DNA of 64,000 bases. Source: Roseimicrobium sp. ORNL1. GTDB taxonomy: Bacteria > Verrucomicrobiota > Verrucomicrobiia > Verrucomicrobiales > Verrucomicrobiaceae. The stretch is from contig NZ_CP049143.1 in assembly GCF_011044495.1 (NCBI RefSeq), positions 5,642,001 through 5,706,000 of the forward strand. The letters run 5' to 3'. Shown piece by piece: positions 1 to 64,000 of the stretch; the stretch's first letter is position 1, and every line of letters starts with the position of its first letter. The translations under genes were made by a program, and so were the position numbers. A model generated the notes under the pieces. The model saw nothing but the letters and a program-made list of their open reading frames with translations, made no database searches and was not told where the DNA came from.

Positions 1-3000
1 CCGGAAGCCAGCGCAGCAATCGCCGCACCGCGAAGTCCCGGAGGGGTGCTTTCGTCCGTGGCGAGCGGTTCCAGTCTCACCGTCTCCTTTGCAGAGAGCT
101 TGGGAAGGGTATCGATGGCAAGAAGTCGAACATCCTGCGGCGTGTTCGATGCCAGTGCGATGTCAGCCACGGCATGCTCCAACCCCTTTACAGGAAACGC
201 CGCTGTCAGAGATACCGTAAGCGGGTTGTACTGTTTGCTGGCGCGGTCGTGCAAGGCTTCATCCAGATCGATGTTGTTCAGCATCACGGTGGTGTAGCCG
301 CCATCCAGACGGTCACGCTGGCGCACGGCAGCCTCCAGTACACGGAGCCTGTTCTCGGGACGGTTGATGAACCCGGCGGCCTCATCCAACCACCCGCTGG
401 GAATCATCTGCAGGTATCGACCACTGCTCACATCGCCCGACTTGAGGGGCACTGGCGGAGTCAGCAGGGCAACCACCTCTTCGTCGCTGAGTGCGCGACT
501 GGCATCGCGGAGCGCCTCAATGAGGGCATAGGGAGGCTCGCCCTTCGGTAGAGCGAGGCAGGCAGAAATCCGGTTCTCAACCGGGAGAGCGCGTGCCGCT
601 TTGCTGCGCAGGAAACTAGCCAGTGCCGCTCCGTGATTTTCCAACGCAGCACGCGCCAGATACCGCTCAAACTCCCGCTCATAGGCCTGCATCTTGTCGC
701 TGCCTGCCAGCAGGGAAGGGGCGAAGAAATGCACGAGCGCTTCCACCAGCACGGGGCTGGATTCCTTCACTGTCGCCAGTGTCTGGATGATGGCACTGCG
801 CACATCGCTGTCCTTTTCATCGCGCAAGGGGGTGAAGAGTTTGGCGAGCACCTCGCCACTCAAATTGAAGGAAGCCAGGGCGCGAGCCGACTCGCGGCGC
901 TCATTTCGATCCTGCGACGCCAGCAACTTCACCATCGTGGCTTCGTCGTAGATGCCCAGGCCCTCGCAAACCCAGAGGGCATTCACATGCGTGGCGGCAT
1001 CCTTGTTCTCATCTGTGGCCAGTGTCAGCAGAGTCGGAGCGAGATCCTTCGCTCCACGCTGGATCAACTGTTCCGTCGCTGCGCGCTGGGCCCACTGGCT
1101 GGTGGTTTCCAGATACAGCAGCAGGTCATCCGTGGCTACCTTGGTCATGTCCGGCACATCCGGCTTGGACTGGTCCTTGTGGCGGATGCGCCAGATGCGT
1201 CCGCGGGTCTTGTCGCGGTCCGGGTGCGCGCGTGGCACTTCGTTGTGACTGATGATGCGATTGTACCAGTCCGTGACATACAAGCAGCCATCCGGTCCGA
1301 AGGCGATGGCGATGGGCCGGAACCACGGATCCGTGGAGGTCAGGAAGTCCGCTTTCTTCTCAAAGGTGTATCCGTTCCCATCATGCTTCATCTGCACCGC
1401 CTGAACACTGCTGGTGATGGGATTGGCAATGTAGAAGATGCGTGTGTCACCTTTTCCGGTAAAGGTCTCGGGCCAGTCACCGTCTTCCTTTAAGGCGAGG
1501 CCGGACAATCCGGTGCCGCCCATCTGCGGAGGGCTCAGCGAGGGTGGACGCACAGGCGCGTAGGGCTTGAGCTTTTCATTACCCACACCGGGGACATGCG
1601 TGCCGGGCATGAAGGGCACCACGGGATAGCCCATGTCATTCGCTTCCTGGATGAACCAACTGCCGGCGCGATCCAGCACGAGGCCCCAGATGTTATTGGG
1701 ACCGCTGGAGAGCAGTTGGAAATCGCTGCCATCAGGGCGCATGCGGGCCAGTTTGCAGAAATGGAAGGGCGTGCTCGGCTGCGGGGTGATGGAGAACATG
1801 CTGCCGGTGGCGAGTGGCTTGCCATCCGGCCGCTTCACATCACCGTGGTTGAAGGCGCCCTGTGCGAGGTAGATCCAGTTCCCCGGTCCCTGGGTGAACT
1901 GATGGGGAAAGAGGTGCGAGTCATCAATGCCGAATCCGGTGAGCACGACGTCATGCTTGTCAGCTTTGCCATCGCCATTCGTGTCCTTGTAGAGTCGGAT
2001 GTCGTGACCATACTGAGCATAGCAGCCGTCCTTCGCCGGCAGGATGCCCAGGGGAATGGCCAGGCCATCGGCGAACACACGCGATTTGTGGGGACCCGGG
2101 CCATAAGGCTGATCGTAGATAAGAATCTTGTCCCGTCCGCCCTTGGCATACAGAGACTCCGCCTCGGCTTTGTTCTCGTTGGCATCGACCGGGTAGTCGA
2201 GTGCGGTCATGGTCCACATGCGGCCCGCGTGATCCCAGGCCACGGCGATGAACTTGCCAATGCCCTCCTCCTCCTCCGCAACGAGTTCCACGGTGAATCC
2301 ATCCGGCACCTTGAAGCTGGCGCGTTCCTGCTCGGGTGTCTTCGCTGCCGAACCGGGAGCATTGCCCATCTTCATAGCGCCAGCCGCAGCCGCAGCGGGA
2401 GCCGCGGCCGCCTGCTTCTTCTCACCGGGATGTCCGACCTTGTCCCACGTGGGAGCATTGGGTGTGGGAGGCAATTCTTCGATGGTGATGTCCTTTACCT
2501 GCACCACGACCTTGCCACCGGAGTGCACCTGGATGGCGATGTGACCATCTTGCGCGATGTTGGTGTCTTGCTCGGTGTAGTCGAGCGCGGGCACGCCATT
2601 CACCCACGACTGGATACGAGGTCCCTCGGCGCGGATTTGATATTCGTTCCAGTCATCCGCCTTGATGGAGGCATTCACCGCCGCGAGATCCGTCGCTTCA
2701 CCGATGACCTTGTTGCGACGGGACTCGTCATAGAGCTTGCCCCACCAACCGGCGCCTGCGTCCACCTGGTAACCACTCATCTCGGTGTTGTTGGGCACAC
2801 GCAGCGAACGAATCTGCACACCACTGTTCACAAAGCCCGTGCCCGTAATCTTGAGCTTCAGCTTCAGCACGAAGTTGTGATATGACTCCTTCGTGGCCAA
2901 GAAGTGGTTCCTGGTGATCTGCTCCGTGAGAGAGCCGCCGGTGAGGAGACCATCCTCCACACGCCAGATCTTCGAGTCGCCCTCGAACTGATCCAGCGAC

Positions 3001-3113
3001 TTGCCATCGAACAGCGAGACCGCTCCGGTCGATTGGGCAGGCAGTGCCGGAGCGGTGGCAATGAAGGCCACTAGCATCGTGAGCAGCCGGCGGGTGAGTG
3101 AGTGCTTTTTCAT
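1..3113 (-). CDS. DUF1080 + PVC-type heme dehydrogenase fusion (3' end cut by window edge)
   Basis: Large exported protein whose frame is open from the ATG at 3113 to the window edge (about 1,037 residues seen). In order: a signal peptide (about 1-27, ending in LPAQ), a DUF1080/3-keto-disaccharide hydrolase-like jelly-roll domain (about 28-225, starting SLFDGKSL), an Ala/Pro linker, a PVC-type beta-propeller of the 'membrane-bound dehydrogenase' family (about 265-610, with DTNGDGKADKHDVVL and LYVTDWYN), then helical HEAT-like repeats (about 625 onward). Family members normally end in a cytochrome c CxxCH domain, which would lie beyond position 1. In PVC bacteria such proteins are linked to periplasmic polysaccharide or sugar oxidation, but the substrate is unknown. 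It starts 4 bases after the stop of the Tm-1-like gene, so the two are very probably co-transcribed. Confidence 0.85.
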   Translation of the reverse strand, partial: MKKHSLTRRLLTMLVAFIATAPALPAQSTGAVSLFDGKSLDQFEGDSKIWRVEDGLLTGGSLTEQITRNHFLATKESYHNFVLKLKLKITGTGFVNSGVQIRSLRVPNNTEMSGYQVDAGAGWWGKLYDESRRNKVIGEATDLAAVNASIKADDWNEYQIRAEGPRIQSWVNGVPALDYTEQDTNIAQDGHIAIQVHSGGKVVVQVKDITIEELPPTPNAPTWDKVGHPGEKKQAAAAPAAAAAGAMKMGNAPGSAAKTPEQERASFKVPDGFTVELVAEEEEGIGKFIAVAWDHAGRMWTMTALDYPVDANENKAEAESLYAKGGRDKILIYDQPYGPGPHKSRVFADGLAIPLGILPAKDGCYAQYGHDIRLYKDTNGDGKADKHDVVLTGFGIDDSHLFPHQFTQGPGNWIYLAQGAFNHGDVKRPDGKPLATGSMFSITPQPSTPFHFCKLARMRPDGSDFQLLSSGPNNIWGLVLDRAGSWFIQEANDMGYPVVPFMPGTHVPGVGNEKLKPYAPVRPPSLSPPQMGGTGLSGLALKEDGDWPETFTGKGDTRIFYIANPITSSVQAVQMKHDGNGYTFEKKADFLTSTDPWFRPIAIAFGPDGCLYVTDWYNRIISHNEVPRAHPDRDKTRGRIWRIRHKDQSKPDVPDMTKVATDDLLLYLETTSQWAQRAATEQLIQRGAKDLAPTLLTLATDENKDAATHVNALWVCEGLGIYDEATMVKLLASQDRNERRESARALASFNLSGEVLAKLFTPLRDEKDSDVRSAIIQTLATVKESSPVLVEALVHFFAPSLLAGSDKMQAYEREFERYLARAALENHGAALASFLRSKAARALPVENRISACLALPKGEPPYALIEALRDASRALSDEEVVALLTPPVPLKSGDVSSGRYLQMIPSGWLDEAAGFINRPENRLRVLEAAVRQRDRLDGGYTTVMLNNIDLDEALHDRASKQYNPLTVSLTAAFPVKGLEHAVADIALASNTPQDVRLLAIDTLPKLSAKETVRLEPLATDESTPPGLRGAAIAALAS

Positions 3114-3117
3114 GGGA

Positions 3118-4347
3118 TCAGGGAGCGTGATGAGCGGCGATGTTTTCGAGCAATGCGGTGGCGCAGGCGGCAGCGAAGGCGGGATCGTTGATTTCGAGAT
3201 CGAACTCCATCAGCGGGATGCCGGGACGCAGGTGTTTCTTGATGGAAGAGAAGAGGGCCTCGTCTGCAGCGGGATCATGAAAAGCCTTCCCTTCTGCGCT
3301 GATGATGCTGATGGCTTTCTTTGGAAGCAGCACCGTGACAGGCGCTGTATACGCATTCACCTTCTCCGCGAGGATGCGGCCCAACTCCTCACACTCTTCC
3401 GCATTCGTGCGCATGAGGGTGACTTGTGGGTTGTGGTGGTAAAAATTGCGGCCTGCATACTTCGCCGGCACGGTGTGGGGCTCACCGAAATTCACCATGT
3501 CCAAGCATCCCGGTGTGACGATGGCAGACACGTCCGCACGACCCGCCGCTTCCAATCGCGCAGGTCCCGCACCGAGGATGCCGCCCGCCAGTTCATCCGC
3601 CCATTCCGTCGTCGTGATATCCAGCACCCCGGCGACCATGCCGCTTTCGATGAGGCTCTCCATGGTGCGTCCGCCGGTGCCGGTGGCATGGAATACCAAC
3701 ACCTCATAGCCGGATTGCTCCAGCAGTGTCTTCGCCTTGTCCACACAGGCGGTGGTATTGCCGAACATGCTGGCCACGATCAGCGGCTTGTCCTCCGCAG
3801 GCCGCGTTTCACGTGTCACGGCCGCCTCCACCATGCCACAGATGGCTCCCGCGGCGTTCTCAAAGATGGTGCGGGAGATGCGGTTGATGCCAGAGACATC
3901 CACGATGGCTGGCATCATGACGATGTCCTTGGTGCCGACATAGGGTGCGGTGTTTCCGCTCGCGAGCGTGGATACCATGAGCTTGGGGAAGCCAATCGGC
4001 AGAGCCCGCATCGCAGCCGTGGCAATCGCCGTACCGCCACCACCACCGAGTGAAATGATGCCGTGGATCTTTTCCTCTTCCTCCAGCTTCGCCGTGTATT
4101 TCGCGACAGCGCGAGCCATCAGGGCCACAGATTCGCCGCGGTCCTTCTTTGCAAAGACGGCCTGCCAGTCCTCACCACCTGCGGCAGCCACCTGCTCAAC
4201 GGGAACGTCCGGCGTGATGGTAGGCTCTTCCAGGCAGCCTACGTGGATGAGAAGCGTCTCATGCCCGCGGGCACGGATGGCTTCAGCGATGAAGGCGTGC
4301 TCAGCGCCCTTGGTATCAAAGGTTCCCAGTACAGCGATGGTAGGCAT
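3118..4347 (-). CDS. Tm-1-like ATP-binding (UPF0261) protein
   Basis: A 409-residue protein of the Tm-1-like/UPF0261 family. It begins MPTIAVLGTFDTKG, the characteristic N-terminal strand-loop. A glycine-rich loop (SLGGGGGTAIA, about residues 99-109) lies in the N-terminal half, and the C-terminal half contains GTGGRTMESLI and VTPGCLDMVNFG, both typical. Length agrees with the family. The plant namesake blocks tobamovirus replication and binds nucleotide; the bacterial role is not established. It is the first gene of a likely operon with the DUF1080/PVC dehydrogenase gene 4 bases downstream. Upstream (4348-4552) is a short region shared with the divergent CMD-family gene. Family assignment is confident; cellular function is not. 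Confidence 0.85.
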   Translation of the reverse strand: MPTIAVLGTFDTKGAEHAFIAEAIRARGHETLLIHVGCLEEPTITPDVPVEQVAAAGGEDWQAVFAKKDRGESVALMARAVAKYTAKLEEEEKIHGIISLGGGGGTAIATAAMRALPIGFPKLMVSTLASGNTAPYVGTKDIVMMPAIVDVSGINRISRTIFENAAGAICGMVEAAVTRETRPAEDKPLIVASMFGNTTACVDKAKTLLEQSGYEVLVFHATGTGGRTMESLIESGMVAGVLDITTTEWADELAGGILGAGPARLEAAGRADVSAIVTPGCLDMVNFGEPHTVPAKYAGRNFYHHNPQVTLMRTNAEECEELGRILAEKVNAYTAPVTVLLPKKAISIISAEGKAFHDPAADEALFSSIKKHLRPGIPLMEFDLEINDPAFAAACATALLENIAAHHAP

Positions 4348-4552
4348 GCGAAAAATGGAGGATAGGAAAGTGACGTGCGAAAAGGCGGTCGTTCAGTTCA
4401 GCGACACCGCGTGGAGCAGGCAAGACTACGGAGAAGCCCTCCATTTCTAAAGAACAAATCTCCACCGGCTGGAGACGAAAATGCAACGTACTGCCCTTTA
4501 AGCAGCCATAGGTACCCCGCACGGAGCCCCTCACCCTTAACCCTTCCTCACC

Positions 4553-5035
4553 ATGTCCACAGATCCTGCAACGCCTTCATCCCCACGCCTCAACTACCGC
4601 GAGGCCAGCCCCGCAGCATTCACGGCCATGCTCGCCTTGGAAACCGCCGTGCGGAAGACCGGACTGGACCCTGTGCTGCTGGACCTCGTGAAGCTCCGCG
4701 CCTCCCAAATCAATGGCTGCGCCTTCTGCATCGACATGCACGTTAGTGATGCCAAAAAGAAGGGCGAAAACGACCGGCGACTCCATCTACTCCCCGTCTG
4801 GCGTGAAGTGCCCCATTTCTTCACTCCTCGCGAGCAGGCGGCACTGGCCTGGACGGAATCCCTGACTCTCATCTCGGAATCCCATGTACCGGACGAAGTC
4901 TATGCCTTGGCCAGCAAGGAGTTCTCCGAGACCGAACTGACCAACCTCACCCTGGCTGTGGTGGCCATCAATGGGTGGAACCGTTTCTCCATCACCTTCC
5001 GCGCGATGCCGGAGCCTCTTGAGAAGCAATCCTGA
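4553..5035 (+). CDS. carboxymuconolactone decarboxylase (AhpD-like) family protein
   Basis: A 160-residue all-helical protein of the CMD/AhpD superfamily. The redox motif C56-A-F-C59 followed by H63 (NGCAFCIDMH) is that of the alkylhydroperoxidase AhpD core, so peroxidase or thiol-disulfide activity is more likely than decarboxylase activity. The motif LLDLVKLRAS just before it is also typical. It is divergent from the Tm-1-like gene and convergent with the AraC-type regulator whose stop lies 15 bases further on. No partner peroxiredoxin is seen nearby. Confidence 0.88.
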   Translation: MSTDPATPSSPRLNYREASPAAFTAMLALETAVRKTGLDPVLLDLVKLRASQINGCAFCIDMHVSDAKKKGENDRRLHLLPVWREVPHFFTPREQAALAWTESLTLISESHVPDEVYALASKEFSETELTNLTLAVVAINGWNRFSITFRAMPEPLEKQS

Positions 5036-5049
5036 AAAAGGACCGGCTG

Positions 5050-6000
5050 CTACAATCCCCGCCGATACTCCGTTGGGCTGCACCCCACCCAGCGGCGGAA
5101 GGCACGGGCCAGCACCAGCCCGCTTTCATAACCGACCGCCTCTGCGATGGCATCCAGCTTGTCATTTGTCTCCTCCAGCAGATGGCGCGCCTGCTGCATG
5201 CGCATGTAGGTGAGCTGCTGCATCGGGCTGCGCCCAAAATGTTTCAAGCAAGCCTTGCGCAGATGCTCACGACTGGAGTGGAAGCGCGCGGCGAGACTGT
5301 TCAGTTGCCAGTCATCGGAGAGGCTTGCAGCCACTTCGTCCCAGAGAGACACCAGCTTCTCATCCACCTTCGCAGGTTGGGCGATGCGCCTTGCAAGACC
5401 ATGCACAATCTCAACCCAGTGGTACATCTGCCGGGAGTCACGGGCTGTTTCCCACTCGCCAATCAATCCCTCAATCGCGCGGCGCAGCATGTCGCCATCG
5501 AGCTTCACCTTTTGTGGTGAAGCAGAGCCTACGAGCGGATGCACGGGTGGAGGTTCGTCATAACGTACCCAGGCAATCACCCAGCGGCCCTCGCTGCCGG
5601 CTTCGAACGCATTCAAGCTCCGTGGCGGTGCCATGCACACCGTACCCGCCCGGATGGTCTGCCAGGTACCGTCCAGCAAGATGCGTCCACTGCCCTCGCA
5701 CACCGCCATGAGGAAACTTCCAGAGGGTCTCAATCGTACCCGCTGAAATCCCGGTGTGGCCCACTCGATGCCGACACGCGAAATGCGATGCGCGCCTAGT
5801 GCCGGACAAGAGGATGCCTCCAGAATCATCTCACGCGTGCCACGTCCATTGCGAGTCACGTCCGTACCGAACGGCACGGAAGTGGACTGAAGAAGAGAGC
5901 GGGATTTGGCGTTCACAGAATGAGAGGAGCGGCTCCATGATGATAGCGGGCCAGACAACGTGATCCAGCCCCTCGCTACATCTACCTTCCTCGAAACCAT
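5050..6000 (-). CDS. AraC-family transcriptional regulator
   Basis: C-terminal double helix-turn-helix of the AraC/XylS family (about residues 215-310: LAARFHSSREHLRKAC, then LDAIAEAVGYESGLVLARAFRRW and SPTEYR). The N-terminal 150 residues resemble a cupin-type effector domain (RLRPSGSFLMAVCEGSG). The open frame extends to 6336 but would run through the start of the divergent GH16-like gene at 6046, so the ATG at 6000 (316 aa) or the GTG at 5916 (288 aa) is preferred. Neither has a good ribosome site. It is divergent from the GH16-like gene with about 45 bases between starts, so that gene is its likely target, along with itself. Confidence 0.85.
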   Translation of the reverse strand: MVSRKVDVARGWITLSGPLSSWSRSSHSVNAKSRSLLQSTSVPFGTDVTRNGRGTREMILEASSCPALGAHRISRVGIEWATPGFQRVRLRPSGSFLMAVCEGSGRILLDGTWQTIRAGTVCMAPPRSLNAFEAGSEGRWVIAWVRYDEPPPVHPLVGSASPQKVKLDGDMLRRAIEGLIGEWETARDSRQMYHWVEIVHGLARRIAQPAKVDEKLVSLWDEVAASLSDDWQLNSLAARFHSSREHLRKACLKHFGRSPMQQLTYMRMQQARHLLEETNDKLDAIAEAVGYESGLVLARAFRRWVGCSPTEYRRGL

Positions 6001-6045
6001 GCACCCGACGGTGACAGCCGGGGGAGAATCTGTTATCTGGCACGC

Positions 6046-7170
6046 ATGACCATCGGTCGTCCCCTGCTCTGCCTGCTGCTGGCGCTGTGCTCCCTCAGGG
6101 GATTTGCGGAGGTGCCAGCACTGCCGGAGCACGCCAGGCTCGAGCTGGAGGAGACTTGGGCCTCGGGCTCCATCGATCCAGCACGCTGGTACCTGATGCG
6201 GCGCAACTGGGACGGAGGCAATCACGGCAACGTGCCGGAAAACGTACGCGTCATCGAGGAGGCCGTGGCCGACGGCACCAAGCGGCACGTTCTGGAGTGT
6301 CGCGCTAACGGCGACCAGTACACAGGCCCCATTCATGGTCTGTGGAACAAGCCGGATCGCGTGGGCGGCATCATCGCCAGCAAAACGTTTTTTGCCTCAG
6401 GCCGCTTCGAGGTGGAGATGCGCGTGGGAGGGACCGAGAAACTCGCCGTTGGTCCGGAGAATCCAGCCAGGCCCATCGGTTCCATCGCCGCCATCTGGAT
6501 CTATGCCGGGAAAAATGTGCGGGTGACGGACTCCTTGTCGGACGGGTTCGTGCAGGAGGAGCCACTGTATCACCCGTATCTGCAGAAATGGAGCAAGGGC
6601 AACGCCTATCTCACCTCAGAGCTCGACTTCCCGGAGCTCGGGAAGAAGGGTGACTTCGACCATGCGCTCTACAACACCTTCAATCACTCGCGCATTCACA
6701 GCAAGACGCTCCCAGTGCAGGTGGCTGATGGAAAATATCACACCTACACCACGGAATGGCGCACGGCACTGCGCGAACTGATGGACTTGCGTGATGAACA
6801 GGTCACGGAACACCAGGGCTTCCACTGGATCCGCGACTTGAAATATCCCTTCGACCGGTACTGGGGCAATCCAGTGAAACGACTCGGCAAGGATCGCTAC
6901 GCGGTGTATCACGGCGTGAGAGCCACGCATTGGATCGATGGCAAGCTCGTGGGCGAAAACACCGATGATGTGCCCACCATCGCGGCGCAGCTCAGTCTGG
7001 GCATCTGGTTGCCTGACTGGGCGGGACCGGCTCCATGGCAGGAATCACGTGCCACCTTTGGCACGATTCGCGTGTGGCAGTACCACGATGAAGGAGACGT
7101 ACGAGGCCTGTTGACCAATGACCAGCCGGACAACTTCAAGCCCAGCGGCGAACCTATCAAGAGCCCCTGA
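6046..7170 (+). CDS. secreted glycoside hydrolase, GH16-like
   Basis: A 374-residue exported protein: a signal peptide (about 1-21, ending RGFA), then a concanavalin-like lectin/glucanase domain. The GH16 signature ExDx(x)E is visible as E192-L-D194-F-P-E197 (SELDFPEL), where E192 would be the nucleophile and E197 the acid/base. Other supporting pieces are FASGRFEVEMRV (the strand entering the fold), YHTYTTEWR and a late segment ending FGTIRVWQY. A beta-1,3/1,4-glucan or galactan substrate is plausible but cannot be read from the sequence. Divergent from an AraC regulator that probably controls it; the kinase-MurQ fusion follows on the same strand after 69 bases. Confidence 0.75.
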   Translation: MTIGRPLLCLLLALCSLRGFAEVPALPEHARLELEETWASGSIDPARWYLMRRNWDGGNHGNVPENVRVIEEAVADGTKRHVLECRANGDQYTGPIHGLWNKPDRVGGIIASKTFFASGRFEVEMRVGGTEKLAVGPENPARPIGSIAAIWIYAGKNVRVTDSLSDGFVQEEPLYHPYLQKWSKGNAYLTSELDFPELGKKGDFDHALYNTFNHSRIHSKTLPVQVADGKYHTYTTEWRTALRELMDLRDEQVTEHQGFHWIRDLKYPFDRYWGNPVKRLGKDRYAVYHGVRATHWIDGKLVGENTDDVPTIAAQLSLGIWLPDWAGPAPWQESRATFGTIRVWQYHDEGDVRGLLTNDQPDNFKPSGEPIKSP

Positions 7171-7239
7171 AACCAGAAGCCCTTCAGAATTCGCGAACGC
7201 TGGCACCGCTTTCCCTGTCAGTCCTCTGGTATCACCTAC

Positions 7240-9081
7240 ATGTCAAAGCCACCCATGGAGCACCCACGCACCTTTCTCGGAATCGAAACAGGGGCGACAC
7301 ACACCACCGTACTGCTGGTGGATGAAAAGGACCAGACGCTGCAACGATTTGATCTCGGTCCTGCCAATGTGCGCCTGCTGACGAATGTGGAAATCGCGAA
7401 GGTCTTCCGCGAAATCAAGCGTCGCACCGGTGAACCCTCTGCGGTGGCGGCGGGCATGGCAGGTCTGCGCAACGAGGCGGACGAAAAGCGTGTACGGGAT
7501 CTGGCCGTGCATGAGTGGCCGGGCATCCCCTTCCACGCCACCAACGATCTCGAAACCGCGCTGGAAGCCGCAGGCCCATGGCCGGACAAGGCGGAAGCGC
7601 GCGTGCTCCTGTTAAGCGGCACCGGCTCCTGCGCCTACGGCCGCAATACCGAAGGACGCACGGTGAAATTTGGCGGACGAGGACACATCCTCGGAGATCG
7701 GGGCAGTGCCATCGATATCGCCCTGCAAGCGCTACGCGCCATCGTGTACCAACAGGATCTAAAGGCTCAATTCCCTGCACTGGGTCAAGCGATCCTGCGT
7801 GCGCTGCAATTGAACAATCCGGACGATCTCATCCCCTGGACCCAGGAGGCCGCAAAGGGTGATATTGCCCAGCTTGCAGTAACCGTGTTTCGGGAGGCGG
7901 AGAAGGGAGACAGCCTGGCCCGCGATGTCTTGCGTGAGGCCGCGGATCGTCTCGCGGACATGGCAGCGAACTGTGCCGCACATCTCGTGAACGAAGGCGC
8001 GCACGTGCAGTTCATTCTCGCGGGCGGCACGCTGCTGAAGCAGCCCGTGTTTGCGAACTCGGTGAGCAAGCGACTCCATGCGCGCTGGAGTGACTGCCGG
8101 GTGGAAAAGCTCAAGCACGAGAGTGTGTGGGGCGCCATCACTCTCGCGAAGACTCTTCTGCCTGTGGTGCCGGGTGCTTCCGGATCTTCCCTGCCTGCGG
8201 CATTGATTCCTTCTCCCGAGTCCAGTGAGCCTGCGGACGCAACACCTGTCCCGCTTGCCTCCCTCGCGAAATCGCCCACCGAACTGCGCAATCCGAGGAC
8301 CATGGCGCTCGATACCATGGCGCTCGATGAAGCAATCGAACTGCTGGTAGACGAGAATGAAGTCGCGGTGCACGCGGTGCTCCAGCAGAAGGAAGAGATC
8401 CGCTGGCTCATTGAAAAGACCGTGGCCGCTTTCCAGAGTGGTGGCCGTCTGTTCTATGTGGGCGCCGGCACGAGTGGTCGGCTCGGCGTGCTGGATGCCA
8501 GCGAATGTCCTCCCACCTTCCGCGCCCCGCCGGAGCAGGTGCAGGGCATCATTGCCGGTGGCCAGCGTGCCCTCTGGAGTGCGGTGGAGGGCGCTGAAGA
8601 CAGCACCGAGGGCGGCGCCAGCGCGGCGCGCCATCGTGGAATCAAGAAAGGCGACGTACTGGTAGGCATCGCTGCGAGCGGCCGCACGCCTTATGTCTGG
8701 GGTGCCCTGCGTGAAGCAAAAAGCGCCGGCGCCACCACGGCGCTGCTGGCCTTCAATCCGCACCTCGACGTTTCCGCCGCCTGGGCTCCGGACAAACTCA
8801 TTCTCATCGACGTAGGTCCCGAGCCGCTCACCGGCAGCACGCGCATGAAATCCGGCACGGCCACCAAGGTAGTGCTCAATACCCTCACGACGCTGGCGAT
8901 GGTGCACACCGGAAAGGTGCTGAGCAACCTGATGGTGGACATGAATCCCAGCAATGTGAAGCTGCGCGACCGTGCTGTGCGGCTGGTCCGCGAACTCACG
9001 GGCAAGGATGAAGACGCCGCACGCGAGGCGCTGGACCAGCATGACTGGGTGGTGAAGAACGCGGTGCAGTCCCTTCGCTGA
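7240..9081 (+). CDS. N-acetylhexosamine kinase fused to MurNAc-6-phosphate etherase (MurQ)
   Basis: A 613-residue fusion. Residues about 8-310 are a BadF/BadG-type ASKHA sugar kinase (FLGIETGATHT, LLSGTGSCAYG, FILAGGTLL) of the kind that phosphorylates GlcNAc or MurNAc. A Pro/Ser/Ala linker follows (about 310-345). Residues about 346-613 are a complete SIS-fold MurQ: TELRNPRTMALDT at its normal N-terminus, YVGAGTSGRLGVLDASEC at about 406, GIAASGRTPYV, TGSTRMKSGTATK and MVDMNPSNVKLRDRA. MurQ cleaves the lactyl ether of MurNAc-6-P to give GlcNAc-6-P, so kinase plus etherase in one chain would carry out consecutive cytoplasmic steps of peptidoglycan recycling. A strong terminator follows at 9089-9121. 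Confidence 0.9.
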   Translation: MSKPPMEHPRTFLGIETGATHTTVLLVDEKDQTLQRFDLGPANVRLLTNVEIAKVFREIKRRTGEPSAVAAGMAGLRNEADEKRVRDLAVHEWPGIPFHATNDLETALEAAGPWPDKAEARVLLLSGTGSCAYGRNTEGRTVKFGGRGHILGDRGSAIDIALQALRAIVYQQDLKAQFPALGQAILRALQLNNPDDLIPWTQEAAKGDIAQLAVTVFREAEKGDSLARDVLREAADRLADMAANCAAHLVNEGAHVQFILAGGTLLKQPVFANSVSKRLHARWSDCRVEKLKHESVWGAITLAKTLLPVVPGASGSSLPAALIPSPESSEPADATPVPLASLAKSPTELRNPRTMALDTMALDEAIELLVDENEVAVHAVLQQKEEIRWLIEKTVAAFQSGGRLFYVGAGTSGRLGVLDASECPPTFRAPPEQVQGIIAGGQRALWSAVEGAEDSTEGGASAARHRGIKKGDVLVGIAASGRTPYVWGALREAKSAGATTALLAFNPHLDVSAAWAPDKLILIDVGPEPLTGSTRMKSGTATKVVLNTLTTLAMVHTGKVLSNLMVDMNPSNVKLRDRAVRLVRELTGKDEDAAREALDQHDWVVKNAVQSLR

Positions 9082-9088
9082 AAAAACA

Positions 9089-9121
9089 AAACGGGAGGGC
9101 TGATACGTCGCCCTCCCGTTT
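9089..9121. terminator. bidirectional intrinsic terminator
   Basis: A perfect 12-bp stem, AAACGGGAGGGC (9089-9100) with GCCCTCCCGTTT (9110-9121), and a 9-base loop. The left side is preceded by an A-rich run (9081-9091), which reads as a T-rich tail on the minus strand. It lies 7 bases after the MurQ fusion stop and about 35 bases after the stop of the convergent gene at 9157, so it can serve both. Confidence 0.85.
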
Positions 9122-9156
9122 CAAAAACTCAGACTATCGCGCTTCTCTGCCTTTGA

Positions 9157-10284
9157 TTAGGTGCTCGCGGGTGCTGGAGTAGTGGCCCCCGGCGCAGGAT
9201 CCGCCCCGGGCGAGACCACCGGACCTTGGGTTTCATTCACGGACTGACGCAGTGACTTCAGCCACTGCCCCGCATTCGCATGCGAGGGATTGTCACGCAC
9301 CACCTTCAGCATGTCCGCCAGCGCCATGATGGGATTGATCTTGTTCTCAAGCAGGAAGCTGGCCTTGCTCCACTGCAGGACCGGCAGTCTCTCCTTGTAG
9401 TACTCGGCATACTGCGCCTCGCTCATGGAGCTCTTTTGCAGCGCCATCTCCGCGCTGATGCGGGCGTCCCACTGGGCCCCGACTTCCTCCCGTTTGTTTT
9501 CGAGATAGAAGGGGAAAATCACCTTGTCATAGATGTTGGCGATATCGAGCGGCGCATACTCCCACTCGCTGCTACGCAGGTATTGGTCGAGCTGCATGGC
9601 CCGGGCGAATTCCGTCTGTTTCACAGATTCCCGGAGGATGCCAGCAAGCTGGCCCGCACCAAGGGCTGGGCCACCGCCACCGCCGCCGCCAGGACCACGG
9701 CCACCGCCGCCCGGGCCTCGACCGCCACCGCCGCCATTGCGCGCCCCCTTATCCTTTTCTTCGACTGCACCTGAGGCGGTGTGCTTCATTGATTCCTGCA
9801 CGGCGCCCACCACACGGGGAAGATAGGCCTGCAGAGCGGCTACCAGCTGGGCCCTTTCCTTGGCCTCATCTGCATCCTGGGCCTGGATGCTCAGCACCAG
9901 ATACTCGAGCTGGAGCACGAGTCCCTTGGTGAACTCAGGGTCCTTCAGGCGGGTTTCGTTGTTGTCTTTCCACGCCTGGAAGTCCGTGGTCTTCAGGTTG
10001 CGCTTGTCATAGTGCTCGATCTTATAGCAATCCAGATACAGCGCGACGGCCGCCGCCTCGCTCGCGGCACCGGCACGGCACTTGGTGAGGGCCGAGCCGA
10101 AGAGGTCACCTCGCCCCTTGTTGATCTGCATCTCGAGCTGCTCGAGCTGCTTCATGATATTCGCAGTCTGCTCAGCCGTGAGGGTGGGTGACGTGGTGGT
10201 CGTTGCGGGTGTGGGGACAGTCGGAGCCTGGGCCAGCAGACACACAGGCGCGCACAACATGAGCGGGTAGAGGAGTCGTTTCAT
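9157..10284 (-). CDS. exported hypothetical protein with glycine-rich linker
   Basis: A 375-residue protein with a signal peptide (MKRLLYPLMLCAPVCLLAQ). The N-terminal helical half (about 45-195) is separated from a C-terminal helical half (about 235-340) by a very Gly/Arg-rich linker (GGGGGRGPGGGGRGPGG) that looks flexible. The tail is Pro/Ala/Thr-rich. The open frame continues upstream to 10419, but the signal peptide favours the ATG at 10284; no Shine-Dalgarno is visible. No enzymatic motif is recognised. It shares the terminator at 9089-9121 with the MurQ fusion. Confidence 0.7.
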   Translation of the reverse strand: MKRLLYPLMLCAPVCLLAQAPTVPTPATTTTSPTLTAEQTANIMKQLEQLEMQINKGRGDLFGSALTKCRAGAASEAAAVALYLDCYKIEHYDKRNLKTTDFQAWKDNNETRLKDPEFTKGLVLQLEYLVLSIQAQDADEAKERAQLVAALQAYLPRVVGAVQESMKHTASGAVEEKDKGARNGGGGGRGPGGGGRGPGGGGGGGPALGAGQLAGILRESVKQTEFARAMQLDQYLRSSEWEYAPLDIANIYDKVIFPFYLENKREEVGAQWDARISAEMALQKSSMSEAQYAEYYKERLPVLQWSKASFLLENKINPIMALADMLKVVRDNPSHANAGQWLKSLRQSVNETQGPVVSPGADPAPGATTPAPAST

Positions 10285-10385
10285 GAGGAATAGCAGGAGC
10301 ATTGCAGAAACGTCCCGCAGGTGTTGAAACTTAGCAAGGCACCGCTGGTTGCGCCATTTTCCACGCGCCCTCGCCTTCCCCAGGT

Positions 10386-11138
10386 TCACGTGGCAAGCGC
10401 TGCCGGACGCGCGCCCCACAGATGCTGGGATCCGCCAAGCCTCCTGAGGAAACGTTCACCCGTCTTGAACGTCATGGCAGCGGCCTCCCACGGGCTCAGT
10501 CCCAAGGCACGAAAGCAATCCCGGTGATCCCACGCCACCGCCACGGCAGTGACCCGCTGGAAGATGCGAAACTGCGCCCGCCAGAGCCAGCGTCGCCACG
10601 CAGGCATGGCATCAAGCCGCTCTCGCAGAAACTCCGTGTGAAATGCAATGTGCCGCATCTCATCCGAGAGAATCTTGTGGCAGACACCGCGCAGCGCGGT
10701 GTCACCGCATTTCCGGTACATGACGCCGTAGTACACCTCCGCTATCAGCTCGGCGATGAGCAGGATCTGGATGTTGAATTCGACCCCGAAGTGGTTGCGC
10801 AGCCAGCGGAAGATGGAGTTACTCCACTGTTTTTCCAGGCACACCCCTCCCAGATAGGTTACCGCCTTCTCCAACAGGCGGGCGTGGTACTGCTCCTCCG
10901 CGATGAAGAGCCCTACTGCTTCTTCATAGCCCGCCAGCCGATTCGCGCTCACCACGTGCCGCACATATTTCAGGAGCCGTGTGCCTCCTCCGCTTTCGCC
11001 CAGCTGAAAGATGGCCAGCGATTCCCTCAGCGGCTCGAGCACGGATGCTGGAAGGGCGCAACCCCCAGGCGGCAGAGCGGGTTCGACAAAACGGTTCTGA
11101 TTGGCGCGGAAATACTGGATCCAGAGATGGGTATTCAT
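10386..11138 (-). CDS. ferritin-like di-iron protein
   Basis: A 250-residue, largely helical protein with two ExxH-type motifs, EEQYH (about residues 80-84) and DEMRH (about 163-167), plus an intervening helix ELIAEVYY. Together they can supply the carboxylate and histidine ligands of a di-nuclear iron site in a ferritin-like four-helix bundle. That fits di-iron oxygenases or hydroxylases of the AurF or membrane-associated type, but the substrate is unknown. It lies 53 bases downstream of ispH on the same strand, so it is likely in the ispH transcript and may sit under the palindrome at 12137-12159. An isoprenoid-lipid substrate is a guess from this context only. Confidence 0.65.
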   Translation of the reverse strand: MNTHLWIQYFRANQNRFVEPALPPGGCALPASVLEPLRESLAIFQLGESGGGTRLLKYVRHVVSANRLAGYEEAVGLFIAEEQYHARLLEKAVTYLGGVCLEKQWSNSIFRWLRNHFGVEFNIQILLIAELIAEVYYGVMYRKCGDTALRGVCHKILSDEMRHIAFHTEFLRERLDAMPAWRRWLWRAQFRIFQRVTAVAVAWDHRDCFRALGLSPWEAAAMTFKTGERFLRRLGGSQHLWGARPAALAT

Positions 11139-11191
11139 GGCGGCTCAAAGCGGGAGATGAAGTGCTGGCGATCAAACAAGCGGGATGACGA

Positions 11192-12094
11192 CTACTGCAC
11201 GCGGCTGGTCACCATGCTCACGAGACCCGCCAGAGCACTGCCGGACTTTTGTTCCGCGGCGAGGACCTGCAGGCGATCCATCACCGCGCGCACGGTCTCA
11301 TCCAACGTGCTGGTACCTGCGGTCACGCCCACGTGCTGTGATTTCTGAAACCACGCAGGGTCCAAGTCTTCCGCTCGCTCCACCTGGTGGGCTATGCTCC
11401 CCAGCTTTCGTGCCGATTCCACGAGCTGGCGGGTGTTGTTGCTGTTCCGTCCGCCAATCACCACCACCGTATCACACACAGCGCAGAGCTCCACGAGCGC
11501 GGTCTGCCGCTGCTTCGTCGGCTGGCACACGGTATCCACGAAGCGCACTTCAGCGCGCGGATGGCAACGCTTCAGCGCATCCACCACCTTCAGCACATGC
11601 GTGACCGGTTGGGTGGTCTGGCTGATGACGCCGAACTTTGGTCGAAAGGGGACCTCCGCAGCCTCCTCCTCTGTCAGAAGCACGATGGCCTCCGGGAAAT
11701 CCCCCACCAGACCACGCACCTCCACATGCCCTGCCTGGCCGATGACGACGGGGAAGTACCCCTCCCGCACCAGGGTGCGCAGGGCGTCATGCGCCTTGTG
11801 CACCAGCGGACAGGTGGTGTCGGTGACACGATAGCCGGCTTCTTTCCAGGCGGTACGTTGGTTGTCCGAGGCGCCATGCGCCGTGATGACCACGTCGGGA
11901 GTGGGAGCGGAGGGCGCATCGCTGAGGGTGCCCATCTGCACGCCGAGCGTGCGGAGGTGGGCATCTACCAAAGGATTGTGCACGAGCTGGCCGAGGATGG
12001 TGACCGGGGCGGCCTGTGCAGCGGAATGGGTGGCACGGAGGGCGTCGCGAACGCCGAAGCACATGCCGTGATGTTTGGCGAGATGGATGGTCAT
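11192..12094 (-). CDS. ispH: 4-hydroxy-3-methylbut-2-enyl diphosphate reductase
   Basis: A 300-residue IspH/LytB, the [4Fe-4S] enzyme that makes IPP and DMAPP in the last step of the MEP isoprenoid pathway. The three cluster cysteines are C12 (HHGMCFG), C95 (DTTCPLVHK) and C190 (DTVCQPTKQRQ). Substrate-binding residues match the family: VHNP near 39-42, TAHGAS (H73), and GHVEV (H123, E125). The open frame extends to 12208, but the ATG at 12094 gives the usual N-terminus. A perfect 10-bp-arm palindrome (12137-12159) lies 43 bases upstream and resembles the site before the membrane-protein/regulator operon, so a regulated promoter is likely. The ferritin-like gene follows. Confidence 0.95.
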   Translation of the reverse strand: MTIHLAKHHGMCFGVRDALRATHSAAQAAPVTILGQLVHNPLVDAHLRTLGVQMGTLSDAPSAPTPDVVITAHGASDNQRTAWKEAGYRVTDTTCPLVHKAHDALRTLVREGYFPVVIGQAGHVEVRGLVGDFPEAIVLLTEEEAAEVPFRPKFGVISQTTQPVTHVLKVVDALKRCHPRAEVRFVDTVCQPTKQRQTALVELCAVCDTVVVIGGRNSNNTRQLVESARKLGSIAHQVERAEDLDPAWFQKSQHVGVTAGTSTLDETVRAVMDRLQVLAAEQKSGSALAGLVSMVTSRVQ

Positions 12095-12136
12095 AAGGCA
12101 GGGGATGTAGGTAAGGCTGCTGATGGATGGCGGAAT

Positions 12137-12159
12137 GAAACTTTGTGTGACAAAGTTTC
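12137..12159. promoter_or_regulatory. palindromic operator in front of ispH
   Basis: Perfect palindrome GAAACTTTGT, three bases, ACAAAGTTTC, in the 88-base gap between the winged-helix regulator stop and the ispH start. The core ACTTTGT-N3-ACAAAGT is identical to the core of the site at 13216-13232. It is read here as a binding site for the regulator encoded at 12183-12491. Confidence 0.65.
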
Positions 12160-12182
12160 TGGACAAATAAAAACAGGGAAAC

Positions 12183-12491
12183 TCACTTGGGACGACTTTG
12201 CTGCACAATGGCCTCCAGCACCTTCACGTAGGCACGGAAGGCACTGCTCCCCGCCCCTGTGATTTCGTACTGGGTCATGGGACGGCCGCTGTCGTTGGCG
12301 ACGGTCTTCAGCTCGCGCACATACCCTTCTTTTGTCAGGGTGCGCAGGTGGGTGATGAGATTGCCATCGCTCATGGACAGCTCGGATTTCAGTTCCTGGA
12401 AACTCCACGGACTGCGGCTCGCGAGCAGTGTCATGATGGAGAGACGGCTCTTCTCATGAATGACGCGGTCGAGCTGGGAGAAATCAATCAT
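12183..12491 (-). CDS. winged-helix transcriptional regulator (HTH_34 / MarR-like)
   Basis: A 102-residue DNA-binding protein with the hallmark sequence of the small winged-helix family often annotated HTH_34: LDRVIHEKSRLSIMTLL, then FQELKSELSMSDGNLITHL (recognition region), then EGYVRELK and a wing with TQYEITGAG. The open frame extends to 12815 but would overlap the upstream membrane-protein gene, so the ATG at 12491 is used. No sensor domain is present, so its signal may come from the partner membrane protein 65 bases upstream. Two palindromes, at 13216-13232 (own operon) and 12137-12159 (ispH), are its likely sites. Confidence 0.85.
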   Translation of the reverse strand: MIDFSQLDRVIHEKSRLSIMTLLASRSPWSFQELKSELSMSDGNLITHLRTLTKEGYVRELKTVANDSGRPMTQYEITGAGSSAFRAYVKVLEAIVQQSRPK

Positions 12492-12556
12492 CAAGCTGGA
12501 GAAGAGGGAAAGAATGCTGCGGGGTGTTGGCGGGGCCGGGACGGACGCACAGGCGG

Positions 12557-13210
12557 CTAACGTGGACTCGAGGAAGCGACCAGCTCCCGCGGCTGACTGA
12601 GGAAGACCGCGACCCCGTAGATGATGTGGAAGAGGCCAAACGTCAGCCCCATGTAGAGCGAGGCCAGCGCCACCGGGGGAGAGACCATGCCGGGCCATCC
12701 CTTCCACAGCCAGAGGACCGTGAGCACCTGTCCGGCGATCAAAAAGGCGCGAGCCAGGTGAATGATGGATCGGGGCGCAAAGCTGACGGTGCCCTGGAGC
12801 GCCAGCCCGTAGCAAAGAATCCAGACCAGGGCCGCCAATTCCATCTGCTGACGGAACGCGATAAGGCTCACCCCGAGCACACCACCGGTAAGCAGCGGCG
12901 GCACCACCGCACGCAGGGCCATGCGCAGGCCATCCGTGATGAACGGCTGCCCCTTTTCCTGGGATTCACGCATGAGCAGGAAGAGATTCGCCACGCCGGA
13001 GACACACAGCACACCAATCCACGCCGCGAGGAAGACCTGAGGCGAGGGAGGTCTCATTATTCCCCAAGCCGCCACCGCCAATCCAATCACTCCCCCGCAC
13101 AGGGCTGCCGTGGCCGAAACCGCCCGGTAGATGCTGGCCCGCTCCATGAGCGTGCGGATGATGCGGAGATGCTCCAATGCCGTGTCGTGAGGTAGGTCGG
13201 ATGCGGCCAT
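12557..13210 (-). CDS. six-helix membrane protein paired with winged-helix regulator
   Basis: A 217-residue integral membrane protein with about six hydrophobic helices (near residues 30-52, 58-80, 102-122, 124-140, 150-170 and 180-205) and a short cytoplasmic N-terminus (LEHLRIIRTLMERAS). No transporter or enzyme motif is recognised. The ATG at 13210 lies 5 bases from a 17-base palindrome at 13216-13232, so the gene is probably repressed or autoregulated by the regulator encoded next in the same operon. Pairs of a small HTH_34 protein and a multi-helix membrane protein recur in this kind of bacterium, but their job is not known to me. Confidence 0.7.
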   Translation of the reverse strand: MAASDLPHDTALEHLRIIRTLMERASIYRAVSATAALCGGVIGLAVAAWGIMRPPSPQVFLAAWIGVLCVSGVANLFLLMRESQEKGQPFITDGLRMALRAVVPPLLTGGVLGVSLIAFRQQMELAALVWILCYGLALQGTVSFAPRSIIHLARAFLIAGQVLTVLWLWKGWPGMVSPPVALASLYMGLTFGLFHIIYGVAVFLSQPRELVASSSPR

Positions 13211-13215
13211 GGCTC

Positions 13216-13232
13216 ACTTTGTATTACAAAGT
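13216..13232. promoter_or_regulatory. palindromic operator of the membrane-protein/regulator operon
   Basis: Perfect palindrome ACTTTGTA, T, TACAAAGT, starting 5 bases upstream of the ATG at 13210. The core ACTTTGT-N3-ACAAAGT is the same as in the ispH site (12137-12159). Its position over the translation-initiation region suggests negative autoregulation. Confidence 0.65.
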
Positions 13233-13413
13233 TAAGTTTGCGTCAATGGTGTTTTTTGCACGATGACACCTCCCCATCCCCCGGACAGGCACGTCGGAGG
13301 GCGTGCATGTCTGCAACGATCGCATGGTGGACTGGCCACATTCCAGCTTCGTCATCTCATTTCCGTTGCCAGCCATAGCGCCCCACGTAGCATTCCCGCC
13401 CTCCGCTTACTCC

Positions 13414-14415
13414 ATGGTTATCCGCAAGCACGCTCACGCCCGCGCCGGCCTCGTCGGCAATCCCTCCGACGGCTACTTCGGAAAAACCATCTCGTTCGTC
13501 ATCCGGAACTTCGGCGCAGAAGTCGTGCTCTATGAGACCCCCGAACTGCGCATCGAGCCGAATGACCGCGACCACTCAGTGTTCACGGACATCAACCATC
13601 TGGCGAAGGACGTGCGGCAGTTCGGCTACTACGGCGGCATCCGCCTGCTGAAGGCCACGGTGAAACGCTTCGCGGACTATTGCGCAAAGGAGGGCATCCC
13701 GCTGCACGGCCGCAATTTCACCCTGCGCTACGAGAGCAATGTGCCCCCGCAGGTGGGCATGGCCGGCAGCAGCGCCATCATCTGCGCGTGCCTGCGCGCG
13801 CTGATGGAGTTTTACAACGTGGATGTCCCTCTGCACATCCAGCCAAACCTCGTGCTGAGCGTGGAGAATGATGAACTGGGCATCCCAGCCGGACTTCAGG
13901 ACCGCGTCATCCAGGTGTATGAGGGTGTAGTATTCATGGATTTCAACCGCGGCCTCATGGAGGAGCGCGGTTACGGAAACTACGAGATCATCGACCCCTC
14001 TCTTCTTCCTCCCCTGTATGTGGCCTACACCCGCCAGCTCAGCGAAGGCACGGAAGTGTTCCACAATGACATCCGCTCCCGCTGGAACCGTGGCGAGCGC
14101 GAAATCGTGAGCGCCATGTACCACTGGGCCGGCCTCGCCGAGCGCGTGAAGGAGATGCTGCTCAGCGGACGCGGACGCGACATCGGTCCGCTGCTCAACG
14201 AGAACTTCGACCTGCGCCGCCGCCTTTACAAGATCAGCAAGGGCAATACCGACATGGTGGACGCCGCACGCTCCGTGGGAGCCAGCGCGAAATTCACCGG
14301 CAGCGGTGGCGCCATCGTCGGCACCTATGAAGATGAGGCGATGTACAAGAAGCTCGAGGCCGCCTTCAGCGAACTGGGTGTCGCAGTGATTCAGCCGCAA
14401 ATCTTGCGCGCGTAG
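13414..14415 (+). CDS. GHMP kinase, glucuronokinase-like
   Basis: A 333-residue GHMP-superfamily sugar kinase. Motif 1 (ARAGLVGNPSDGYFGKTIS, residues 9-27) closely resembles what I recall of plant glucuronokinase. Motif 2, PPQVGMAGSSA (111-121), is the ATP loop, and motif 3 is KFTGSGGAIVG near the C-terminus. Glucuronokinase makes glucuronate-1-phosphate, which a UDP-sugar pyrophosphorylase converts to UDP-glucuronate. The next gene, 48 bases downstream, is a GalU-type nucleotidyltransferase, consistent with that salvage route. A heptose- or mevalonate-type GHMP kinase is the alternative. The frame is open from 13303, but homology begins at the ATG at 13414. Confidence 0.75.
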   Translation: MVIRKHAHARAGLVGNPSDGYFGKTISFVIRNFGAEVVLYETPELRIEPNDRDHSVFTDINHLAKDVRQFGYYGGIRLLKATVKRFADYCAKEGIPLHGRNFTLRYESNVPPQVGMAGSSAIICACLRALMEFYNVDVPLHIQPNLVLSVENDELGIPAGLQDRVIQVYEGVVFMDFNRGLMEERGYGNYEIIDPSLLPPLYVAYTRQLSEGTEVFHNDIRSRWNRGEREIVSAMYHWAGLAERVKEMLLSGRGRDIGPLLNENFDLRRRLYKISKGNTDMVDAARSVGASAKFTGSGGAIVGTYEDEAMYKKLEAAFSELGVAVIQPQILRA

Positions 14416-14463
14416 TCCAGCGCTTCCCCATTTCCCTTCGACTTCCCTGCCCTGCCCTCTTTC

Positions 14464-15333
14464 ATGACCATTCGCAAAGCTGTCATTCCCGCCGCCGGTT
14501 TCGGTACACGCTTCCTCCCCATCTCCAAGGCTGTGCCCAAGGAGATGCTCCCCGTGGTGGATAAGCCTGTGATCCAGTATGTGGTGGAGGAAGCCGTCGC
14601 AAGTGGCATCACGGACATCCTGCTCATCATCAGCCGGGGCAAGCGCGCGATTGAGGAGCATTTCATTGCCAATCCTGAGCTCGAAGCGGATCTCGAAGCC
14701 AAGGGCAAGACCGAACCACTCGAAGAACTGCGCAAGCTGCAGAGCCTCGCGCGCATCCACTTTGTCTTCCAACCGAAGATGGGTGGCCTGGGTGACGCCA
14801 TCCGCTGCGCCCGCGAGCACGTGAATGGCGAGCCTTTCGCCGTGCTGCTGGGCGATGCCCTCGTGTCCAACTCGGAAGGTGCGAAGCCCGTGCTGCGCCA
14901 GCTCATGGATGTGCATGAGAAGCATGGTGGCTCCGTGGTGGCGCTCGAAGAAGTGCCTCAGGAGAAAGTGAGCCGCTACGGCATCATGGGCGGCCCGGAA
15001 GTGGAGAGTGGCGTGATTCGCGCAGACAAGTTTGTGGAGAAGCCGAAGCCGGAAGAAGCGCCCTCACGCCTCGCCGTCAGCGCGCGCTATATCCTTTCCG
15101 CCTCCATCTTTGACGAACTGGAAAAGACCAAGCCCGGCAAGGGTGGTGAAATCCAGCTCACCGACGCCATGGCCACACTGATGCAGCGCGAGCCGCTCTT
15201 CGGCGTGAAGTACCAGGGCCGTCGTCACGACATCGGCAACAAGCTCGACTTCGTGAAAGCAAATCTCTGGTGGGGCCTGCGCCGGCCGGACATGGCGGAG
15301 CAGCTGAGGGCGTATCTCAAGGAACTGGAGTGA
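14464..15333 (+). CDS. galU: UTP-glucose-1-phosphate uridylyltransferase
   Basis: A 289-residue GalU of usual length. The nucleotidyltransferase signature AGFGTRFLPISKAVPKEMLP is near the N-terminus, with LGDALV as the metal/nucleotide loop and FVEKPKPEEAP downstream. GGEIQLTDAM and RRHDIGNKLDFVKAN are further family landmarks. It makes UDP-glucose for cell-wall and exopolysaccharide precursors. It lies in a likely operon with the glucuronokinase-like gene, so its true acceptor could include glucuronate-1-phosphate; the sequence alone does not decide this. Confidence 0.92.
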   Translation: MTIRKAVIPAAGFGTRFLPISKAVPKEMLPVVDKPVIQYVVEEAVASGITDILLIISRGKRAIEEHFIANPELEADLEAKGKTEPLEELRKLQSLARIHFVFQPKMGGLGDAIRCAREHVNGEPFAVLLGDALVSNSEGAKPVLRQLMDVHEKHGGSVVALEEVPQEKVSRYGIMGGPEVESGVIRADKFVEKPKPEEAPSRLAVSARYILSASIFDELEKTKPGKGGEIQLTDAMATLMQREPLFGVKYQGRRHDIGNKLDFVKANLWWGLRRPDMAEQLRAYLKELE

Positions 15334-15406
15334 CGCACAAGCACAGGTCAACCCGACAAGGCAGACCAACGAAGGAATAGGAACGCCTTTTTACCGATTG
15401 ATGCAC

Positions 15407-15638
15407 CAAGTCGCTTTGCGTCTTGGAGTGCGGTGGCAAGCGCTAAGGCGCGACACCGCTTTGAGCGGAGGAATGGCGTATTTTCAACAAGAGCGATCGC
15501 AGCTACAACTGGTGATCTCGATGTCGTGGATTCCATTGGAGACAAAGGAAATTTCTACGGGAATCCGCTTCGTTCAAAGCGGTGTCGCGGCCTCAAGGGA
15601 GGCCTTTGCCACCGCACTCCAAGACGCAAAGCGACCTG
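15407..15638. repeat. long inverted repeat of REP-like units
   Basis: The 364 bases between galU and pta hold two oppositely oriented copies of one unit. The left unit spans about 15407-15464 and the right unit about 15572-15638. They share an identical stretch of about 29 bases (15411-15439 versus 15607-15635) that includes CGTCTTGGAGTGCGGTGG, and a second common block CGACACCGCTTTGA. Each unit also contains its own imperfect hairpin (GCGGTG pairing with CACCGC) whose loop differs. This is the architecture of REP/BIME-type elements. No gene is seen in the interval. Confidence 0.75.
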
Positions 15639-15697
15639 GTGACACATCCTCGGTATTCATTGCTCCTCTCACCTAGCCAGATAGCACGAGGAATAAT

Positions 15698-17797
15698 TCA
15701 CCCCTGCCCCGCCTGAATAGCCGTCAGCGCGATGGTATACACGATGTCCTCCACCAGCGCGCCACGCGAGAGATCGTTCACCGGACGCTTCATGCCCTGC
15801 AGCATGGGACCGATGCTGATGACATTCGCACTGCGTTGCACGGCTTTGTAGGTCGTGTTTCCGGTATTGAGATCGGGGAAGATGAAAACGCTCGCCTTTC
15901 CAGCCACAGGACTGTCCGGAGCTTTCGAGGCGGCCACATCCGCAATCGCCGCGGCGTCATACTGCAAGGGACCATCCAGTACCAAATCGGGTCGCTTCGT
16001 CTTGGCGATGCGCGTGGCCTCGCGCACCTTGTCGACATCCTCTCCGCTGCCGGACTCCCCGGTCGAATAGCTGATCATAGCCACCCGTACCGGCAATCCA
16101 AACGTGAGGGCCGAATCCGCGCTTTGAATCGCAATGTCTGCCAGCGTTTCCGCATCGGGATTGGGATTCACCGCACAGTCACCATAGACGAGCACCTGAT
16201 CCGGCAGGCACATGAAGAAGATGGACGAGACCACCTTCGCGCCTGGCTTGGTTTTGATGATCTGCAGTGCCGGACGGATGGTATTCGCCGTCGAGTGCAC
16301 CGCGCCTGACACCAGACCATCCACCTCGCCGAGGGCCAGCATCATCGTGCCCACCCAGACATTGTCCTCCAGCAGCTCCGCTGCTTGCACCGGGGTGAGT
16401 CCCTTGTTTTTACGCATCTCCACCAGCGGAGCCACGTAGCGCTCGCGAACGGAGGCGGGATCCAGAATCTCCACCGAGGCCGGCAGCTCCACCTGCTGCC
16501 CTTTCGCCACACGATGGATTTCTTCTGCATTGCCCAGCAACACGCACCGGGCAATTCCCCTCTGCGCGCACAAGGATGCCGCCTTGACCGTGCGGGGCTC
16601 GTTGCCCTCTGGCAACACGACTCTCTTTTCCGCAGCCCGGGCCAGTTCGGTCAGCTTGAAGCAGAACGCCGCAGGCGACAACCGCGCCTCCACCGGAATG
16701 GCTGCGTGGGACGCGATCCACTCGCTGTCGATGTATCCGGCCACGAAATCCATGCTCTCCACCACCCGCTCCAAGTCATCCGCCGGAACCTCACGGCCCA
16801 TCTGCGCAATGTTCGCGGAGGTGTGCCAGCTATCCGTACCCACATGCAGGATCGGCAGCCCCCTCTCGATGGCCGCCCGGCACAGATCAAAAATTCCCGG
16901 CGGCACTTCGAGATGACCCGTCAGCAACAACCCCGCCATTGGCACGTCGTTCAAGCTCGCCAGACACGCCGCGAGAATCACATCACTGCGGTCAGCGGGC
17001 GTGATCAGCAAATTCCCCGGGGCAAACGAGCTCAGCATGTTTGGCACGGTGCGCGCGAGCAGGACGAATTTTCTCACCCGCCGTGTGTTCATCTCTCCCT
17101 CGAACAGCACGGTCGCATTCAGGTACCGCTGCACATCCACCGTGCGGCAGGAGCCGATGGCGTAGTTCTGCGGCACGGCGCCGATGAGATGAAAACCGGA
17201 CAACTTCCCAAACAGCCGACTACCTGCGCTCAACTCCGTGACCAGCGAGGCAAAGGACTTCCCCTCCGCATGAGGTACACGATTGATGAGGCATCCGATC
17301 ACCGAGGGATTCTCAATGCCGCCGAACTGCTTCGCGGCATACTCCAGCCGCGTCTCGAACTCCTCCTGGGACAAATCCCCCAGCGCTCCGGCCAGGATGA
17401 TTTCCGCGCTCAGGGTCTTCGCGAGTTGCAGGTTCAATTCATCTGCATGGGGGTTCTCAGCCGTGTGGACCAGACCTTCCACAATCACGACATCCGCGTC
17501 TGAGGCTGACTCATGGTAGATGCCTACCACGCGCTCCAGCAATTCATCCATGCGCCCGGCTGAGATCAAACGCTCCGCCTGCTCCAGCGGAATCGGCTCC
17601 GCGGGTTTCAGCGACGTAATCGAACGCAGGAAATGCGTAGAGCGCTCCGGCCCGGTGTCTTTCCCGTCCCGTTGACCAATCGGCTTGCAGAAGGCGACGC
17701 GCACACCGCGCTTGTCCAGGGCCCGCACCAATCCGAGAGCCAGTGAAGTCAGGCCAACTCCGGAACCGCTGGGAGTGAGGTAGAGTGTATGTGGCAT
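15698..17797 (-). CDS. pta: phosphate acetyltransferase
   Basis: A 699-residue long-form Pta. It has an N-terminal P-loop/BioD-like domain (LTPSGSGVGLTSLALGLVRA, CKPIGQ), a central DRTGG domain (about 215-330) and a C-terminal catalytic PTA domain (about 370-699; VVLPEGNEPRTVKAA, LVSGAVHSTANTIRPALQII, VFIFPDLNTGNTTYKAVQR). It interconverts acetyl-CoA and acetyl phosphate. It is encoded 21 bases downstream of ackA on the same strand, the usual acetate-overflow or acetate-use pair. Confidence 0.95.
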   Translation of the reverse strand: MPHTLYLTPSGSGVGLTSLALGLVRALDKRGVRVAFCKPIGQRDGKDTGPERSTHFLRSITSLKPAEPIPLEQAERLISAGRMDELLERVVGIYHESASDADVVIVEGLVHTAENPHADELNLQLAKTLSAEIILAGALGDLSQEEFETRLEYAAKQFGGIENPSVIGCLINRVPHAEGKSFASLVTELSAGSRLFGKLSGFHLIGAVPQNYAIGSCRTVDVQRYLNATVLFEGEMNTRRVRKFVLLARTVPNMLSSFAPGNLLITPADRSDVILAACLASLNDVPMAGLLLTGHLEVPPGIFDLCRAAIERGLPILHVGTDSWHTSANIAQMGREVPADDLERVVESMDFVAGYIDSEWIASHAAIPVEARLSPAAFCFKLTELARAAEKRVVLPEGNEPRTVKAASLCAQRGIARCVLLGNAEEIHRVAKGQQVELPASVEILDPASVRERYVAPLVEMRKNKGLTPVQAAELLEDNVWVGTMMLALGEVDGLVSGAVHSTANTIRPALQIIKTKPGAKVVSSIFFMCLPDQVLVYGDCAVNPNPDAETLADIAIQSADSALTFGLPVRVAMISYSTGESGSGEDVDKVREATRIAKTKRPDLVLDGPLQYDAAAIADVAASKAPDSPVAGKASVFIFPDLNTGNTTYKAVQRSANVISIGPMLQGMKRPVNDLSRGALVEDIVYTIALTAIQAGQG

Positions 17798-17818
17798 TGT
17801 TAAAAGGCGGTTTGCAGT

Positions 17819-19012
17819 TCAGCCATGGACAAAAGCAATCGCCTCCCTGGCAATCACGAGTTCCTCATTGGTGGGCACCACCATCGCCAGCAATCCTGAC
17901 GTTTCCGTGGTGATGCGGCCAGCGGCATGCTTTCCATGCACCGCATTCAGTTCCGGGCTCACCTCGGCTTTCAATACCTTCAGCGATGCAAGGGTCCGCT
18001 CCCGCACAGGCGCGGAATTCTCCCCGATGCCGCCGGTGAACACCACCGCATCCAACCGGTCCAGCGATGCGGCAAGCGCCATGATTCCTTTGGCAAGGCG
18101 ATAACAAAAAATAGCGATGGCCAGATCCGCCCGCCGGTCCCCCTTATCCGCAGCCTCTTGCAGGGTCCGCATGTCATTGCTCAAACCGGAGATGCCCAGC
18201 AGGCCACTTCCGCGATTCAGCAGGTCGGTCACATCGCGAAAGTCTCTTCCTGTATTCTCCACGAGGAAGAGCAACAGGTTCGGGTCCACATCGCCGCTGC
18301 GGGTCCCCATGACCAGACCCTCGAGGGGCGTCAGGCCCATCGTGGTATCCACGCTCTTCCCCTCCTTCACCGCACACGCACTGCAGCCGTTGCCGAGATG
18401 CGAGGTGATCATCTGGAGCGAATCCACCGGCTTGCCCAGCATTTCCGCCGCCTTGCCGGACACATAGCGATGGCTCGTGCCGTGGAAGCCATACCGCCGC
18501 ACCTGATGCTTCTCATACAGCTCGTACCGCAACGCATACAGGTACGCATGGGGAGGCATCGTCTGATGGAATGCCGTGTCGAACACCGCCACATGAGGCA
18601 GCTCAGGAAAGCTCGTCATGGCCGCGCGGATGCCCACGATGTTGGCCGGATTGTGCAAAGGGGCCAATACCTCGCAGGCAGCTATCTTCCTTACCGCTTC
18701 CTCATCCAGCTGCACACTTCCGGAAAAGTATTCTCCGCCATGCACCACACGGTGGCCCACGGCGGATATCTTGAAACTCTGCAGCCTTTTCAAGATGGCC
18801 TCCAAGGCCTTCGCGTGGCTCATCCGCGGAATCGCATCCGTCGTCCGCTCTCCCTCGGCTGGCTTTACCTGCAGCCGTCCCTCTTCGGTGTTCAACCTTT
18901 CGGCCAGACCTTGTACCAGTACCTGACCGCTGGTTGGCTCGATCACTGCAAACTTCAGTGATGAGCTTCCGCAGTTGATCACCAAGACGTTGTCCGGTTC
19001 ACGTGTTCCCAC
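17819..19012 (-). CDS. ackA: acetate kinase
   Basis: Acetate kinase with the expected landmarks: LVINCGSSSLKFAV at the N-terminus, RVVHGGEYFSG, VFDTAFHQTMPPHAYLYALR, GFHGTSHRYVSGKAAEML, HLGNGCSACAVKEGKSVDT and VFTGGIGENSAPVRE. It converts acetyl phosphate + ADP to acetate + ATP. The open frame extends to an ATG at 19078, but acetate kinases normally begin just before the first strand, so the GTG at 19012 (398 aa) is preferred; neither start has a clear ribosome site. Followed by pta after 21 bases. Convergent genes are absent; the sdpI-like gene lies upstream on the same strand. Confidence 0.93.
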   Translation of the reverse strand: MGTREPDNVLVINCGSSSLKFAVIEPTSGQVLVQGLAERLNTEEGRLQVKPAEGERTTDAIPRMSHAKALEAILKRLQSFKISAVGHRVVHGGEYFSGSVQLDEEAVRKIAACEVLAPLHNPANIVGIRAAMTSFPELPHVAVFDTAFHQTMPPHAYLYALRYELYEKHQVRRYGFHGTSHRYVSGKAAEMLGKPVDSLQMITSHLGNGCSACAVKEGKSVDTTMGLTPLEGLVMGTRSGDVDPNLLLFLVENTGRDFRDVTDLLNRGSGLLGISGLSNDMRTLQEAADKGDRRADLAIAIFCYRLAKGIMALAASLDRLDAVVFTGGIGENSAPVRERTLASLKVLKAEVSPELNAVHGKHAAGRITTETSGLLAMVVPTNEELVIAREAIAFVHG

Positions 19013-19090
19013 GGACAATGAAATGCCTGTTATCCCGGCTTTTGTCCAGTTCTTCGCCGCCTGACAATATCGGCACAAAGTCCTACTTGG

Positions 19091-19768
19091 TCACATCGCG
19101 ATGCGTGTCTCCCGGCGCGACAAAATAAACGAATAAGCAATCACGGCCACGGCCCACACACCGATTCCAGCCAGGAGCACCCAGGCGTACCATGCCTTCT
19201 CCAGGCCGAAACAAACCGCCACCAGAAGGCCCAATCCCAGCGCGACCATGAGGCGGCCGCCGAAGCGGTGCGTCTTCGTCCACACCACCGGGGATTCCAG
19301 GGTCCACGGCACGCGGATGCCGATGGTGTAGTTCGGCCGGAGCTTGCTCATGCTGTTCCCAACCACCAGAAACATCAACGGGATGCCATAGTTGATCACG
19401 GCGATGACAGGATGCAGGTCGCCCCATGCGGCCCAGATGACCGCCACACTGAGCGCACCGAATAACACACAGGTGGCCACCAAGACCTGATGCAGCACCT
19501 TCCCCACGTGCTCTCGGGTCTCGGGATCGCACTTGGCCATCTTCGGATCAAAGCGGAACCACAACCGGGTGATGAGCACCATCAGTGGACTCGTGAGCGG
19601 CAGCAGGAGCGCACCCCACGGCTTCTTCATCCAGCCATCTGGAACGAAGGAAGCATTGAAGTGAATCGGAATTCGCTCAGGAATCTGTGGCCAGACGGCG
19701 GCGAGAAACACGAACGGGGCTGCGATGACGAGAAGAAGCAGCCATTCCCTTTTGAGCATCGTTTTCAT
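19091..19768 (-). CDS. SdpI-like membrane protein (DUF1648)
   Basis: A 225-residue membrane protein with about six helices. The N-terminal DUF1648 signature IPERIPIHFNASFVPDGW is followed by further helices and the SdpI-type C-terminal segment (RPNYTIGIRVPWTLESPVVWTKTHRFGGRLM). In Bacillus subtilis SdpI gives immunity to the SdpC killing factor and also acts as a signal receptor that sequesters the repressor SdpR. No sdpC-like toxin gene is seen here, so the protein may have a general signalling or stress role. Its start lies inside the 3' end of the SdpR-like gene (92-base overlap), which implies translational coupling. Confidence 0.85.
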   Translation of the reverse strand: MKTMLKREWLLLLVIAAPFVFLAAVWPQIPERIPIHFNASFVPDGWMKKPWGALLLPLTSPLMVLITRLWFRFDPKMAKCDPETREHVGKVLHQVLVATCVLFGALSVAVIWAAWGDLHPVIAVINYGIPLMFLVVGNSMSKLRPNYTIGIRVPWTLESPVVWTKTHRFGGRLMVALGLGLLVAVCFGLEKAWYAWVLLAGIGVWAVAVIAYSFILSRRETRIAM

Positions 19769-20099
19769 GGCGTATCTGGGTTGTCTTTGTCTTGGAAGAG
19801 GAGGCTTTCGTCACGCCATTTGAAGTCGGCGTGGCAGGCGTGCCTCCCTTGGTAAGGGTGAGAATCCAGCGCAGGGCATCCTCCAGCACACTGGTGGAGA
19901 GCGTGTAGATCACGAACTGCCCCTGCTTCTCCGAAGTCACCAAGCCCGCACGCTTCAGCAGGTCGAGATGATGCGAGACCGTCGGTTTGCCCAGTTTGAA
20001 GTGCTCCGCAATCGCGCCTGCAGACAGGTCACCCTGGCGCAGCAGGTCGAGAATCGCCCGCCGGGTATCGTCATTCAGAGCCTGGAAGAGAGCCGTCAT
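19677..20099 (-). CDS. ArsR-family (SdpR-like) autorepressor
   Basis: A 140-residue winged-helix protein of the ArsR family, closest in style to SdpR: ALNDDTRRAILDLLRQGDLSAGAIAEHF, then KPTVSHHLDLLKRAGLV, then EKQGQFVIYTLSTSVLEDALRWIL. No metal-binding cysteines are present. The C-terminal 45 residues are low-complexity (Ser/Thr/Lys/Arg) and are encoded in the overlap with the sdpI-like gene, so they may be a by-product of it. The start at 20099 is chosen because the upstream ATG at 20120 lies inside the palindrome 20113-20128. Confidence 0.85.
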   Translation of the reverse strand: MTALFQALNDDTRRAILDLLRQGDLSAGAIAEHFKLGKPTVSHHLDLLKRAGLVTSEKQGQFVIYTLSTSVLEDALRWILTLTKGGTPATPTSNGVTKASSSKTKTTQIRHENDAQKGMAASSRHRSPVRVSRRRLATDS

Positions 20100-20112
20100 T
20101 GGAGTTCGATAT

Positions 20113-20128
20113 TTCGACAATCATCGAA
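20113..20128. promoter_or_regulatory. candidate SdpR-type operator
   Basis: Inverted repeat TTCGA, six bases, TCGAA, 13 bases upstream of the SdpR-like start, with a further TTCGA half-site at 20105-20109. ArsR-family autorepressors usually bind such short palindromes at their own promoter. Confidence 0.5.
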
Positions 20129-20142
20129 TTACTTGTCTCCGT

Positions 20143-20188
20143 CAACAAAAAAGAACCCCGCCCGCGGCACGAGGCCATTGGACGGGGT
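20143..20188 (-). terminator. intrinsic terminator after the MFS gene
   Basis: On the minus strand, downstream of the MFS stop at 20221, ACCCCG pairs with CGGGGT (20183-20188 with 20155-20160) and is followed immediately by TTCTTTTTTG. The stem is short but the T-run is good. It separates the MFS gene from the SdpR/SdpI operon on the same strand. Confidence 0.6.
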
Positions 20189-20220
20189 CTTGGTCTTGGG
20201 GGAAAATCGTTGAGCGGGCG

Positions 20221-21465
20221 TTACTTCTTTCTGCTGCCTTCAATGTTCGGCAGGAAGATGGTCAGCATGCCAATCAGCGGCAGCCATGCGCAGCCGTGGA
20301 AGACATCGATGATGCCCACATGGTCTGCCACCTTGCCCAGCACTGCAGCACCGATCCCCGCAATGCCGAAGGCGAGACCAAAGAAGAGACCAGCGATGAG
20401 TCCCACCTTCCCCGGCAGCAACTCCTGCGCATACACGAGGATGGCGGAGAACGCCGAGGCCAGCACCAGGCCAATGATCACCGTGAGCACCACCGTTACT
20501 GGCAGGCTGGCATACGGCAGCCACAGGGAGAACGGCGCCACGCCCAGGATGGAAACCCAGATCACCCGCTTCCTGCCGATGCGGTCGCCAATGGGACCAC
20601 CGGCAATCGTACCCACCGCCACCGCGAAGAGGAAGGCGAACAAGTAGATCTGCGAGGCCTGCACGGAGACGTGGAAGCGCTCCATCAGATAGAACGTGTA
20701 ATAGTTCGTGAGGCTGACCAGATACACGTACTTGGAGAAGGTCAGCGCCACGAGCACCAGCAGCGAATACACAATAACTTTCGTGGGCAGCAGCTTCAGC
20801 GGCTTCAAGCTCGATGCAGCAGGATTGCGACGCTGATGTTGCAAGCGCCGCGACACCCAGGTGCCAATGTGCCACAGCACAAACATGCCCAGGCCCGCCA
20901 CCAGCGAGAACCACGCCACGTGTCCCTGTCCTCGCGGCACGATGAACAGCGCTGCCAGCAAGGGACCGAGTGCACTGCCCGCATTGCCACCCACTTGGAA
21001 GACAGACTGCGCCAGGCCACGGCTGCGTCCCGCTGCCATGTGCGCCACGCGTGAGGCTTCCGGGTGGAACACCGCCGAACCCATGCCCACCAACGCGGCA
21101 GACACGATGATCATCGAGTAGTTATGCGCTTGGGACAGCATCAGCAATCCCACCAGCGTGAGACCCATGCCCACGGCCAGCGAATAGGGCAAGGGGCGCC
21201 TGTCCGTGTACAAGCCCACCAGCGGTTGCAGCAGAGATGCCGTACACTGGAAGGTGAGCGTGACCATGCCGAGCTGGCCAAAGGTCAGTCCCTGACTCTC
21301 TTTGAGCAGTGGATACAGGGAGGGAATGAGCGCCTGGATGGTGTCATTCAATAGGTGCGAGAAACTGATGGCGAACAGCACTGCAAAGACCGTCTGCTCC
21401 GCGGTAGAGGTCGCGGTCTTTTCAGGCACCGGCGTGGGTGCTTCACTGAGGGTTGAGGAAGACAT
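20221..21465 (-). CDS. MFS efflux transporter, fosmidomycin-resistance (Fsr) type
   Basis: A 414-residue major-facilitator protein with about 12 helices. The first helix carries FAISFSHLLNDTIQALIPSLYPLLKESQGLTFGQLG and the loops carry VGLYTDRRPLPYS and IGDRIGRKRVIW, both typical of Fsr-type drug exporters. GMGSAVFHPEASRVAH is another strong family marker. The upstream ATG at 21501 is possible, but the ATG at 21465 has GGAAGG about 10 bases before it and starts closer to homologous length. The real substrate need not be fosmidomycin. It stands alone, ending in the terminator at 20143-20188. Confidence 0.88.
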   Translation of the reverse strand: MSSSTLSEAPTPVPEKTATSTAEQTVFAVLFAISFSHLLNDTIQALIPSLYPLLKESQGLTFGQLGMVTLTFQCTASLLQPLVGLYTDRRPLPYSLAVGMGLTLVGLLMLSQAHNYSMIIVSAALVGMGSAVFHPEASRVAHMAAGRSRGLAQSVFQVGGNAGSALGPLLAALFIVPRGQGHVAWFSLVAGLGMFVLWHIGTWVSRRLQHQRRNPAASSLKPLKLLPTKVIVYSLLVLVALTFSKYVYLVSLTNYYTFYLMERFHVSVQASQIYLFAFLFAVAVGTIAGGPIGDRIGRKRVIWVSILGVAPFSLWLPYASLPVTVVLTVIIGLVLASAFSAILVYAQELLPGKVGLIAGLFFGLAFGIAGIGAAVLGKVADHVGIIDVFHGCAWLPLIGMLTIFLPNIEGSRKK

Positions 21466-21525
21466 GGCCGGATAGCCTTCCAGAAGTGCCAGAATGCTCA
21501 AAGACTGCGGCTGGTGACAATCCGG

Positions 21526-22416
21526 CTATCGCTGGTACTTTTCTCGGATCTCCTCCCGGAACTCAGCCGGGGTCCGTTTCGTTTCGCGGCGGAAGAAACG
21601 GGAGAAATACGAGGGGTCTTTGAACCCCAGGTCGTACGCAATCTCGGATACATCGAGCTCAGAATGGGAGAGCTGCCGCTTCGCATCCAGCAATCGGCGG
21701 TCACGGATGATGTGTCCAGCCGACACACCATTTTCCTCACGCACCACATCGTGAAGGTGATTGGTCGTCACGCCAAGAAGGCGTGCGTAGTCAGACACCT
21801 CATGCAGGGTGCGAAAGTGCAGCTCCACATGAAGGTGAAACTGCCGCGCCAGCATGCCCGCCCGTGAAACATGACGCCGCGGATGCAGCCGTGCATAGAG
21901 GCGATCCATCCGCACCAGCAGGATATGTAACTGCGCGCGCAACACCTCGGCCGCACCGGATAGGTCTGCATTGAACTCCCGCTGCAACTCCGAGAACATC
22001 TCCAGAATCGGAGCCGCTTCACGATGCGGCACCGTGAGCCACGGCTTCGCCTCCGCAGGGAAGAAGAAGGGATAGTCAAAGAGCCGGCTGGGCGGAGGTG
22101 CACCACCATCAAAGAACGCCTGGGTGAAGGAAACCGTGGTGCCACGCATGCCCTTCGCTGGCCGCGCCGTGTGCACCTGCCCCGGCGTCATGAAGACCAC
22201 CGTGGTGCCACTCGCACTGAACTCCTGAAAGTCATGCATGACCTCCGCCTTGCCCACGAGGATGAAGATCTGGAAGAAGTCATGATAGTGCGGCCGGATG
22301 CGCCGCGGATCCTGCGCCAGGGAGTCCATGAAGGGAATCACCACAATGCCCTGCTGACGCAAGTCCTCCTGCTGGGACTCACTCATCCCAAACTCCGGAA
22401 AAGCACGGCGGTTCAT
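21526..22416 (-). CDS. AraC-family transcriptional regulator with cupin domain
   Basis: A 296-residue regulator. Its N-terminal cupin-like sensor domain (about 25-110) contains RPHYHDFFQIFILVGKAEVMHDF, and its C-terminal AraC/XylS DNA-binding domain (about 195-290) contains LLGVTTNHLHDVVREENG and LDVSEIAYDLGFKDPSYFSRFFRRE. The frame extends to 22524; the ATG at 22416 is preferred because the extension would overlap the divergent amidohydrolase promoter. It is divergent from the exported amidohydrolase at 22548 (131 bases between starts), a likely target. Confidence 0.88.
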   Translation of the reverse strand: MNRRAFPEFGMSESQQEDLRQQGIVVIPFMDSLAQDPRRIRPHYHDFFQIFILVGKAEVMHDFQEFSASGTTVVFMTPGQVHTARPAKGMRGTTVSFTQAFFDGGAPPPSRLFDYPFFFPAEAKPWLTVPHREAAPILEMFSELQREFNADLSGAAEVLRAQLHILLVRMDRLYARLHPRRHVSRAGMLARQFHLHVELHFRTLHEVSDYARLLGVTTNHLHDVVREENGVSAGHIIRDRRLLDAKRQLSHSELDVSEIAYDLGFKDPSYFSRFFRRETKRTPAEFREEIREKYQR

Positions 22417-22547
22417 GAAGAAGATAACGGTCACATCAAACCGTCCGACGCACAAACATGCAACACCCTTATCAAGACGCCTGCATGAGCCGCCCCTCGG
22501 CATGCGTTGTGATGTCACGTCCACACACCCGTCCCACGCTTCATTTC

Positions 22548-23501
22548 ATGAACCGCCGCCACTTTCTCCGCAGCACCTCCCTCGCCACGGCCGGGCTCGC
22601 CACAGCGTCTTCCTCACTTCCCCCCTCAGCGTCAGCGGCTGCGCCCTATCCCATCATTGATACACATGTGCATTTCTATGACCCGAAGCGTGCCGGTGGC
22701 GTGCCGTGGCCACCGCAGAACTCGCCTCTCTACCGCACGGTGCTGCCTGATGACTGGGCCAAGCTAGCCGCGCCACACGGTGTGACCGCCACCGTAGTAG
22801 TGGAGGCCAGTCCGCTCGTGGAGGACAACCAGTGGATCCTCGACATCGCGTCCGAAGACAAGCGCATCGTAGGCCTCGTGGGAAATCTCGATCCCATGGC
22901 CGCGGAGTTCGCCGCCAATATCAAGCGCTTCGTGGTCAATCCGCTCTTCTGCGGCATTCGTAACCGCCGCCCAAACGCCGAGCTCCCGGACCTGGTGGGG
23001 CAGCCGCAGTTCATCAAATCGATGCAGCTCATGGCGGACAAGGGACTCGAACTCGATGTGAATGGCCCCATGGACTCGCAGGGCGAGGCTACCGCGAAGC
23101 TGGCGGAGACGATCTCGGATCTCCGCATCGTGATCAATCACCTCGGTGCCTCCGGTGATCCCAAGTCCCTGCGCCCCGGATGGAAGGAAGGCATCAAGCG
23201 AGCTTCTGAAAATCTGAACGTGTACTGCAAGGTGAGTGCCCTCGTGGAGCAGACGAAGGCAGAGTATGGCAAGGCTCCCAAGGACACGGCCTATTATCTG
23301 CCCATCCTCGATCACCTGTGGGAGTGCTTCGGTGAGGATCGTCTCATCTATGGCAGCAACTGGCCCGTGAGTGACAAGGGTGCGGGGTATGATGTTGTCT
23401 TCCGCATTGTGAAGGAGTACTTCACCTCGAAAGGCGAGGACGCGGCACGGAAGTACTTTTATCGGAACTCGGAGAAAGCGTACCGGTGGGTGGCGAGGTG
23501 A
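22548..23501 (+). CDS. exported amidohydrolase (Amidohydro_2 family), Tat-type signal
   Basis: A 317-residue TIM-barrel metal-dependent hydrolase. A twin-arginine signal (NRRHFLRSTSLATAG) ends near ASA at about residue 30, so it acts outside the cytoplasm. The metal motif is IDTHVHFYD, and later landmarks are VINHLGA and LIYGSNWPVS, the typical late His and catalytic-Asp regions of the Amidohydro_2 family. Relatives hydrolyse sugar lactones (fuconolactonase, rhamnonolactonase) or 2-pyrone-4,6-dicarboxylate; a lactonase is the best guess. Divergent from an AraC regulator. Confidence 0.85.
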   Translation: MNRRHFLRSTSLATAGLATASSSLPPSASAAAPYPIIDTHVHFYDPKRAGGVPWPPQNSPLYRTVLPDDWAKLAAPHGVTATVVVEASPLVEDNQWILDIASEDKRIVGLVGNLDPMAAEFAANIKRFVVNPLFCGIRNRRPNAELPDLVGQPQFIKSMQLMADKGLELDVNGPMDSQGEATAKLAETISDLRIVINHLGASGDPKSLRPGWKEGIKRASENLNVYCKVSALVEQTKAEYGKAPKDTAYYLPILDHLWECFGEDRLIYGSNWPVSDKGAGYDVVFRIVKEYFTSKGEDAARKYFYRNSEKAYRWVAR

Positions 23502-23540
23502 GTGAATCGCCTACCGGCAAGGCAAGTCACCTCTCCATGG

Positions 23541-23625
23541 GAGCAGGAATGCTCCCACTCCTTGACGAGTGCCGCATTCTGTTGCGGGAACTGCCTTCAA
23601 GGATCGGGGACATTCCTGTCCCCGT
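23541..23625. repeat. fragment of the palindromic intergenic repeat family
   Basis: Holds two short palindromic units, GGGAGCAGGAATGCTCCC-like (near 23538-23556) and GGGGACATTCCTGTCCCC (near 23607-23624), with CACTCCTTG and CAAGGATC beside them. The same units form the internal arms of the elements at 54659-55314 and 59990-60304. The terminal inverted repeats of those elements are not seen here. Confidence 0.5.
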
Positions 23626-23701
23626 TCTCGCATGCCCCTGATGTTCCATCGCGATGGAACAACTCCCAGAAACTTTCTCTCCCAGTTCGCGTACATGAGC
23701 C

Positions 23702-25432
23702 ATGCGTCCGCATCTCCTCACGCTGGCTTCCGCACTCCTGCCCCTTCTGCCCACGGCACTCGGCGCTGCCCCCGCCCTCATCCTGCACGGTGGCAAGGTC
23801 ATCACGGTGGATGACAAGTTCTCCATCCACCAGGCCATTGCCATTGAAGATGGAAAGATTCTCGCAGTTGGCAGCGATGCCGAGGTAACAGCACTCAAGG
23901 GTCCGGACACGCAGGTGCTCAATCTGGAAGGCAAGACCGTGATGCCCGGGCTCATGGATTCACACGTGCATCCGCGCGCGGCGCTGACGGAGTTCGATCA
24001 CGAGATGCCCATCATGGAGTCCATCCAGGACGTGCTGGACTACATTGCCATGAGAGCGAAGGCCGCGCCAGAGGGCTCGGGCATCGTGGTCAGCCAGGTC
24101 TTCATTACGCGACTCAAGGAACAACGATATCCCACCCGCGCAGAGCTGGACTCCGTGGCACCGAATCATCCTGTGAGCTTTGCCACCGGCCCGGATGCGA
24201 TGCTGAACTCGCTCGCGCTGCAGATGAGCGGCATCACCAAGGACTTCAAGATCACGGATGGTGGTCCCGGCAAAGTGGAACTGGATCCGACCACGGGTGA
24301 ACCCACCGGCCTGCTGCGGGAGATGGGACGCTTCATCAAGGTGAAGCAGACAACGAAATCCCCCACCCCGGCACAGGTCTATGAGCGGACCATTGAGCTC
24401 TTCCGCGACTACAACAGCGTGGGCCTCACCACCGTGTGCGATCGCGGCGCCAGCGCGGACTCCATCGCCCGGTATGAATCCATGCTGAAGAAGGGAGACC
24501 TCACCGTGCGCATGCGCTGTTCCCACACCTTCAGCAGCGGCGGCATGTGGCGCACCATCGAGCAGAGCATCGATCAGGTGCTACAGAATCCGCTGACCAA
24601 AGGCGATGACATGCTGCGCATCGTCGGCACGAAGATCTGGCTGGATGGCGGCATGCTGACCGGCAGTGCCTACATGCGGGAACCCTGGGGAGTGAGCAAG
24701 ATCTACGGCATCAGCGATCCCGCCTTCAAGGGTACGCTGAATGTGCCGCCGGACAAGCTGCGCCAGATGATTGACAAGGTCACCAGCGCCGGCCTGCAAT
24801 TCACCGCGCACAGCGTGGGTGACGGCGCGGTGCATGAGTTGCTGGATGCCTATGAGGAGATCAACACGAAGCACTCCATCCGCGACACGCGCTCCTGCAT
24901 CACGCACAGCAATTTCATGAGCAAGGAGGACGTCGAGCGCGCGGCGAAGCTCGGGGTGATGATGGACATCCAGCCCATCTGGCTGCATCTGGACTCACGC
25001 ACGCTGCTGGCCCAGTTCGGCCAGGACCGCACACGCTGGTTCCAACCGCTGAAGACCATCTTCGAAACCGGCGGCATCGTCGGTGGTGGTAGCGACCACA
25101 TGCAGAAGATTGGCTCCTTCCGCTCGGTGAATCCCTACAATCCCTGGCTGGGCATGTGGATTGCCATCACGCGAAAGGCACGTCACCTCGATGCTCCCAT
25201 GCATCCTGAGGAAGCGCTCACTCGCGAGCAGGCGATTCGTTTCTACACGGTGAACAATGCGAAGATCCTCTTCCTGGAGCAGGTCACGGGCACCCTGGAG
25301 AAGGGCAAGGCCGCAGACTTGATTCTCGTGGATCGCGATCCGCTGATCTGTCCCATCGATGACCTGCCCAAGACCACTGTCCTCAAGACATGGCTGCAGG
25401 GCAAGCTGGTGCACGAAGCCAAGGCAAACTAA
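23702..25432 (+). CDS. exported amidohydrolase (Amidohydro_3, YtcJ-like)
   Basis: A 576-residue protein with a signal peptide (about 1-22, ending LGAA). The Amidohydro_3/YtcJ-like layout is clear: ALILHGGKVITVDD at the start, the metal motif MPGLMDSHVHP (H88, H90), a late GGGSDHMQ with the catalytic aspartate, LTREQAIRFYTVNNAKILFLE and GKAADLILVDRDPL at the end. Such enzymes hydrolyse amide, N-formyl or lactam bonds; the substrate is not predictable. It follows the first amidohydrolase by 200 bases on the same strand but with intervening repeats, so co-transcription is uncertain. Confidence 0.85.
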   Translation: MRPHLLTLASALLPLLPTALGAAPALILHGGKVITVDDKFSIHQAIAIEDGKILAVGSDAEVTALKGPDTQVLNLEGKTVMPGLMDSHVHPRAALTEFDHEMPIMESIQDVLDYIAMRAKAAPEGSGIVVSQVFITRLKEQRYPTRAELDSVAPNHPVSFATGPDAMLNSLALQMSGITKDFKITDGGPGKVELDPTTGEPTGLLREMGRFIKVKQTTKSPTPAQVYERTIELFRDYNSVGLTTVCDRGASADSIARYESMLKKGDLTVRMRCSHTFSSGGMWRTIEQSIDQVLQNPLTKGDDMLRIVGTKIWLDGGMLTGSAYMREPWGVSKIYGISDPAFKGTLNVPPDKLRQMIDKVTSAGLQFTAHSVGDGAVHELLDAYEEINTKHSIRDTRSCITHSNFMSKEDVERAAKLGVMMDIQPIWLHLDSRTLLAQFGQDRTRWFQPLKTIFETGGIVGGGSDHMQKIGSFRSVNPYNPWLGMWIAITRKARHLDAPMHPEEALTREQAIRFYTVNNAKILFLEQVTGTLEKGKAADLILVDRDPLICPIDDLPKTTVLKTWLQGKLVHEAKAN

Positions 25433-25448
25433 GCGCGCCACGCATCGC

Positions 25449-25670
25449 TCAGCGCACGACGCGATACACGCCACCGCAAGGCTCGGCCATGGGCTGCACG
25501 CGGTGCGTTTCCATGAGCTTGGCCCACACCGACGGGAGTTCCTTGATCATCTCAGGGTGCTCACTGGCGGTGCGTCGTACCACCTGGCGCAGGGTAAAAC
25601 GTTCCCCTCCCACCGCACGGCATATACTCAGCACGTAACTCTCCGCCTGAAATTCTTTGGTCGTGTTCAC
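25449..25670 (-). CDS. small wHTH-like hypothetical protein
   Basis: A 73-residue protein starting at a GTG (25670) with GAAAGGAAG about 8 bases upstream, a good ribosome site for this genome. Its helix-rich sequence (LRQVVRRTASEHPEMIKELPSV, then WAKLMETHRVQPM, ending GGVYRVV) looks like a small winged-helix fold, but no family is recognised. It ends 16 bases from the convergent amidohydrolase stop and is divergent from the DDAH-like gene. Codon use and amino-acid balance look genuine. Confidence 0.55.
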   Translation of the reverse strand: MNTTKEFQAESYVLSICRAVGGERFTLRQVVRRTASEHPEMIKELPSVWAKLMETHRVQPMAEPCGGVYRVVR

Positions 25671-25790
25671 TCGTGATCGCTTCCTTTCGGCGGAGGGTTC
25701 GCAACAAACATGGCTTCCGCGTGCATTTTATTTTGCATGGTAGGCCACAGTGAACGCAGCAATGTCCTCACCACATGTGTCAGACCATTC

Positions 25791-26582
25791 ATGCACCGGA
25801 TGCTGTTATGTCCTCCGGAGTTCTATGAAGTCCGGTACGAGATCAATGCGTGGATGAGCCTGGCCGATGCCCCTGACCACGAGCTTGCAGTGAAGCAGTG
25901 GGAAGGACTGCGCGAATGCCTGCTGGGTATCGGTTGCGCAGTGGATTGCCTGCCACCACAATCCGGCTGGCCGGACATGGTCTTCACTGCGAATGCTGGC
26001 GTAGTGCGCGGAACCAGCGTGCTTCTGAGCAATTTCCGCCACGAGGAGCGCGCCGGGGAATCTCCGTGGAATGCACTGTGGTTCCAGCAGCACGGTTATG
26101 AGGTCGCTCGCATTCCCGCGCATCTAGCCTTCGAAGGAGAAGGCGACGCCTTGCAGTGCGGCAAGGTCTGGGTCTGCGGCTACGGCTTCCGCACAGATGA
26201 AAAGGCACATCGCTGGGTGGAGGATTGGGCTCGCGAGCCTGTGGTGAGTGTGCACCTCGTGGACCCTCACTTCTACCATCTGGACACCTGCTTCTGCCCT
26301 CTGCGTGAAGACTTCGCGTTATTGCATCCCGAGGCCTTCGACTCCATCGGGCAAAATGCCATTCGCACCCTGATCCCAGAGCTCATTGAGGTCACCGGAG
26401 AAGAAGCGCGGCGCTTTGCCTGCAACGCCATCGTATCCGGTTCCCACATACTGCTGCCGGAGGGATGTGAACAAACAGAACATCGACTGCAGGACCACGG
26501 CTACCAGACGCATGCGCTGGCGATGAGTGAGTTCATCAAAGCGGGTGGTGCCTGCAAATGCCTGGCTCTCGTACTGGAGTGA
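25791..26582 (+). CDS. amidinotransferase / dimethylarginine dimethylaminohydrolase-like protein
   Basis: A 263-residue pentein-fold protein of the DDAH/arginine-deiminase type. The N-terminal LLCPPEFYEVRYEINAWM is typical, DMVFTANAG supplies the acidic substrate-binding region, FYHLDTCFCPL supplies the catalytic His, and the C-terminal GGACKCLAL supplies the nucleophilic Cys. Substrates in this family are methylated arginines, arginine or related guanidino compounds. The frame is open from 25710, but homology begins at 25791. It is close to, but on the opposite strand from, the lysine operon, so a shared role is not assumed. Confidence 0.85.
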   Translation: MHRMLLCPPEFYEVRYEINAWMSLADAPDHELAVKQWEGLRECLLGIGCAVDCLPPQSGWPDMVFTANAGVVRGTSVLLSNFRHEERAGESPWNALWFQQHGYEVARIPAHLAFEGEGDALQCGKVWVCGYGFRTDEKAHRWVEDWAREPVVSVHLVDPHFYHLDTCFCPLREDFALLHPEAFDSIGQNAIRTLIPELIEVTGEEARRFACNAIVSGSHILLPEGCEQTEHRLQDHGYQTHALAMSEFIKAGGACKCLALVLE

Positions 26583-26660
26583 GTAATGACTTCCTCTATG
26601 GGCCAATTACCATCCTTCATGTTTGACTCTGCGCCTAAAGAAAGGCTATACTGACCTCGT

Positions 26661-26880
26661 GTTCTAAAAGGGAAGGAGGTGCCGATGACTGGCTGCCGTA
26701 TTTACCGAACCATTTGAACCGCAAGCGGTCCTGCCACAGGGCGGGAGAAGTCCGCTGCGACGCCTAGAAAAAATGCCCGCACCGCCATCGATGCGTGTGT
26801 GGATGTTTTGCCAATACCAACCCGGATGAGGGCAGTTGGTAATGCCTGTCCGGACGAAATCCCAAGAAAGGCTTTTCCCC
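26661..26880 (+). ncRNA. candidate structured leader RNA upstream of the YbaK-type gene
   Basis: After the leader frame comes a two-part hairpin: AGCGG (26724-26728) pairs with CCGCT (26752-26756), and inside it CCTGCC (26730-26735) pairs with GGCGGG (26740-26745) around a 4-base loop. Further on, CCGGA (26822-26826) pairs with TCCGG (26849-26853) and GGCA (26831-26834) with TGCC (26843-26846); the loop holds GTTGGTA (26835-26841), complementary to TACCAAC just upstream (26815-26821), which allows a pseudoknot. No known riboswitch class is recognised. The call rests on base pairing only. Confidence 0.4.
26685..26717 (+). CDS. putative 10-residue leader peptide with consensus Shine-Dalgarno
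   Basis: An ATG preceded by AAGGAGGT (26673-26680) at ideal spacing opens a 10-codon frame (MTGCRIYRTI) ending in TGA. Such a full anti-SD match is rare in this window. It lies within a 300-base intergenic region upstream of the YbaK-type gene and is followed by strong predicted RNA structure. Confidence 0.35.
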   Translation: MTGCRIYRTI

Positions 26881-26882
26881 CC

Positions 26883-27344
26883 ATGCTTGCTCAGAAACTC
26901 AAAGATTTCCTCGATCAGAAGAAGGTGAAGTACATCACCATCGCGCACTCTCCGGCGTTCACCACGCAGGAAGTGGCCCAGTCCGCGCACGTGCCTGGCC
27001 GTATCATGGCCAAGACCGTGATGGTCATCATCGATGACGCGCTCGCCATGGCCGTGCTGCCATCCAATCACCGGGTCATGCTTGATGACCTGCGCGATGT
27101 CACCGGCACGGAAGATGTGCGCCTCGCGCGCGAAGATGAGTTCAAGAGCTTCTTCCCCGATTGCGAAGCCGGCGCAATGCCTCCCTTCGGCAATCTGTAT
27201 GATATGTCCGTGTATGTGTCCCCGCTGCTGGCGGATGAGACCGAGATCGCCTTCAATGCGGGCTCGCACACGGAGATCATCAAGATGCTCTACCGCGACT
27301 TCGAGCGCCTCGTGTCCCCACGTGTGGCGAACTTCACGACTTGA
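26883..27344 (+). CDS. YbaK/prolyl-tRNA-deacylase domain protein
   Basis: A 153-residue protein of the YbaK/EbsC/ProX-type editing-domain family. MLAQKLKDFLDQKKVKYITIAHSPAFTTQEVA is the typical N-terminus, followed by AKTVMVIIDD (catalytic-lysine region), AVLPSNHRVMLDDL and GAMPPFGNLYDMSVYV. Relatives hydrolyse mischarged aminoacyl-tRNAs. The frame is open from 26799, but the family start is the ATG at 26883. An unusual structured leader with a strong SD mini-ORF lies just upstream. Confidence 0.88.
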   Translation: MLAQKLKDFLDQKKVKYITIAHSPAFTTQEVAQSAHVPGRIMAKTVMVIIDDALAMAVLPSNHRVMLDDLRDVTGTEDVRLAREDEFKSFFPDCEAGAMPPFGNLYDMSVYVSPLLADETEIAFNAGSHTEIIKMLYRDFERLVSPRVANFTT

Positions 27345-27373
27345 TGCCTTGAGAGTGTGATTCGCGTTTGGGT

Positions 27374-27536
27374 AACCACTAATGCACACTAACGAACACT
27401 AATTTTTGAAACCTGAAGGAGCCATCGATGCCATGTAAGATTGGGAGTGACCAGACTCCGCTTACCTTCCTGTGCAAACCTTCACAGCGATCTCGCCCTC
27501 AAAAATTAGTGCCTATTAGTGTTCATTAGTGGTTTT
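27374..27536. repeat. inverted repeat with CACTAAT motifs
   Basis: Arms at 27374-27409 and 27500-27536 are near-perfect inverted copies (AACCACTAATGCACACTAAC versus AACCACTAATGAACACTAAT, both ending in CACTAATTTTTG) separated by about 90 bases. Degenerate relatives (ATTAGCGAACG, TATTAGCGG) occur at about 27588-27615. The interval 27345-27640 has no gene. It lies between the convergent YbaK-type gene and the lysine operon, so a long transcribed hairpin could form from either side. Confidence 0.7.
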
Positions 27537-27640
27537 CCCAACGCACCATTCTCTCCAGGCGCCAATCCTCCCTTTCACCTCTCCTCCATTAGCGAACGTC
27601 AGCGTCTATTAGCGGTCTACCTGCTGCATCCTAGCATTGC

Positions 27641-29017
27641 TTAATGCACCAGCTGCACCCGCGGATCCACCGCGGCGATGATGGCGCTCACGGACTTTTG
27701 ATTGAATCCCTTGAAGCCGCCTTTGCGCTGGAGATTCTCCAGGTGGCTGCCAATGGCGCCTTCGCGCATGAAGGTGTCGTACTGCTGCTGCGTGATCAAT
27801 CCCTCACGCCGCAATCGCTCTGCGCGCTCTGGGCGCACCGCCCAGCGTTCCCCTTCGGTGAAGGCCTGCTTGAGGAAGGGCAGATCCGAGAAGGGCTTCA
27901 TGGTCTGAACTCCTTCGCTCGCGAGCTGCTCTCGCAGGAGTGCATAGTCAAAGCGGCACTCCAGATGATGCATGCCGGCCTGGAGGAAGCTCTCTCCATG
28001 CAGTCCCACCCACAGCCCGATTGTCCCCAGGCGCGACGAGTGCGGAAGCTGGATGCGTGAAAAATCGATCTCCGTCTCCTCCGGCTCCAGATCCACATCA
28101 CAGAACGCCACCAATCCCTCCACCGGCTGCTCCAGAATCTGCGCCCCCCACCCCGCCTGGGCACCGGCGTAGTAGCGCTCCCGCCGCTCGAAGCCCAGCT
28201 TCTCCAGGGCCTGCATAAGGTCCACGAAATGATGGCGTGATGAACGGAAGGTGTGGTGATCATGATTGGCCCAGCCCAGTCCCAGCCGATCCTGGCGCGC
28301 CTTCTGGACCTGTGCCGCCCGGTTGCGCCGCTGCCAGAAGGTGCGCTCTTCCGCGAAGATGGCCGCACAAGCGACATCACGACCCGCCACGCCAATCACG
28401 CGATTCAGCCACGATTGGGTGCGGCTCCACCCGACCGCGTCATCCTCAAAATCGCGTGGCCGCGTCCTCCAGCTTTCATGGGCAATCAAGGTCGCCGCTG
28501 CGCGCCCCGGCACCAGCGTCGCGGGAATGTAGCCGCGATACCCGCGCCTTTCGACGACCAGGAGTCGCACGCCGTTCTCCTCTGCTACCACCGCCGTTCG
28601 GTAGCGCGTAAGGGGTGAGCCGTTGAGGTTCCCGCTGACTCCGTGAGCCGCGAGGAAATCTGCGATGCTGTCCGCATGGATCGCGACCGTCATCGGCTCA
28701 TCGGGATCCGCCACGAGCACCCGGGGTAGCATCGCCTCCGGATGCCACAGTGCCGGCGCTCCCTCCGGCGTCTCGCCAAGCGGGTCCAGCGTGTAGCCTG
28801 CCTCGCGGAAGGTCCGCAATTCCTCCTCATGCACCGCCAGGTGATCCACCCAGTCGATCAAGAGGGTGCCTGTTTCATCCCGCATGCGCCTTTCCAGCGC
28901 CGCAATGAACTCAGACTTCGAGGCACAGGCGTGCAAGCACTCGATGACCGCGTCCTCTGCCTCCTGGCAAAGCGGCCAGTCGAACCTGGATTCCCTTGAG
29001 GTGTCTGATGTCTCCAT
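27641..29017 (-). CDS. VOC-like protein in lysine operon, candidate 2-oxoadipate-type dioxygenase
   Basis: A 458-residue protein I do not recognise with certainty. Residues 251-262 (NHDHHTFRSSRH) contain DHxxFR, the metal-His/Arg spacing of the DUF1338/HglS group of the vicinal-oxygen-chelate superfamily, followed at the expected distance by GFERRERYY and VAFCDVDL. The N-terminal part shows the same pattern in weaker form (VDHLAVH at 57-63, then REAGYTLDPLG and LPRVLVAD), which suggests two VOC-like halves. HGESFLQAGMHHLECRFD (340-357) could supply the remaining His/Glu ligands. It is the third gene after lysine aminotransferase and the semialdehyde dehydrogenase, where an enzyme acting on aminoadipate or oxoadipate is expected. 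Overall similarity to known HglS is weak. Confidence 0.5.
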   Translation of the reverse strand: METSDTSRESRFDWPLCQEAEDAVIECLHACASKSEFIAALERRMRDETGTLLIDWVDHLAVHEEELRTFREAGYTLDPLGETPEGAPALWHPEAMLPRVLVADPDEPMTVAIHADSIADFLAAHGVSGNLNGSPLTRYRTAVVAEENGVRLLVVERRGYRGYIPATLVPGRAAATLIAHESWRTRPRDFEDDAVGWSRTQSWLNRVIGVAGRDVACAAIFAEERTFWQRRNRAAQVQKARQDRLGLGWANHDHHTFRSSRHHFVDLMQALEKLGFERRERYYAGAQAGWGAQILEQPVEGLVAFCDVDLEPEETEIDFSRIQLPHSSRLGTIGLWVGLHGESFLQAGMHHLECRFDYALLREQLASEGVQTMKPFSDLPFLKQAFTEGERWAVRPERAERLRREGLITQQQYDTFMREGAIGSHLENLQRKGGFKGFNQKSVSAIIAAVDPRVQLVH

Positions 29018-29168
29018 CTTCGTTCCCGTGTGGGCAGTTGCTCGAACAAAGCATATACACTTTTCGCAGTTGGATAGCTCGATCGAAATTACAGTTCAAT
29101 ACAGTGTAGTTGGAATCACTAGAATGTCCTACGATGTTGCAAACGCGTCCTTACAAGACTCCCCACCT

Positions 29169-30788
29169 TCACTGCTCTGAGTCGCCGCCAAATTTGATGC
29201 CCTGGGCCAGCGGCATGTCCTTGCCATAGTTGATGGTGTTCGTCTGCCGGCGCATGTAGTTCTTCCATGCATCGGAGCCGCTTTCCCTGCCGCCGCCGGT
29301 GTCCTTCTCTCCGCCAAAGGCGCCTCCGATTTCTGCTCCACTGGTGCCCGCGTTCACATTGGCAATGCCGCAATCACTCCCCACCACGCTGAGGAACTGT
29401 TCCGCCTCCCGGAAGTCATTGGTGAAAATCGCCGAGCTCAGACCTTGGGGCACATCGTTATGCATCGTCAAAGCATCCCCGAAGTGCTCGTACGTCATGA
29501 AGTACAGCAGTGGCGCAAAGGTCTCCTCCTGAACAATCGGCATTTCGGGTGCGACCTCAGCGATGCAGGGTGTCACGTAGCAACCACCGGGATAGGCATC
29601 CTCCCGCAGCAATTCATCATCCTCAGGCAGGAACATCCCACCCTCATCAGACAGATGCTCGATAGCCAGCACCGTGGCGGTATCCGTGTGTAGAATCTTG
29701 CCGCCACACAACACCGTGCCGCCTTCGCGTTTCAATCGGCGGATGGCATGGATCATGGAAGCCACGGCCTGACGGTTGATGAGAGGGCCCATGAGGGTAT
29801 CTGCATCCAGCGGGTTCCCAATTCGCACCTCCCTGTACGCGCGCAGCAGCCGCTCCTTCAGCGCGCTGGCAATGGACTCGTGCGCGATCACGCGACGCGT
29901 GGAGGTGCAGCGCTGTCCCGCGGTTCCCACGGCGCCGAAGAAGATGGCTCGCACCGCCAAATCGAGATCCGCGCTGGGTGTCACGATCACAGCGTTGTTC
30001 CCTCCAAGTTCCAGCAAGGTGCGGCCCAGTCTCGCATGTACCTGCTGGGCCAGCTTCCGGCCCATGGCGCAGGACCCCGTGGCCGAGATCAGCGGCAGCC
30101 TGCGGTCCTCCACCATCCTCGCGCCTGCCTCTTCCGCCGGTCCACAGAGCAGGGTGAAGATGGCGGGATCTGCCCCAGTCTCATGACACACTTGTGCGGC
30201 AATCTTCGTCACCGCGATGGCACACAGTGGTGTGTGGCTGGAGGGCTTCCACACCACAGAGTCGCCGCACACCGCTGCCAGCGCAGCATTCCACGACCAG
30301 ACGGCTACGGGAAAATTGAAGGCGGTAATCACTCCGATGATGCCCAATGGATGCCACTGCTCCATCAGCCGATGGCTGGGGCGCTCGGAGGCGATGGTCA
30401 ATCCGTGAAGCTGGCGTGATAAGCCGACTGCGAAGTCACAGATATCAATCATCTCCTGCACCTCGCCCTCGCCTTCCGCAAGAATTTTGCCCATCTCCAG
30501 CGTCACCAGTCTTCCTAGGTCTGCCTTGTGATGGCGCAACGCATTGCCCAGCCGGCGCACCGTTTCCCCGCGCACCGGTGCCGGAGTGGTGCGCCACTTC
30601 AGGAATGCCTCCTGCGCTCGCGCAATGGCACGCTCACAATCACCCGCGTCTGCCTGTCTCACCCGGGCAATGACCTCGCCGTCAATCGGCGAGATACTCT
30701 CCAGCGTTTCCCCCCGGCCGCTCCACGCCCCATCGAAGACGCCATCATTCCATGCGGACAATCCAAGACGCTGGAGGCAGGCATCCAT
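29169..30788 (-). CDS. aldehyde dehydrogenase, aminoadipate-semialdehyde (ALDH7/AmaB-like)
   Basis: A 539-residue aldehyde dehydrogenase of the ALDH7 (antiquitin) type. Landmarks: GIIGVITAFNFPVAVWSWN, TLLELGGNNAVIV (catalytic Glu), GTAGQRCTSTRR (catalytic Cys) and the ALDH7-like tail NAGTSGAEIGGAFGGEKDTGGG. ALDH7 enzymes oxidise alpha-aminoadipate semialdehyde to L-2-aminoadipate, the step after lysine 6-aminotransferase. That gene is 39 bases upstream on the same strand, so the assignment is well supported. The ATG at 30788 is chosen; the frame is open to 30827 with no better start. Confidence 0.9.
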   Translation of the reverse strand: MDACLQRLGLSAWNDGVFDGAWSGRGETLESISPIDGEVIARVRQADAGDCERAIARAQEAFLKWRTTPAPVRGETVRRLGNALRHHKADLGRLVTLEMGKILAEGEGEVQEMIDICDFAVGLSRQLHGLTIASERPSHRLMEQWHPLGIIGVITAFNFPVAVWSWNAALAAVCGDSVVWKPSSHTPLCAIAVTKIAAQVCHETGADPAIFTLLCGPAEEAGARMVEDRRLPLISATGSCAMGRKLAQQVHARLGRTLLELGGNNAVIVTPSADLDLAVRAIFFGAVGTAGQRCTSTRRVIAHESIASALKERLLRAYREVRIGNPLDADTLMGPLINRQAVASMIHAIRRLKREGGTVLCGGKILHTDTATVLAIEHLSDEGGMFLPEDDELLREDAYPGGCYVTPCIAEVAPEMPIVQEETFAPLLYFMTYEHFGDALTMHNDVPQGLSSAIFTNDFREAEQFLSVVGSDCGIANVNAGTSGAEIGGAFGGEKDTGGGRESGSDAWKNYMRRQTNTINYGKDMPLAQGIKFGGDSEQ

Positions 30789-30827
30789 GACGGTGGAAAC
30801 AATAGGTGGCCAATAGGAGGAGCGCAC

Positions 30828-32168
30828 TCACACGACGGGAAGCGAAGTGCGCCGGCATTGCTTCTCGAGAATCTCAATGGTCCGATCAATCGCACTCTCC
30901 GGGAGGTCCAATGCCGGACGGAAGCGGATGGATCGTTCCCCGGATCGCAGCGCCAGCAGTCCCAGGTCGTACAGTCCCTTGTAGAACTCGTCCCGAATCT
31001 GGCGGGTGGGCAGGTCAAAGGCGATCATGAGCCCACGCCCACGCACCGCCGTGATCACGGGATGCACGCTTGAGAAGATGCGGAGGGCCTCCAGAAACTT
31101 GTCCCCCACAAAGGCCGCATGCTCCAGCAACCCCTCCTGCTCGATGAGCCGGAGCACATGCGTGGCGCGCACCATGTCCACCAGGCTTCCGCCCCAGGTG
31201 GAATTGATGCGGCCCGAGAGGCGGAAGACATTATCCGGCACCTCATCCAGGCGCGGCCCGGCCATCACCCCACACGCCTGCACCTTCTTGCCGAAGGCCA
31301 GCAGGTCCGGCAGGACTCCAAAGTGCTGGCAACACCACATGCGCCCCGTGGTACCTCCACCGGTCTGCACTTCATCAAAGATGAGCAGGATGTCATGCTC
31401 GTCGCATACCTTGCGCAGCGCGCGCAGCCAGGCGGCACTGAAGTGACGATCGCCGCCCTCACCTTGAATGGGTTCAATGATGATCGCGGCAATGTCCTCG
31501 TGGTCACGCTCCACCACATTCCGCAGCACCGCCTCGCACTGCGCCTCCTTGCGCGCGGCATCCTTCTCCCGGTCCGATTCCGCCAGGTTGAAGTCCAGCG
31601 CAGGCGCCGCCACCCTCGGCCAGGGAAACTTCGCAAAGTGCGCCGTCTTCACTGGGTCCGTATTTGTCAGACTCAAGGTGTAGCCACTGCGCCCGTGAAA
31701 CGCCTGCTCGAAATGCAAAATGGCCGTGCCGCGCTCACCACGGCCTGCAGCCAGATTCTTCCGCACCTTCCAGTCCATGGCTGCCTTCAGGGCATTCTCC
31801 ACGGCGAGAGCCCCGCCTTCAATGAAGAAGTACCGCTCCAACGGAGGCAGTCCGGCGACGTCGCGGAAGGTGCGGACGAACTCGGCGTACAGCGTGGAAT
31901 ACACATCCGAGTTCGCCGCCTTCGCCCGGGCGGCCACCAATAGATCCCGTTCAACCTCGGGACGATGCATCCCGGGGTGATTGAATCCGAGGGGCAGCGA
32001 GCCGAAACATCCATACAGGTCCAGGATGGTCCGCCCCGTAGCAGCATCCACCACATTGCAGCCCTTGCTCTTCTCAAGGTCCAGGACAATGCCAAATCCA
32101 TCCAGAAGGATGTGCTGGCCCAGCGTGCGGAGAGCTTCCGCCGGGGCAATATGCCTGCGTGCACTCAT
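30828..32168 (-). CDS. lat: L-lysine 6-aminotransferase
   Basis: A 446-residue class-III PLP aminotransferase of the lysine epsilon-aminotransferase kind. Landmarks: LDLYGCFGSLPLGFNHP, RYFFIEGGALAVENALKAAMDWK, FEQAFHGRSGYTLSLTNTDP, IIIEPIQGEGGDRHFS, LLIFDEVQTGGGTTGRMWCCQHFGV and the PLP lysine in LLAFGKKVQACGV. The order and the segment SGRINSTWGGSLVDMVRA match LAT. It transfers the epsilon-amino group of lysine to 2-oxoglutarate, giving aminoadipate semialdehyde. First gene of a three-gene operon with the ALDH and the VOC-like protein. The start at 32168 (MSARRH) is taken over 32183. Confidence 0.9.
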   Translation of the reverse strand: MSARRHIAPAEALRTLGQHILLDGFGIVLDLEKSKGCNVVDAATGRTILDLYGCFGSLPLGFNHPGMHRPEVERDLLVAARAKAANSDVYSTLYAEFVRTFRDVAGLPPLERYFFIEGGALAVENALKAAMDWKVRKNLAAGRGERGTAILHFEQAFHGRSGYTLSLTNTDPVKTAHFAKFPWPRVAAPALDFNLAESDREKDAARKEAQCEAVLRNVVERDHEDIAAIIIEPIQGEGGDRHFSAAWLRALRKVCDEHDILLIFDEVQTGGGTTGRMWCCQHFGVLPDLLAFGKKVQACGVMAGPRLDEVPDNVFRLSGRINSTWGGSLVDMVRATHVLRLIEQEGLLEHAAFVGDKFLEALRIFSSVHPVITAVRGRGLMIAFDLPTRQIRDEFYKGLYDLGLLALRSGERSIRFRPALDLPESAIDRTIEILEKQCRRTSLPVV

Positions 32169-32304
32169 AACAAAGGATACCAAGCTTAACCCCCGCTCGC
32201 AACGCTCGTGGACGGGAAGAAGCAGGGTATTATTTTGAACGCATACCCGCTTATAGAGTCGCTTTTGCCTTGCTCATGGCTGAGCCCTCGCGCTACTTGC
32301 GGTG

Positions 32305-32955
32305 ATGCCTCCTTTGCTACCCACCTTCTGCCTCGTCGCACTCGCCTGGTTCTGCGGGTCGCTGCCGTTTGGCTACTGGGCGGGACTCTTGAAGGGGATC
32401 GACATTCGCAAGCATGGCAGCGGCAACATCGGCGCGACCAATGTGATCCGCGTGCTGGGCAAGAAGATTGGCATCCCGGTCTTTGCGCTGGATGCGTTGA
32501 AGGGTTTCCTGCCGGTATTCATCGCCGCTTGGTGGATGCAGCATCGCGAAGCCACCGACGTGAATACCGCCACGCTGGTGGCTGCCCTGTGTGCCGCAGC
32601 GTCCGTGCTGGGCCACATGTTCACCTTCTGGCTCGGATTCAAGGGTGGCAAGGGCGTGGCCACGACCGCGGGTGCCATGCTGGGTCTCGCGCCGCTGGTG
32701 TTGCTGATTGCCATCATCGTCTGGGTGGTCGCCTTCTACACCACCCGCTATGTGGCTTTGGCATCCATTCTTGCGGGATTCACTCTGCCCACGGCGGCAG
32801 CGGTCCTCATGACGATCAACGGCACGTGGAACTATGTGCTGCTGGCCTTTGGCATCGTCATCGCGGTGCTCGTGTTGGTGCGCCATCGCTCGAACATTTC
32901 CCGCATGCTCGCTGGCACAGAGAACCGCTTTGAGCGGAAGAAGAAAAAGGGCTGA
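32305..32955 (+). CDS. plsY: glycerol-3-phosphate acyltransferase
   Basis: A 216-residue membrane acyltransferase with about five helices. PlsY motif 1 is visible as GSLPFGYWAGLLKGIDIRKHGSGNIGATNVIRVLG, motif 2 as GHMFTFWLGFKGGKGVATTAGAMLGLAP, and motif 3 near HRSNISRMLAGTENR. It transfers the acyl group from acyl phosphate to glycerol-3-phosphate, the first step of phospholipid synthesis; acyl phosphate is made by PlsX, which is not in this window. ATG at 32305 is used; a GTG at 32302 is adjacent. A charged C-terminus (RKKKKG) is typical. Divergent from the lysine operon. Confidence 0.95.
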   Translation: MPPLLPTFCLVALAWFCGSLPFGYWAGLLKGIDIRKHGSGNIGATNVIRVLGKKIGIPVFALDALKGFLPVFIAAWWMQHREATDVNTATLVAALCAAASVLGHMFTFWLGFKGGKGVATTAGAMLGLAPLVLLIAIIVWVVAFYTTRYVALASILAGFTLPTAAAVLMTINGTWNYVLLAFGIVIAVLVLVRHRSNISRMLAGTENRFERKKKKG

Positions 32956-33015
32956 AGTTACATGTGTCCACGTGCGTGGTTGGGCCCACGCACATGGGTG
33001 CACTTATCGGCTGCC

Positions 33016-33065
33016 GTCAGGCCAGAGGCCCAACGCCCACTGTCAGGCCGGAGGCCTAACCTCCG
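33016..33065. repeat. 49-base dispersed repeat, copy 1
   Basis: Made of two tandem sub-units of the form TCAGGCCrGAGGCCyAAC, separated by GCCCACTG, each containing the small palindrome AGGCC-N2-GGCCT. An inverted copy with about 43 of 49 identical bases is at 54761-54810. It sits between the plsY stop and the convergent HD-like gene. Confidence 0.75.
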
Positions 33066-33068
33066 GAA

Positions 33069-33626
33069 TTACATCACATCCTCCACGCTGAACCTCGACT
33101 GCACCTCGTGCAGTGCGGCAGTCTCGAAGAGCCAGAGCAGGGGCTCGCGCCCCTTCCCTTCGGTACAGCCGTCCACGAGGCAAAAGGCGAGAAACAGATT
33201 CCAGTCGCGAATGTTTTCCAACAGCGCGGCCAGGCGTTCCTCATTGCATCCACCGCTGGCATTCGTCTGGCGCCAGAGGGCAAAGGGCTCATCATGGTAT
33301 TGGACGATGGCGAGCATGTCGACGTCATCGCAGAACTCCGCGAGAAACGCGCACGCGAGTGACGCGTGGCTTCGTGGGTCGAGAATGGCGACACCCTTCA
33401 CCGCTTCCGCCTTGAAGGTATCATGCGTGTGCACGAGCACCAGCAGGCGCCAGTACTCGTCATCGGAGAGCCGGGAACGCAGCCGGTTCAGGTTGCCTTC
33501 CACCTCGGCGATGTGGGCACGCACTGTGCCCTCCGGATGACCTGCACGCGCCTTGCCCCAATCGAGATTGGCGAGGTAGCGGGGATCCTGGGTGATGGTT
33601 TCAAACAATTGTCTATAATCAATCAT
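33069..33626 (-). CDS. HD-like domain protein
   Basis: A 185-residue, mostly helical protein with a run of histidine/aspartate motifs reminiscent of HD-domain phosphohydrolases: GTVRAHIAEVE, LVLVHTHDTFK (HD-like HTHD), SHASLACAFLAEFCDD and MLAIVQYHDEPFALW. The exact HD pair and its metal ligands are not certain. No partner domain is present. Start at the ATG 33626 (MIDYRQLFETI); the frame is open to 33647. Between this start and the receiver gene (33627-34025, about 400 bases) no gene is supported. Confidence 0.6.
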   Translation of the reverse strand: MIDYRQLFETITQDPRYLANLDWGKARAGHPEGTVRAHIAEVEGNLNRLRSRLSDDEYWRLLVLVHTHDTFKAEAVKGVAILDPRSHASLACAFLAEFCDDVDMLAIVQYHDEPFALWRQTNASGGCNEERLAALLENIRDWNLFLAFCLVDGCTEGKGREPLLWLFETAALHEVQSRFSVEDVM

Positions 33627-34025
33627 GGTATGAGATGGCCATGGCAAAGCCAGGCCTGGGAAAATGAGAGCGCGTCACACCACTTCGGTGGAGCGCGGGA
33701 TGCGTTGCCTTTTGTTTATGCAGGCAGCCGCATCATGAAATGTAGCACGGAGTCAGTTGGAGTACGGGAAGCCGGAAAATACCACGACATGACGCACGCG
33801 CAAGTTTCGCGATGCGGACATGGCTCCGCCATGAAGATTAGAAGAGACGCGCATTCCTGGCGTATCATGACGCCTGGCGCAGGACGACGAATTACCGTCG
33901 CATGATGACGAGCGCTAAATTCTCGTCTCTTTTGTCGTCTACTGGCTGGTGGGCAGGTTCACCGCAGTCCAACCCGGGTTGGCGCAGAGCTTCCTTCCCT
34001 TGAAGAAAATCAATCCGTCAATCAA
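33627..34025. other. intergenic region with no supported gene
   Basis: About 400 bases between the HD-like gene start and the receiver-protein stop. Small open frames here have poor composition and no ribosome sites. Short inverted motifs (CGTATCATGACGCC, GCATGATGACGAGCG) are present but no convincing hairpin, operator or terminator. Confidence 0.4.
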
Positions 34026-34484
34026 TCAAACGAACGCCGCCGGATCACCAAAGGACATGCGATGACCAGTGTTGCTTTCCTCAAAGCGATGCGAAAGCAG
34101 GCCGCTGGCGCGCTCCACCAGTTCCTCACAGGTGAAAGGCTTGGCGATGAAATGGGAGGTGAAGCCCTCCGCCGCGCTGGTCAACGCGCCGAGGCCGAAA
34201 CCACTCATCATGATCACCGGAATCGAGGCTGTCTTGGAATTCTCCCGGAGGCTGCGCAGAGCTCTCAGTCCGTTGCCGCGCGGCATCATCACGTCCAGCA
34301 CAATGAGCTGGGGATTCTCCGCGAGTGCCAGGTCCAGCACCGCACTGCCGTTGGAGGCAAAAATGAGGTGGTTGAATCCAGCGCTTCTGAACATTTCCCC
34401 AAGCAGTTCTCTCATGGCTGGTTCATCGTCCGCCACGAGGATCTTCTTGGTATGAATCGGATGGTCGAATTCCGCGAGTTTCAT
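34026..34484 (-). CDS. single-domain response regulator (CheY-like receiver)
   Basis: A 152-residue receiver domain with no output domain. Acidic pocket D19/D20 (LVADDEP), phospho-acceptor D64 (IVLDVMMPRGNG), the conserved Ser/Thr position in IPVIMMSGF, and K115 (HFIAKPF) are all in place. The C-terminal 25 residues (SHRFEESNTGHRMSFGDP) are a short extension. No histidine kinase is in the window, so it would be part of a phosphorelay encoded elsewhere. It lies on the same strand as, and about 620 bases downstream of, the giant surface-protein gene. Confidence 0.9.
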   Translation of the reverse strand: MKLAEFDHPIHTKKILVADDEPAMRELLGEMFRSAGFNHLIFASNGSAVLDLALAENPQLIVLDVMMPRGNGLRALRSLRENSKTASIPVIMMSGFGLGALTSAAEGFTSHFIAKPFTCEELVERASGLLSHRFEESNTGHRMSFGDPAAFV

Positions 34485-35104
34485 GGGGTGTATGGTGTTT
34501 TCAGATAAATCATAGTAATTATAGTCGATATAACAAGTCTAAAACCGTAAGGTATTCTTCAAATGTAGTCATAATTCCGGCCACCCTACAGGCACGAAAC
34601 GATTGCACCCAATTTCCGGCGATCCGTCAAGCTTCGTGATCTGCGTAAACATTTGGTTTTCAACGACTGACAACACTTGGAGAAACACTTCGCTTGTTCT
34701 CAGCCATCGTCAGAAGGCGTCATGGAGTTTGTCCGAAAGCCTACCGCATGCCACAGCACGCCCCTGCCGGGTTTTCCCACCCAGCTATCGACTCGCCCAA
34801 CCAAATACCTCCAGCGCACGGCTTTGCTTGATGGCCAATTTACTCGATGCAATTTAAGGCAATTATTTCTTCACTCTATTTTTTTGTCCACCATTTCTCC
34901 AATCCTCAGCCACTGGTATCCAGCAGTGCCGTTGCGTAACCCATCAAAGAACCGCAGCTCTTCCAGCGAACCTGACGGACTCGCACCAACCCGAAACGGG
35001 GCTTTCGGCCACCCTGCGCCCCCGTTTAAAGCGAAAGGAGCCGGCGGCTCAAGCCACCGACCCCTTGGACATTGAAGGCATCCTAAGCCGAAGCGGCAAC
35101 GCCC
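34485..35104. other. AT-richer intergenic region below the giant gene
   Basis: About 620 bases with no supported gene; the frames at 34603-34857 and 34677-35075 look like chance (low-quality composition, no ribosome site). The part near 34500-34560 is markedly AT-rich and is likely promoter DNA for the receiver gene. AAACGGGG (34994-35001) can pair with CCCCGTTT (35020-35027), but no T-run follows on either strand. Confidence 0.4.
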
Positions 35105-38100
35105 TTACACCACACTCCGACGGCGGCGGCGGAAGCCGAGCGCCAGCAGGCCGAAGAGCAGCAGCAACGCCTTGCCTGGTTCAGGAACCACCACCATGAC
35201 GATGCCGTGGTCGTTGAATTGACTCACGTCCCAGTAGTAGCCAGCGCCCAGTTCGAAGAGTTCGAGCTGCGTTCCCACTTCTGCACCGGTACGAAGCAAG
35301 GCACCATTCCACTCCACGCCACCCACATCAAGGTCTGCACCGATGATGCTGGTCCAATCCATCAGATTGAACACATCACCATGCATGGCGGTGTAGCCAT
35401 TGTTCACCAGTTTGATAGTCGAGCCTGCGGTGAAGGTCACGTTGCCAGTGATGCGCAACTGGTCGTGCTGTGCGGTCGTGACCGGGTCATCCAGCAGATG
35501 GCCGTAAGTCGTATCCGAGTTCACGTTGCTCGCCCACGCCGAGTACTCTACATCGGTGAAGTGGACCGCATTGACAGCCGTGTAGCTCGAGCGCTGGATT
35601 TGCAGCGTGGTCACTGAGGTCGAACCCAGCGTGAGGTTGCCATTCACGGTGAGGGTGCCCATGGTCGAGCCCGCTTCGTCACCAGGACGGAGCGCACCGC
35701 TGACCACGCTGTTGCCCTGGATGACGCCGGTACCCGCGACGATGGTTCCTGCGTTCGAGGTGAGGCCGGCAGCATTGGAAGCACCGGTGTCACCCACTCC
35801 ACCGCGCCCGACCTGAAGGACACCGCCCGTCACCGTTGTGGTACCGGTGTAGTTGTTGTCCAGAGTCATCGTGGCCCAGCCGTTGCCTGCCTTCACCACA
35901 TTGAGCGCGGCGGAAGCCACCTGGTTGGTGCCCGGGGCAAAGAACTGGCTGTTGATATAGCCGTCACGGAAGTGAGCATCCCACTGCACTTCGGTCGTTA
36001 CCGGAGTGGACTGGGTGATGGTCAGTGTGCCCACGGTCGACGCGGCATTCTCAATGATCTCGGTGCTGCTGTTGCTGGCACCCATCGTACCTTCCGTTCC
36101 GATGAAAGGACCCGTACCGCCGTTGGTGCTCAGTGAACCGATGGTGCGAGCACCACCGCCGACCTGGAGGATGGAATTGAAGCCCATGTCCACGTCGTTG
36201 GCTGCGGTAAGAGCCTTGGCATGCTCCAGACGCAGGATGGCGTTCTGGTCCTGGTCGTAGCTGGTGTTCGTATTGAGGCGCACATCGCCCGTCCACAGGC
36301 TGTTGTCACCCTTGAGAACCAGGTAGTTGTAGGGGCGACCGTTCGTGTTGTCGTTGGCGTTGCCAGTGTCGTCACCCGTGATGAGCAGGTTGCCACTGGT
36401 AGTCGCACCGTCCTTCAGCACGCCGTTGAAGTTCACGTAGTTCTGGCTGCCACCGACTTCCGCCGCGTCATTGATGTACACCTGGAGGTTATCATTCATC
36501 GTGATATCCCCGTTCATGTCGATCTGGTTCCCGTTCGCAAAGGATTCGAACGTGAGGCGCTTCAACTGCGCAGGGTTGTACACCACATCAATGTCATGGT
36601 TGATTTCCACGATCTGGTTCTGGATTTGGTCACCATTGATGGCGAATTCCGCGATACCCTGGCGGTTGGCGTCACCGAGGGTCACTTTCCTGCCAATCGT
36701 ATAGCCACGTCCGAAGACATCCGCCTGGCCCACGCCCAGCAAACGTCCCTGACGCACAATGATGTTGCCCATGAAGTCATGGTTGTTGGTGTTCAGGCTC
36801 ATGGTGCCCTGGCCATCCTTGATCATGTCCCCGGTGCCAGTGGTGTACAGGGTGCTGCTGTTGTTCAGACGCAGGGTCTGACCACTGACGACGTCGAAGG
36901 TCACGGCACCATTGATGGTGATGACACCGTTCAAGTTGACCGGGCGTTCGTTGTTCGGATCCGCGAATCCGGGTGTGGTGCTCACGTTGCCGGTTTGGGT
37001 ATTGATGGTACCCACGCTCACGTAGTTGTTGCCTTCAAAAGTGATCCACTCATCGAAACTCCAATCACCCGAGTCGCTACCATTTCCCATCTGAATGGCG
37101 AAGTTGGTACCGCTGCGGAAAATGGTGCCATCCGCATAGCTCACCGTGCTGCCCAGGATGGTGCTCGTGCCCGTCGCGCCAGTTCCCGTATTGCCATTGA
37201 TGCGCAGGGTGCCCTGGCGGATGTCCATAAGTCCGAGGAAGCCGGAGTTGTTGCCCGAATTGCCGTTCAGGGTCAGGGTACCGGCACCCACCTTAACCAT
37301 GTCGCCACGGAACTGCGTGGTGGTCGTGGCAATGTTATCATCGATATAAAGCTCACCGCCCCCGTCCGCCACGTCGATCGTACCGCCGTTGCCATTGAAG
37401 GTAATGCCGCGATTGCCAAGGCTCATGAGTCCAACACCGGTGTAGCGCAGAGTACCGCCGTTCATCACAATGCGGGAGACCGTGGAAGAACCAGGGTTGA
37501 CCCCCAACTGGTTCGCATTGTCAAAGCTCAGGACAGCACCGTTGATGAATGTCTGGCCGTCGTAGGAATTGGCTCGCTTCAGCACCACCGCCCCGGTCGT
37601 TCCGATCGTGGACGCGTTGGTGGTCGAGGGACCCGCGATAGTCAGGTCGATCGTGCCGGTGATCGCCACGTCGATGTTGAGGTTGCCGGCGCCGTACTGA
37701 TGGATCACCAGTTCCGCGTCCCCGCCCGTGGTCGTGAGTGCCGCACCAGCGGTGCCCGTGATGGTTTTGTTCACGGCTCCCACGTTGCTGCTGACCAGGA
37801 TGGCTCCCGTGGACGTTGCCAGGCCTGTGCCCGCGACGGTGAGTGTATTGCCGCCGAGATCGACAATGCTGTCGGAATTGGCGTCGAACCGAAGGGTCGA
37901 GATGCTCAGCGGACCTGCGAGCGTGCCGCTGAATCCAGCGCCACCGGCTTCCGAGATGTTTCCACCTGCCGTCCATGTGGCCACATTGTTATTCACATGG
38001 CCCGCAGTACGGATGCTTCCGAAAGATGCCACATCGTTGGAACTCGCACTCACCACCTGGGCGAAGTCGATGGCTTTGCGTGCCTGCGTGCCGTAGGTCA

Positions 38101-41100
38101 GCCAGGCAATCACCGCATCTTTCGCCGCCGCCGTGCTGCTGGGATTGAAGTTCAGCGTGATCTGAGCTGTACCACCAGCAGCGTTGTCCTCCACCAAGTT
38201 ACCCGTGGCGCCAGCGCCGCGCGTGAAGTTGGAGGTGCTGCTGTTCGTGTTCGCATTGCCCATGTTGATGGTCATGTTGCGAGCGTTGACGGTGCGGGCG
38301 ACAACTTCCGTGCCACCCACGCTGTAGTTCAGCACGCGGGCCGCCGCATTGTCCGTAGCGAAGTTCGTCGTGGTATTAGCTGCCGAGGAGGCAAGGGCAA
38401 TAATGGTGCCGCCATCAAATCGGGCGTTTTGGACGCCCACCAGTGCCGCTGGCGTAGCCCCCGAGTGATTGAGGACCAAAGTACCGCCCGCAATCACGAA
38501 GTTGGAATCGGCAGCACCAGCTGTGCTGTTCCGCAGTTCAATGGTTCCGCGACCATTTTTCACAAAGCCGAAGCTCGACGGAGCCGTACCGATGTTCCCG
38601 ACGAAACGCTGGTTGAAGACCACCGTTCCACCATCCATCGCGTAGAGTTGCGCGGCCGTCTGTGCAAACGTCAGAGTACCAGTACCGGTGCCGTAGGTGA
38701 CGGTTCCACTCTGATTGATACCGCCAATGTACTTGGCGCCCGTGCCGCCCATGGTCCAGGAGGCCATGTTAAAGACCTGCCCGTCCCGGGTGAGGAACAC
38801 GCCAGCATTGCCGTTGTTGTTCACCGTACCGCCCGTACCCTGGGTGAGGGTGAAGCCCTGCTGGGTCATGCCTCCATTCACGCTGGCAGTCGTGGTGGTG
38901 GAATCGCCATTGGGAATCTTGCTGATGGCCGTGTTCGTCCAGAACCCGGTACCGTCATTCCCGGCCGCAGTGGGATCGTAGTTCACAAGCAGAAGGCCCT
39001 GCTCGACCTCAAGACGGCCGGCAGCGTTGTACTGCCGATCCAGAATGAAGTTGGTCTCCAGAGAGCCCCCACCCAGGTTCACCCTAAGCGCTTCATTTTC
39101 GTTCGTGCGCGTTCCTCCCAGCGTGGGCAGCATCGAAATGGGATCGGCAATGGATACGGCATTCCCACTACCATCCAACTTGTCACCAATCTGACCGCGG
39201 ATGATGAACACGTTGTTACCTGCCGAGTTGAAGGAGAGGCGCCGTGAATCAATCTGGGCGACGTCATTCGAAACCGCGGTGCTGCCACCACCAATGTTTC
39301 CGTAGATGATGCTGGTCGCACTGTTGTCCGTGCGCACGCGGGGCGTGAAGAGCGTTTGACCGCTGATGTCCACATTATCTACCGTGAGGTTGGAGTACCA
39401 GACCGTGACGTCGTTGTCGTTACGCATGACCTGATTGTCCCCGGACAGCGCTCCGATGTAGATGTCCTCACGGGCTGTGGCGCTGCCCACGGTGATACCA
39501 TTGCCGGAACTGAGGCTGCCGCTACCAGTGATCACCACGCCATTACCTGTTCCGCCAGCACCCAGGGCCGTGCGACCGTTGCGCAGGAACAGGGTCCCTT
39601 CACTCACGGTCGTCAGTCCGGTGTAGCTGTTGTTGCCATCGAGGATGACCTGCGCGAAACCCGTCTTGTGAAGGCCGTTTGCATTGACAATGTTGGACCG
39701 GATTTCCAGGCTGCCGCTGTTGATGGTGCCTGAGGTGGTGATGTATGCACCGTTCTGGTTGTTAATGATGGCTTCCTGGCCATTGAAGTCCAGATTGCCA
39801 CCCATGATGACGGTCGAAATGCTGGCATTTCCGATGGCGAAATAACCGCTGCTGATCATGCCGGAGTTGATGGTCAGCGTTCCGTCCACCATCAGGTTCA
39901 GCGCGTGTTGATCGATGACCGAACTGAGGATGGAGCCTGCAGAGACTTGGCCGCCTGAACCATCATGATCACTGAGAGCGCCAAAGCGCAGTGCGTTGAT
40001 GGATGTGTTCTGCTTCACGATGGTGAAGACATCGCTCAGGTTCACATTCTGGTTGGCGCCAATGCTGGGGCTAAGAATGCCATCCGTCGGAGAGAAGTAC
40101 TCATCATCATCCAGCGGGCGGAGGTACCCGTTTTCATAGGTCATGAAATGGCTGCTTGCCAGGGACTGGAGGTTGCGCTGCTGGTTCCACAAGTCGGTGA
40201 CGTTGCCGTTGGCAAAGCCAAGAATGCGAAGGTCCGTGTCCAGGCCAAGCGGAATCACCCCACCGAAGACGCCCTGCACGATGCTGCGCGTGGTCGTGTT
40301 GGCAGCGCCGTTGCCGCCGATCTGGGCGATATTCATGTTCGTCACAGCGACGCGGACGCTTTCGGCACCGCCAACCGTGCTGAATTTTGAGGTCGCATCC
40401 AAGTTTTGGAACCGGATGATCCCCTCACCCGGATCGCGGTTGAGGTTGGTGATGGTCAACGTCATTTCGGTGTTCGCACCGTCCGTGGGGTACAGGTCCA
40501 CCACGTTGGTACCGGAAAGCGCGTTCACCGTTCCGAGCACTTCGGTGTTGTTGACCGTGCCGCCATTGATGCGCAGCCAGCCGTTCTGCATGTTCAGTAC
40601 GGCATCATCCGCGATACGGTTGTTGTTGTTGCCGCCAGTCACGCCAGAGGTCGCATCGAGGCGGGTCGTGTTGTCCAGCGTGATCATGCCACGACGCTGC
40701 AGGTTGATGTTGGCGACGTCCGTCATGGAACCCAAAGCACCATTGAGGGTCAGGCTGTATTCCGCCCAGCCTTCCGCCAGGCCGTTGGTGGTGTAGTTCA
40801 CACCGTTAAGCTGATAGGTGTGCGTCTCCCATGGGGCGGCACTGGTGCCCAGGCGCAGCACGTTCAAGTCACCGCTGAAGGTGTTCACATTGGTCAGACG
40901 CACTTCGGATGAGCCCTGCTTGGTAAAGCCGCCCGTTCCCTGAATAACGCCGCCAATCACCAACTTCGTCGCCGGTGCCACGGTCAGGTTCCCCTGCTCC
41001 GCCACCGAGTAGCCACCCGCGGAATCCGAGATGATCAGGTTCCTGTTTGCTGCACCCGTGAGGGTGAGCGTGCCATCGAGGAACGTGGAACTGTCGGGAA

Positions 41101-44100
41101 TATTCAAGAAGTCCGCGGTGATGGAGTTGAATCCCCCGTTCGCCCCCGCCATCACACCGTCCATGGTGATGTTCGCGGTGTTGTGGATGTTCGTCATGTT
41201 CAGCAAGTAGAGGCGCGCACCTACAATGGCACCCGTGCCGGTGATGACACCCGTCGCATCCACTGCGGAAGGTCCACCATAGGCAATCTCGATGCCGTTG
41301 GTGAAGTCTGCGGCCTTGAGACCGTCGAAGGCCGTCTGCGACGACGTCTCCTTCACGAAGCGAGTGCCGCCTTCACGGATGATCAGCTTGTTGAGAGCCG
41401 ATGAGAAGGTGGGGTCAAAGAAGACCAGGTTGTCCGTGGCAGCGCGACCGCCAATCACGGTCAGGTCAAAACCACCACCAGCAATGACCGGTTGGTTGCG
41501 GGTAAACGCATTCGCCGTATTCGTGTTTCCATTCTGGAGATTCGTATCGAAGGTCGCGATCTGCAGCGCAGAGCCGTTGTAGGTACCACCGGTGTTGACC
41601 GTGGCATTTCCATCCAGGGTAAGGAAGGAGATGTTGCCGGTTCCCGCGGTATTGCGCAGGGCGCCGGTGTTGTTGAAGCCCGCTCCCTGGATGCGAATGA
41701 TCTCGCGGCTGGCAGCGCTGTCGTCTGCGAAGTTCAGGTCCGCATCGCGCAAGTCAAGGGTTGCTCCCGAGGCCACAATGGTCTCGTTACCCGTTCCCAT
41801 GCCTCCCAAGGCGCGGGAGTTACCCACATACAGAACGCCCCCGTTCACCAGGATCTGCCCCAGCAAGGTCGCGGACTTGTTGGCACTGGTGTAGCCGTCA
41901 TACACGTCAGAGAAGTTCACCCCGCTGATCTGCAGGATGCCATTGCCCGACTTGGTGAAGCCACTGTTCCCGTAGATGATGCCCGAGAGGTTCAGCGCCA
42001 CCGTCCCTGCTGTGGTTGGGGCGGAGACGTTGAAGTTGAGACCAGCCGCAGTGGTGTTGTTGAAGTTCTGCGTGCCGGAGAACGTGCCTGCGAACGCAGT
42101 ATTGGTGACGTTCACGGTGGTTCCCTGGCTGTAGGAGGTCACCTTGGCATAGGTGCGGGTGTCATTGAAGTTGAGGTTGACGGCGTTGTTGAATGCCAGC
42201 AGTCCACGCAAGCTACCCAGCGCATTGCTATTGCCAGCCAACTGGACGGTGCCTCCGTTGAACGTGATGTTCCCGTGGAAGCTCCCGCTGTCATCGTTGA
42301 AGAGCAACGTGCCTGCATCCAGAATAATCTGGCCGTCACCAGTAATCACGCCGGTATCGTAGACAGTCGCGGTGGTATTGAATCGCAGCGTCGTGCCAAG
42401 TGCCAGGTTGATGGCGTTGTTGGTGTTGCCGATGCGGGCGTTGGTAGCCGTGGAAGGCGCCGCTGCCGTGCCCCCGACCTGGATTTCACCTTCGCTGAGA
42501 TGCAATGCGCCGGTGAAGGTGTTCAGGGCATTGAGATACAGCTTGCCGGTTCCCACCTTGGTCAATGCCTGGGCGTTGGTATTGTTCGCGATTACGGAGT
42601 CAATCTGCAATGCCTGGGAGCTGTGCTGGTGGATAATCAGCGCTTCCAAGTTCGCGGTGGTGGCGTTATTGCGGATCGTGCCACCAGAGATAATCACCGC
42701 TCCTCCGGTAACATTCGAAGTTACCAGGAAACCCCCGCCCGACATGTTCAGGGTTCCCGCGAGAGTATAGGTGCCGCCCGCCGCCTGGTTGAACCGCAGC
42801 GTATTTGCCGCCGTGCCCAGGGCCGCAGCGGTTACATCCACGTTGTTGGCAGCGGCGAATGTTGCGCTGTAGCTGGCCAGTGCCGTAATCGCACTATCAA
42901 CTGCATTCACCGAATTCACCGCCCAGTCCGTTTTTCCGACGGTTGCGTAACCTGGGCCAAGGATGCCATTGGTGTTGAGAGTGTCAGTTGTGGCAATACT
43001 GGCTGCACCGAAATTGATGGTGCCGCCCGCGTTTCTGGTAATGGCATTCAGGTTGATGGTGGCCAAGCTCCCCACCGCGCGGATGATCGAGTTGGAGCCA
43101 GTATCAATCGTCGTGGAAAGGACAATTTCGCCATGGGTGCCTCCGCTGAGTTCCACCGTGCCGCCACCCTGGCCGGAAATATACGTCTGATTACCACCCA
43201 CACTGTCGTCGATGCCCGGGACGGTGAGTCCACCAATGCCACCCAAGGTCAAAGCAGCTCCATTTGCGAGCTTGCTGGTGTCGTTGGTACCGTACTCCAG
43301 GCGGAGGATGCCGTCCCTTGCGAACGTTGCTCCCGTGGCGTTGTTCGTTCCGGAAAGGATGAGCGTGCCGTCGCCCAATTTGACCAGGGCTCCGGCACCC
43401 GTCAGGGAATTGGTGGAATTGCTGAACTCAAGCGAGGCCCCCGCGTCCACGGACGCACGCATCTGGCCCGTCAGGGTAATCAGGCCACTGAAGACGTTGG
43501 TCCCGCTTGAAGCACGAACACCACCGTCGGTAGTAAGGTTAGTGATGGCGTTGGTGAGCGTGACGCCATTGCGCACTTCCAGGCCGACCCCACCGGCACC
43601 ATTGATGGTGATGGTGTTCGTGCCGAGGGCATTACCCTTCTGAATCGCCAACGTACCACCAGAGATGGTCGTGCCGCCGGTGTAGGTGTTGCCCAGGGTC
43701 TCATCAGGATTGACAAGCCACAAACCGGCATCAGTCTTAATCAGTGAGGTCGCCCCACCACCGTCGGTGATCTGTGGACGGAATTCATTGTTCGAGAGGG
43801 CCGCGCCTCCCAGGGTCAGAGTACGTGCGCCCGAACCCGTGAATGCGATGGCCCCTGTATTGCTGAAGGTAATCTTGGGGACCGTCATGCCGACCACCGT
43901 GCCGCTCGCATTGATGCGGGCGCCGGCCGTTCCGAGCCCCATGGTGAAGAGGCGGTCCGTGCTCTGGTCGGTGAATCCCGACCAGGTGAGAATGCCACCA
44001 TTTGAACCGGCGGTGCTCGTGGTGAAGACAAGGTTGCTTGCTGCATTTGTCGAGGCGCCGATACCGCTGTTCGAGCCGCCGTTCGCAAGGTGATAGACCG

Positions 44101-47100
44101 TGATGCCCGTATTCGCCGTGGCAGTGCCGGTCACACCAAGTGTGGTTGCGCCCGTATAACTGCTGCTGGCACTGGTCAGTGTCTGGGTCGGTCCGGTGCT
44201 TCCCGAGGAGATGGTGCGGGTGAAACCGCCGCCACCAGTGATGGTACCGCTGTAGGTATCACTGGTCGTGCCCACAAGGGTAAGCGTCTGGCTTGCGTCA
44301 ATCCTCACGTCCCCGCCGACGTTGCCCTGAAGACGACCAATGCTCTCGCTCTGCAGCACGTGGAAGCGGGCGGTACCGGAATAGAGACCATCGCCACCTG
44401 CTGCACTCACGGCGACGATGGCGGTGTCTGCGATGGCAGCGCCACCACTGATCTGCAGGATGCCGTTGTTCACCGTCGTCGTGCCCGTGTAGCTGTTCGT
44501 ACCTGAGAGAACCCAGGTGCCGGCGCCCTCCTTGGTGAGGGACACGGTGTTGTTGCTGCCGTTGGAAATATTTCCAGAGATGGTGTTCGCTCCGGTATTG
44601 GTACCATCCAGGAACCAGGTGCGGTTGCCGTCAGCCCCGGAGGTAAATGCCCCCTGAATGTTCACCACCGTGGTGCCATCGTTGATGATCTGGCCGGAGC
44701 CAGGGTTGGTCGTGCTGCTGTACGACTGGGTGATGGTCACGTTCGAGGGAAGGACGAAGGTGCCTGCGTTGGTGCCATTGAAGATGATGGTACCTGTGGA
44801 GCCGGAGTTTGGCGTAATCGTGTTCGTTCCCTGGTTGGAACCTGCAGCGCCGATCGCGTCCCCACCGCCGAACATGTCATAGCGGCGGCCGTTGCCATCA
44901 TTCGTGCCAAGGTCGATGGTGCGGGCCACGCTGAGGTCACCGAGCTGGCTTGTGCCCACTGTCCCACCAGTGCCAATGTTGCCGCCGATTTCCAGCATGC
45001 TCATGTTCACCACGATGTTACCGGAGAAGTCATTGCCCGCATTGTTCAGGACCCAGCGCCCGGTCAGGCCGAAGCGATCATCGTCGACCGTCTTCGGATT
45101 CACGCGCAGTGTCAGGGTGCCCGTGCCTTCCGAGATGACCCCGCTGATCACATTTTTGATGGGATTGAAATAGCCACCCGTCTGACCGGTCAGGTCAAGG
45201 TTCTTGACACCCGCGGAGCTGGTGATGTTACCACTCAGGATGAGGGCTCCCGTGCCGTTGGCCGTGATACGGGCACCGCCTGTGCTGTTGGAAAGCTCGA
45301 AGTTGCCCGCATAGGTTTCACCTGAGCCGATATATTCCAGGTTGCCCGCGCCGGTGCCGGAACCCAGGTTCACCGTCGTGAAGCTCCCAATCGCATTCGC
45401 CAGACTCGTGGTCTGAATCGTTCCACCATTCAGGGTCAGCACGCCCGTGGCCGTGTTCGTCCCGTACATCGCCATGTAGTTGTTGGTGAGCGTGAGATTA
45501 CCCCCTGCCCCCGTGATGCTGCCAGCAATAAGCTGGGCGCCCGTGTCATCGACCGTGAGGGTCTGACCGGAGGCGATGTCAACAGTACCGCCACGCTGCA
45601 TGTACAACTGGCCGATGGTTTCCGTCTGGGTGATTTTGAGCGTGGCGTTCTTGAAGACATGCCAGTCGGCGTCGTCGTTGGATGCCGCACCTCCAGTGAA
45701 CTCCACGGTACCCTTCTGGATGTAGCTGCTGGCGTTCGCGGTATTGGCACCAGACAGAGTGGTGGTGCCGCTGTTTCTGAAAACCCAGACGTTGTTGCCG
45801 GAGAGCACCCCATTGTAGTTCTGGCTGGCGGAGCCGGCGATGACCACAATGTTGTTGTTCACGATGTTGAGGATGTGTGTGGCATCAGCGTTGTTGATGG
45901 CCCCTGCCAGGATGAGTTTGCCGCCTGCTTCACTCTGGATCAGGTTGCGCTGCGTACCAGTTCCCGCGTTGGTGAGGCCCAGGTTGATGTCCCCCGTCAC
46001 GGTCATGTTGCCGAGACCCGCACGAATGAACTGGGCATTCTTGGCGTTGGTAAGATCATTCGCCGGAGTGAGGGTGATCGTGTTGTTGAGAACCACGTCC
46101 TGGTTCAGGTGGGAACGCAAAGAAGCGATGCCCGACGTACCCGCGAAGGCATTGGACACGATGTTAATCGCCCCCGTGCCAAAGCTGTTGGCATAGGTGT
46201 CATTGCCGATTTCAGCGATGGAGTTGGCATTGACGCCGGTGGTCGAACTGACCAGCAACGTACCGGAGAATCCGCTCAGGTCTCCCGTGAGATAGGTATT
46301 ACCCGAGACGGACCGAGTTAGCGCCAGCGTGCCGGATCCTGTAATGGTGTTGCCCAGTACGAGATGGCCGTTGCTCGTGTTCAAGATGAGGGCGCCGTTG
46401 TTCACGACGCTCCCGGTGCCCAGCCAACCACGGGTACCAGTACCGTTGCCAATCTGGAGACGCACATCTGCGCCGATAGTGGTGTCGCGCCAGCGGGAGC
46501 CGGTGGTCGCTCCTGGGGCAAGAACCACGGTGGCTGTGCCTCCAGACACCGCCGTGAAGGTGAGGTCCTGGGTGCCTGGAAGGGCACTGAAAATTTCACC
46601 AGTGATGAGGTGGCTCACTGCGGCGCCCGTGTTGGCGAGGTTGATCGTGCTGCTGTTGCTGAGGAAGATGGGGCCAGCGAGGGTGGTGGCTGCTGCGCTA
46701 CGCAGGGAGACCGTGCCGCCTTCGAGGTTGAGGAACTCGGTGATAGCGCCACCGGCTGTCACATTGATATCGAGCGTGGCACCCGAGGCCACGGTGGTCA
46801 GGTTCGCCCACATGTTAGTGGGTGCAGTCGATGCAGCGCCGAGAGCTGTATTGTTCGTGATGCTCAGCGTGCCTGCACGGACCGTGACACGGCCGGCGAA
46901 CGTATTCGCGCCGCTCAAGGTCGTGGTGCCGGAGCCGAGCTGCTCAAAGTTACCCAAGCCAGAAATGACGCTGGTAATGTTGAGAGCGGTGTCAGTGCGC
47001 TTCACGCCGAGGGTGCCGTTGTTCAGAATGTTCCCAGATCCAAGTCCACCCGTAGTACCGTTGTTGCCAAGTTGCAGGTAGCCGTAGCCAATGTTCGTGG

Positions 47101-50100
47101 TGCCGGTACCGGCGATGTTGTTGGTGATGATGGTGCGACCCACACCTGCAGTAGTGATCACGGTGTTGGTTCCCCCCACATCGGACAGCACCAAGTCACC
47201 AAACATGTTGTGCTGGTGGATGATGAGTTCGTTGCTAGCGCTACTGGAAAGGTTGCCGCTGATGATGGAGGTATTGGCCCCCACGTTCTTGGTGACCAAG
47301 ATACCCCCCTGGCTCAAGACCACGGGAGAGATGGTGTTGTTGATGTCCACGCTGGCGGCCGTATTGAAGCGCAGGGTAGCTGCGTTGCCCCCGCCCTGGG
47401 TGGTCGTGGCGTCCACGTGATTGTTCAGGCCAAAGGTGTCGGTGGAATAGGTCGCCAGACCCGTGATGGCTGAGGTTGCGCCGTTGGCGACTGCCCAGGT
47501 GGTGCCATTGAACGTGGCCCAACCACCCAAGATTCCGTTGGTGTTTGCCGTGGACGTTGCCGCCGAATTGCTGCCAATCGAGAGGGTGCCCCCGTTGGCG
47601 GCAGCGCGGGTGATGGCGCCAAGATTGATGCCCGCCAATCCGCCTTGTCCATTGTTACTGTAACTGGAGTTGCTCTGGATGGAGGACGCGCCCGCTCCCA
47701 AGGTGGTAGACGCCGCGTTTTCCAGAATGGTCGAACCACTGCTGATGACGCGGATCCGGCCGCCGTTCAATGTGAGGGCCCCCGTGGTGGGAATGATGTT
47801 ATTCCCCGCACCATAGTTCAGGGTGAGTACGGCATGAGAGTTGATCTGCGTGCCGCCCGTGTGGGCGAGGTTGCCGGAGACGGTCAGGCCGCCGTAGTTG
47901 CCGAGGATGAGAGCACCTGCGCCACTGGTGACGCCGGAATAGCCTGCGGCAGAAACGGTGCCGCTGGCACCTTCACGAATGGTGAGTGCCGCCGTGAGAA
48001 CCGTGTTCCCCGTTCCCGCGAGGGAACCGATGGTGTCTGCGGCGGTAATCGTAAGTTGCGTGCCCGTGCCATTCAAATTGATGCGAGCAGCAGGAATGCC
48101 GGTGCTATTAAATGCACCGCCAGTGCGATTCGATGTGATCGCGGCGTTGGTTCCCACATTAATGGTACCACCAAAGCCGGTGTTGTTGCCGGTCAGCGTG
48201 AGCGTGGAGGCTGCCGCTGAATTGATATTGACCACGCTTGCCAAGTTGCCAGTGAACACGCCGGCATAGGTTTGGGTGGTTTGATTGGCGAGAGTGAGGG
48301 AACCATTAACCAATTGAATGGTGCCGCCAGTGCTGTTGACATTGAACCTGAGTACGGTCTGGCTGGTGCTGTTGAGATCCAACGTGCCGGAAACCATGCG
48401 CAGGCCTGCCGCCGTGGAAAGCGTACCTGTCTGACCGTCCGACAGCGGTGTACCCACACCTGCGCCAGCGCCCATGACGCCCATGCGGAGTACGCCCCCG
48501 TTCATCGTCAGTTCGCCGGTATGTGCATTCGTGCTCACCCCAGTCAGCACAAGGGTGTGCGCACCTGCCTTCTGAAAATTGCCCGCGCCCCGGATGTCTC
48601 CATTGAACGTGAAGACGTTCGCCGCCGTGGCTTCGTTGACGATAATGTTGGTCGTCAGGTTCACAATTGGAGCCACCGACGTCAGGAAATTGCCCACAAG
48701 ACCACCGGTGACCTGCTGGTTTGGTCCGAGGGTCGTACGAACCGCCCCGGCGCCGCCATGCAGGAAGGGAATGGTTTCAGTACCCGTGGTCGTAATCGTC
48801 AACGTGGCACCACGGTTGCTCATGTACACTTCGTTGGAGGCATCGAAGCCTGTCGCACCGGCGATGGTGAAGGTGCCGTTTTCCACGAAGAGCGGACCAT
48901 CAAAGGCGTTCGCCGCGCCCGTGGTCCACGTGAAATTGCCCGTCCCTTCCTTGTATAGGAGGGTGGCTCCATTATCGCCAAGGAACTGCCCGCTGAAGAT
49001 GCTGTCGGTGTTATCCCCACCGATGACCAGCGCCGCGATGTTGCCACCGGCAAGAAGATTGATGTTGGTATTGGCACCCGCGCCCCCATTGAGGGAGCCC
49101 ACGCGCTCAAAGGAAAGGAGGTTCGTTACGCTGTTGGCGAAGTTCAGGTTCGTGGTATTCACGGCCGAGAACTCGATGCGCGAGCTGTCTCCAAGCACAT
49201 CGTGGAGGGAATACTTCTGGCCGGTCCACACGCCGCCGATCTGGATGTCACCGTTATTGAGGGTGGTGGCGCCCGTGTAGGTATTATTACCCGTCAAAAT
49301 GAGGAGGCCGGTGCCGTCCTTGGTGAAGCCGCCTGCACCGGACATGGCGCTGTGCAGCACACTCACCGCAGTGGTGGTGGGCGCGAAGTTGGAGGTGGTC
49401 GGGGTCGGCTGGGTATTCAGCAGGACGTGGTTGGCGTCCAGGATCTGCACAATGTACGAGCCCGCCGGAATGCTGGTACCGGTGACCAGCATGCCCACCT
49501 GGGGATTGGTGATGCTGCCGTCCAGGCGCACCACGCGACCTGCGGTGCTGTCCGAATCCATCGTGGCGCCACCAGCAGTGGCCGCGCCATTGGTATAGTT
49601 GGCAGTGAGAGTAGCGCCGGAGCCGAGGACAATGGAAGCGTTCGCCGTGCCGGTGAGTGCGCCGATGGTCTCACTCGCGTTAACGTTCAGCACGCTGCCG
49701 AGGCCCACGTTGCGCACGTTGACCGTGTTATCGAGAGCTGAGCCACCAGTGAGGGTGAGCGAACCGTTCCGGATGACCACATCGCCCGTGAAGGTGTTCG
49801 CGCCGGCGAGCGTGAGATTGCCTGTGCCGACCTTGGTGAGACCGGCATTACCCATGATGCCTGCATTGATGGTGAGCACGGAGCTGCCGGTCACATCGAC
49901 CAGACCTCCAAGTCCGGCGGAGTTGGAGAGATTCAGCACGTCTGCCAGGGTGGCACCGTTGATGGTGACGTTCCCTTCTTCCACACGAAGTGCACCGAGC
50001 GTGACGGCAGCACCTTCGTCGATTGTGATGACGGAAGTGCCGGTCGCATCCGTGCCTGCGCTGAAGACTGCCGTGTCGGCCGCGGTTCCCAGCCATGCAG

Positions 50101-50353
50101 CTGGGGCAGTGATCCCCAGCGGATCGAGATTCCAGTTGGTACCGGTGGTGGTATTCCAGCTTCCATTGGCTGCAGGTCCACCTGCGCCGACGGTGGTGCC
50201 ATTGACGTCCCAATAGTAGTTGGCCGCCCGCGCGGGGAGCGGCGCCACGATCTGCCAAAGAGCCATCAGCATCGTCATGAAGATGCCCAGGGAGCGCTTG
50301 CGGCGACGCAGGGAGTTCAGGAGTGTAGAAGCAGGCATACTAGGTAAGGACAT
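35105..50353 (-). CDS. giant autotransporter-associated beta-strand-repeat protein with PEP-CTERM signal
   Basis: A 5,082-residue exported protein. The long signal segment (MSLPSMPAS, Arg/Lys-rich, then FMTMLMALWQIV, ending LPARA) is followed by ANYYWDVNGTT and dozens of PATR-type repeats of the form K-x-G-x-G-x-L-x-L-x-G-x-N-T-[YF]-[TS]-G-x-T; examples are KDGTGLLILTGNNTYTG and KEGAGTWVLSGTNSYTG. Composition is extreme: rich in Gly, Asn, Thr and Ala and almost without Cys. The C-terminus is VVPEPGKALLLLFGLLALGF followed by RRRRRS, a PEP-CTERM sorting signal, in place of an autotransporter beta-barrel. It is therefore probably surface-exposed or exopolysaccharide-associated. Frame open to 50443; ATG 50353 chosen for the signal peptide, with 50335 as an alternative. 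Confidence 0.92.
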   Translation of the reverse strand: MSLPSMPASTLLNSLRRRKRSLGIFMTMLMALWQIVAPLPARAANYYWDVNGTTVGAGGPAANGSWNTTTGTNWNLDPLGITAPAAWLGTAADTAVFSAGTDATGTSVITIDEGAAVTLGALRVEEGNVTINGATLADVLNLSNSAGLGGLVDVTGSSVLTINAGIMGNAGLTKVGTGNLTLAGANTFTGDVVIRNGSLTLTGGSALDNTVNVRNVGLGSVLNVNASETIGALTGTANASIVLGSGATLTANYTNGAATAGGATMDSDSTAGRVVRLDGSITNPQVGMLVTGTSIPAGSYIVQILDANHVLLNTQPTPTTSNFAPTTTAVSVLHSAMSGAGGFTKDGTGLLILTGNNTYTGATTLNNGDIQIGGVWTGQKYSLHDVLGDSSRIEFSAVNTTNLNFANSVTNLLSFERVGSLNGGAGANTNINLLAGGNIAALVIGGDNTDSIFSGQFLGDNGATLLYKEGTGNFTWTTGAANAFDGPLFVENGTFTIAGATGFDASNEVYMSNRGATLTITTTGTETIPFLHGGAGAVRTTLGPNQQVTGGLVGNFLTSVAPIVNLTTNIIVNEATAANVFTFNGDIRGAGNFQKAGAHTLVLTGVSTNAHTGELTMNGGVLRMGVMGAGAGVGTPLSDGQTGTLSTAAGLRMVSGTLDLNSTSQTVLRFNVNSTGGTIQLVNGSLTLANQTTQTYAGVFTGNLASVVNINSAAASTLTLTGNNTGFGGTINVGTNAAITSNRTGGAFNSTGIPAARINLNGTGTQLTITAADTIGSLAGTGNTVLTAALTIREGASGTVSAAGYSGVTSGAGALILGNYGGLTVSGNLAHTGGTQINSHAVLTLNYGAGNNIIPTTGALTLNGGRIRVISSGSTILENAASTTLGAGASSIQSNSSYSNNGQGGLAGINLGAITRAAANGGTLSIGSNSAATSTANTNGILGGWATFNGTTWAVANGATSAITGLATYSTDTFGLNNHVDATTTQGGGNAATLRFNTAASVDINNTISPVVLSQGGILVTKNVGANTSIISGNLSSSASNELIIHQHNMFGDLVLSDVGGTNTVITTAGVGRTIITNNIAGTGTTNIGYGYLQLGNNGTTGGLGSGNILNNGTLGVKRTDTALNITSVISGLGNFEQLGSGTTTLSGANTFAGRVTVRAGTLSITNNTALGAASTAPTNMWANLTTVASGATLDINVTAGGAITEFLNLEGGTVSLRSAAATTLAGPIFLSNSSTINLANTGAAVSHLITGEIFSALPGTQDLTFTAVSGGTATVVLAPGATTGSRWRDTTIGADVRLQIGNGTGTRGWLGTGSVVNNGALILNTSNGHLVLGNTITGSGTLALTRSVSGNTYLTGDLSGFSGTLLVSSTTGVNANSIAEIGNDTYANSFGTGAINIVSNAFAGTSGIASLRSHLNQDVVLNNTITLTPANDLTNAKNAQFIRAGLGNMTVTGDINLGLTNAGTGTQRNLIQSEAGGKLILAGAINNADATHILNIVNNNIVVIAGSASQNYNGVLSGNNVWVFRNSGTTTLSGANTANASSYIQKGTVEFTGGAASNDDADWHVFKNATLKITQTETIGQLYMQRGGTVDIASGQTLTVDDTGAQLIAGSITGAGGNLTLTNNYMAMYGTNTATGVLTLNGGTIQTTSLANAIGSFTTVNLGSGTGAGNLEYIGSGETYAGNFELSNSTGGARITANGTGALILSGNITSSAGVKNLDLTGQTGGYFNPIKNVISGVISEGTGTLTLRVNPKTVDDDRFGLTGRWVLNNAGNDFSGNIVVNMSMLEIGGNIGTGGTVGTSQLGDLSVARTIDLGTNDGNGRRYDMFGGGDAIGAAGSNQGTNTITPNSGSTGTIIFNGTNAGTFVLPSNVTITQSYSSTTNPGSGQIINDGTTVVNIQGAFTSGADGNRTWFLDGTNTGANTISGNISNGSNNTVSLTKEGAGTWVLSGTNSYTGTTTVNNGILQISGGAAIADTAIVAVSAAGGDGLYSGTARFHVLQSESIGRLQGNVGGDVRIDASQTLTLVGTTSDTYSGTITGGGGFTRTISSGSTGPTQTLTSASSSYTGATTLGVTGTATANTGITVYHLANGGSNSGIGASTNAASNLVFTTSTAGSNGGILTWSGFTDQSTDRLFTMGLGTAGARINASGTVVGMTVPKITFSNTGAIAFTGSGARTLTLGGAALSNNEFRPQITDGGGATSLIKTDAGLWLVNPDETLGNTYTGGTTISGGTLAIQKGNALGTNTITINGAGGVGLEVRNGVTLTNAITNLTTDGGVRASSGTNVFSGLITLTGQMRASVDAGASLEFSNSTNSLTGAGALVKLGDGTLILSGTNNATGATFARDGILRLEYGTNDTSKLANGAALTLGGIGGLTVPGIDDSVGGNQTYISGQGGGTVELSGGTHGEIVLSTTIDTGSNSIIRAVGSLATINLNAITRNAGGTINFGAASIATTDTLNTNGILGPGYATVGKTDWAVNSVNAVDSAITALASYSATFAAANNVDVTAAALGTAANTLRFNQAAGGTYTLAGTLNMSGGGFLVTSNVTGGAVIISGGTIRNNATTANLEALIIHQHSSQALQIDSVIANNTNAQALTKVGTGKLYLNALNTFTGALHLSEGEIQVGGTAAAPSTATNARIGNTNNAINLALGTTLRFNTTATVYDTGVITGDGQIILDAGTLLFNDDSGSFHGNITFNGGTVQLAGNSNALGSLRGLLAFNNAVNLNFNDTRTYAKVTSYSQGTTVNVTNTAFAGTFSGTQNFNNTTAAGLNFNVSAPTTAGTVALNLSGIIYGNSGFTKSGNGILQISGVNFSDVYDGYTSANKSATLLGQILVNGGVLYVGNSRALGGMGTGNETIVASGATLDLRDADLNFADDSAASREIIRIQGAGFNNTGALRNTAGTGNISFLTLDGNATVNTGGTYNGSALQIATFDTNLQNGNTNTANAFTRNQPVIAGGGFDLTVIGGRAATDNLVFFDPTFSSALNKLIIREGGTRFVKETSSQTAFDGLKAADFTNGIEIAYGGPSAVDATGVITGTGAIVGARLYLLNMTNIHNTANITMDGVMAGANGGFNSITADFLNIPDSSTFLDGTLTLTGAANRNLIISDSAGGYSVAEQGNLTVAPATKLVIGGVIQGTGGFTKQGSSEVRLTNVNTFSGDLNVLRLGTSAAPWETHTYQLNGVNYTTNGLAEGWAEYSLTLNGALGSMTDVANINLQRRGMITLDNTTRLDATSGVTGGNNNNRIADDAVLNMQNGWLRINGGTVNNTEVLGTVNALSGTNVVDLYPTDGANTEMTLTITNLNRDPGEGIIRFQNLDATSKFSTVGGAESVRVAVTNMNIAQIGGNGAANTTTRSIVQGVFGGVIPLGLDTDLRILGFANGNVTDLWNQQRNLQSLASSHFMTYENGYLRPLDDDEYFSPTDGILSPSIGANQNVNLSDVFTIVKQNTSINALRFGALSDHDGSGGQVSAGSILSSVIDQHALNLMVDGTLTINSGMISSGYFAIGNASISTVIMGGNLDFNGQEAIINNQNGAYITTSGTINSGSLEIRSNIVNANGLHKTGFAQVILDGNNSYTGLTTVSEGTLFLRNGRTALGAGGTGNGVVITGSGSLSSGNGITVGSATAREDIYIGALSGDNQVMRNDNDVTVWYSNLTVDNVDISGQTLFTPRVRTDNSATSIIYGNIGGGSTAVSNDVAQIDSRRLSFNSAGNNVFIIRGQIGDKLDGSGNAVSIADPISMLPTLGGTRTNENEALRVNLGGGSLETNFILDRQYNAAGRLEVEQGLLLVNYDPTAAGNDGTGFWTNTAISKIPNGDSTTTTASVNGGMTQQGFTLTQGTGGTVNNNGNAGVFLTRDGQVFNMASWTMGGTGAKYIGGINQSGTVTYGTGTGTLTFAQTAAQLYAMDGGTVVFNQRFVGNIGTAPSSFGFVKNGRGTIELRNSTAGAADSNFVIAGGTLVLNHSGATPAALVGVQNARFDGGTIIALASSAANTTTNFATDNAAARVLNYSVGGTEVVARTVNARNMTINMGNANTNSSTSNFTRGAGATGNLVEDNAAGGTAQITLNFNPSSTAAAKDAVIAWLTYGTQARKAIDFAQVVSASSNDVASFGSIRTAGHVNNNVATWTAGGNISEAGGAGFSGTLAGPLSISTLRFDANSDSIVDLGGNTLTVAGTGLATSTGAILVSSNVGAVNKTITGTAGAALTTTGGDAELVIHQYGAGNLNIDVAITGTIDLTIAGPSTTNASTIGTTGAVVLKRANSYDGQTFINGAVLSFDNANQLGVNPGSSTVSRIVMNGGTLRYTGVGLMSLGNRGITFNGNGGTIDVADGGGELYIDDNIATTTTQFRGDMVKVGAGTLTLNGNSGNNSGFLGLMDIRQGTLRINGNTGTGATGTSTILGSTVSYADGTIFRSGTNFAIQMGNGSDSGDWSFDEWITFEGNNYVSVGTINTQTGNVSTTPGFADPNNERPVNLNGVITINGAVTFDVVSGQTLRLNNSSTLYTTGTGDMIKDGQGTMSLNTNNHDFMGNIIVRQGRLLGVGQADVFGRGYTIGRKVTLGDANRQGIAEFAINGDQIQNQIVEINHDIDVVYNPAQLKRLTFESFANGNQIDMNGDITMNDNLQVYINDAAEVGGSQNYVNFNGVLKDGATTSGNLLITGDDTGNANDNTNGRPYNYLVLKGDNSLWTGDVRLNTNTSYDQDQNAILRLEHAKALTAANDVDMGFNSILQVGGGARTIGSLSTNGGTGPFIGTEGTMGASNSSTEIIENAASTVGTLTITQSTPVTTEVQWDAHFRDGYINSQFFAPGTNQVASAALNVVKAGNGWATMTLDNNYTGTTTVTGGVLQVGRGGVGDTGASNAAGLTSNAGTIVAGTGVIQGNSVVSGALRPGDEAGSTMGTLTVNGNLTLGSTSVTTLQIQRSSYTAVNAVHFTDVEYSAWASNVNSDTTYGHLLDDPVTTAQHDQLRITGNVTFTAGSTIKLVNNGYTAMHGDVFNLMDWTSIIGADLDVGGVEWNGALLRTGAEVGTQLELFELGAGYYWDVSQFNDHGIVMVVVPEPGKALLLLFGLLALGFRRRRRSVV

Positions 50354-51030
50354 GGTAAAAACAAGAAGGTACCAACCGTGCAACGGCGGCACAAAAGCGG
50401 TCTCCTGAGCAGCACGCCTCTGTGCGCTCGATGGCCTCAGCAACCCTGTGTGGCTGCCTCAGCGTGCGGGAGATGGTGGGAAGAAAGTTCAGTGTGAGTG
50501 TCGTTGAACGAATAAGTTCAGCAGAATATTAATTCAAATCCAAGCAAAATCCCTAGAATTGCGTAGGTACGATGCATGTATGCGGTTTGCCCGAAAAATG
50601 GCACCGCCCGCTCTCCAAGGACCGGGGACTAAAAAGGTATTTACCACATGTTAAATTCCGACGCATCTGGTTGGAAATCAGCATTTTAGGTTCTTGTTTA
50701 TCACTGCAAGGAGTTGAGATGGCGTCCGCCATCAATTCCATAATTACCATAGGCGTGTTAATTCGCACTCGCAAGTAACTTTGATGACTAGGCAGAAGGA
50801 TCGAAAAAAGCAACGTGTTTACTCCACGCGAACTCACAATATTCGCTTAATTCCCAGCAATTTATCCGCGAACGCATCCCTAAAGATGTCACTTAGCACC
50901 ACCCTCCCGGAGACACCTGTTTGCGCGCTCTGGAGCGAGCGCCGTACCGGCCTGCGCATGGCGAGCTGCAGACGCTCTTTTGCATCCATCGTGTTGTTGA
51001 CAGAAATGTGCCGCCAAACACCATGTCTGC
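50354..51030. other. promoter-side intergenic region of the giant gene
   Basis: About 680 bases separating two divergent genes, clearly AT-richer than its surroundings (for example 50505-50560 and 50640-50770). It most likely contains the promoters of the giant surface-protein gene and of the secreted protein at 51031. Frames at 50553-50837 (minus) and 50781-51089 (plus) were judged spurious. No operator or terminator could be identified. Confidence 0.4.
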
Positions 51031-51711
51031 ATGAGGAAAACATGGTTTCTAGCGGTCCTGATTTTTGCACTGCCGTTGTTTGGGAATGACCGGGATCGCG
51101 GGAAGGCCAGCCAGCGGAAATTCATTGAGGAGGTCGTCCTCTCAGATACAGGCGGCAACAGCATGAAGGTGGTGCGCTGGGCCGTAAGCCCCTCGGTGTC
51201 CGTCTTCAATCACACGGGCGCTCCGGGAGAGGCGGTCTTTTCCCATGCGTCCGCGCAAATCAACGCTGCCTTGGAACCGGCAAAATTCCAAGTCAGTGTG
51301 CTGCAACCCAACAGCCCCGCCGCTCCCCTGAAGATCGTTTACTGCAACCGGGACCAGTTTCCGCAAACGCTCAAGAAGTACGGGGCCCAACAGGTCGGAG
51401 GGCGTTTCTGGGCGTATTACCGCTGGTGGGACAGCAGGTATCAGGTCGAAAGGGCCGTTGCCGTCATCAGCGTAGAACAGGGTAGCGAAGCCCAGGCCAA
51501 GGAATCCACCCTGCAGGCCTTGATGGTCTTGCTCGGATTCGGCGGCTGGAGCGGCGAGGTAATCGACAGCGTGCTCGGGCCCAATCGACAGCAGCCACGC
51601 ACGGAACTGACGGACTTCGACAAGAAGCTGTTGCCCTTCTTCTTCAAAAACATGCAGCCAGGGTGGGAAGCGTTCCAGGTCCGGCGGGCTTTTGACAAGG
51701 CATGGCCGTGA
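51031..51711 (+). CDS. exported hypothetical protein
   Basis: A 226-residue protein with a signal peptide (MRKTWFLAVLIFALPLFG). The C-terminal half has a helix STLQALMVLLGFGGWSG followed by EVIDSVLGPN and DFDKKLLPFFFKNMQPG. This layout recalls DUF2927-like secreted proteins that look like metallopeptidases, but no HExxH zinc motif is present. Function unknown. Followed by a clear terminator at 51719-51758. Confidence 0.6.
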   Translation: MRKTWFLAVLIFALPLFGNDRDRGKASQRKFIEEVVLSDTGGNSMKVVRWAVSPSVSVFNHTGAPGEAVFSHASAQINAALEPAKFQVSVLQPNSPAAPLKIVYCNRDQFPQTLKKYGAQQVGGRFWAYYRWWDSRYQVERAVAVISVEQGSEAQAKESTLQALMVLLGFGGWSGEVIDSVLGPNRQQPRTELTDFDKKLLPFFFKNMQPGWEAFQVRRAFDKAWP

Positions 51712-51718
51712 CACAATG

Positions 51719-51758
51719 ACGCCTGCTGGAGAGAAGACCTCCCACAGCAGGCGTTTGA
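51719..51758 (+). terminator. intrinsic terminator
   Basis: Perfect 10-bp stem ACGCCTGCTG (51719-51728) with CAGCAGGCGT (51745-51754), followed by TTGATTT, 5 bases after the stop of the gene at 51031-51711. The convergent phosphatase gene ends at 51803, so it may serve that side too, although the T-run is on the plus strand. Confidence 0.75.
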
Positions 51759-51802
51759 TTTAGCCCTGACTTGTAGCGCGCTGTCTATATCTACTTGCTC
51801 AC

Positions 51803-53467
51803 TTACTTTGCCAGCACGTCCACAATGGCCTCGCCCACACAACCGCTGGGCATCTGGATGCGCAGCAGGTTCGACACGGTGGGAGCGATGTCCTGCATGT
51901 GCACCACCTTGGCGGAGGAGCCGTGCTTGATGCCCCAGCCCATGAAGAGCAGCGGAATGTGGGTGTCATAGGGATTCCACGCGCCGTGGGTGGTGCCGGT
52001 CTTGCCGGTGCGCATCCAGCCGCTGTTCAGCACCACCTGGAGGGCTCCGACGCGCCGTGAGTTGTACCCATTGATGATCATCGCCTTGAGCGGAGCGGGA
52101 ACGGTCGCCTCCCCTGCCCTCGCGGTGTCCACCACGAAGAGCACGCCCGGGAACTGCCGCAGCGTCTCGGCAGCGATGGTCTTGATGCGCTCGAAGTCGG
52201 CGCCGGCCTCCTCGATTTTCTTGAGGTCGAAGCTCACGGTGGAGTTGTCCACACCGAGGACCACCTTCTCGATGCCGGTGGCCTTCTGCACCTTTTCATT
52301 CACCAGCTTGGTGGCGTCTGTCTGGTTAAAATCTTCCGCCGGAAGCCGGTGCGCCTGCATGAAGCCGATGTTGTGGGCCACGCCGTGGTCCGCGGTGAGA
52401 AAGACAAGGTACTGCCCCTTGCCCACCTTCTGGTCGAGGAAGGCGAAGAAACTCTCCAGGTCACGGTCGAGGCGGTAGTACACGTCTTCGAGTTCCAGGG
52501 AATTCGGGCCGTACTTGTGGCCTACGTAGTCCGTGGAAGCGCAGTTGATGGTGAGGAAGTCGGTGTCTGCGTCATCGCCGAGCTGGTGACCCTCCAGGGC
52601 AGCCTGGGCGCAGCGGAGCGTGAGCGTGTTTCCGAAGGGCGTGGTGCGGATGACTTCCTTCTTCAGCTTGTAGGCAGCGGCGATTTCATGAGGGAATACC
52701 GGTGCCGTTTCCTTGCCGGTCTTGCCCTCCCACGGCACATCATCCGGGGAGCTCTGCGTGTACTTCTCCGCGGGCTGTGCGAGAGACCAATTATCCTTCA
52801 CGAGTTCGGCACCGACGTTGCGCCCGTTAAACTCGGTGAGCCACTGCGGCGCTTCCTTCATGTAAAAGGTGCTGGAGATGAATCCTCCTGACAAATCATC
52901 AAACCAGTAAGCCGCCGTGGCTGAATGACCCGCCGGCAGAATGGCTGCGCGGTCCTTCAGCGAAACGCCCACCACCTTCGAGCGGAAGTTCGTCGCGAGA
53001 CGAAGCTCATCCGTGACGGTGGTGACCAGAAGGTTGCGCGGGGACATCTTCCCTTCCTCGGATTGGCTGCCAATCGTCGTTACGGTGGCGTCCTCCACGC
53101 AGTAGACGCTCTTCCCCGTCGCCTGGTCGCGCCATTCATTCCCCGTGATGCCGTGGATGGCAGGCACGGAGCCGGTGAAGACCGTCGCATGCCCCACCGC
53201 GGTGGCGGAAGGCAGGTGATTGATGAAGGTATTGTCACACGTGAATCCCTCGCGCAGCATCCGTTTGAACCCGCCCTCTCCAAACTGGTGGCTGAAACGG
53301 TGCAGGTAATCCCAACGCATCTGGTCAATGGCAATGCCGACCACCAATTTTGGCCGGGCTACTGAGCCGGTCGCACCGTTATCCTTCGGCCCTTCCTGGC
53401 CGGACAAGGAGACGCTGTGAACGAGGGAGACGAACGATAAGGCTGCAAAGGCTTTTAAAGTAGACAT
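51803..53467 (-). CDS. alkaline-phosphatase superfamily phosphatase (PafA-like)
   Basis: A 554-residue exported phosphatase with a signal peptide (MSTLKAFAALSFVSLVHS). Landmarks of the PafA-type alkaline phosphatase: VVGIAIDQMRWDYLHRF (first metal Asp), NHLPSATAVGHATVFTGSVPAIHGI (nucleophilic Thr region), ILPAGHSATAAYWFD, LTINCASTDYVGHKYGPNSLE and FLTADHGVAHNIG (metal D-H). PafA-type enzymes hydrolyse a wide range of phosphomonoesters in the periplasm. The frame is open to 53509, but the signal peptide places the start at 53467. Confidence 0.9.
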   Translation of the reverse strand: MSTLKAFAALSFVSLVHSVSLSGQEGPKDNGATGSVARPKLVVGIAIDQMRWDYLHRFSHQFGEGGFKRMLREGFTCDNTFINHLPSATAVGHATVFTGSVPAIHGITGNEWRDQATGKSVYCVEDATVTTIGSQSEEGKMSPRNLLVTTVTDELRLATNFRSKVVGVSLKDRAAILPAGHSATAAYWFDDLSGGFISSTFYMKEAPQWLTEFNGRNVGAELVKDNWSLAQPAEKYTQSSPDDVPWEGKTGKETAPVFPHEIAAAYKLKKEVIRTTPFGNTLTLRCAQAALEGHQLGDDADTDFLTINCASTDYVGHKYGPNSLELEDVYYRLDRDLESFFAFLDQKVGKGQYLVFLTADHGVAHNIGFMQAHRLPAEDFNQTDATKLVNEKVQKATGIEKVVLGVDNSTVSFDLKKIEEAGADFERIKTIAAETLRQFPGVLFVVDTARAGEATVPAPLKAMIINGYNSRRVGALQVVLNSGWMRTGKTGTTHGAWNPYDTHIPLLFMGWGIKHGSSAKVVHMQDIAPTVSNLLRIQMPSGCVGEAIVDVLAK

Positions 53468-53649
53468 GAGGGACTCTGGAAACGTGTCTGAGGGGCGCTT
53501 CCTTCCCAAACAATGCGGTGAAAGTCAATGGGGTGCGGGCTCACCCACGGCATGGGACTTCACCAGAAACGACACGCGTTTCATACAACCAAAGGCTCAT
53601 GGCAGTACCGGGGGCAGTGGCGTATGCATCGCCCCACTCATCCATCTCT

Positions 53650-54654
53650 ATGAAACCCCTCTCTCGCGTTCTCCGCTGGATCCTGCTCGCGCTGGTGACG
53701 CTGGTCGTCATCATCGCCGCCCTGTGGGTGACGGGAGCACTGTATTATGACTCGCCCTGGCCAGCGTTGCGCAAGCCGCTGGCGATTGTCTGGTTCATCG
53801 GCGCGATGGTCGCGTGGTTCTGGAATCGGCCCCGCGTCATTGCGCGTGTCGCGGTGGTGCTGACCATGGGAGGAGTGCTGGCCTGGTGGCTGACGCTGAA
53901 ACCGCGCGATGACCGTGACTGGCAGGAATACATGTCGCAGTCCCCATGGGCGGAAGTGAATGGCGACATCATCACCCTGCACAACTTCCGCAATACCAAG
54001 TACCGCACCTACACGGACTACACACCGCACTGGGAGACCCGCACGGTGAACCTCTCCAAGCTCACCGGCATCGATATTGGCATGGACTACTGGGGCTCGG
54101 AGTGGATTGCGCATCCCGTGGTGAGCTTCCAATTCTCCGATGCGCCTCCGGTGGCGTTCTCCATCGAGACCCGTCGTGAAAAGCCGGAGAGCTACTCCGC
54201 CATCGGTGGATTCTACCGGCAATACGAACTGCTCTACGTCGTGGGAGATGAGCGCGACCTCTTCGGCATCCGCGCCATCCACAGCCCGAAGAACACGATG
54301 TATCTCTACCGCGCGAAGATCACGCCTGAGAAGGCTCGCGAGCGCTTCATGGAATACATCAACGCCATGAACGCACTCAAGGAACACCCGCGCTGGTACA
54401 ACGCCGTCACCACGAACTGCACCACCACCGTGCGCACCCAGCGCCCGATGACGAATCGCACTCCGTGGGACTGGCGCATCCTGCTGAATGGGAAGCTGGA
54501 TGAGGCGATGTACGAATACGGCGCCATTGTCACCGATGGCCTCTCCTTCCCCGAGCTGAAGAAGAGCGCTGCGATCAATGATGCCGCGCGCGCTGCGGGA
54601 GAAAGTCCCGAGTTCTCCCGCCTTATTCGCGAGTCACGACCCGGTTTCCACTGA
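53650..54654 (+). CDS. membrane-anchored DUF4105 (Lnb-type) protein
   Basis: A 334-residue protein with three hydrophobic helices in its first 80 residues (RWILLALVTLVVIIAALWV, LAIVWFIGAMVAWFW, VAVVLTMGGVLAWWL), then a soluble domain of the DUF4105 type: VNLSKLTGIDIGMDYWGSEW, AHPVVSFQFSD, SAIGGFYRQYELLYVVGDE and YNAVTTNCTTTVRT, where the conserved Cys is in the last motif. The domain is expected outside the membrane and has a papain-like arrangement; activity unknown. Frame open from 53518; the membrane helix fixes the start at 53650. Divergent from the PafA-like gene. Confidence 0.82.
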   Translation: MKPLSRVLRWILLALVTLVVIIAALWVTGALYYDSPWPALRKPLAIVWFIGAMVAWFWNRPRVIARVAVVLTMGGVLAWWLTLKPRDDRDWQEYMSQSPWAEVNGDIITLHNFRNTKYRTYTDYTPHWETRTVNLSKLTGIDIGMDYWGSEWIAHPVVSFQFSDAPPVAFSIETRREKPESYSAIGGFYRQYELLYVVGDERDLFGIRAIHSPKNTMYLYRAKITPEKARERFMEYINAMNALKEHPRWYNAVTTNCTTTVRTQRPMTNRTPWDWRILLNGKLDEAMYEYGAIVTDGLSFPELKKSAAINDAARAAGESPEFSRLIRESRPGFH

Positions 54655-54658
54655 AGTG

Positions 54659-55314
54659 ATACCAAAGGAAGTTGAAACCGAGTCTTTATCGGAAAGACGT
54701 CAGACTACCCGGAGCGGTTCATGCCACAAGGGTATCCATGGAACATCGGCGTAGAACAGGCGGAGGTTAGGCGTCCCCGCCTGACAGTGGGCGTTAGGCC
54801 TCCGGCCTGACCAGCAACACATCGCATGGTCTTCGCCTTCGCCATCACTTCCACCACAAGGCCGTTTCCGGTTAACCGCAAAGAGGCAGAGACGCACAGG
54901 CATTTCGCTCGTGCCTTTGAGAGAGGCAGTGGATCAAGGAGTGGGGACATTCCTGTCCCCATGGAAGTACGAACGGAGTCATTGGAGGTAGAACGTCCCC
55001 AGTGGTGAAAGGGCGTCTCGCAGGGAGCGGCACCAGCCTGGTGCCGGCGGTGGGCAAATAGGGTGCGGAGCCTTTCTCTTCGAAGCTGTAAGAACGTTTC
55101 CAAGCTGCTCGCGTGACGACGCTGCATATGACGGCACTAGGCTAGTGCCGCTCCTTGCAAAGCAGTCGCCTCGTTTACACGAAGGGAGCTATTGAGAGCT
55201 TGAAGGTGCAGTTCGCGCTTCCATGGGGACAGGAATGTCCCCACTCCTTGGGCCTGCAGCAACACGCTGAGTAAGTTCGTCGCGCCAAGACCTGTTTTCA
55301 ACTCGTCCTGGTAT
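54659..55314. mobile_element. non-autonomous terminal-inverted-repeat element, copy A
   Basis: A 656-base intergenic element bounded by ATACCAAAGGAAGTTGAAAC at 54659 and, inverted, ATACCAGGACGAGTTGAAAA ending at 55314. About 100 bases at the left end and about 85 at the right end match copy B (59990-60304). Inside lie a perfect 32-base inverted repeat (54936-54967 with 55218-55249) and the 49-base dispersed repeat (54761-54810). TA flanks both ends, as for IS630/Tc1-type targets. No transposase is encoded, so it is MITE-like. It fills the gap between the DUF4105 gene and the isomerase-like gene. Confidence 0.65.
54761..54810. repeat. 49-base dispersed repeat, copy 2 (inverted)
   Basis: Inverted relative of the repeat at 33016-33065 (about 43 of 49 bases identical), containing CGGAGGTTAGGC and TTAGGCCTCCGGCCTGA. 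It is nested inside the terminal-inverted-repeat element 54659-55314. Confidence 0.75.
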
Positions 55315-55336
55315 GAGAATCTGCGCTCGCGGTGAA

Positions 55337-56263
55337 TCACAGATTGCCCACGAAAGGCTCCAAGACATTGCGCGCCACGCGCAGTGCCCGTTTTCGGCCT
55401 TCCAGCGTCTTGCCAAACGTGTCGTCCTCCACCTCGATGCACAGCGGACCCTTGTAGCCGATGCGCATGAGCTCGCCCATGTAGGCAGCCCAGTTGATAT
55501 CACCAAAGCCGGGGATGCGCGGCTGGTGCCAGCGCAGTGGATAATCAAAGCGACCCACTTCCTGCAAGGCGACGCGGTCGATCTTCACATCCTTCGCATG
55601 CAGGTGGAAGAGCTTCTCACGGAACTCGGCCAGCGGACGCAGCGGGTCCATGTCCTGGAGAATGAAGTGGGAAGGATCGTAATTGAGGCCAAAGCTCGGT
55701 GAATCGATATCGCTGAACGCGCGACGCCAGATGGCAGGTGTCGTCAGCAGGTTCTTCCCGCCGGGCCATTCATCGCGGGTGAAGGACATGGGACAGTTCT
55801 CAATGCCAATCTTCACGCCGTGGTCCTCAGCGAGTTCAACGATGGGTTTCCAAGTCTTGAGGAATCGCGGCCAGTTTTCATCGATGGGCTTGGTCCAGTC
55901 ACGTCCCACAAAGCCGTTCACATTTTTGAGCCCTAGCTTCGGCGCTGCGGTGATGAGTTTCTTGAAATGTGCCACGGCCACTCGAGCCACCTCGGGATTC
56001 GGGTCCAGCATGTTGGGATAGTATCCCAGCGCGCTGATGCTCACGCCAGCAGCGCGGCATAGCGCCAGGATATCCTCTGCCCTTGTCTTCGTGAGTGAGG
56101 ACACATCCACATGCGTGACGCCAGCGAAGCGTCGCTCGGCCTTGCCCACGGGCCAGCACATGACTTCGACGGTGGAGAACCTTTCCTGTGCCGCGAAGGA
56201 GAGCACTTCTTCCAGAGAAAGCTCCGCGAGGATGGCCGTGACAAATCCGAGTTGGATGGACAT
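55337..56263 (-). CDS. sugar phosphate isomerase/epimerase-like TIM-barrel protein
   Basis: A 308-residue protein of the xylose-isomerase-like TIM-barrel superfamily. It starts IQLGFVTAILAELSLEEVLSFA and has VEVMCWP, GVSISALGYYPNMLDP, GLKNVNGFVG, DHGVKIGIENCP (metal Glu), SFGLNYDPSHFILQ (Asp/His ligands), FHLHAKDVKID and GPLCIEVEDD (last metal Glu). No signal peptide, so cytoplasmic. Such proteins isomerise or epimerise sugars, or take part in inositol-type catabolism; substrate unknown. The start at 56263 fits the family. It lies next to the outer-membrane-like gene on the same strand (45 bases). Confidence 0.88.
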   Translation of the reverse strand: MSIQLGFVTAILAELSLEEVLSFAAQERFSTVEVMCWPVGKAERRFAGVTHVDVSSLTKTRAEDILALCRAAGVSISALGYYPNMLDPNPEVARVAVAHFKKLITAAPKLGLKNVNGFVGRDWTKPIDENWPRFLKTWKPIVELAEDHGVKIGIENCPMSFTRDEWPGGKNLLTTPAIWRRAFSDIDSPSFGLNYDPSHFILQDMDPLRPLAEFREKLFHLHAKDVKIDRVALQEVGRFDYPLRWHQPRIPGFGDINWAAYMGELMRIGYKGPLCIEVEDDTFGKTLEGRKRALRVARNVLEPFVGNL

Positions 56264-56308
56264 AGGCTGAAGTGGCTGAGGCAATCGGAATGGGACTCTC
56301 TCTAAACG

Positions 56309-57178
56309 TCAGAACACCATCGAAAGTCCCACAAAAACGAGGTCATTTTCACTCTCGCCTCCGCGGAGGAATTCAACGCCGGTTTCCAACTCGACGCGCC
56401 CGCTGACTTTCACCCCAGGGGTGATGGCGAAGGCATGACGTGTTTCACTTTCGAACCACATCGCGGCATAGCGCAGGTTCAGCGTGAGCCAGGCATTCAT
56501 CTCCCAGGCCACCTCCACCGCGGCGGTGTCGCGTACGAAGCCGTCGTTATTCTCATACGCCGCGAAGTGGGTCATGTCTGTGAGACCCACGTGCGTTTCC
56601 ACGCCCTCGGGATCACGATTGTAGAAGGAGTGACTGCCTATCAGCGTCACAGCCACATCGCCAATTTCCCACGTGATTCCTCCCAGCAACATCAAGTGGT
56701 GCATGGTCTCCAGTTCATCAGTCTCCTCCACCACCGACCTTGCACGTGCATAGGACGGACCGCAGAATAGCGAGAGGGACTCATCCTCACGCTGCAAGAC
56801 TTTCCACGTTCCCCGCAGCCCGGTTCCCACCGCCTGCAGGCGCTCCACCTCGGGATAAACAAACCCGAATATCTCCACTTCCAGGTCATCAGCAAAGTCG
56901 CGAATCAACTCTGCATTAAAATAAGACACCTCCGTGGCACCGAGCACCTCCCGCTGCGCATGCGCCCCCAGGCCGAGGTGCAAATCTTCACCCAGCGCCA
57001 CCACCGCACCGAGTCCACCATGCCAGTAGCCGTGCCTGCCGATGTAGAGCTCTGACTCGATTTCCACATTTTCCGGTTCCTTCCCTCCCGCATGCCCAGG
57101 CGCCTCGGCGGCAGAGGCGCGATGTGCGTGAAGGCACCAGGTAAGAGCACACAGAAGAGCACAGGCGCGGGTGAACAT
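56309..57178 (-). CDS. exported beta-barrel-like hypothetical protein
   Basis: A 289-residue protein with a signal peptide (MFTRACALLCALTWCLHAHRASA). The rest alternates hydrophobic and polar residues in strand-like runs (ELYIGRHGYWHGGLGAVVAL, VSYFNAELIRDF, VEIFGFVYPEVE, TVELETG-like strands) and ends with F in ENDLVFVGLSMVF, as outer-membrane barrels do. No family recognised; an outer-membrane porin-like or surface protein is likely. A 38-base direct repeat lies 85 bases upstream of its start (57263-57300). Confidence 0.6.
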   Translation of the reverse strand: MFTRACALLCALTWCLHAHRASAAEAPGHAGGKEPENVEIESELYIGRHGYWHGGLGAVVALGEDLHLGLGAHAQREVLGATEVSYFNAELIRDFADDLEVEIFGFVYPEVERLQAVGTGLRGTWKVLQREDESLSLFCGPSYARARSVVEETDELETMHHLMLLGGITWEIGDVAVTLIGSHSFYNRDPEGVETHVGLTDMTHFAAYENNDGFVRDTAAVEVAWEMNAWLTLNLRYAAMWFESETRHAFAITPGVKVSGRVELETGVEFLRGGESENDLVFVGLSMVF

Positions 57179-57262
57179 CTTGCGGTGTTTCTATCAGAGC
57201 GGTCCACAGCGTGGCAATCCTTTCCTGAGGGACGGCTGCACCGCTGCACGCCCCGAGGATTC

Positions 57263-57300
57263 CCATTTGTCTTGACCGTATGCCTTCAAACACGCAATCC
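57263..57300. repeat. 38-base direct repeat, left copy
   Basis: CCATTTGTCTTGACCGTATG and the following 18 bases are identical to 58580-58617. Both copies are flanked by similar but non-identical sequence (GCCCCG before, CCCTTG after). Together they bracket a 1.3-kb stretch of lower GC content. Confidence 0.8.
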
Positions 57301-57373
57301 CTGCCCTTGCTCAAAGGCAACTTCTGAAGAGAACCTCTCGCTTCGCCTCGCTCTTCCCTGCTTGAGGTCGAGT

Positions 57374-58327
57374 TTACGACGATCTCTTCATTGGGAGATG
57401 AGTCCTTAGGCTCATATACCCTGGAGAACCTTCCGTCATATCCTTGATGCCTCGCATGCCGTCTAATTTTGGCTGGGATGGCAGAGATTGCACGGCACCC
57501 ATCTTTATCTCCTTGAGCTTCCAGACTTCTCTCACCTGAATTTCTTCACTATTTGCGAAATACAATGTCTTTTGAATTTCTGTTGGCCAAGCTCCGTTTT
57601 CGTACTTGTCACCACTTACAATCCAATCGCACCGGACCGAGCCGTCTCGTATTTGGACCACGCGGCGGATCACTCCCTTTGCTGTGTCGAACCAGAAGAG
57701 GATCTCCATTTTATCTTGCTCCAAACCGATGCGCCATTGTGGACTCTCTTCGCCAAGCCCCTTGGGAAGGGCGAAGTCGGCAGGTATCATTTCAAGTTTG
57801 GCAGACGGCCTTTCCAAGTTCATCCGCAAGAATCCCCAGAGTCCGTCAACGATAATCAAGGGCCTCATTTGCTCTATCTTATAGACCGTAAGCTCCTTGT
57901 TCGCGAAGGATGTGTTGTAACACATCCCATCCCCTGGGACGAGCCACTCTTCCACCGAAGGATTTTGGAGATCTGGTTCACTTGAACCTTCTATCCTGGA
58001 CGCATAGGCATCGGCGCTTAACAGCGAGGTGACAATTTTCTGATAGGTTACCCGCGGTTTGCTTACATCCCTATTCCCAGGATATGGTCTCCTTGTCCTT
58101 TCCTCGTACATGTGAATGACGCGCGACAATTCCGCAATTGAAGTTTCATGCCTCACTTCCCAAACGAATTGACTACCATAACTCAACTGGATCTGAGCCT
58201 TAAGCCTCTCTGCGGGAGACAAGACATCCTCTGAGTGGGCGAAAACTGGAGCCATCAGCATGAAGCAGGCTCCGATCATCAGACGGGCGCCCGCCATGCA
58301 TGGTATTAGGTGGCAGTGGTGGCTCAT
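57374..58327 (-). CDS. exported hypothetical protein in low-GC islet
   Basis: A 317-residue protein with a signal-like segment (MAGARLMIGACFMLMAPVFAHSED, residues 11-34). The remainder looks globular: QIQLSYGSQFVWEVRH, KLEMIPADFALPKG, QDKMEILFWFD and EIQVREVWKLKEIKMG. No family recognised. Either the ATG at 58327 or the one at 58297 may be the start. If 58327 is used, it overlaps the stop of the small frame upstream as ATGA. DNA composition is clearly lower in GC than neighbours, for example around 57541-57600, suggesting acquisition by transfer. Confidence 0.6.
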   Translation of the reverse strand: MSHHCHLIPCMAGARLMIGACFMLMAPVFAHSEDVLSPAERLKAQIQLSYGSQFVWEVRHETSIAELSRVIHMYEERTRRPYPGNRDVSKPRVTYQKIVTSLLSADAYASRIEGSSEPDLQNPSVEEWLVPGDGMCYNTSFANKELTVYKIEQMRPLIIVDGLWGFLRMNLERPSAKLEMIPADFALPKGLGEESPQWRIGLEQDKMEILFWFDTAKGVIRRVVQIRDGSVRCDWIVSGDKYENGAWPTEIQKTLYFANSEEIQVREVWKLKEIKMGAVQSLPSQPKLDGMRGIKDMTEGSPGYMSLRTHLPMKRSS

Positions 58328-58515
58328 GGTAATCGCCGGTTATAAAAATCTGCGCTGATAACTTCGTGCCACAGCCAATTCGCGTGATGAATGTTGTAGT
58401 GAGCGTAGTTGCGGCAGCAACCATCCACGGACATTTCCTGACGCTTGTCGAGATTTATTCGATGGTCGATGGCATGGACCATCCTTGCTCCGTACGTGAA
58501 ACGTCCGTGGCACAT
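58324..58515 (-). CDS. 63-residue small protein or C-terminal gene remnant
   Basis: Reads HGRFTYGARMVHAIDHRIN, then LDKRQEMSVDGCCRNYAHYN, then IHHANWLWHEVISADFYNRR, a balanced Trp/Tyr/His-containing sequence unlike the shadow frames of this window. It ends in TGA overlapping the ATG of the next gene (ATGA), the usual sign of translational coupling. An in-frame stop precedes its ATG by one codon, so it is either a genuine small protein or the tail of a broken gene. No family is recognised. Confidence 0.45.
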   Translation of the reverse strand: MCHGRFTYGARMVHAIDHRINLDKRQEMSVDGCCRNYAHYNIHHANWLWHEVISADFYNRRLP

Positions 58516-58579
58516 ATTTCATTGGCATCCTCGAGGTGTATTTTCATTTAGCAACTGCCTCCCCAAGCCCCGGGGAAGA

Positions 58580-58617
58580 CCATTTGTCTTGACCGTATGC
58601 CTTCAAACACGCAATCC
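58580..58617. repeat. 38-base direct repeat, right copy
   Basis: Identical to 57263-57300 over 38 bases. It lies 92 bases upstream of the substrate-binding-protein start. The interval 58516-58708 has no other supported feature. Confidence 0.8.
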
Positions 58618-58708
58618 TTCCCTTGGCTCCACTTCCAAGTGTGATGCCACTTCCCAGGTACAGGAAGTGGAAGGACCAGCAGATAAACACTGTGAGATCC
58701 CTATTCCG

Positions 58709-59977
58709 ATGAACTCCACGCTTCTCAAGCCCGCTCTTCTGAGCGCCTTCGCTTTAGTTCTCCTCGTTGCCAACTGCCTTTCGCAGGACACGTCTGCAGA
58801 TGGATACAAAATTGGAGTGATACTCGCGACCTCCGGCCCGGCCAAAGACATTGGAGAACCGGAAGAGAAGGGACTCAAGGCACTGATGTCCCTTACAGGC
58901 CCCCTTTCCTGGAGTGGCAGATTAACGCTGGAGTATCGGGATTCTGCAGGAAAGCCTGAGCGGGCACTTGAATACCTGGAGCAGTTCAGCAAAGACCCCA
59001 ACGTTGTCGCCGTCATTGGTCCCAGCACCTCGGGCGAAGCCATCCCCCTGGCACGCAAAGCGGCAGAGTATCAGCTTCCCCTGCTCACTCTGGCTGCCAG
59101 CAAGAAGATCACGCAACACCCTGAAGACCCTTCACGAACCAATCCCTGGGTCTTTCAGTTCGCACAAACCGATGAGCTGGCAGCTCAAAAACTCCTGGCG
59201 ACGCTGGCAGTTCAATCAGGGAGCGCCAGGAAGATAGCATTCCTCTATTCTGAGGACGCCTTCGGAAAGAGTGGCGCGGAAGTTTTCCTGGAAGTAGTGA
59301 AGCGTGCCTCCAGCACTGAGGTTGAGGACGGATTCGGAAAAAGCGGAGCAGAAGTTGTTCGGGAGGTAGCAAAGCGCGAGTTCGGCGTTCAAGTTGCTCA
59401 CCATGCGAGTTATCCGCATGATCTCACCCATCCAGAGGCCGTCATAAACGCCATCCGGGGAGAAGCTTCTGCGGTGGTGATATGGGGAACCTCTCCCGGA
59501 CCGGCGTTGCTGGTGGCAGCCCTGCGCAAAACAAAGCCTCAGCTCCCTATCTATCTCAGCCATGGAAATGCCACGCCCTCATTCCTCAAGGAGGTTGGTT
59601 CGGCTGGGGAGGGAGTCATTCTGATGGGTTCCCGCGTGCTGTTGCCGCTGGAGAACAACAAAAATGCATCCACCGAAAGGGATATGATCGTCGAAGGATT
59701 CCAGAGGTTTTGGAGCACACGATTCGATTCCCCACCCTCTCACTTCGCCGGGCATGCCACGGATGCCCTGAATGCCGTTTTGAGCGTGATCCAAGGCCGC
59801 GAGATCCTCTCCAGAGACAAGATTCGCGCGGCATTGGAATCACCCGGCAAATTCACCGGCATCACCGGCAACTTCCATTTCACGCCCGATGACCACGCCG
59901 GCCTGGATCTAAGCTCGCTGGAGGTGTTTGTGGTGCGGGATGGTCAGTTTGCTGTCTTTGATCCGACAAAGAAGTGA
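58709..59977 (+). CDS. ABC-type branched-chain amino-acid-like substrate-binding protein
   Basis: A 422-residue periplasmic binding protein (type I fold, LivJ-like) with a signal peptide (about 1-25, ending NCLSQ). Landmarks: YKIGVILATSGPAKDIG, VVAVIGPSTSGEAIPLARKAAEYQLPLLTLAAS, WVFQFAQTDELAAQ, KIAFLYSED, AVVIWGTSPGPALLVAALRK and HFAGHATDALNAVLSVI. An internal near-repeat of 24 residues (EDAFGKSGAEV, then EDGFGKSGAEV) occurs at about 59258-59401. No permease or ATPase genes are nearby, so it is an orphan binding protein or a receptor-linked one. The frame is open from 58445, but the signal peptide sets the start at 58709. Confidence 0.85.
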   Translation: MNSTLLKPALLSAFALVLLVANCLSQDTSADGYKIGVILATSGPAKDIGEPEEKGLKALMSLTGPLSWSGRLTLEYRDSAGKPERALEYLEQFSKDPNVVAVIGPSTSGEAIPLARKAAEYQLPLLTLAASKKITQHPEDPSRTNPWVFQFAQTDELAAQKLLATLAVQSGSARKIAFLYSEDAFGKSGAEVFLEVVKRASSTEVEDGFGKSGAEVVREVAKREFGVQVAHHASYPHDLTHPEAVINAIRGEASAVVIWGTSPGPALLVAALRKTKPQLPIYLSHGNATPSFLKEVGSAGEGVILMGSRVLLPLENNKNASTERDMIVEGFQRFWSTRFDSPPSHFAGHATDALNAVLSVIQGREILSRDKIRAALESPGKFTGITGNFHFTPDDHAGLDLSSLEVFVVRDGQFAVFDPTKK

Positions 59978-59989
59978 GCATATGGAGTT

Positions 59990-60304
59990 ATACCAAAGGA
60001 AATTGAAACCGGGTCTCTATATGAAAGACGTCGGACACCTAGAGTGGTTCATGCCGCCAGGGTACCCATGGAACACGGACATGGCACAGGCCCAAGGATC
60101 GGGAACGCCTCGTTCCCGTGGGTGAATGGGTCCATGACGCATATCCGCCGCAGCACTCTTCGGGAGCACGGGGGGCTCGACATGCAACATCCACAAGCAT
60201 GGTGACCGCTGACCGGAACGAGGCGTTCCCGATCCTTGGGCCTGCCGCAACACGCTGGGCAAGATCGTCGCGTTTCAAGACCTGTTTCCAACTCGTCTTG
60301 GTAT
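59990..60304. mobile_element. non-autonomous terminal-inverted-repeat element, copy B
   Basis: A 315-base relative of the element at 54659-55314 with the same ends (ATACCAAAGGAAATTGAAAC at the left, and AACTCGTCTTGGTAT at the right) but different, shorter cargo. A perfect 28-base inverted repeat lies inside (60089-60116 with 60215-60242), built on GGGAACG and CGTTCCC. Flanks read TTA and TTAG, with TA at both sides. No transposase. The rest of the gap, 60305-60487, holds nothing recognised. Confidence 0.65.
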
Positions 60305-60487
60305 TAGCAATTGAACAATATCGGCACGTCTCGTGATGTATCCGACGCGAATCGGCCATATGTTTCCATGAAGGGCCCATGTCGCGCGCATCGCCTTGGA
60401 GTGCGTGTACGCAAGGGGATGCGCCCCAGTGTCATGTCCCGTCACCGGGGTTACTCAGATCACGAAACGTTTGACGACTCCCGCTTC

Positions 60488-61891
60488 TCAGCGAGGCACC
60501 ACGTCACGGGGGGACTCAGTCTCTACCGTGATGTTTATCGCGATTCCAAGTTCCGCGTTCTCAGCGACACCCTCCCCACCATTCTCACCGAGCGGGGCCG
60601 CATTCTCATCCCTCTTGTGCTTGAGCACAGCACTCAGTTGGGCGGGGGTCACTTCCTTTTCCCAACGGCTGATGACGACCGTTGCCACGCCGTTGCCCAC
60701 CAGGTTCGTGAGCGCACGGCATTCGCTCATGAACCGGTCGATACCGACCAGAAGCGCCAGGGATGCCATGGGCACCGTGGGTACGGCAGAGAGCGTGGCG
60801 GCCAGCGTGATGAAGCCTGCGCCCGTGACACCACTGGCCCCCTTGGACGAAATCATGGCCACCAGCAGCAGGCTGATCTGCTGCCCCACGCTCAGCGGAG
60901 TGTTCGTCGCCTGCGCGAGGAAGACCGCCGCCATGGTCATGTAGATATTGGTGCCGTCCAGATTGAAGCTGTAGCCGGTGGGAATCACAAAGCCGACCGT
61001 GGACTCCGCGCAGCCGAGGCGTCGCATCTTCTCCATCATGCCGGGCAGCGCCGTTTCCGAGGAACTGGTGCCGAGCACGAGAAGCAGCTCTTCCTTGATG
61101 AAGGCAATGAACCGGAAAATGGAGAAGCCGGACCACCACGCGATGGTGCCCAGGACCACGACCACGAACAAAATGGACGTGGTGTAGAAGGCCATCATCA
61201 GAGAGAAGAGCTTCTGCAGAGAACCAATGCCGTGACTCCCCACCGTGTAGGCCATGGCGCCGAAGGCAGCCAGCGGGGCGACCTTCACAATGATGTGCAT
61301 GATGCCGAAGAAAATCTTCTCCCCGTGAGCGAGCGCGTGGAGAATCGGCCGCCCCTTCTCGCCAAGAGCCGCCACTGCGAATGCCGTGAGGGTGGCGACC
61401 AGCAGCACCTGCAACAGTTCCCCGCTCGCGAACGCATCAAAGTACGAGCGTGGAATCATGTTCAGGAAGAATTCCGTGGTCGTCGCTGCGTGCGAGGCCT
61501 TCTCCGCGTAGCCCTGGCCAATGCTCGCATCCAGCTTGGTGACATCAATGTTGAACCCCGCTCCCGGCTTCCACGTATTCACCACCACCAGGCCTATGAT
61601 CAGGGCGATGGTGGAGACCACTTCGAAATAGACCAGCGCCTTCACCCCGATGCGTCCGAGCCTCTTCAGGTCTCCCATGGAGGCGACGCCATGCACCACA
61701 GTGCAAAAGATGATGGGGGCGATGATCATCTTCACCAGCTTGATGAAGCCATCGCCGAGTGGCTTCAGGGACTTCCCCCATTCTGGGAAAACGTAGCCGG
61801 TGAGGATTCCCAGAAATACCGCCAGCAAGACCTGGATGTACAGGATGCGATACCACGGTTTACGGGGGGCCGGAATGGCAATGGCGCTCAT
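60488..61891 (-). CDS. dctA: dicarboxylate/amino-acid:cation symporter
   Basis: A 467-residue transporter of the glutamate/aspartate (DAACS) family. The order is DctA-like: [19 protein letters not shown] at the N-terminus, [41 protein letters not shown] (serine-rich re-entrant loop), [42 protein letters not shown] and [26 protein letters not shown] (substrate site). It takes up succinate, fumarate, malate or aspartate with cations. The long charged C-terminus (about 435-467) is not conserved. The start at 61891 fits the family. Confidence 0.92.
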
Positions 61892-62044
61892 GTTTCGTCA
61901 AAAATGCGCCCCAGCGATATCAGGTTTGCCCCACTGGCGCAATAGATGCCTTCGCAAGCCTTCGAATCTGCGGGGAGCGCCGTGCAAGCAAGTCGTGCAG
62001 ATGCTTTCCGAAGGCGCACGTCACCACGGGCAGCGAGCCTGCCC

Positions 62045-62626
62045 CTACCTCTTCGAATCCCAACCGGCGGGAATCAGTCCGGCATCAAACATGGCGTTCA
62101 GAGTCTTTCCAATGTCCCAGTCTCTTCCTGGGCCTCGTTGCCAAAAGGCCACTTCTGTGATGTCCCCTGTACGATTCTGGTAGAGCACAAGACGGTAGGG
62201 CTCTTCCTGGCCGGATCCCGTTTGTTGATAAACATCCACTGCGCCAAATTTCACAGGCAGGCTCTGGAGGTGCGTCAGTTTCACCTTGGCGATGGCATGT
62301 CCATAGGGTTGCTGCCGCATGCGCACTATCTCCTCACGCGAAAACGCCCTGTCGGAAGCCTCGGCATTGATTCCTCCCACGACGGAGACGTTTCTATAGC
62401 GATCAGAGGTTTTGTAATGGTGGTCAGCCCACCCGTGCAACCAGTGTTTGCGCCACCTCTTTCCATCAACGCGAACCCATTCGGGTTTCGGCACGGGTGG
62501 CCAAGGGGCCGCGTTCTTCTTGCCCCAAATGGTGGAATCCTCCATCACACTGCAAGACGTCGAAACTTGCACAAGGAAGCAACATGCGATGATGAAGAGA
62601 AGTCTCGACGGGAGCAGCATTTTCAT
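62045..62626 (-). CDS. exported hypothetical protein, possible lipoprotein
   Basis: A 193-residue protein with an N-terminal hydrophobic segment (LLPSRLLFIIACCFLVQV) ending STSC, which may be a weak lipobox (Cys 25), though the position usually held by Leu is Ser. The mature part is rich in Trp and basic residues (WVRVDGKRWRKHWLHGWADHH) and has no recognised family. It stands alone between a transporter and a response regulator, both on the same strand. Confidence 0.55.
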   Translation of the reverse strand: MKMLLPSRLLFIIACCFLVQVSTSCSVMEDSTIWGKKNAAPWPPVPKPEWVRVDGKRWRKHWLHGWADHHYKTSDRYRNVSVVGGINAEASDRAFSREEIVRMRQQPYGHAIAKVKLTHLQSLPVKFGAVDVYQQTGSGQEEPYRLVLYQNRTGDITEVAFWQRGPGRDWDIGKTLNAMFDAGLIPAGWDSKR

Positions 62627-62742
62627 GGTGTTTCAGCACTCGCCTTGGATTCGCAATCCGCAACGAACACAGGATATAAACACACTTGTCCAGCTCGCTC
62701 CCCCGGAATTCGCCGAACACCCAACAAAGTGGTGGAGAGGCC

Positions 62743-63516
62743 TCAATGCTGAGACTGCTCAGGACCCCTGACGAGTCCGCCCGTTTCCACCCAGCGCATG
62801 GCCATTCTCACCACATCGGCCGCATACTTGTAGTCGAGCTTCTTTTTGATTTTGCCCCGGTGCACGTCGACCGTCTTGGGACTGATGCCCAGGTGGGAAC
62901 TGATTCTCGCGGTGTTCAGCCCCTTCCCCAGAAGCTGCAGCACTTCGAACTCGCGGTCGCTCAGGAGGTGCAGGCCGCCATCCGCACCTCGACGATGCCC
63001 CTCATAGTAGGCGGTCAGCAGATGCTCGGACACGGCGGAGGTGACAAAGGGCCTGCCAGTGCTGACGGTCCTCAAGGCGCTCTCGAAGGATTCGGCCTCG
63101 CTGTCTTTCTTCAGATAACCTCTGGCTCCCGCTTTCAAGACCCGATCCGTATACAGCATTTCGTCATAGACGGAGATGACCAGAATCTTGAGCTGGGGAT
63201 ACCTGACATGCAGAGCACGAACGAAGTCGAGACCATTGCTGTCAGGCAGAACGACATCGACCAGCAAGATGTCCGGCACACGCAGCTTCAACTTTTCCTC
63301 CGCGTGCGCCGCCGCGTGCGCACACCACACACAGCGGAATCCCTCCAGGCTGGCCGTGAGAGCCTTCAGCCCTGCTCGTGAGAGGAAGTGGCCATCCACA
63401 ATGCCTACTGTGCACACGAGCAGTTGCGGCTCGTGCTCCTGCTGTTGTTGTTGCGGTTCTTGCGGCGGCAACTCTTTCATAGGAGCGCAGGCGCTTTGCT
63501 TGAAACTGAAGTGCAT
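62743..63516 (-). CDS. NarL/FixJ-type response regulator (receiver + LuxR HTH)
   Basis: A 257-residue regulator. Its N-terminus carries a Gln-rich stretch (PPQEPQQQQQEHEP, 17-30). The receiver domain follows (about 35-150), with D41, phospho-acceptor D87 (ILLVDVVLPDSNG) and GARGYLKKDSE, then a linker, then a LuxR-type HTH (about 190-245: LLSDREFEVLQLLGKGLNT and ARISSHLGISPKTVDVHRGKI). A DNA-binding response regulator is clear; its kinase is not in the window. The ATG at 63480 is an alternative start that removes the first 12 residues but keeps the Gln stretch. Confidence 0.9.
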   Translation of the reverse strand: MHFSFKQSACAPMKELPPQEPQQQQQEHEPQLLVCTVGIVDGHFLSRAGLKALTASLEGFRCVWCAHAAAHAEEKLKLRVPDILLVDVVLPDSNGLDFVRALHVRYPQLKILVISVYDEMLYTDRVLKAGARGYLKKDSEAESFESALRTVSTGRPFVTSAVSEHLLTAYYEGHRRGADGGLHLLSDREFEVLQLLGKGLNTARISSHLGISPKTVDVHRGKIKKKLDYKYAADVVRMAMRWVETGGLVRGPEQSQH

Positions 63517-63766
63517 CGCTTTGGGGGAAAAGTTCGATGAAGGGTCCCCGGCGAGTCGACTCGAAGCTGACGCCTGCCTATTCGCCGGGGTAACAACGCC
63601 AGCATGCCACCGCCAAGATGAAGCAAGCGTGAAGCGTGAAATGATTCCGAAGAATATTAATACGTGCGACTAGGCATCGCTTCACCCTCAGCAAAGAGCA
63701 GGCCAGGGAATCACGGCATCCTCACCATAGAAGGTGCCACGTGATATCGATAGGCGTCGTTGCGGC

Positions 63767-64000
63767 TTATCGGGATTCCACATGAATCCTCGCCGCCTCA
63801 ATCATCACCTTCAGATCTTTCTGCCGTCGCAGGTGCTCCAGAACGCCCCAGTAGCTGATGTTGTCCGCATGGAGCGTTATCGTCTTCGAACCGCTACTTC
63901 CAATTTTATAAGTTAGGGCAGGAACACGGATGCCTTGCGTTTGAAGGGCCTCCATTTTGAGCTTCAGGAATTCGAGCACGTCATCCAGCGTTTCATCGTT
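63767..64000 (-). CDS. partial hypothetical protein (5' end beyond window)
   Basis: The last 77 codons of a gene that continues past the right edge; the frame is open to position 64000 (beginning NDETLDDVLEFLKLKME). It reads ALTYKIG, TITLHADNISYWGVLEHLRRQKDLKVMI and ends ARIHVES. The pattern of short strands and helices resembles secretin/STN-like modules found in many Verrucomicrobia proteins, but this is only a resemblance. Upstream of the response regulator by about 250 bases (63517-63766), where no gene is supported. Confidence 0.55.
   Translation of the reverse strand, partial: NDETLDDVLEFLKLKMEALQTQGIRVPALTYKIGSSGSKTITLHADNISYWGVLEHLRRQKDLKVMIEAARIHVESR

Follow-up and report, generated by a model that had tools for sequence, protein, structure and literature searches.

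A winged-helix regulator and membrane protein pair with conserved palindromes before an accessory ispH gene in Verrucomicrobiota, and its link to HMG-CoA synthase genes in apparent mevalonate-pathway relatives

Introduction

The CarR membrane anti-sigma factor and the CarQ sigma factor of Myxococcus form a local regulator pair with a membrane partner. The locus described here follows the same outline, in that a cytoplasmic DNA-binding factor and a co-encoded membrane protein are found together with isoprenoid-related genes; the likeness is one of outline, and CarQ is a sigma factor whereas the regulator described here (REG) is a winged-helix protein. Accessory copies of ispH, the gene for the enzyme that ends the MEP pathway, occur in mycobacteria (lytB1/lytB2), with a second IspH beside the housekeeping one, as at our locus. 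Unlike lytB1/lytB2, however, the second ispH considered here is tied to a regulator-membrane protein module and its putative operator across much of the phylum. PH1061 (1ub9), Rv3488 and the HTH_34/PadR-like regulators resemble REG in size, in fold and in having a palindromic site next to their own operon, but none was found described for isoprenoid genes, and REG is instead encoded with a multi-helix membrane protein (MEM) that has no known family. CreD (PF06123) neighbours MEM-REG in one lineage; the CreBC-CreD envelope system (PMC4689548) is a two-component system and not a winged-helix/membrane protein pair, and no CreD is present at the locus analysed here.

Bacterial transcriptional control of isoprenoid precursor synthesis seems poorly known. 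A first-pass annotation had stated that no regulator of this kind was described for ispH, and a literature search for PF13601 and for regulators of ispH or mvaS (HMG-CoA synthase), which covered few subscription journals, likewise returned no match. The passages looked up in papers on bacterial isoprenoid pathways mention no such regulator, and a review from 2026 on the diversity of these pathways in bacteria uses neither "transcription factor" nor "repressor".

Results

Two matching palindromes flank the MEM-REG pair

The window is a 64,000-nt stretch of the genome of Roseimicrobium sp. ORNL1 (contig NZ_CP049143.1, positions 5,642,001 to 5,706,000). All genes of the locus lie on its minus strand, in the order operator A, MEM, REG, operator B, ispH and a diiron gene (Table 1).

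Table 1. Features of the MEM-REG-ispH locus, in window coordinates
Feature	Position	Strand	Remarks
Candidate -35 box TTGACG of the MEM promoter	13241..13246	-	tentative, read from the sequence
Operator A (putative), ACTTTGTATTACAAAGT	13216..13232	.	5 nt upstream of the MEM start codon (13210)
MEM, membrane protein of 217 aa with six long predicted helices	12557..13210	-	no Pfam or NCBIfam match
REG, 102-aa HTH_34 winged-helix regulator	12183..12491	-	PF13601, 69.2 bits (cut-off 27)
Operator B (putative), GAAACTTTGTGTGACAAAGTTTC	12137..12159	.	between REG and ispH
ispH (accessory copy)	11192..12094	-	TIGR00216, 231.3 bits (cut-off 187.85)
AurF-like diiron gene	10386..11138	-	PF11583, 31.8 bits (cut-off 29.6); 53 nt after ispH

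The first-pass annotation had reported two palindromes with the common core ACTTTGT-N3-ACAAAGT, and both were recovered with the same positions and sequence. The one before ispH, GAAACTTTGT-N3-ACAAAGTTTC (12137-12159), is a perfect 10-bp inverted repeat and lies 42 nt from the ispH start codon (12094); together the two sites flank MEM-REG at a distance of 1.08 kb. The palindrome was not scattered over the genome, as would be expected of a repeat placed without regard to genes: the core was present in exactly two copies in the 7,957,748-bp genome, both of them flanking MEM-REG, and the next-best matches had two mismatches each. By a first-order Markov estimate from the window, about 0.008 exact copies were expected in the genome, and the probability of two or more was about 4e-5. 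As had been proposed, the palindromes have the look of operators for the HTH_34 regulator encoded between them, a reading supported by this two-copy exclusivity and by the conservation described below; they are called operators A and B throughout.

An inverted repeat as perfect as that before ispH could also act in RNA, as a hairpin of an attenuator, a terminator or a processing signal. We therefore consider how the half-sites vary among 107 sites of the family, which were collected at three or fewer mismatches anywhere in the arms, part of the core conservation being a selection effect. In this set CTTTG/CAAAG was nearly invariant, and the CTTT and AAAG positions were practically invariant. 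Outside these positions the half-sites varied independently, as in the 26 C..A pairs of positions 7/11 and the 14 A..C pairs of positions 1/17, and pairing at positions 7/11 was broken in 37 of the 107 sites. Since such independent variation is that of half-sites for a DNA-bound dimer, an operator is favoured over a hairpin. No intrinsic terminator was found at the window locus, and the position of site A would give almost no leader RNA; the hairpin reading was rejected on the half-site statistics and is extremely improbable.

A strict sigma-70 promoter scan returned nothing at either window site. If the TTGACG box of Table 1 serves MEM, a 17-nt spacer would place a tentative candidate -10 box (TACAAA, 13218-13223) inside operator A.

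Proteins encoded at the locus

Profile scores bore out both the HTH_34 regulator between the palindromes and the identity of ispH (Table 1), and a distant REG still matched PF13601 at 61.5 bits. The structural model of REG (pLDDT 86.8) had 1ub9 as its best PDB match, with a TM-score of about 0.78, indicating a winged-helix fold; it also resembled the PadR-type Rv3488, and REG was closest in both sequence and fold to PH1061 (1ub9). Assignment to the PadR family was rejected although the fold is similar (PF03551, 23 bits, below the cut-off of 27), as was assignment to the ArsR/SmtB metalloregulators (NF033788, 28.8 bits against a cut-off of 55). REG contains no cysteine, nor is any cysteine column conserved. 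The genome's other HTH_34 match (G000:C1:4245886) has 151 aa, and no membrane-protein ORF was recognised beside it.

For the fold of MEM, no Foldseek match was obtained at E <= 0.001; in a second structural comparison, unrelated helical membrane proteins scored up to Z = 8.0, a value that for a helical bundle may reflect only a common arrangement. The window IspH retains the three cluster cysteines (C12, C95 and C190). Downstream of it, the gene first described as ferritin-like is present, but its product is a marginal AurF-type diiron protein, and an ortholog scored 24.7 bits with PF11583, below the cut-off of 29.6. The diiron gene is probably co-transcribed with ispH.

The module and its operators are conserved in relatives

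REG was found in 54 of the 68 genomes of the family, and a profile search of 388 genomes of the phylum recovered relatives in 68. Forty family loci were read in detail (one of them begins inside REG, at a contig end), and showed the order MEM-REG-ispH, usually followed by the diiron gene, with operators both ahead of MEM and in the gap between REG and ispH. Operator B was kept in nearly all of them; operator A was kept before MEM wherever a family locus retains the region, and in most loci of the phylum. In genus g9 there are usually two operators 33-35 bp apart before MEM, and in one genome (G033) MEM, REG and ispH are all degenerating together.

Among the relatives that bear names are Verrucomicrobium sp. 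BvORR034 and BvORR106, Brevifollis gellanilyticus, Prosthecobacter and Phragmitibacter, which places the window in or near the Verrucomicrobiaceae. A second collection comprised 80 named Verrucomicrobiota loci. Here ispH followed REG directly in 74 loci, 66 of which carried operators on both sides, and an operator stood between REG and ispH in 73 of the 80; the palindrome upstream of ispH, on which the first-pass annotation had rested its regulon, is thus widely conserved in relatives. Some genomes have a DUF4153 membrane protein after the module (L206 5030-6715, L207 3203-4738, L313 and L317), the gene in L206 being directly behind operator B. Extra sites at L112, L113, L380 and L384 were set aside as chance-like, since they fall within ORFs or are not close to a start codon.

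The operator-linked ispH is a second copy

Nearly all genomes with REG carry ispH twice, the short gene being next to REG and the long one (~420 aa) elsewhere. Genomes without REG have the long ispH alone. The short ispH was present in 53 of the 54 genomes with REG and in none of the 14 without it, an association whose p-value is only indicative, the species being related. In the genome of the window the longer ispH is located at G000:C1:6490221, and no operator was found in the stretch read around the long ispH of this genome and of two others (L342, L343 and L358). The earlier proposal that ispH belongs to the regulon of the regulator thus held as regards the operator link, given by the conserved sites, but the gene concerned is an accessory second copy and not the only ispH of the genome. 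The single ispH of other MEP-pathway users (L344-L350) had no operator either, and MEM-REG therefore does not control ispH everywhere.

Genera g13/g14 of family f2, for which Luteolibacter-like is our presumed name, have a divergent paralog as their second ispH, and in three of these genomes (G245, G313 and G369) this ispH is far from REG with operators directly upstream of its start codon. Operator-bearing paralogs of this group (L199-L202, L296, L306, L311, L329 and L339-L341) have lost most or all of the three Fe-S cysteines; because of this loss they are probably not reductases, and it is possible that they are pseudoenzymes kept under REG control. Among the window-type paralogs in the alignment, all 109 keep the three cysteines and nearly all other catalytic positions checked are kept as well. 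Four genomes (G305, G313, G316 and G245) contain HMG-CoA reductase (PF00368) and two ispH genes, with no match for HMG-CoA synthase.

The module precedes HMG-CoA synthase in apparent mevalonate users

At 13 loci of other classes the gene after MEM-REG encodes HMG-CoA synthase, which catalyses the first committed step of the mevalonate pathway. Pfam confirmed this identity in the three loci tested, and about half of the 13 have an operator between the pair and this gene. All 13 genomes appear to be mevalonate users, since they have no ispH and do have HMG-CoA reductase; in 9 of them the module-linked HMG-CoA synthase is the only one found. The HMG-CoA reductase loci that were read had no operator.

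In the joined tree of REG and MEM, the HMG-CoA synthase-linked modules group as a single clade with support 0.89; a split with support 1.0 separates them from the ispH-linked modules, which fall together. The two links look like two ancient associations and therefore represent few independent events, that to HMG-CoA synthase being one clade. The module is older and broader than the ispH link of the window. Because the same module precedes HMG-CoA synthase in mevalonate-pathway relatives, its link appears to be to isoprenoid precursor supply in general.

The loss of cluster cysteines from the Luteolibacter-like paralogs under the same operator, and the dispensability of the cassette, which some relatives lack, would also suit a regulated IspH paralog whose main role is sensory or regulatory, for instance one binding HMBPP or IPP, rather than an extra enzyme. 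We consider this rather unlikely, given the intact cysteines and nearly intact catalytic positions of the 109 window-type paralogs and the presence, in mevalonate users, of a true pathway enzyme family at the same place, often as the sole HMG-CoA synthase. An extra enzyme remains our preferred reading for the window-type IspH.

Further targets and the sign of control

A second target with operators was seen in several relatives, namely YA, a membrane protein without annotation or Pfam family. Directly before its start codon, two operators 22 bp apart lie over the -35/-10 spacer and the start region of a TTGACA...TATAA promoter, a placement that, read from sequence, is the classical layout of a repressor. 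YA and its neighbour form a membrane protein pair with tandem operators and a near-consensus promoter at L117 (1501-2341), L120, L121, L139 and L158-L167. Some module loci adjoin YA with a B12-dependent radical SAM gene, and in G036 (an 87% complete assembly) the YA operators are kept and REG was not found. At distant loci a TTGCAA box overlaps with the operator, and a TATnnT-like box follows downstream.

In a third lineage the genes downstream of MEM-REG are CreD or membrane proteins of no assigned family; at L222, L226, L235 and L360, CreD (PF06123) lies downstream of the pair or has an operator copy at its start. In Luteolibacter-like genomes, SLBB/Poly_export-type genes also have operator copies 23-38 nt upstream (L372, L376 and L377), the product at L377 having been checked by Pfam.

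These positions bear on what the site before ispH is for. Two sites flanking the pair, 1.08 kb apart in the window and at a similar spacing in relatives, might serve MEM-REG alone, with autoregulation through DNA looping and with ispH as a passenger. This explanation is very unlikely, as operators stand directly upstream of ispH in the three genomes in which it is far from REG, others precede the YA pair elsewhere in the genome, and HMG-CoA synthase replaces ispH in mevalonate users. Control of ispH itself through operator B is the reading that we retain.

Because no strict promoter was found at the window sites, the sign of control there rests on the relatives, by analogy with which REG would be a repressor. 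REG could instead be an activator or a dual regulator acting on the same operators and switching on the second ispH or HMG-CoA synthase upon a signal from MEM; lack of a strict promoter is common for activated promoters, and the operator of distant loci covers the -35 region, where some activators bind. The tandem sites at YA, however, cover the spacer and start region of a near-consensus promoter, and operator A comes within 5 nt of the MEM start codon, downstream of any position usual for an activator. Activation is thus unlikely, and repression is assumed in the model below.

Discussion

We favour, with moderate confidence, a model in which REG as autorepressor and MEM as its membrane sensor or antagonist would tune isoprenoid precursor supply along with envelope genes. 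We infer binding of REG to the sites, repression rather than activation, the sensor role of MEM, its signal and the direction of flux; the sites and their conservation, the co-occurrence with a second ispH, the HMG-CoA synthase link and the promoter overlap at YA come from computation. A REG dimer would occupy the palindromes, repressing its own MEM-REG operon at operator A and, at operator B, a second promoter that drives the accessory ispH and the diiron gene. MEM, made from the same transcript as REG, would sense the state of the membrane and release or sequester REG. The trigger might be a shortage of an isoprenoid lipid (e.g., the undecaprenyl carrier) or envelope damage, upon which extra IspH would yield more IPP and DMAPP. 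In mevalonate-pathway relatives the same module would control HMG-CoA synthase, and in other lineages it is found beside envelope membrane genes such as YA and CreD.

A membrane signal acting through MEM is plausible. Isoprenoid shortage is not its sole reading, because the downstream genes of the third lineage are CreD or other membrane proteins; the YA, CreD and polysaccharide-export neighbours or targets would suit such a shortage or a broader envelope damage.

A small winged-helix autoregulator with a membrane partner is a known arrangement; for the phylum-wide link to isoprenoid precursor synthesis, no description turned up in the literature covered. We tentatively propose, with less assurance than the model itself, that a membrane-sensor/repressor pair not described before may set isoprenoid supply across the phylum through one step of whichever pathway is in use, the accessory IspH in the MEP pathway or HMG-CoA synthase in the mevalonate pathway. 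In eukaryotes, HMG-CoA synthase and reductase are under the control of sterols, and the bacterial pair would, if the proposal is true, be a functional parallel. The operator has a sequence distinctive enough for predicting further targets, such as the YA pair and the polysaccharide export genes, and the module also bears on why some bacteria keep a second IspH. With one module linked to both pathways within one phylum, it becomes possible to ask directly which cue bacteria follow in setting their supply of lipid carriers, quinones and hopanoids.
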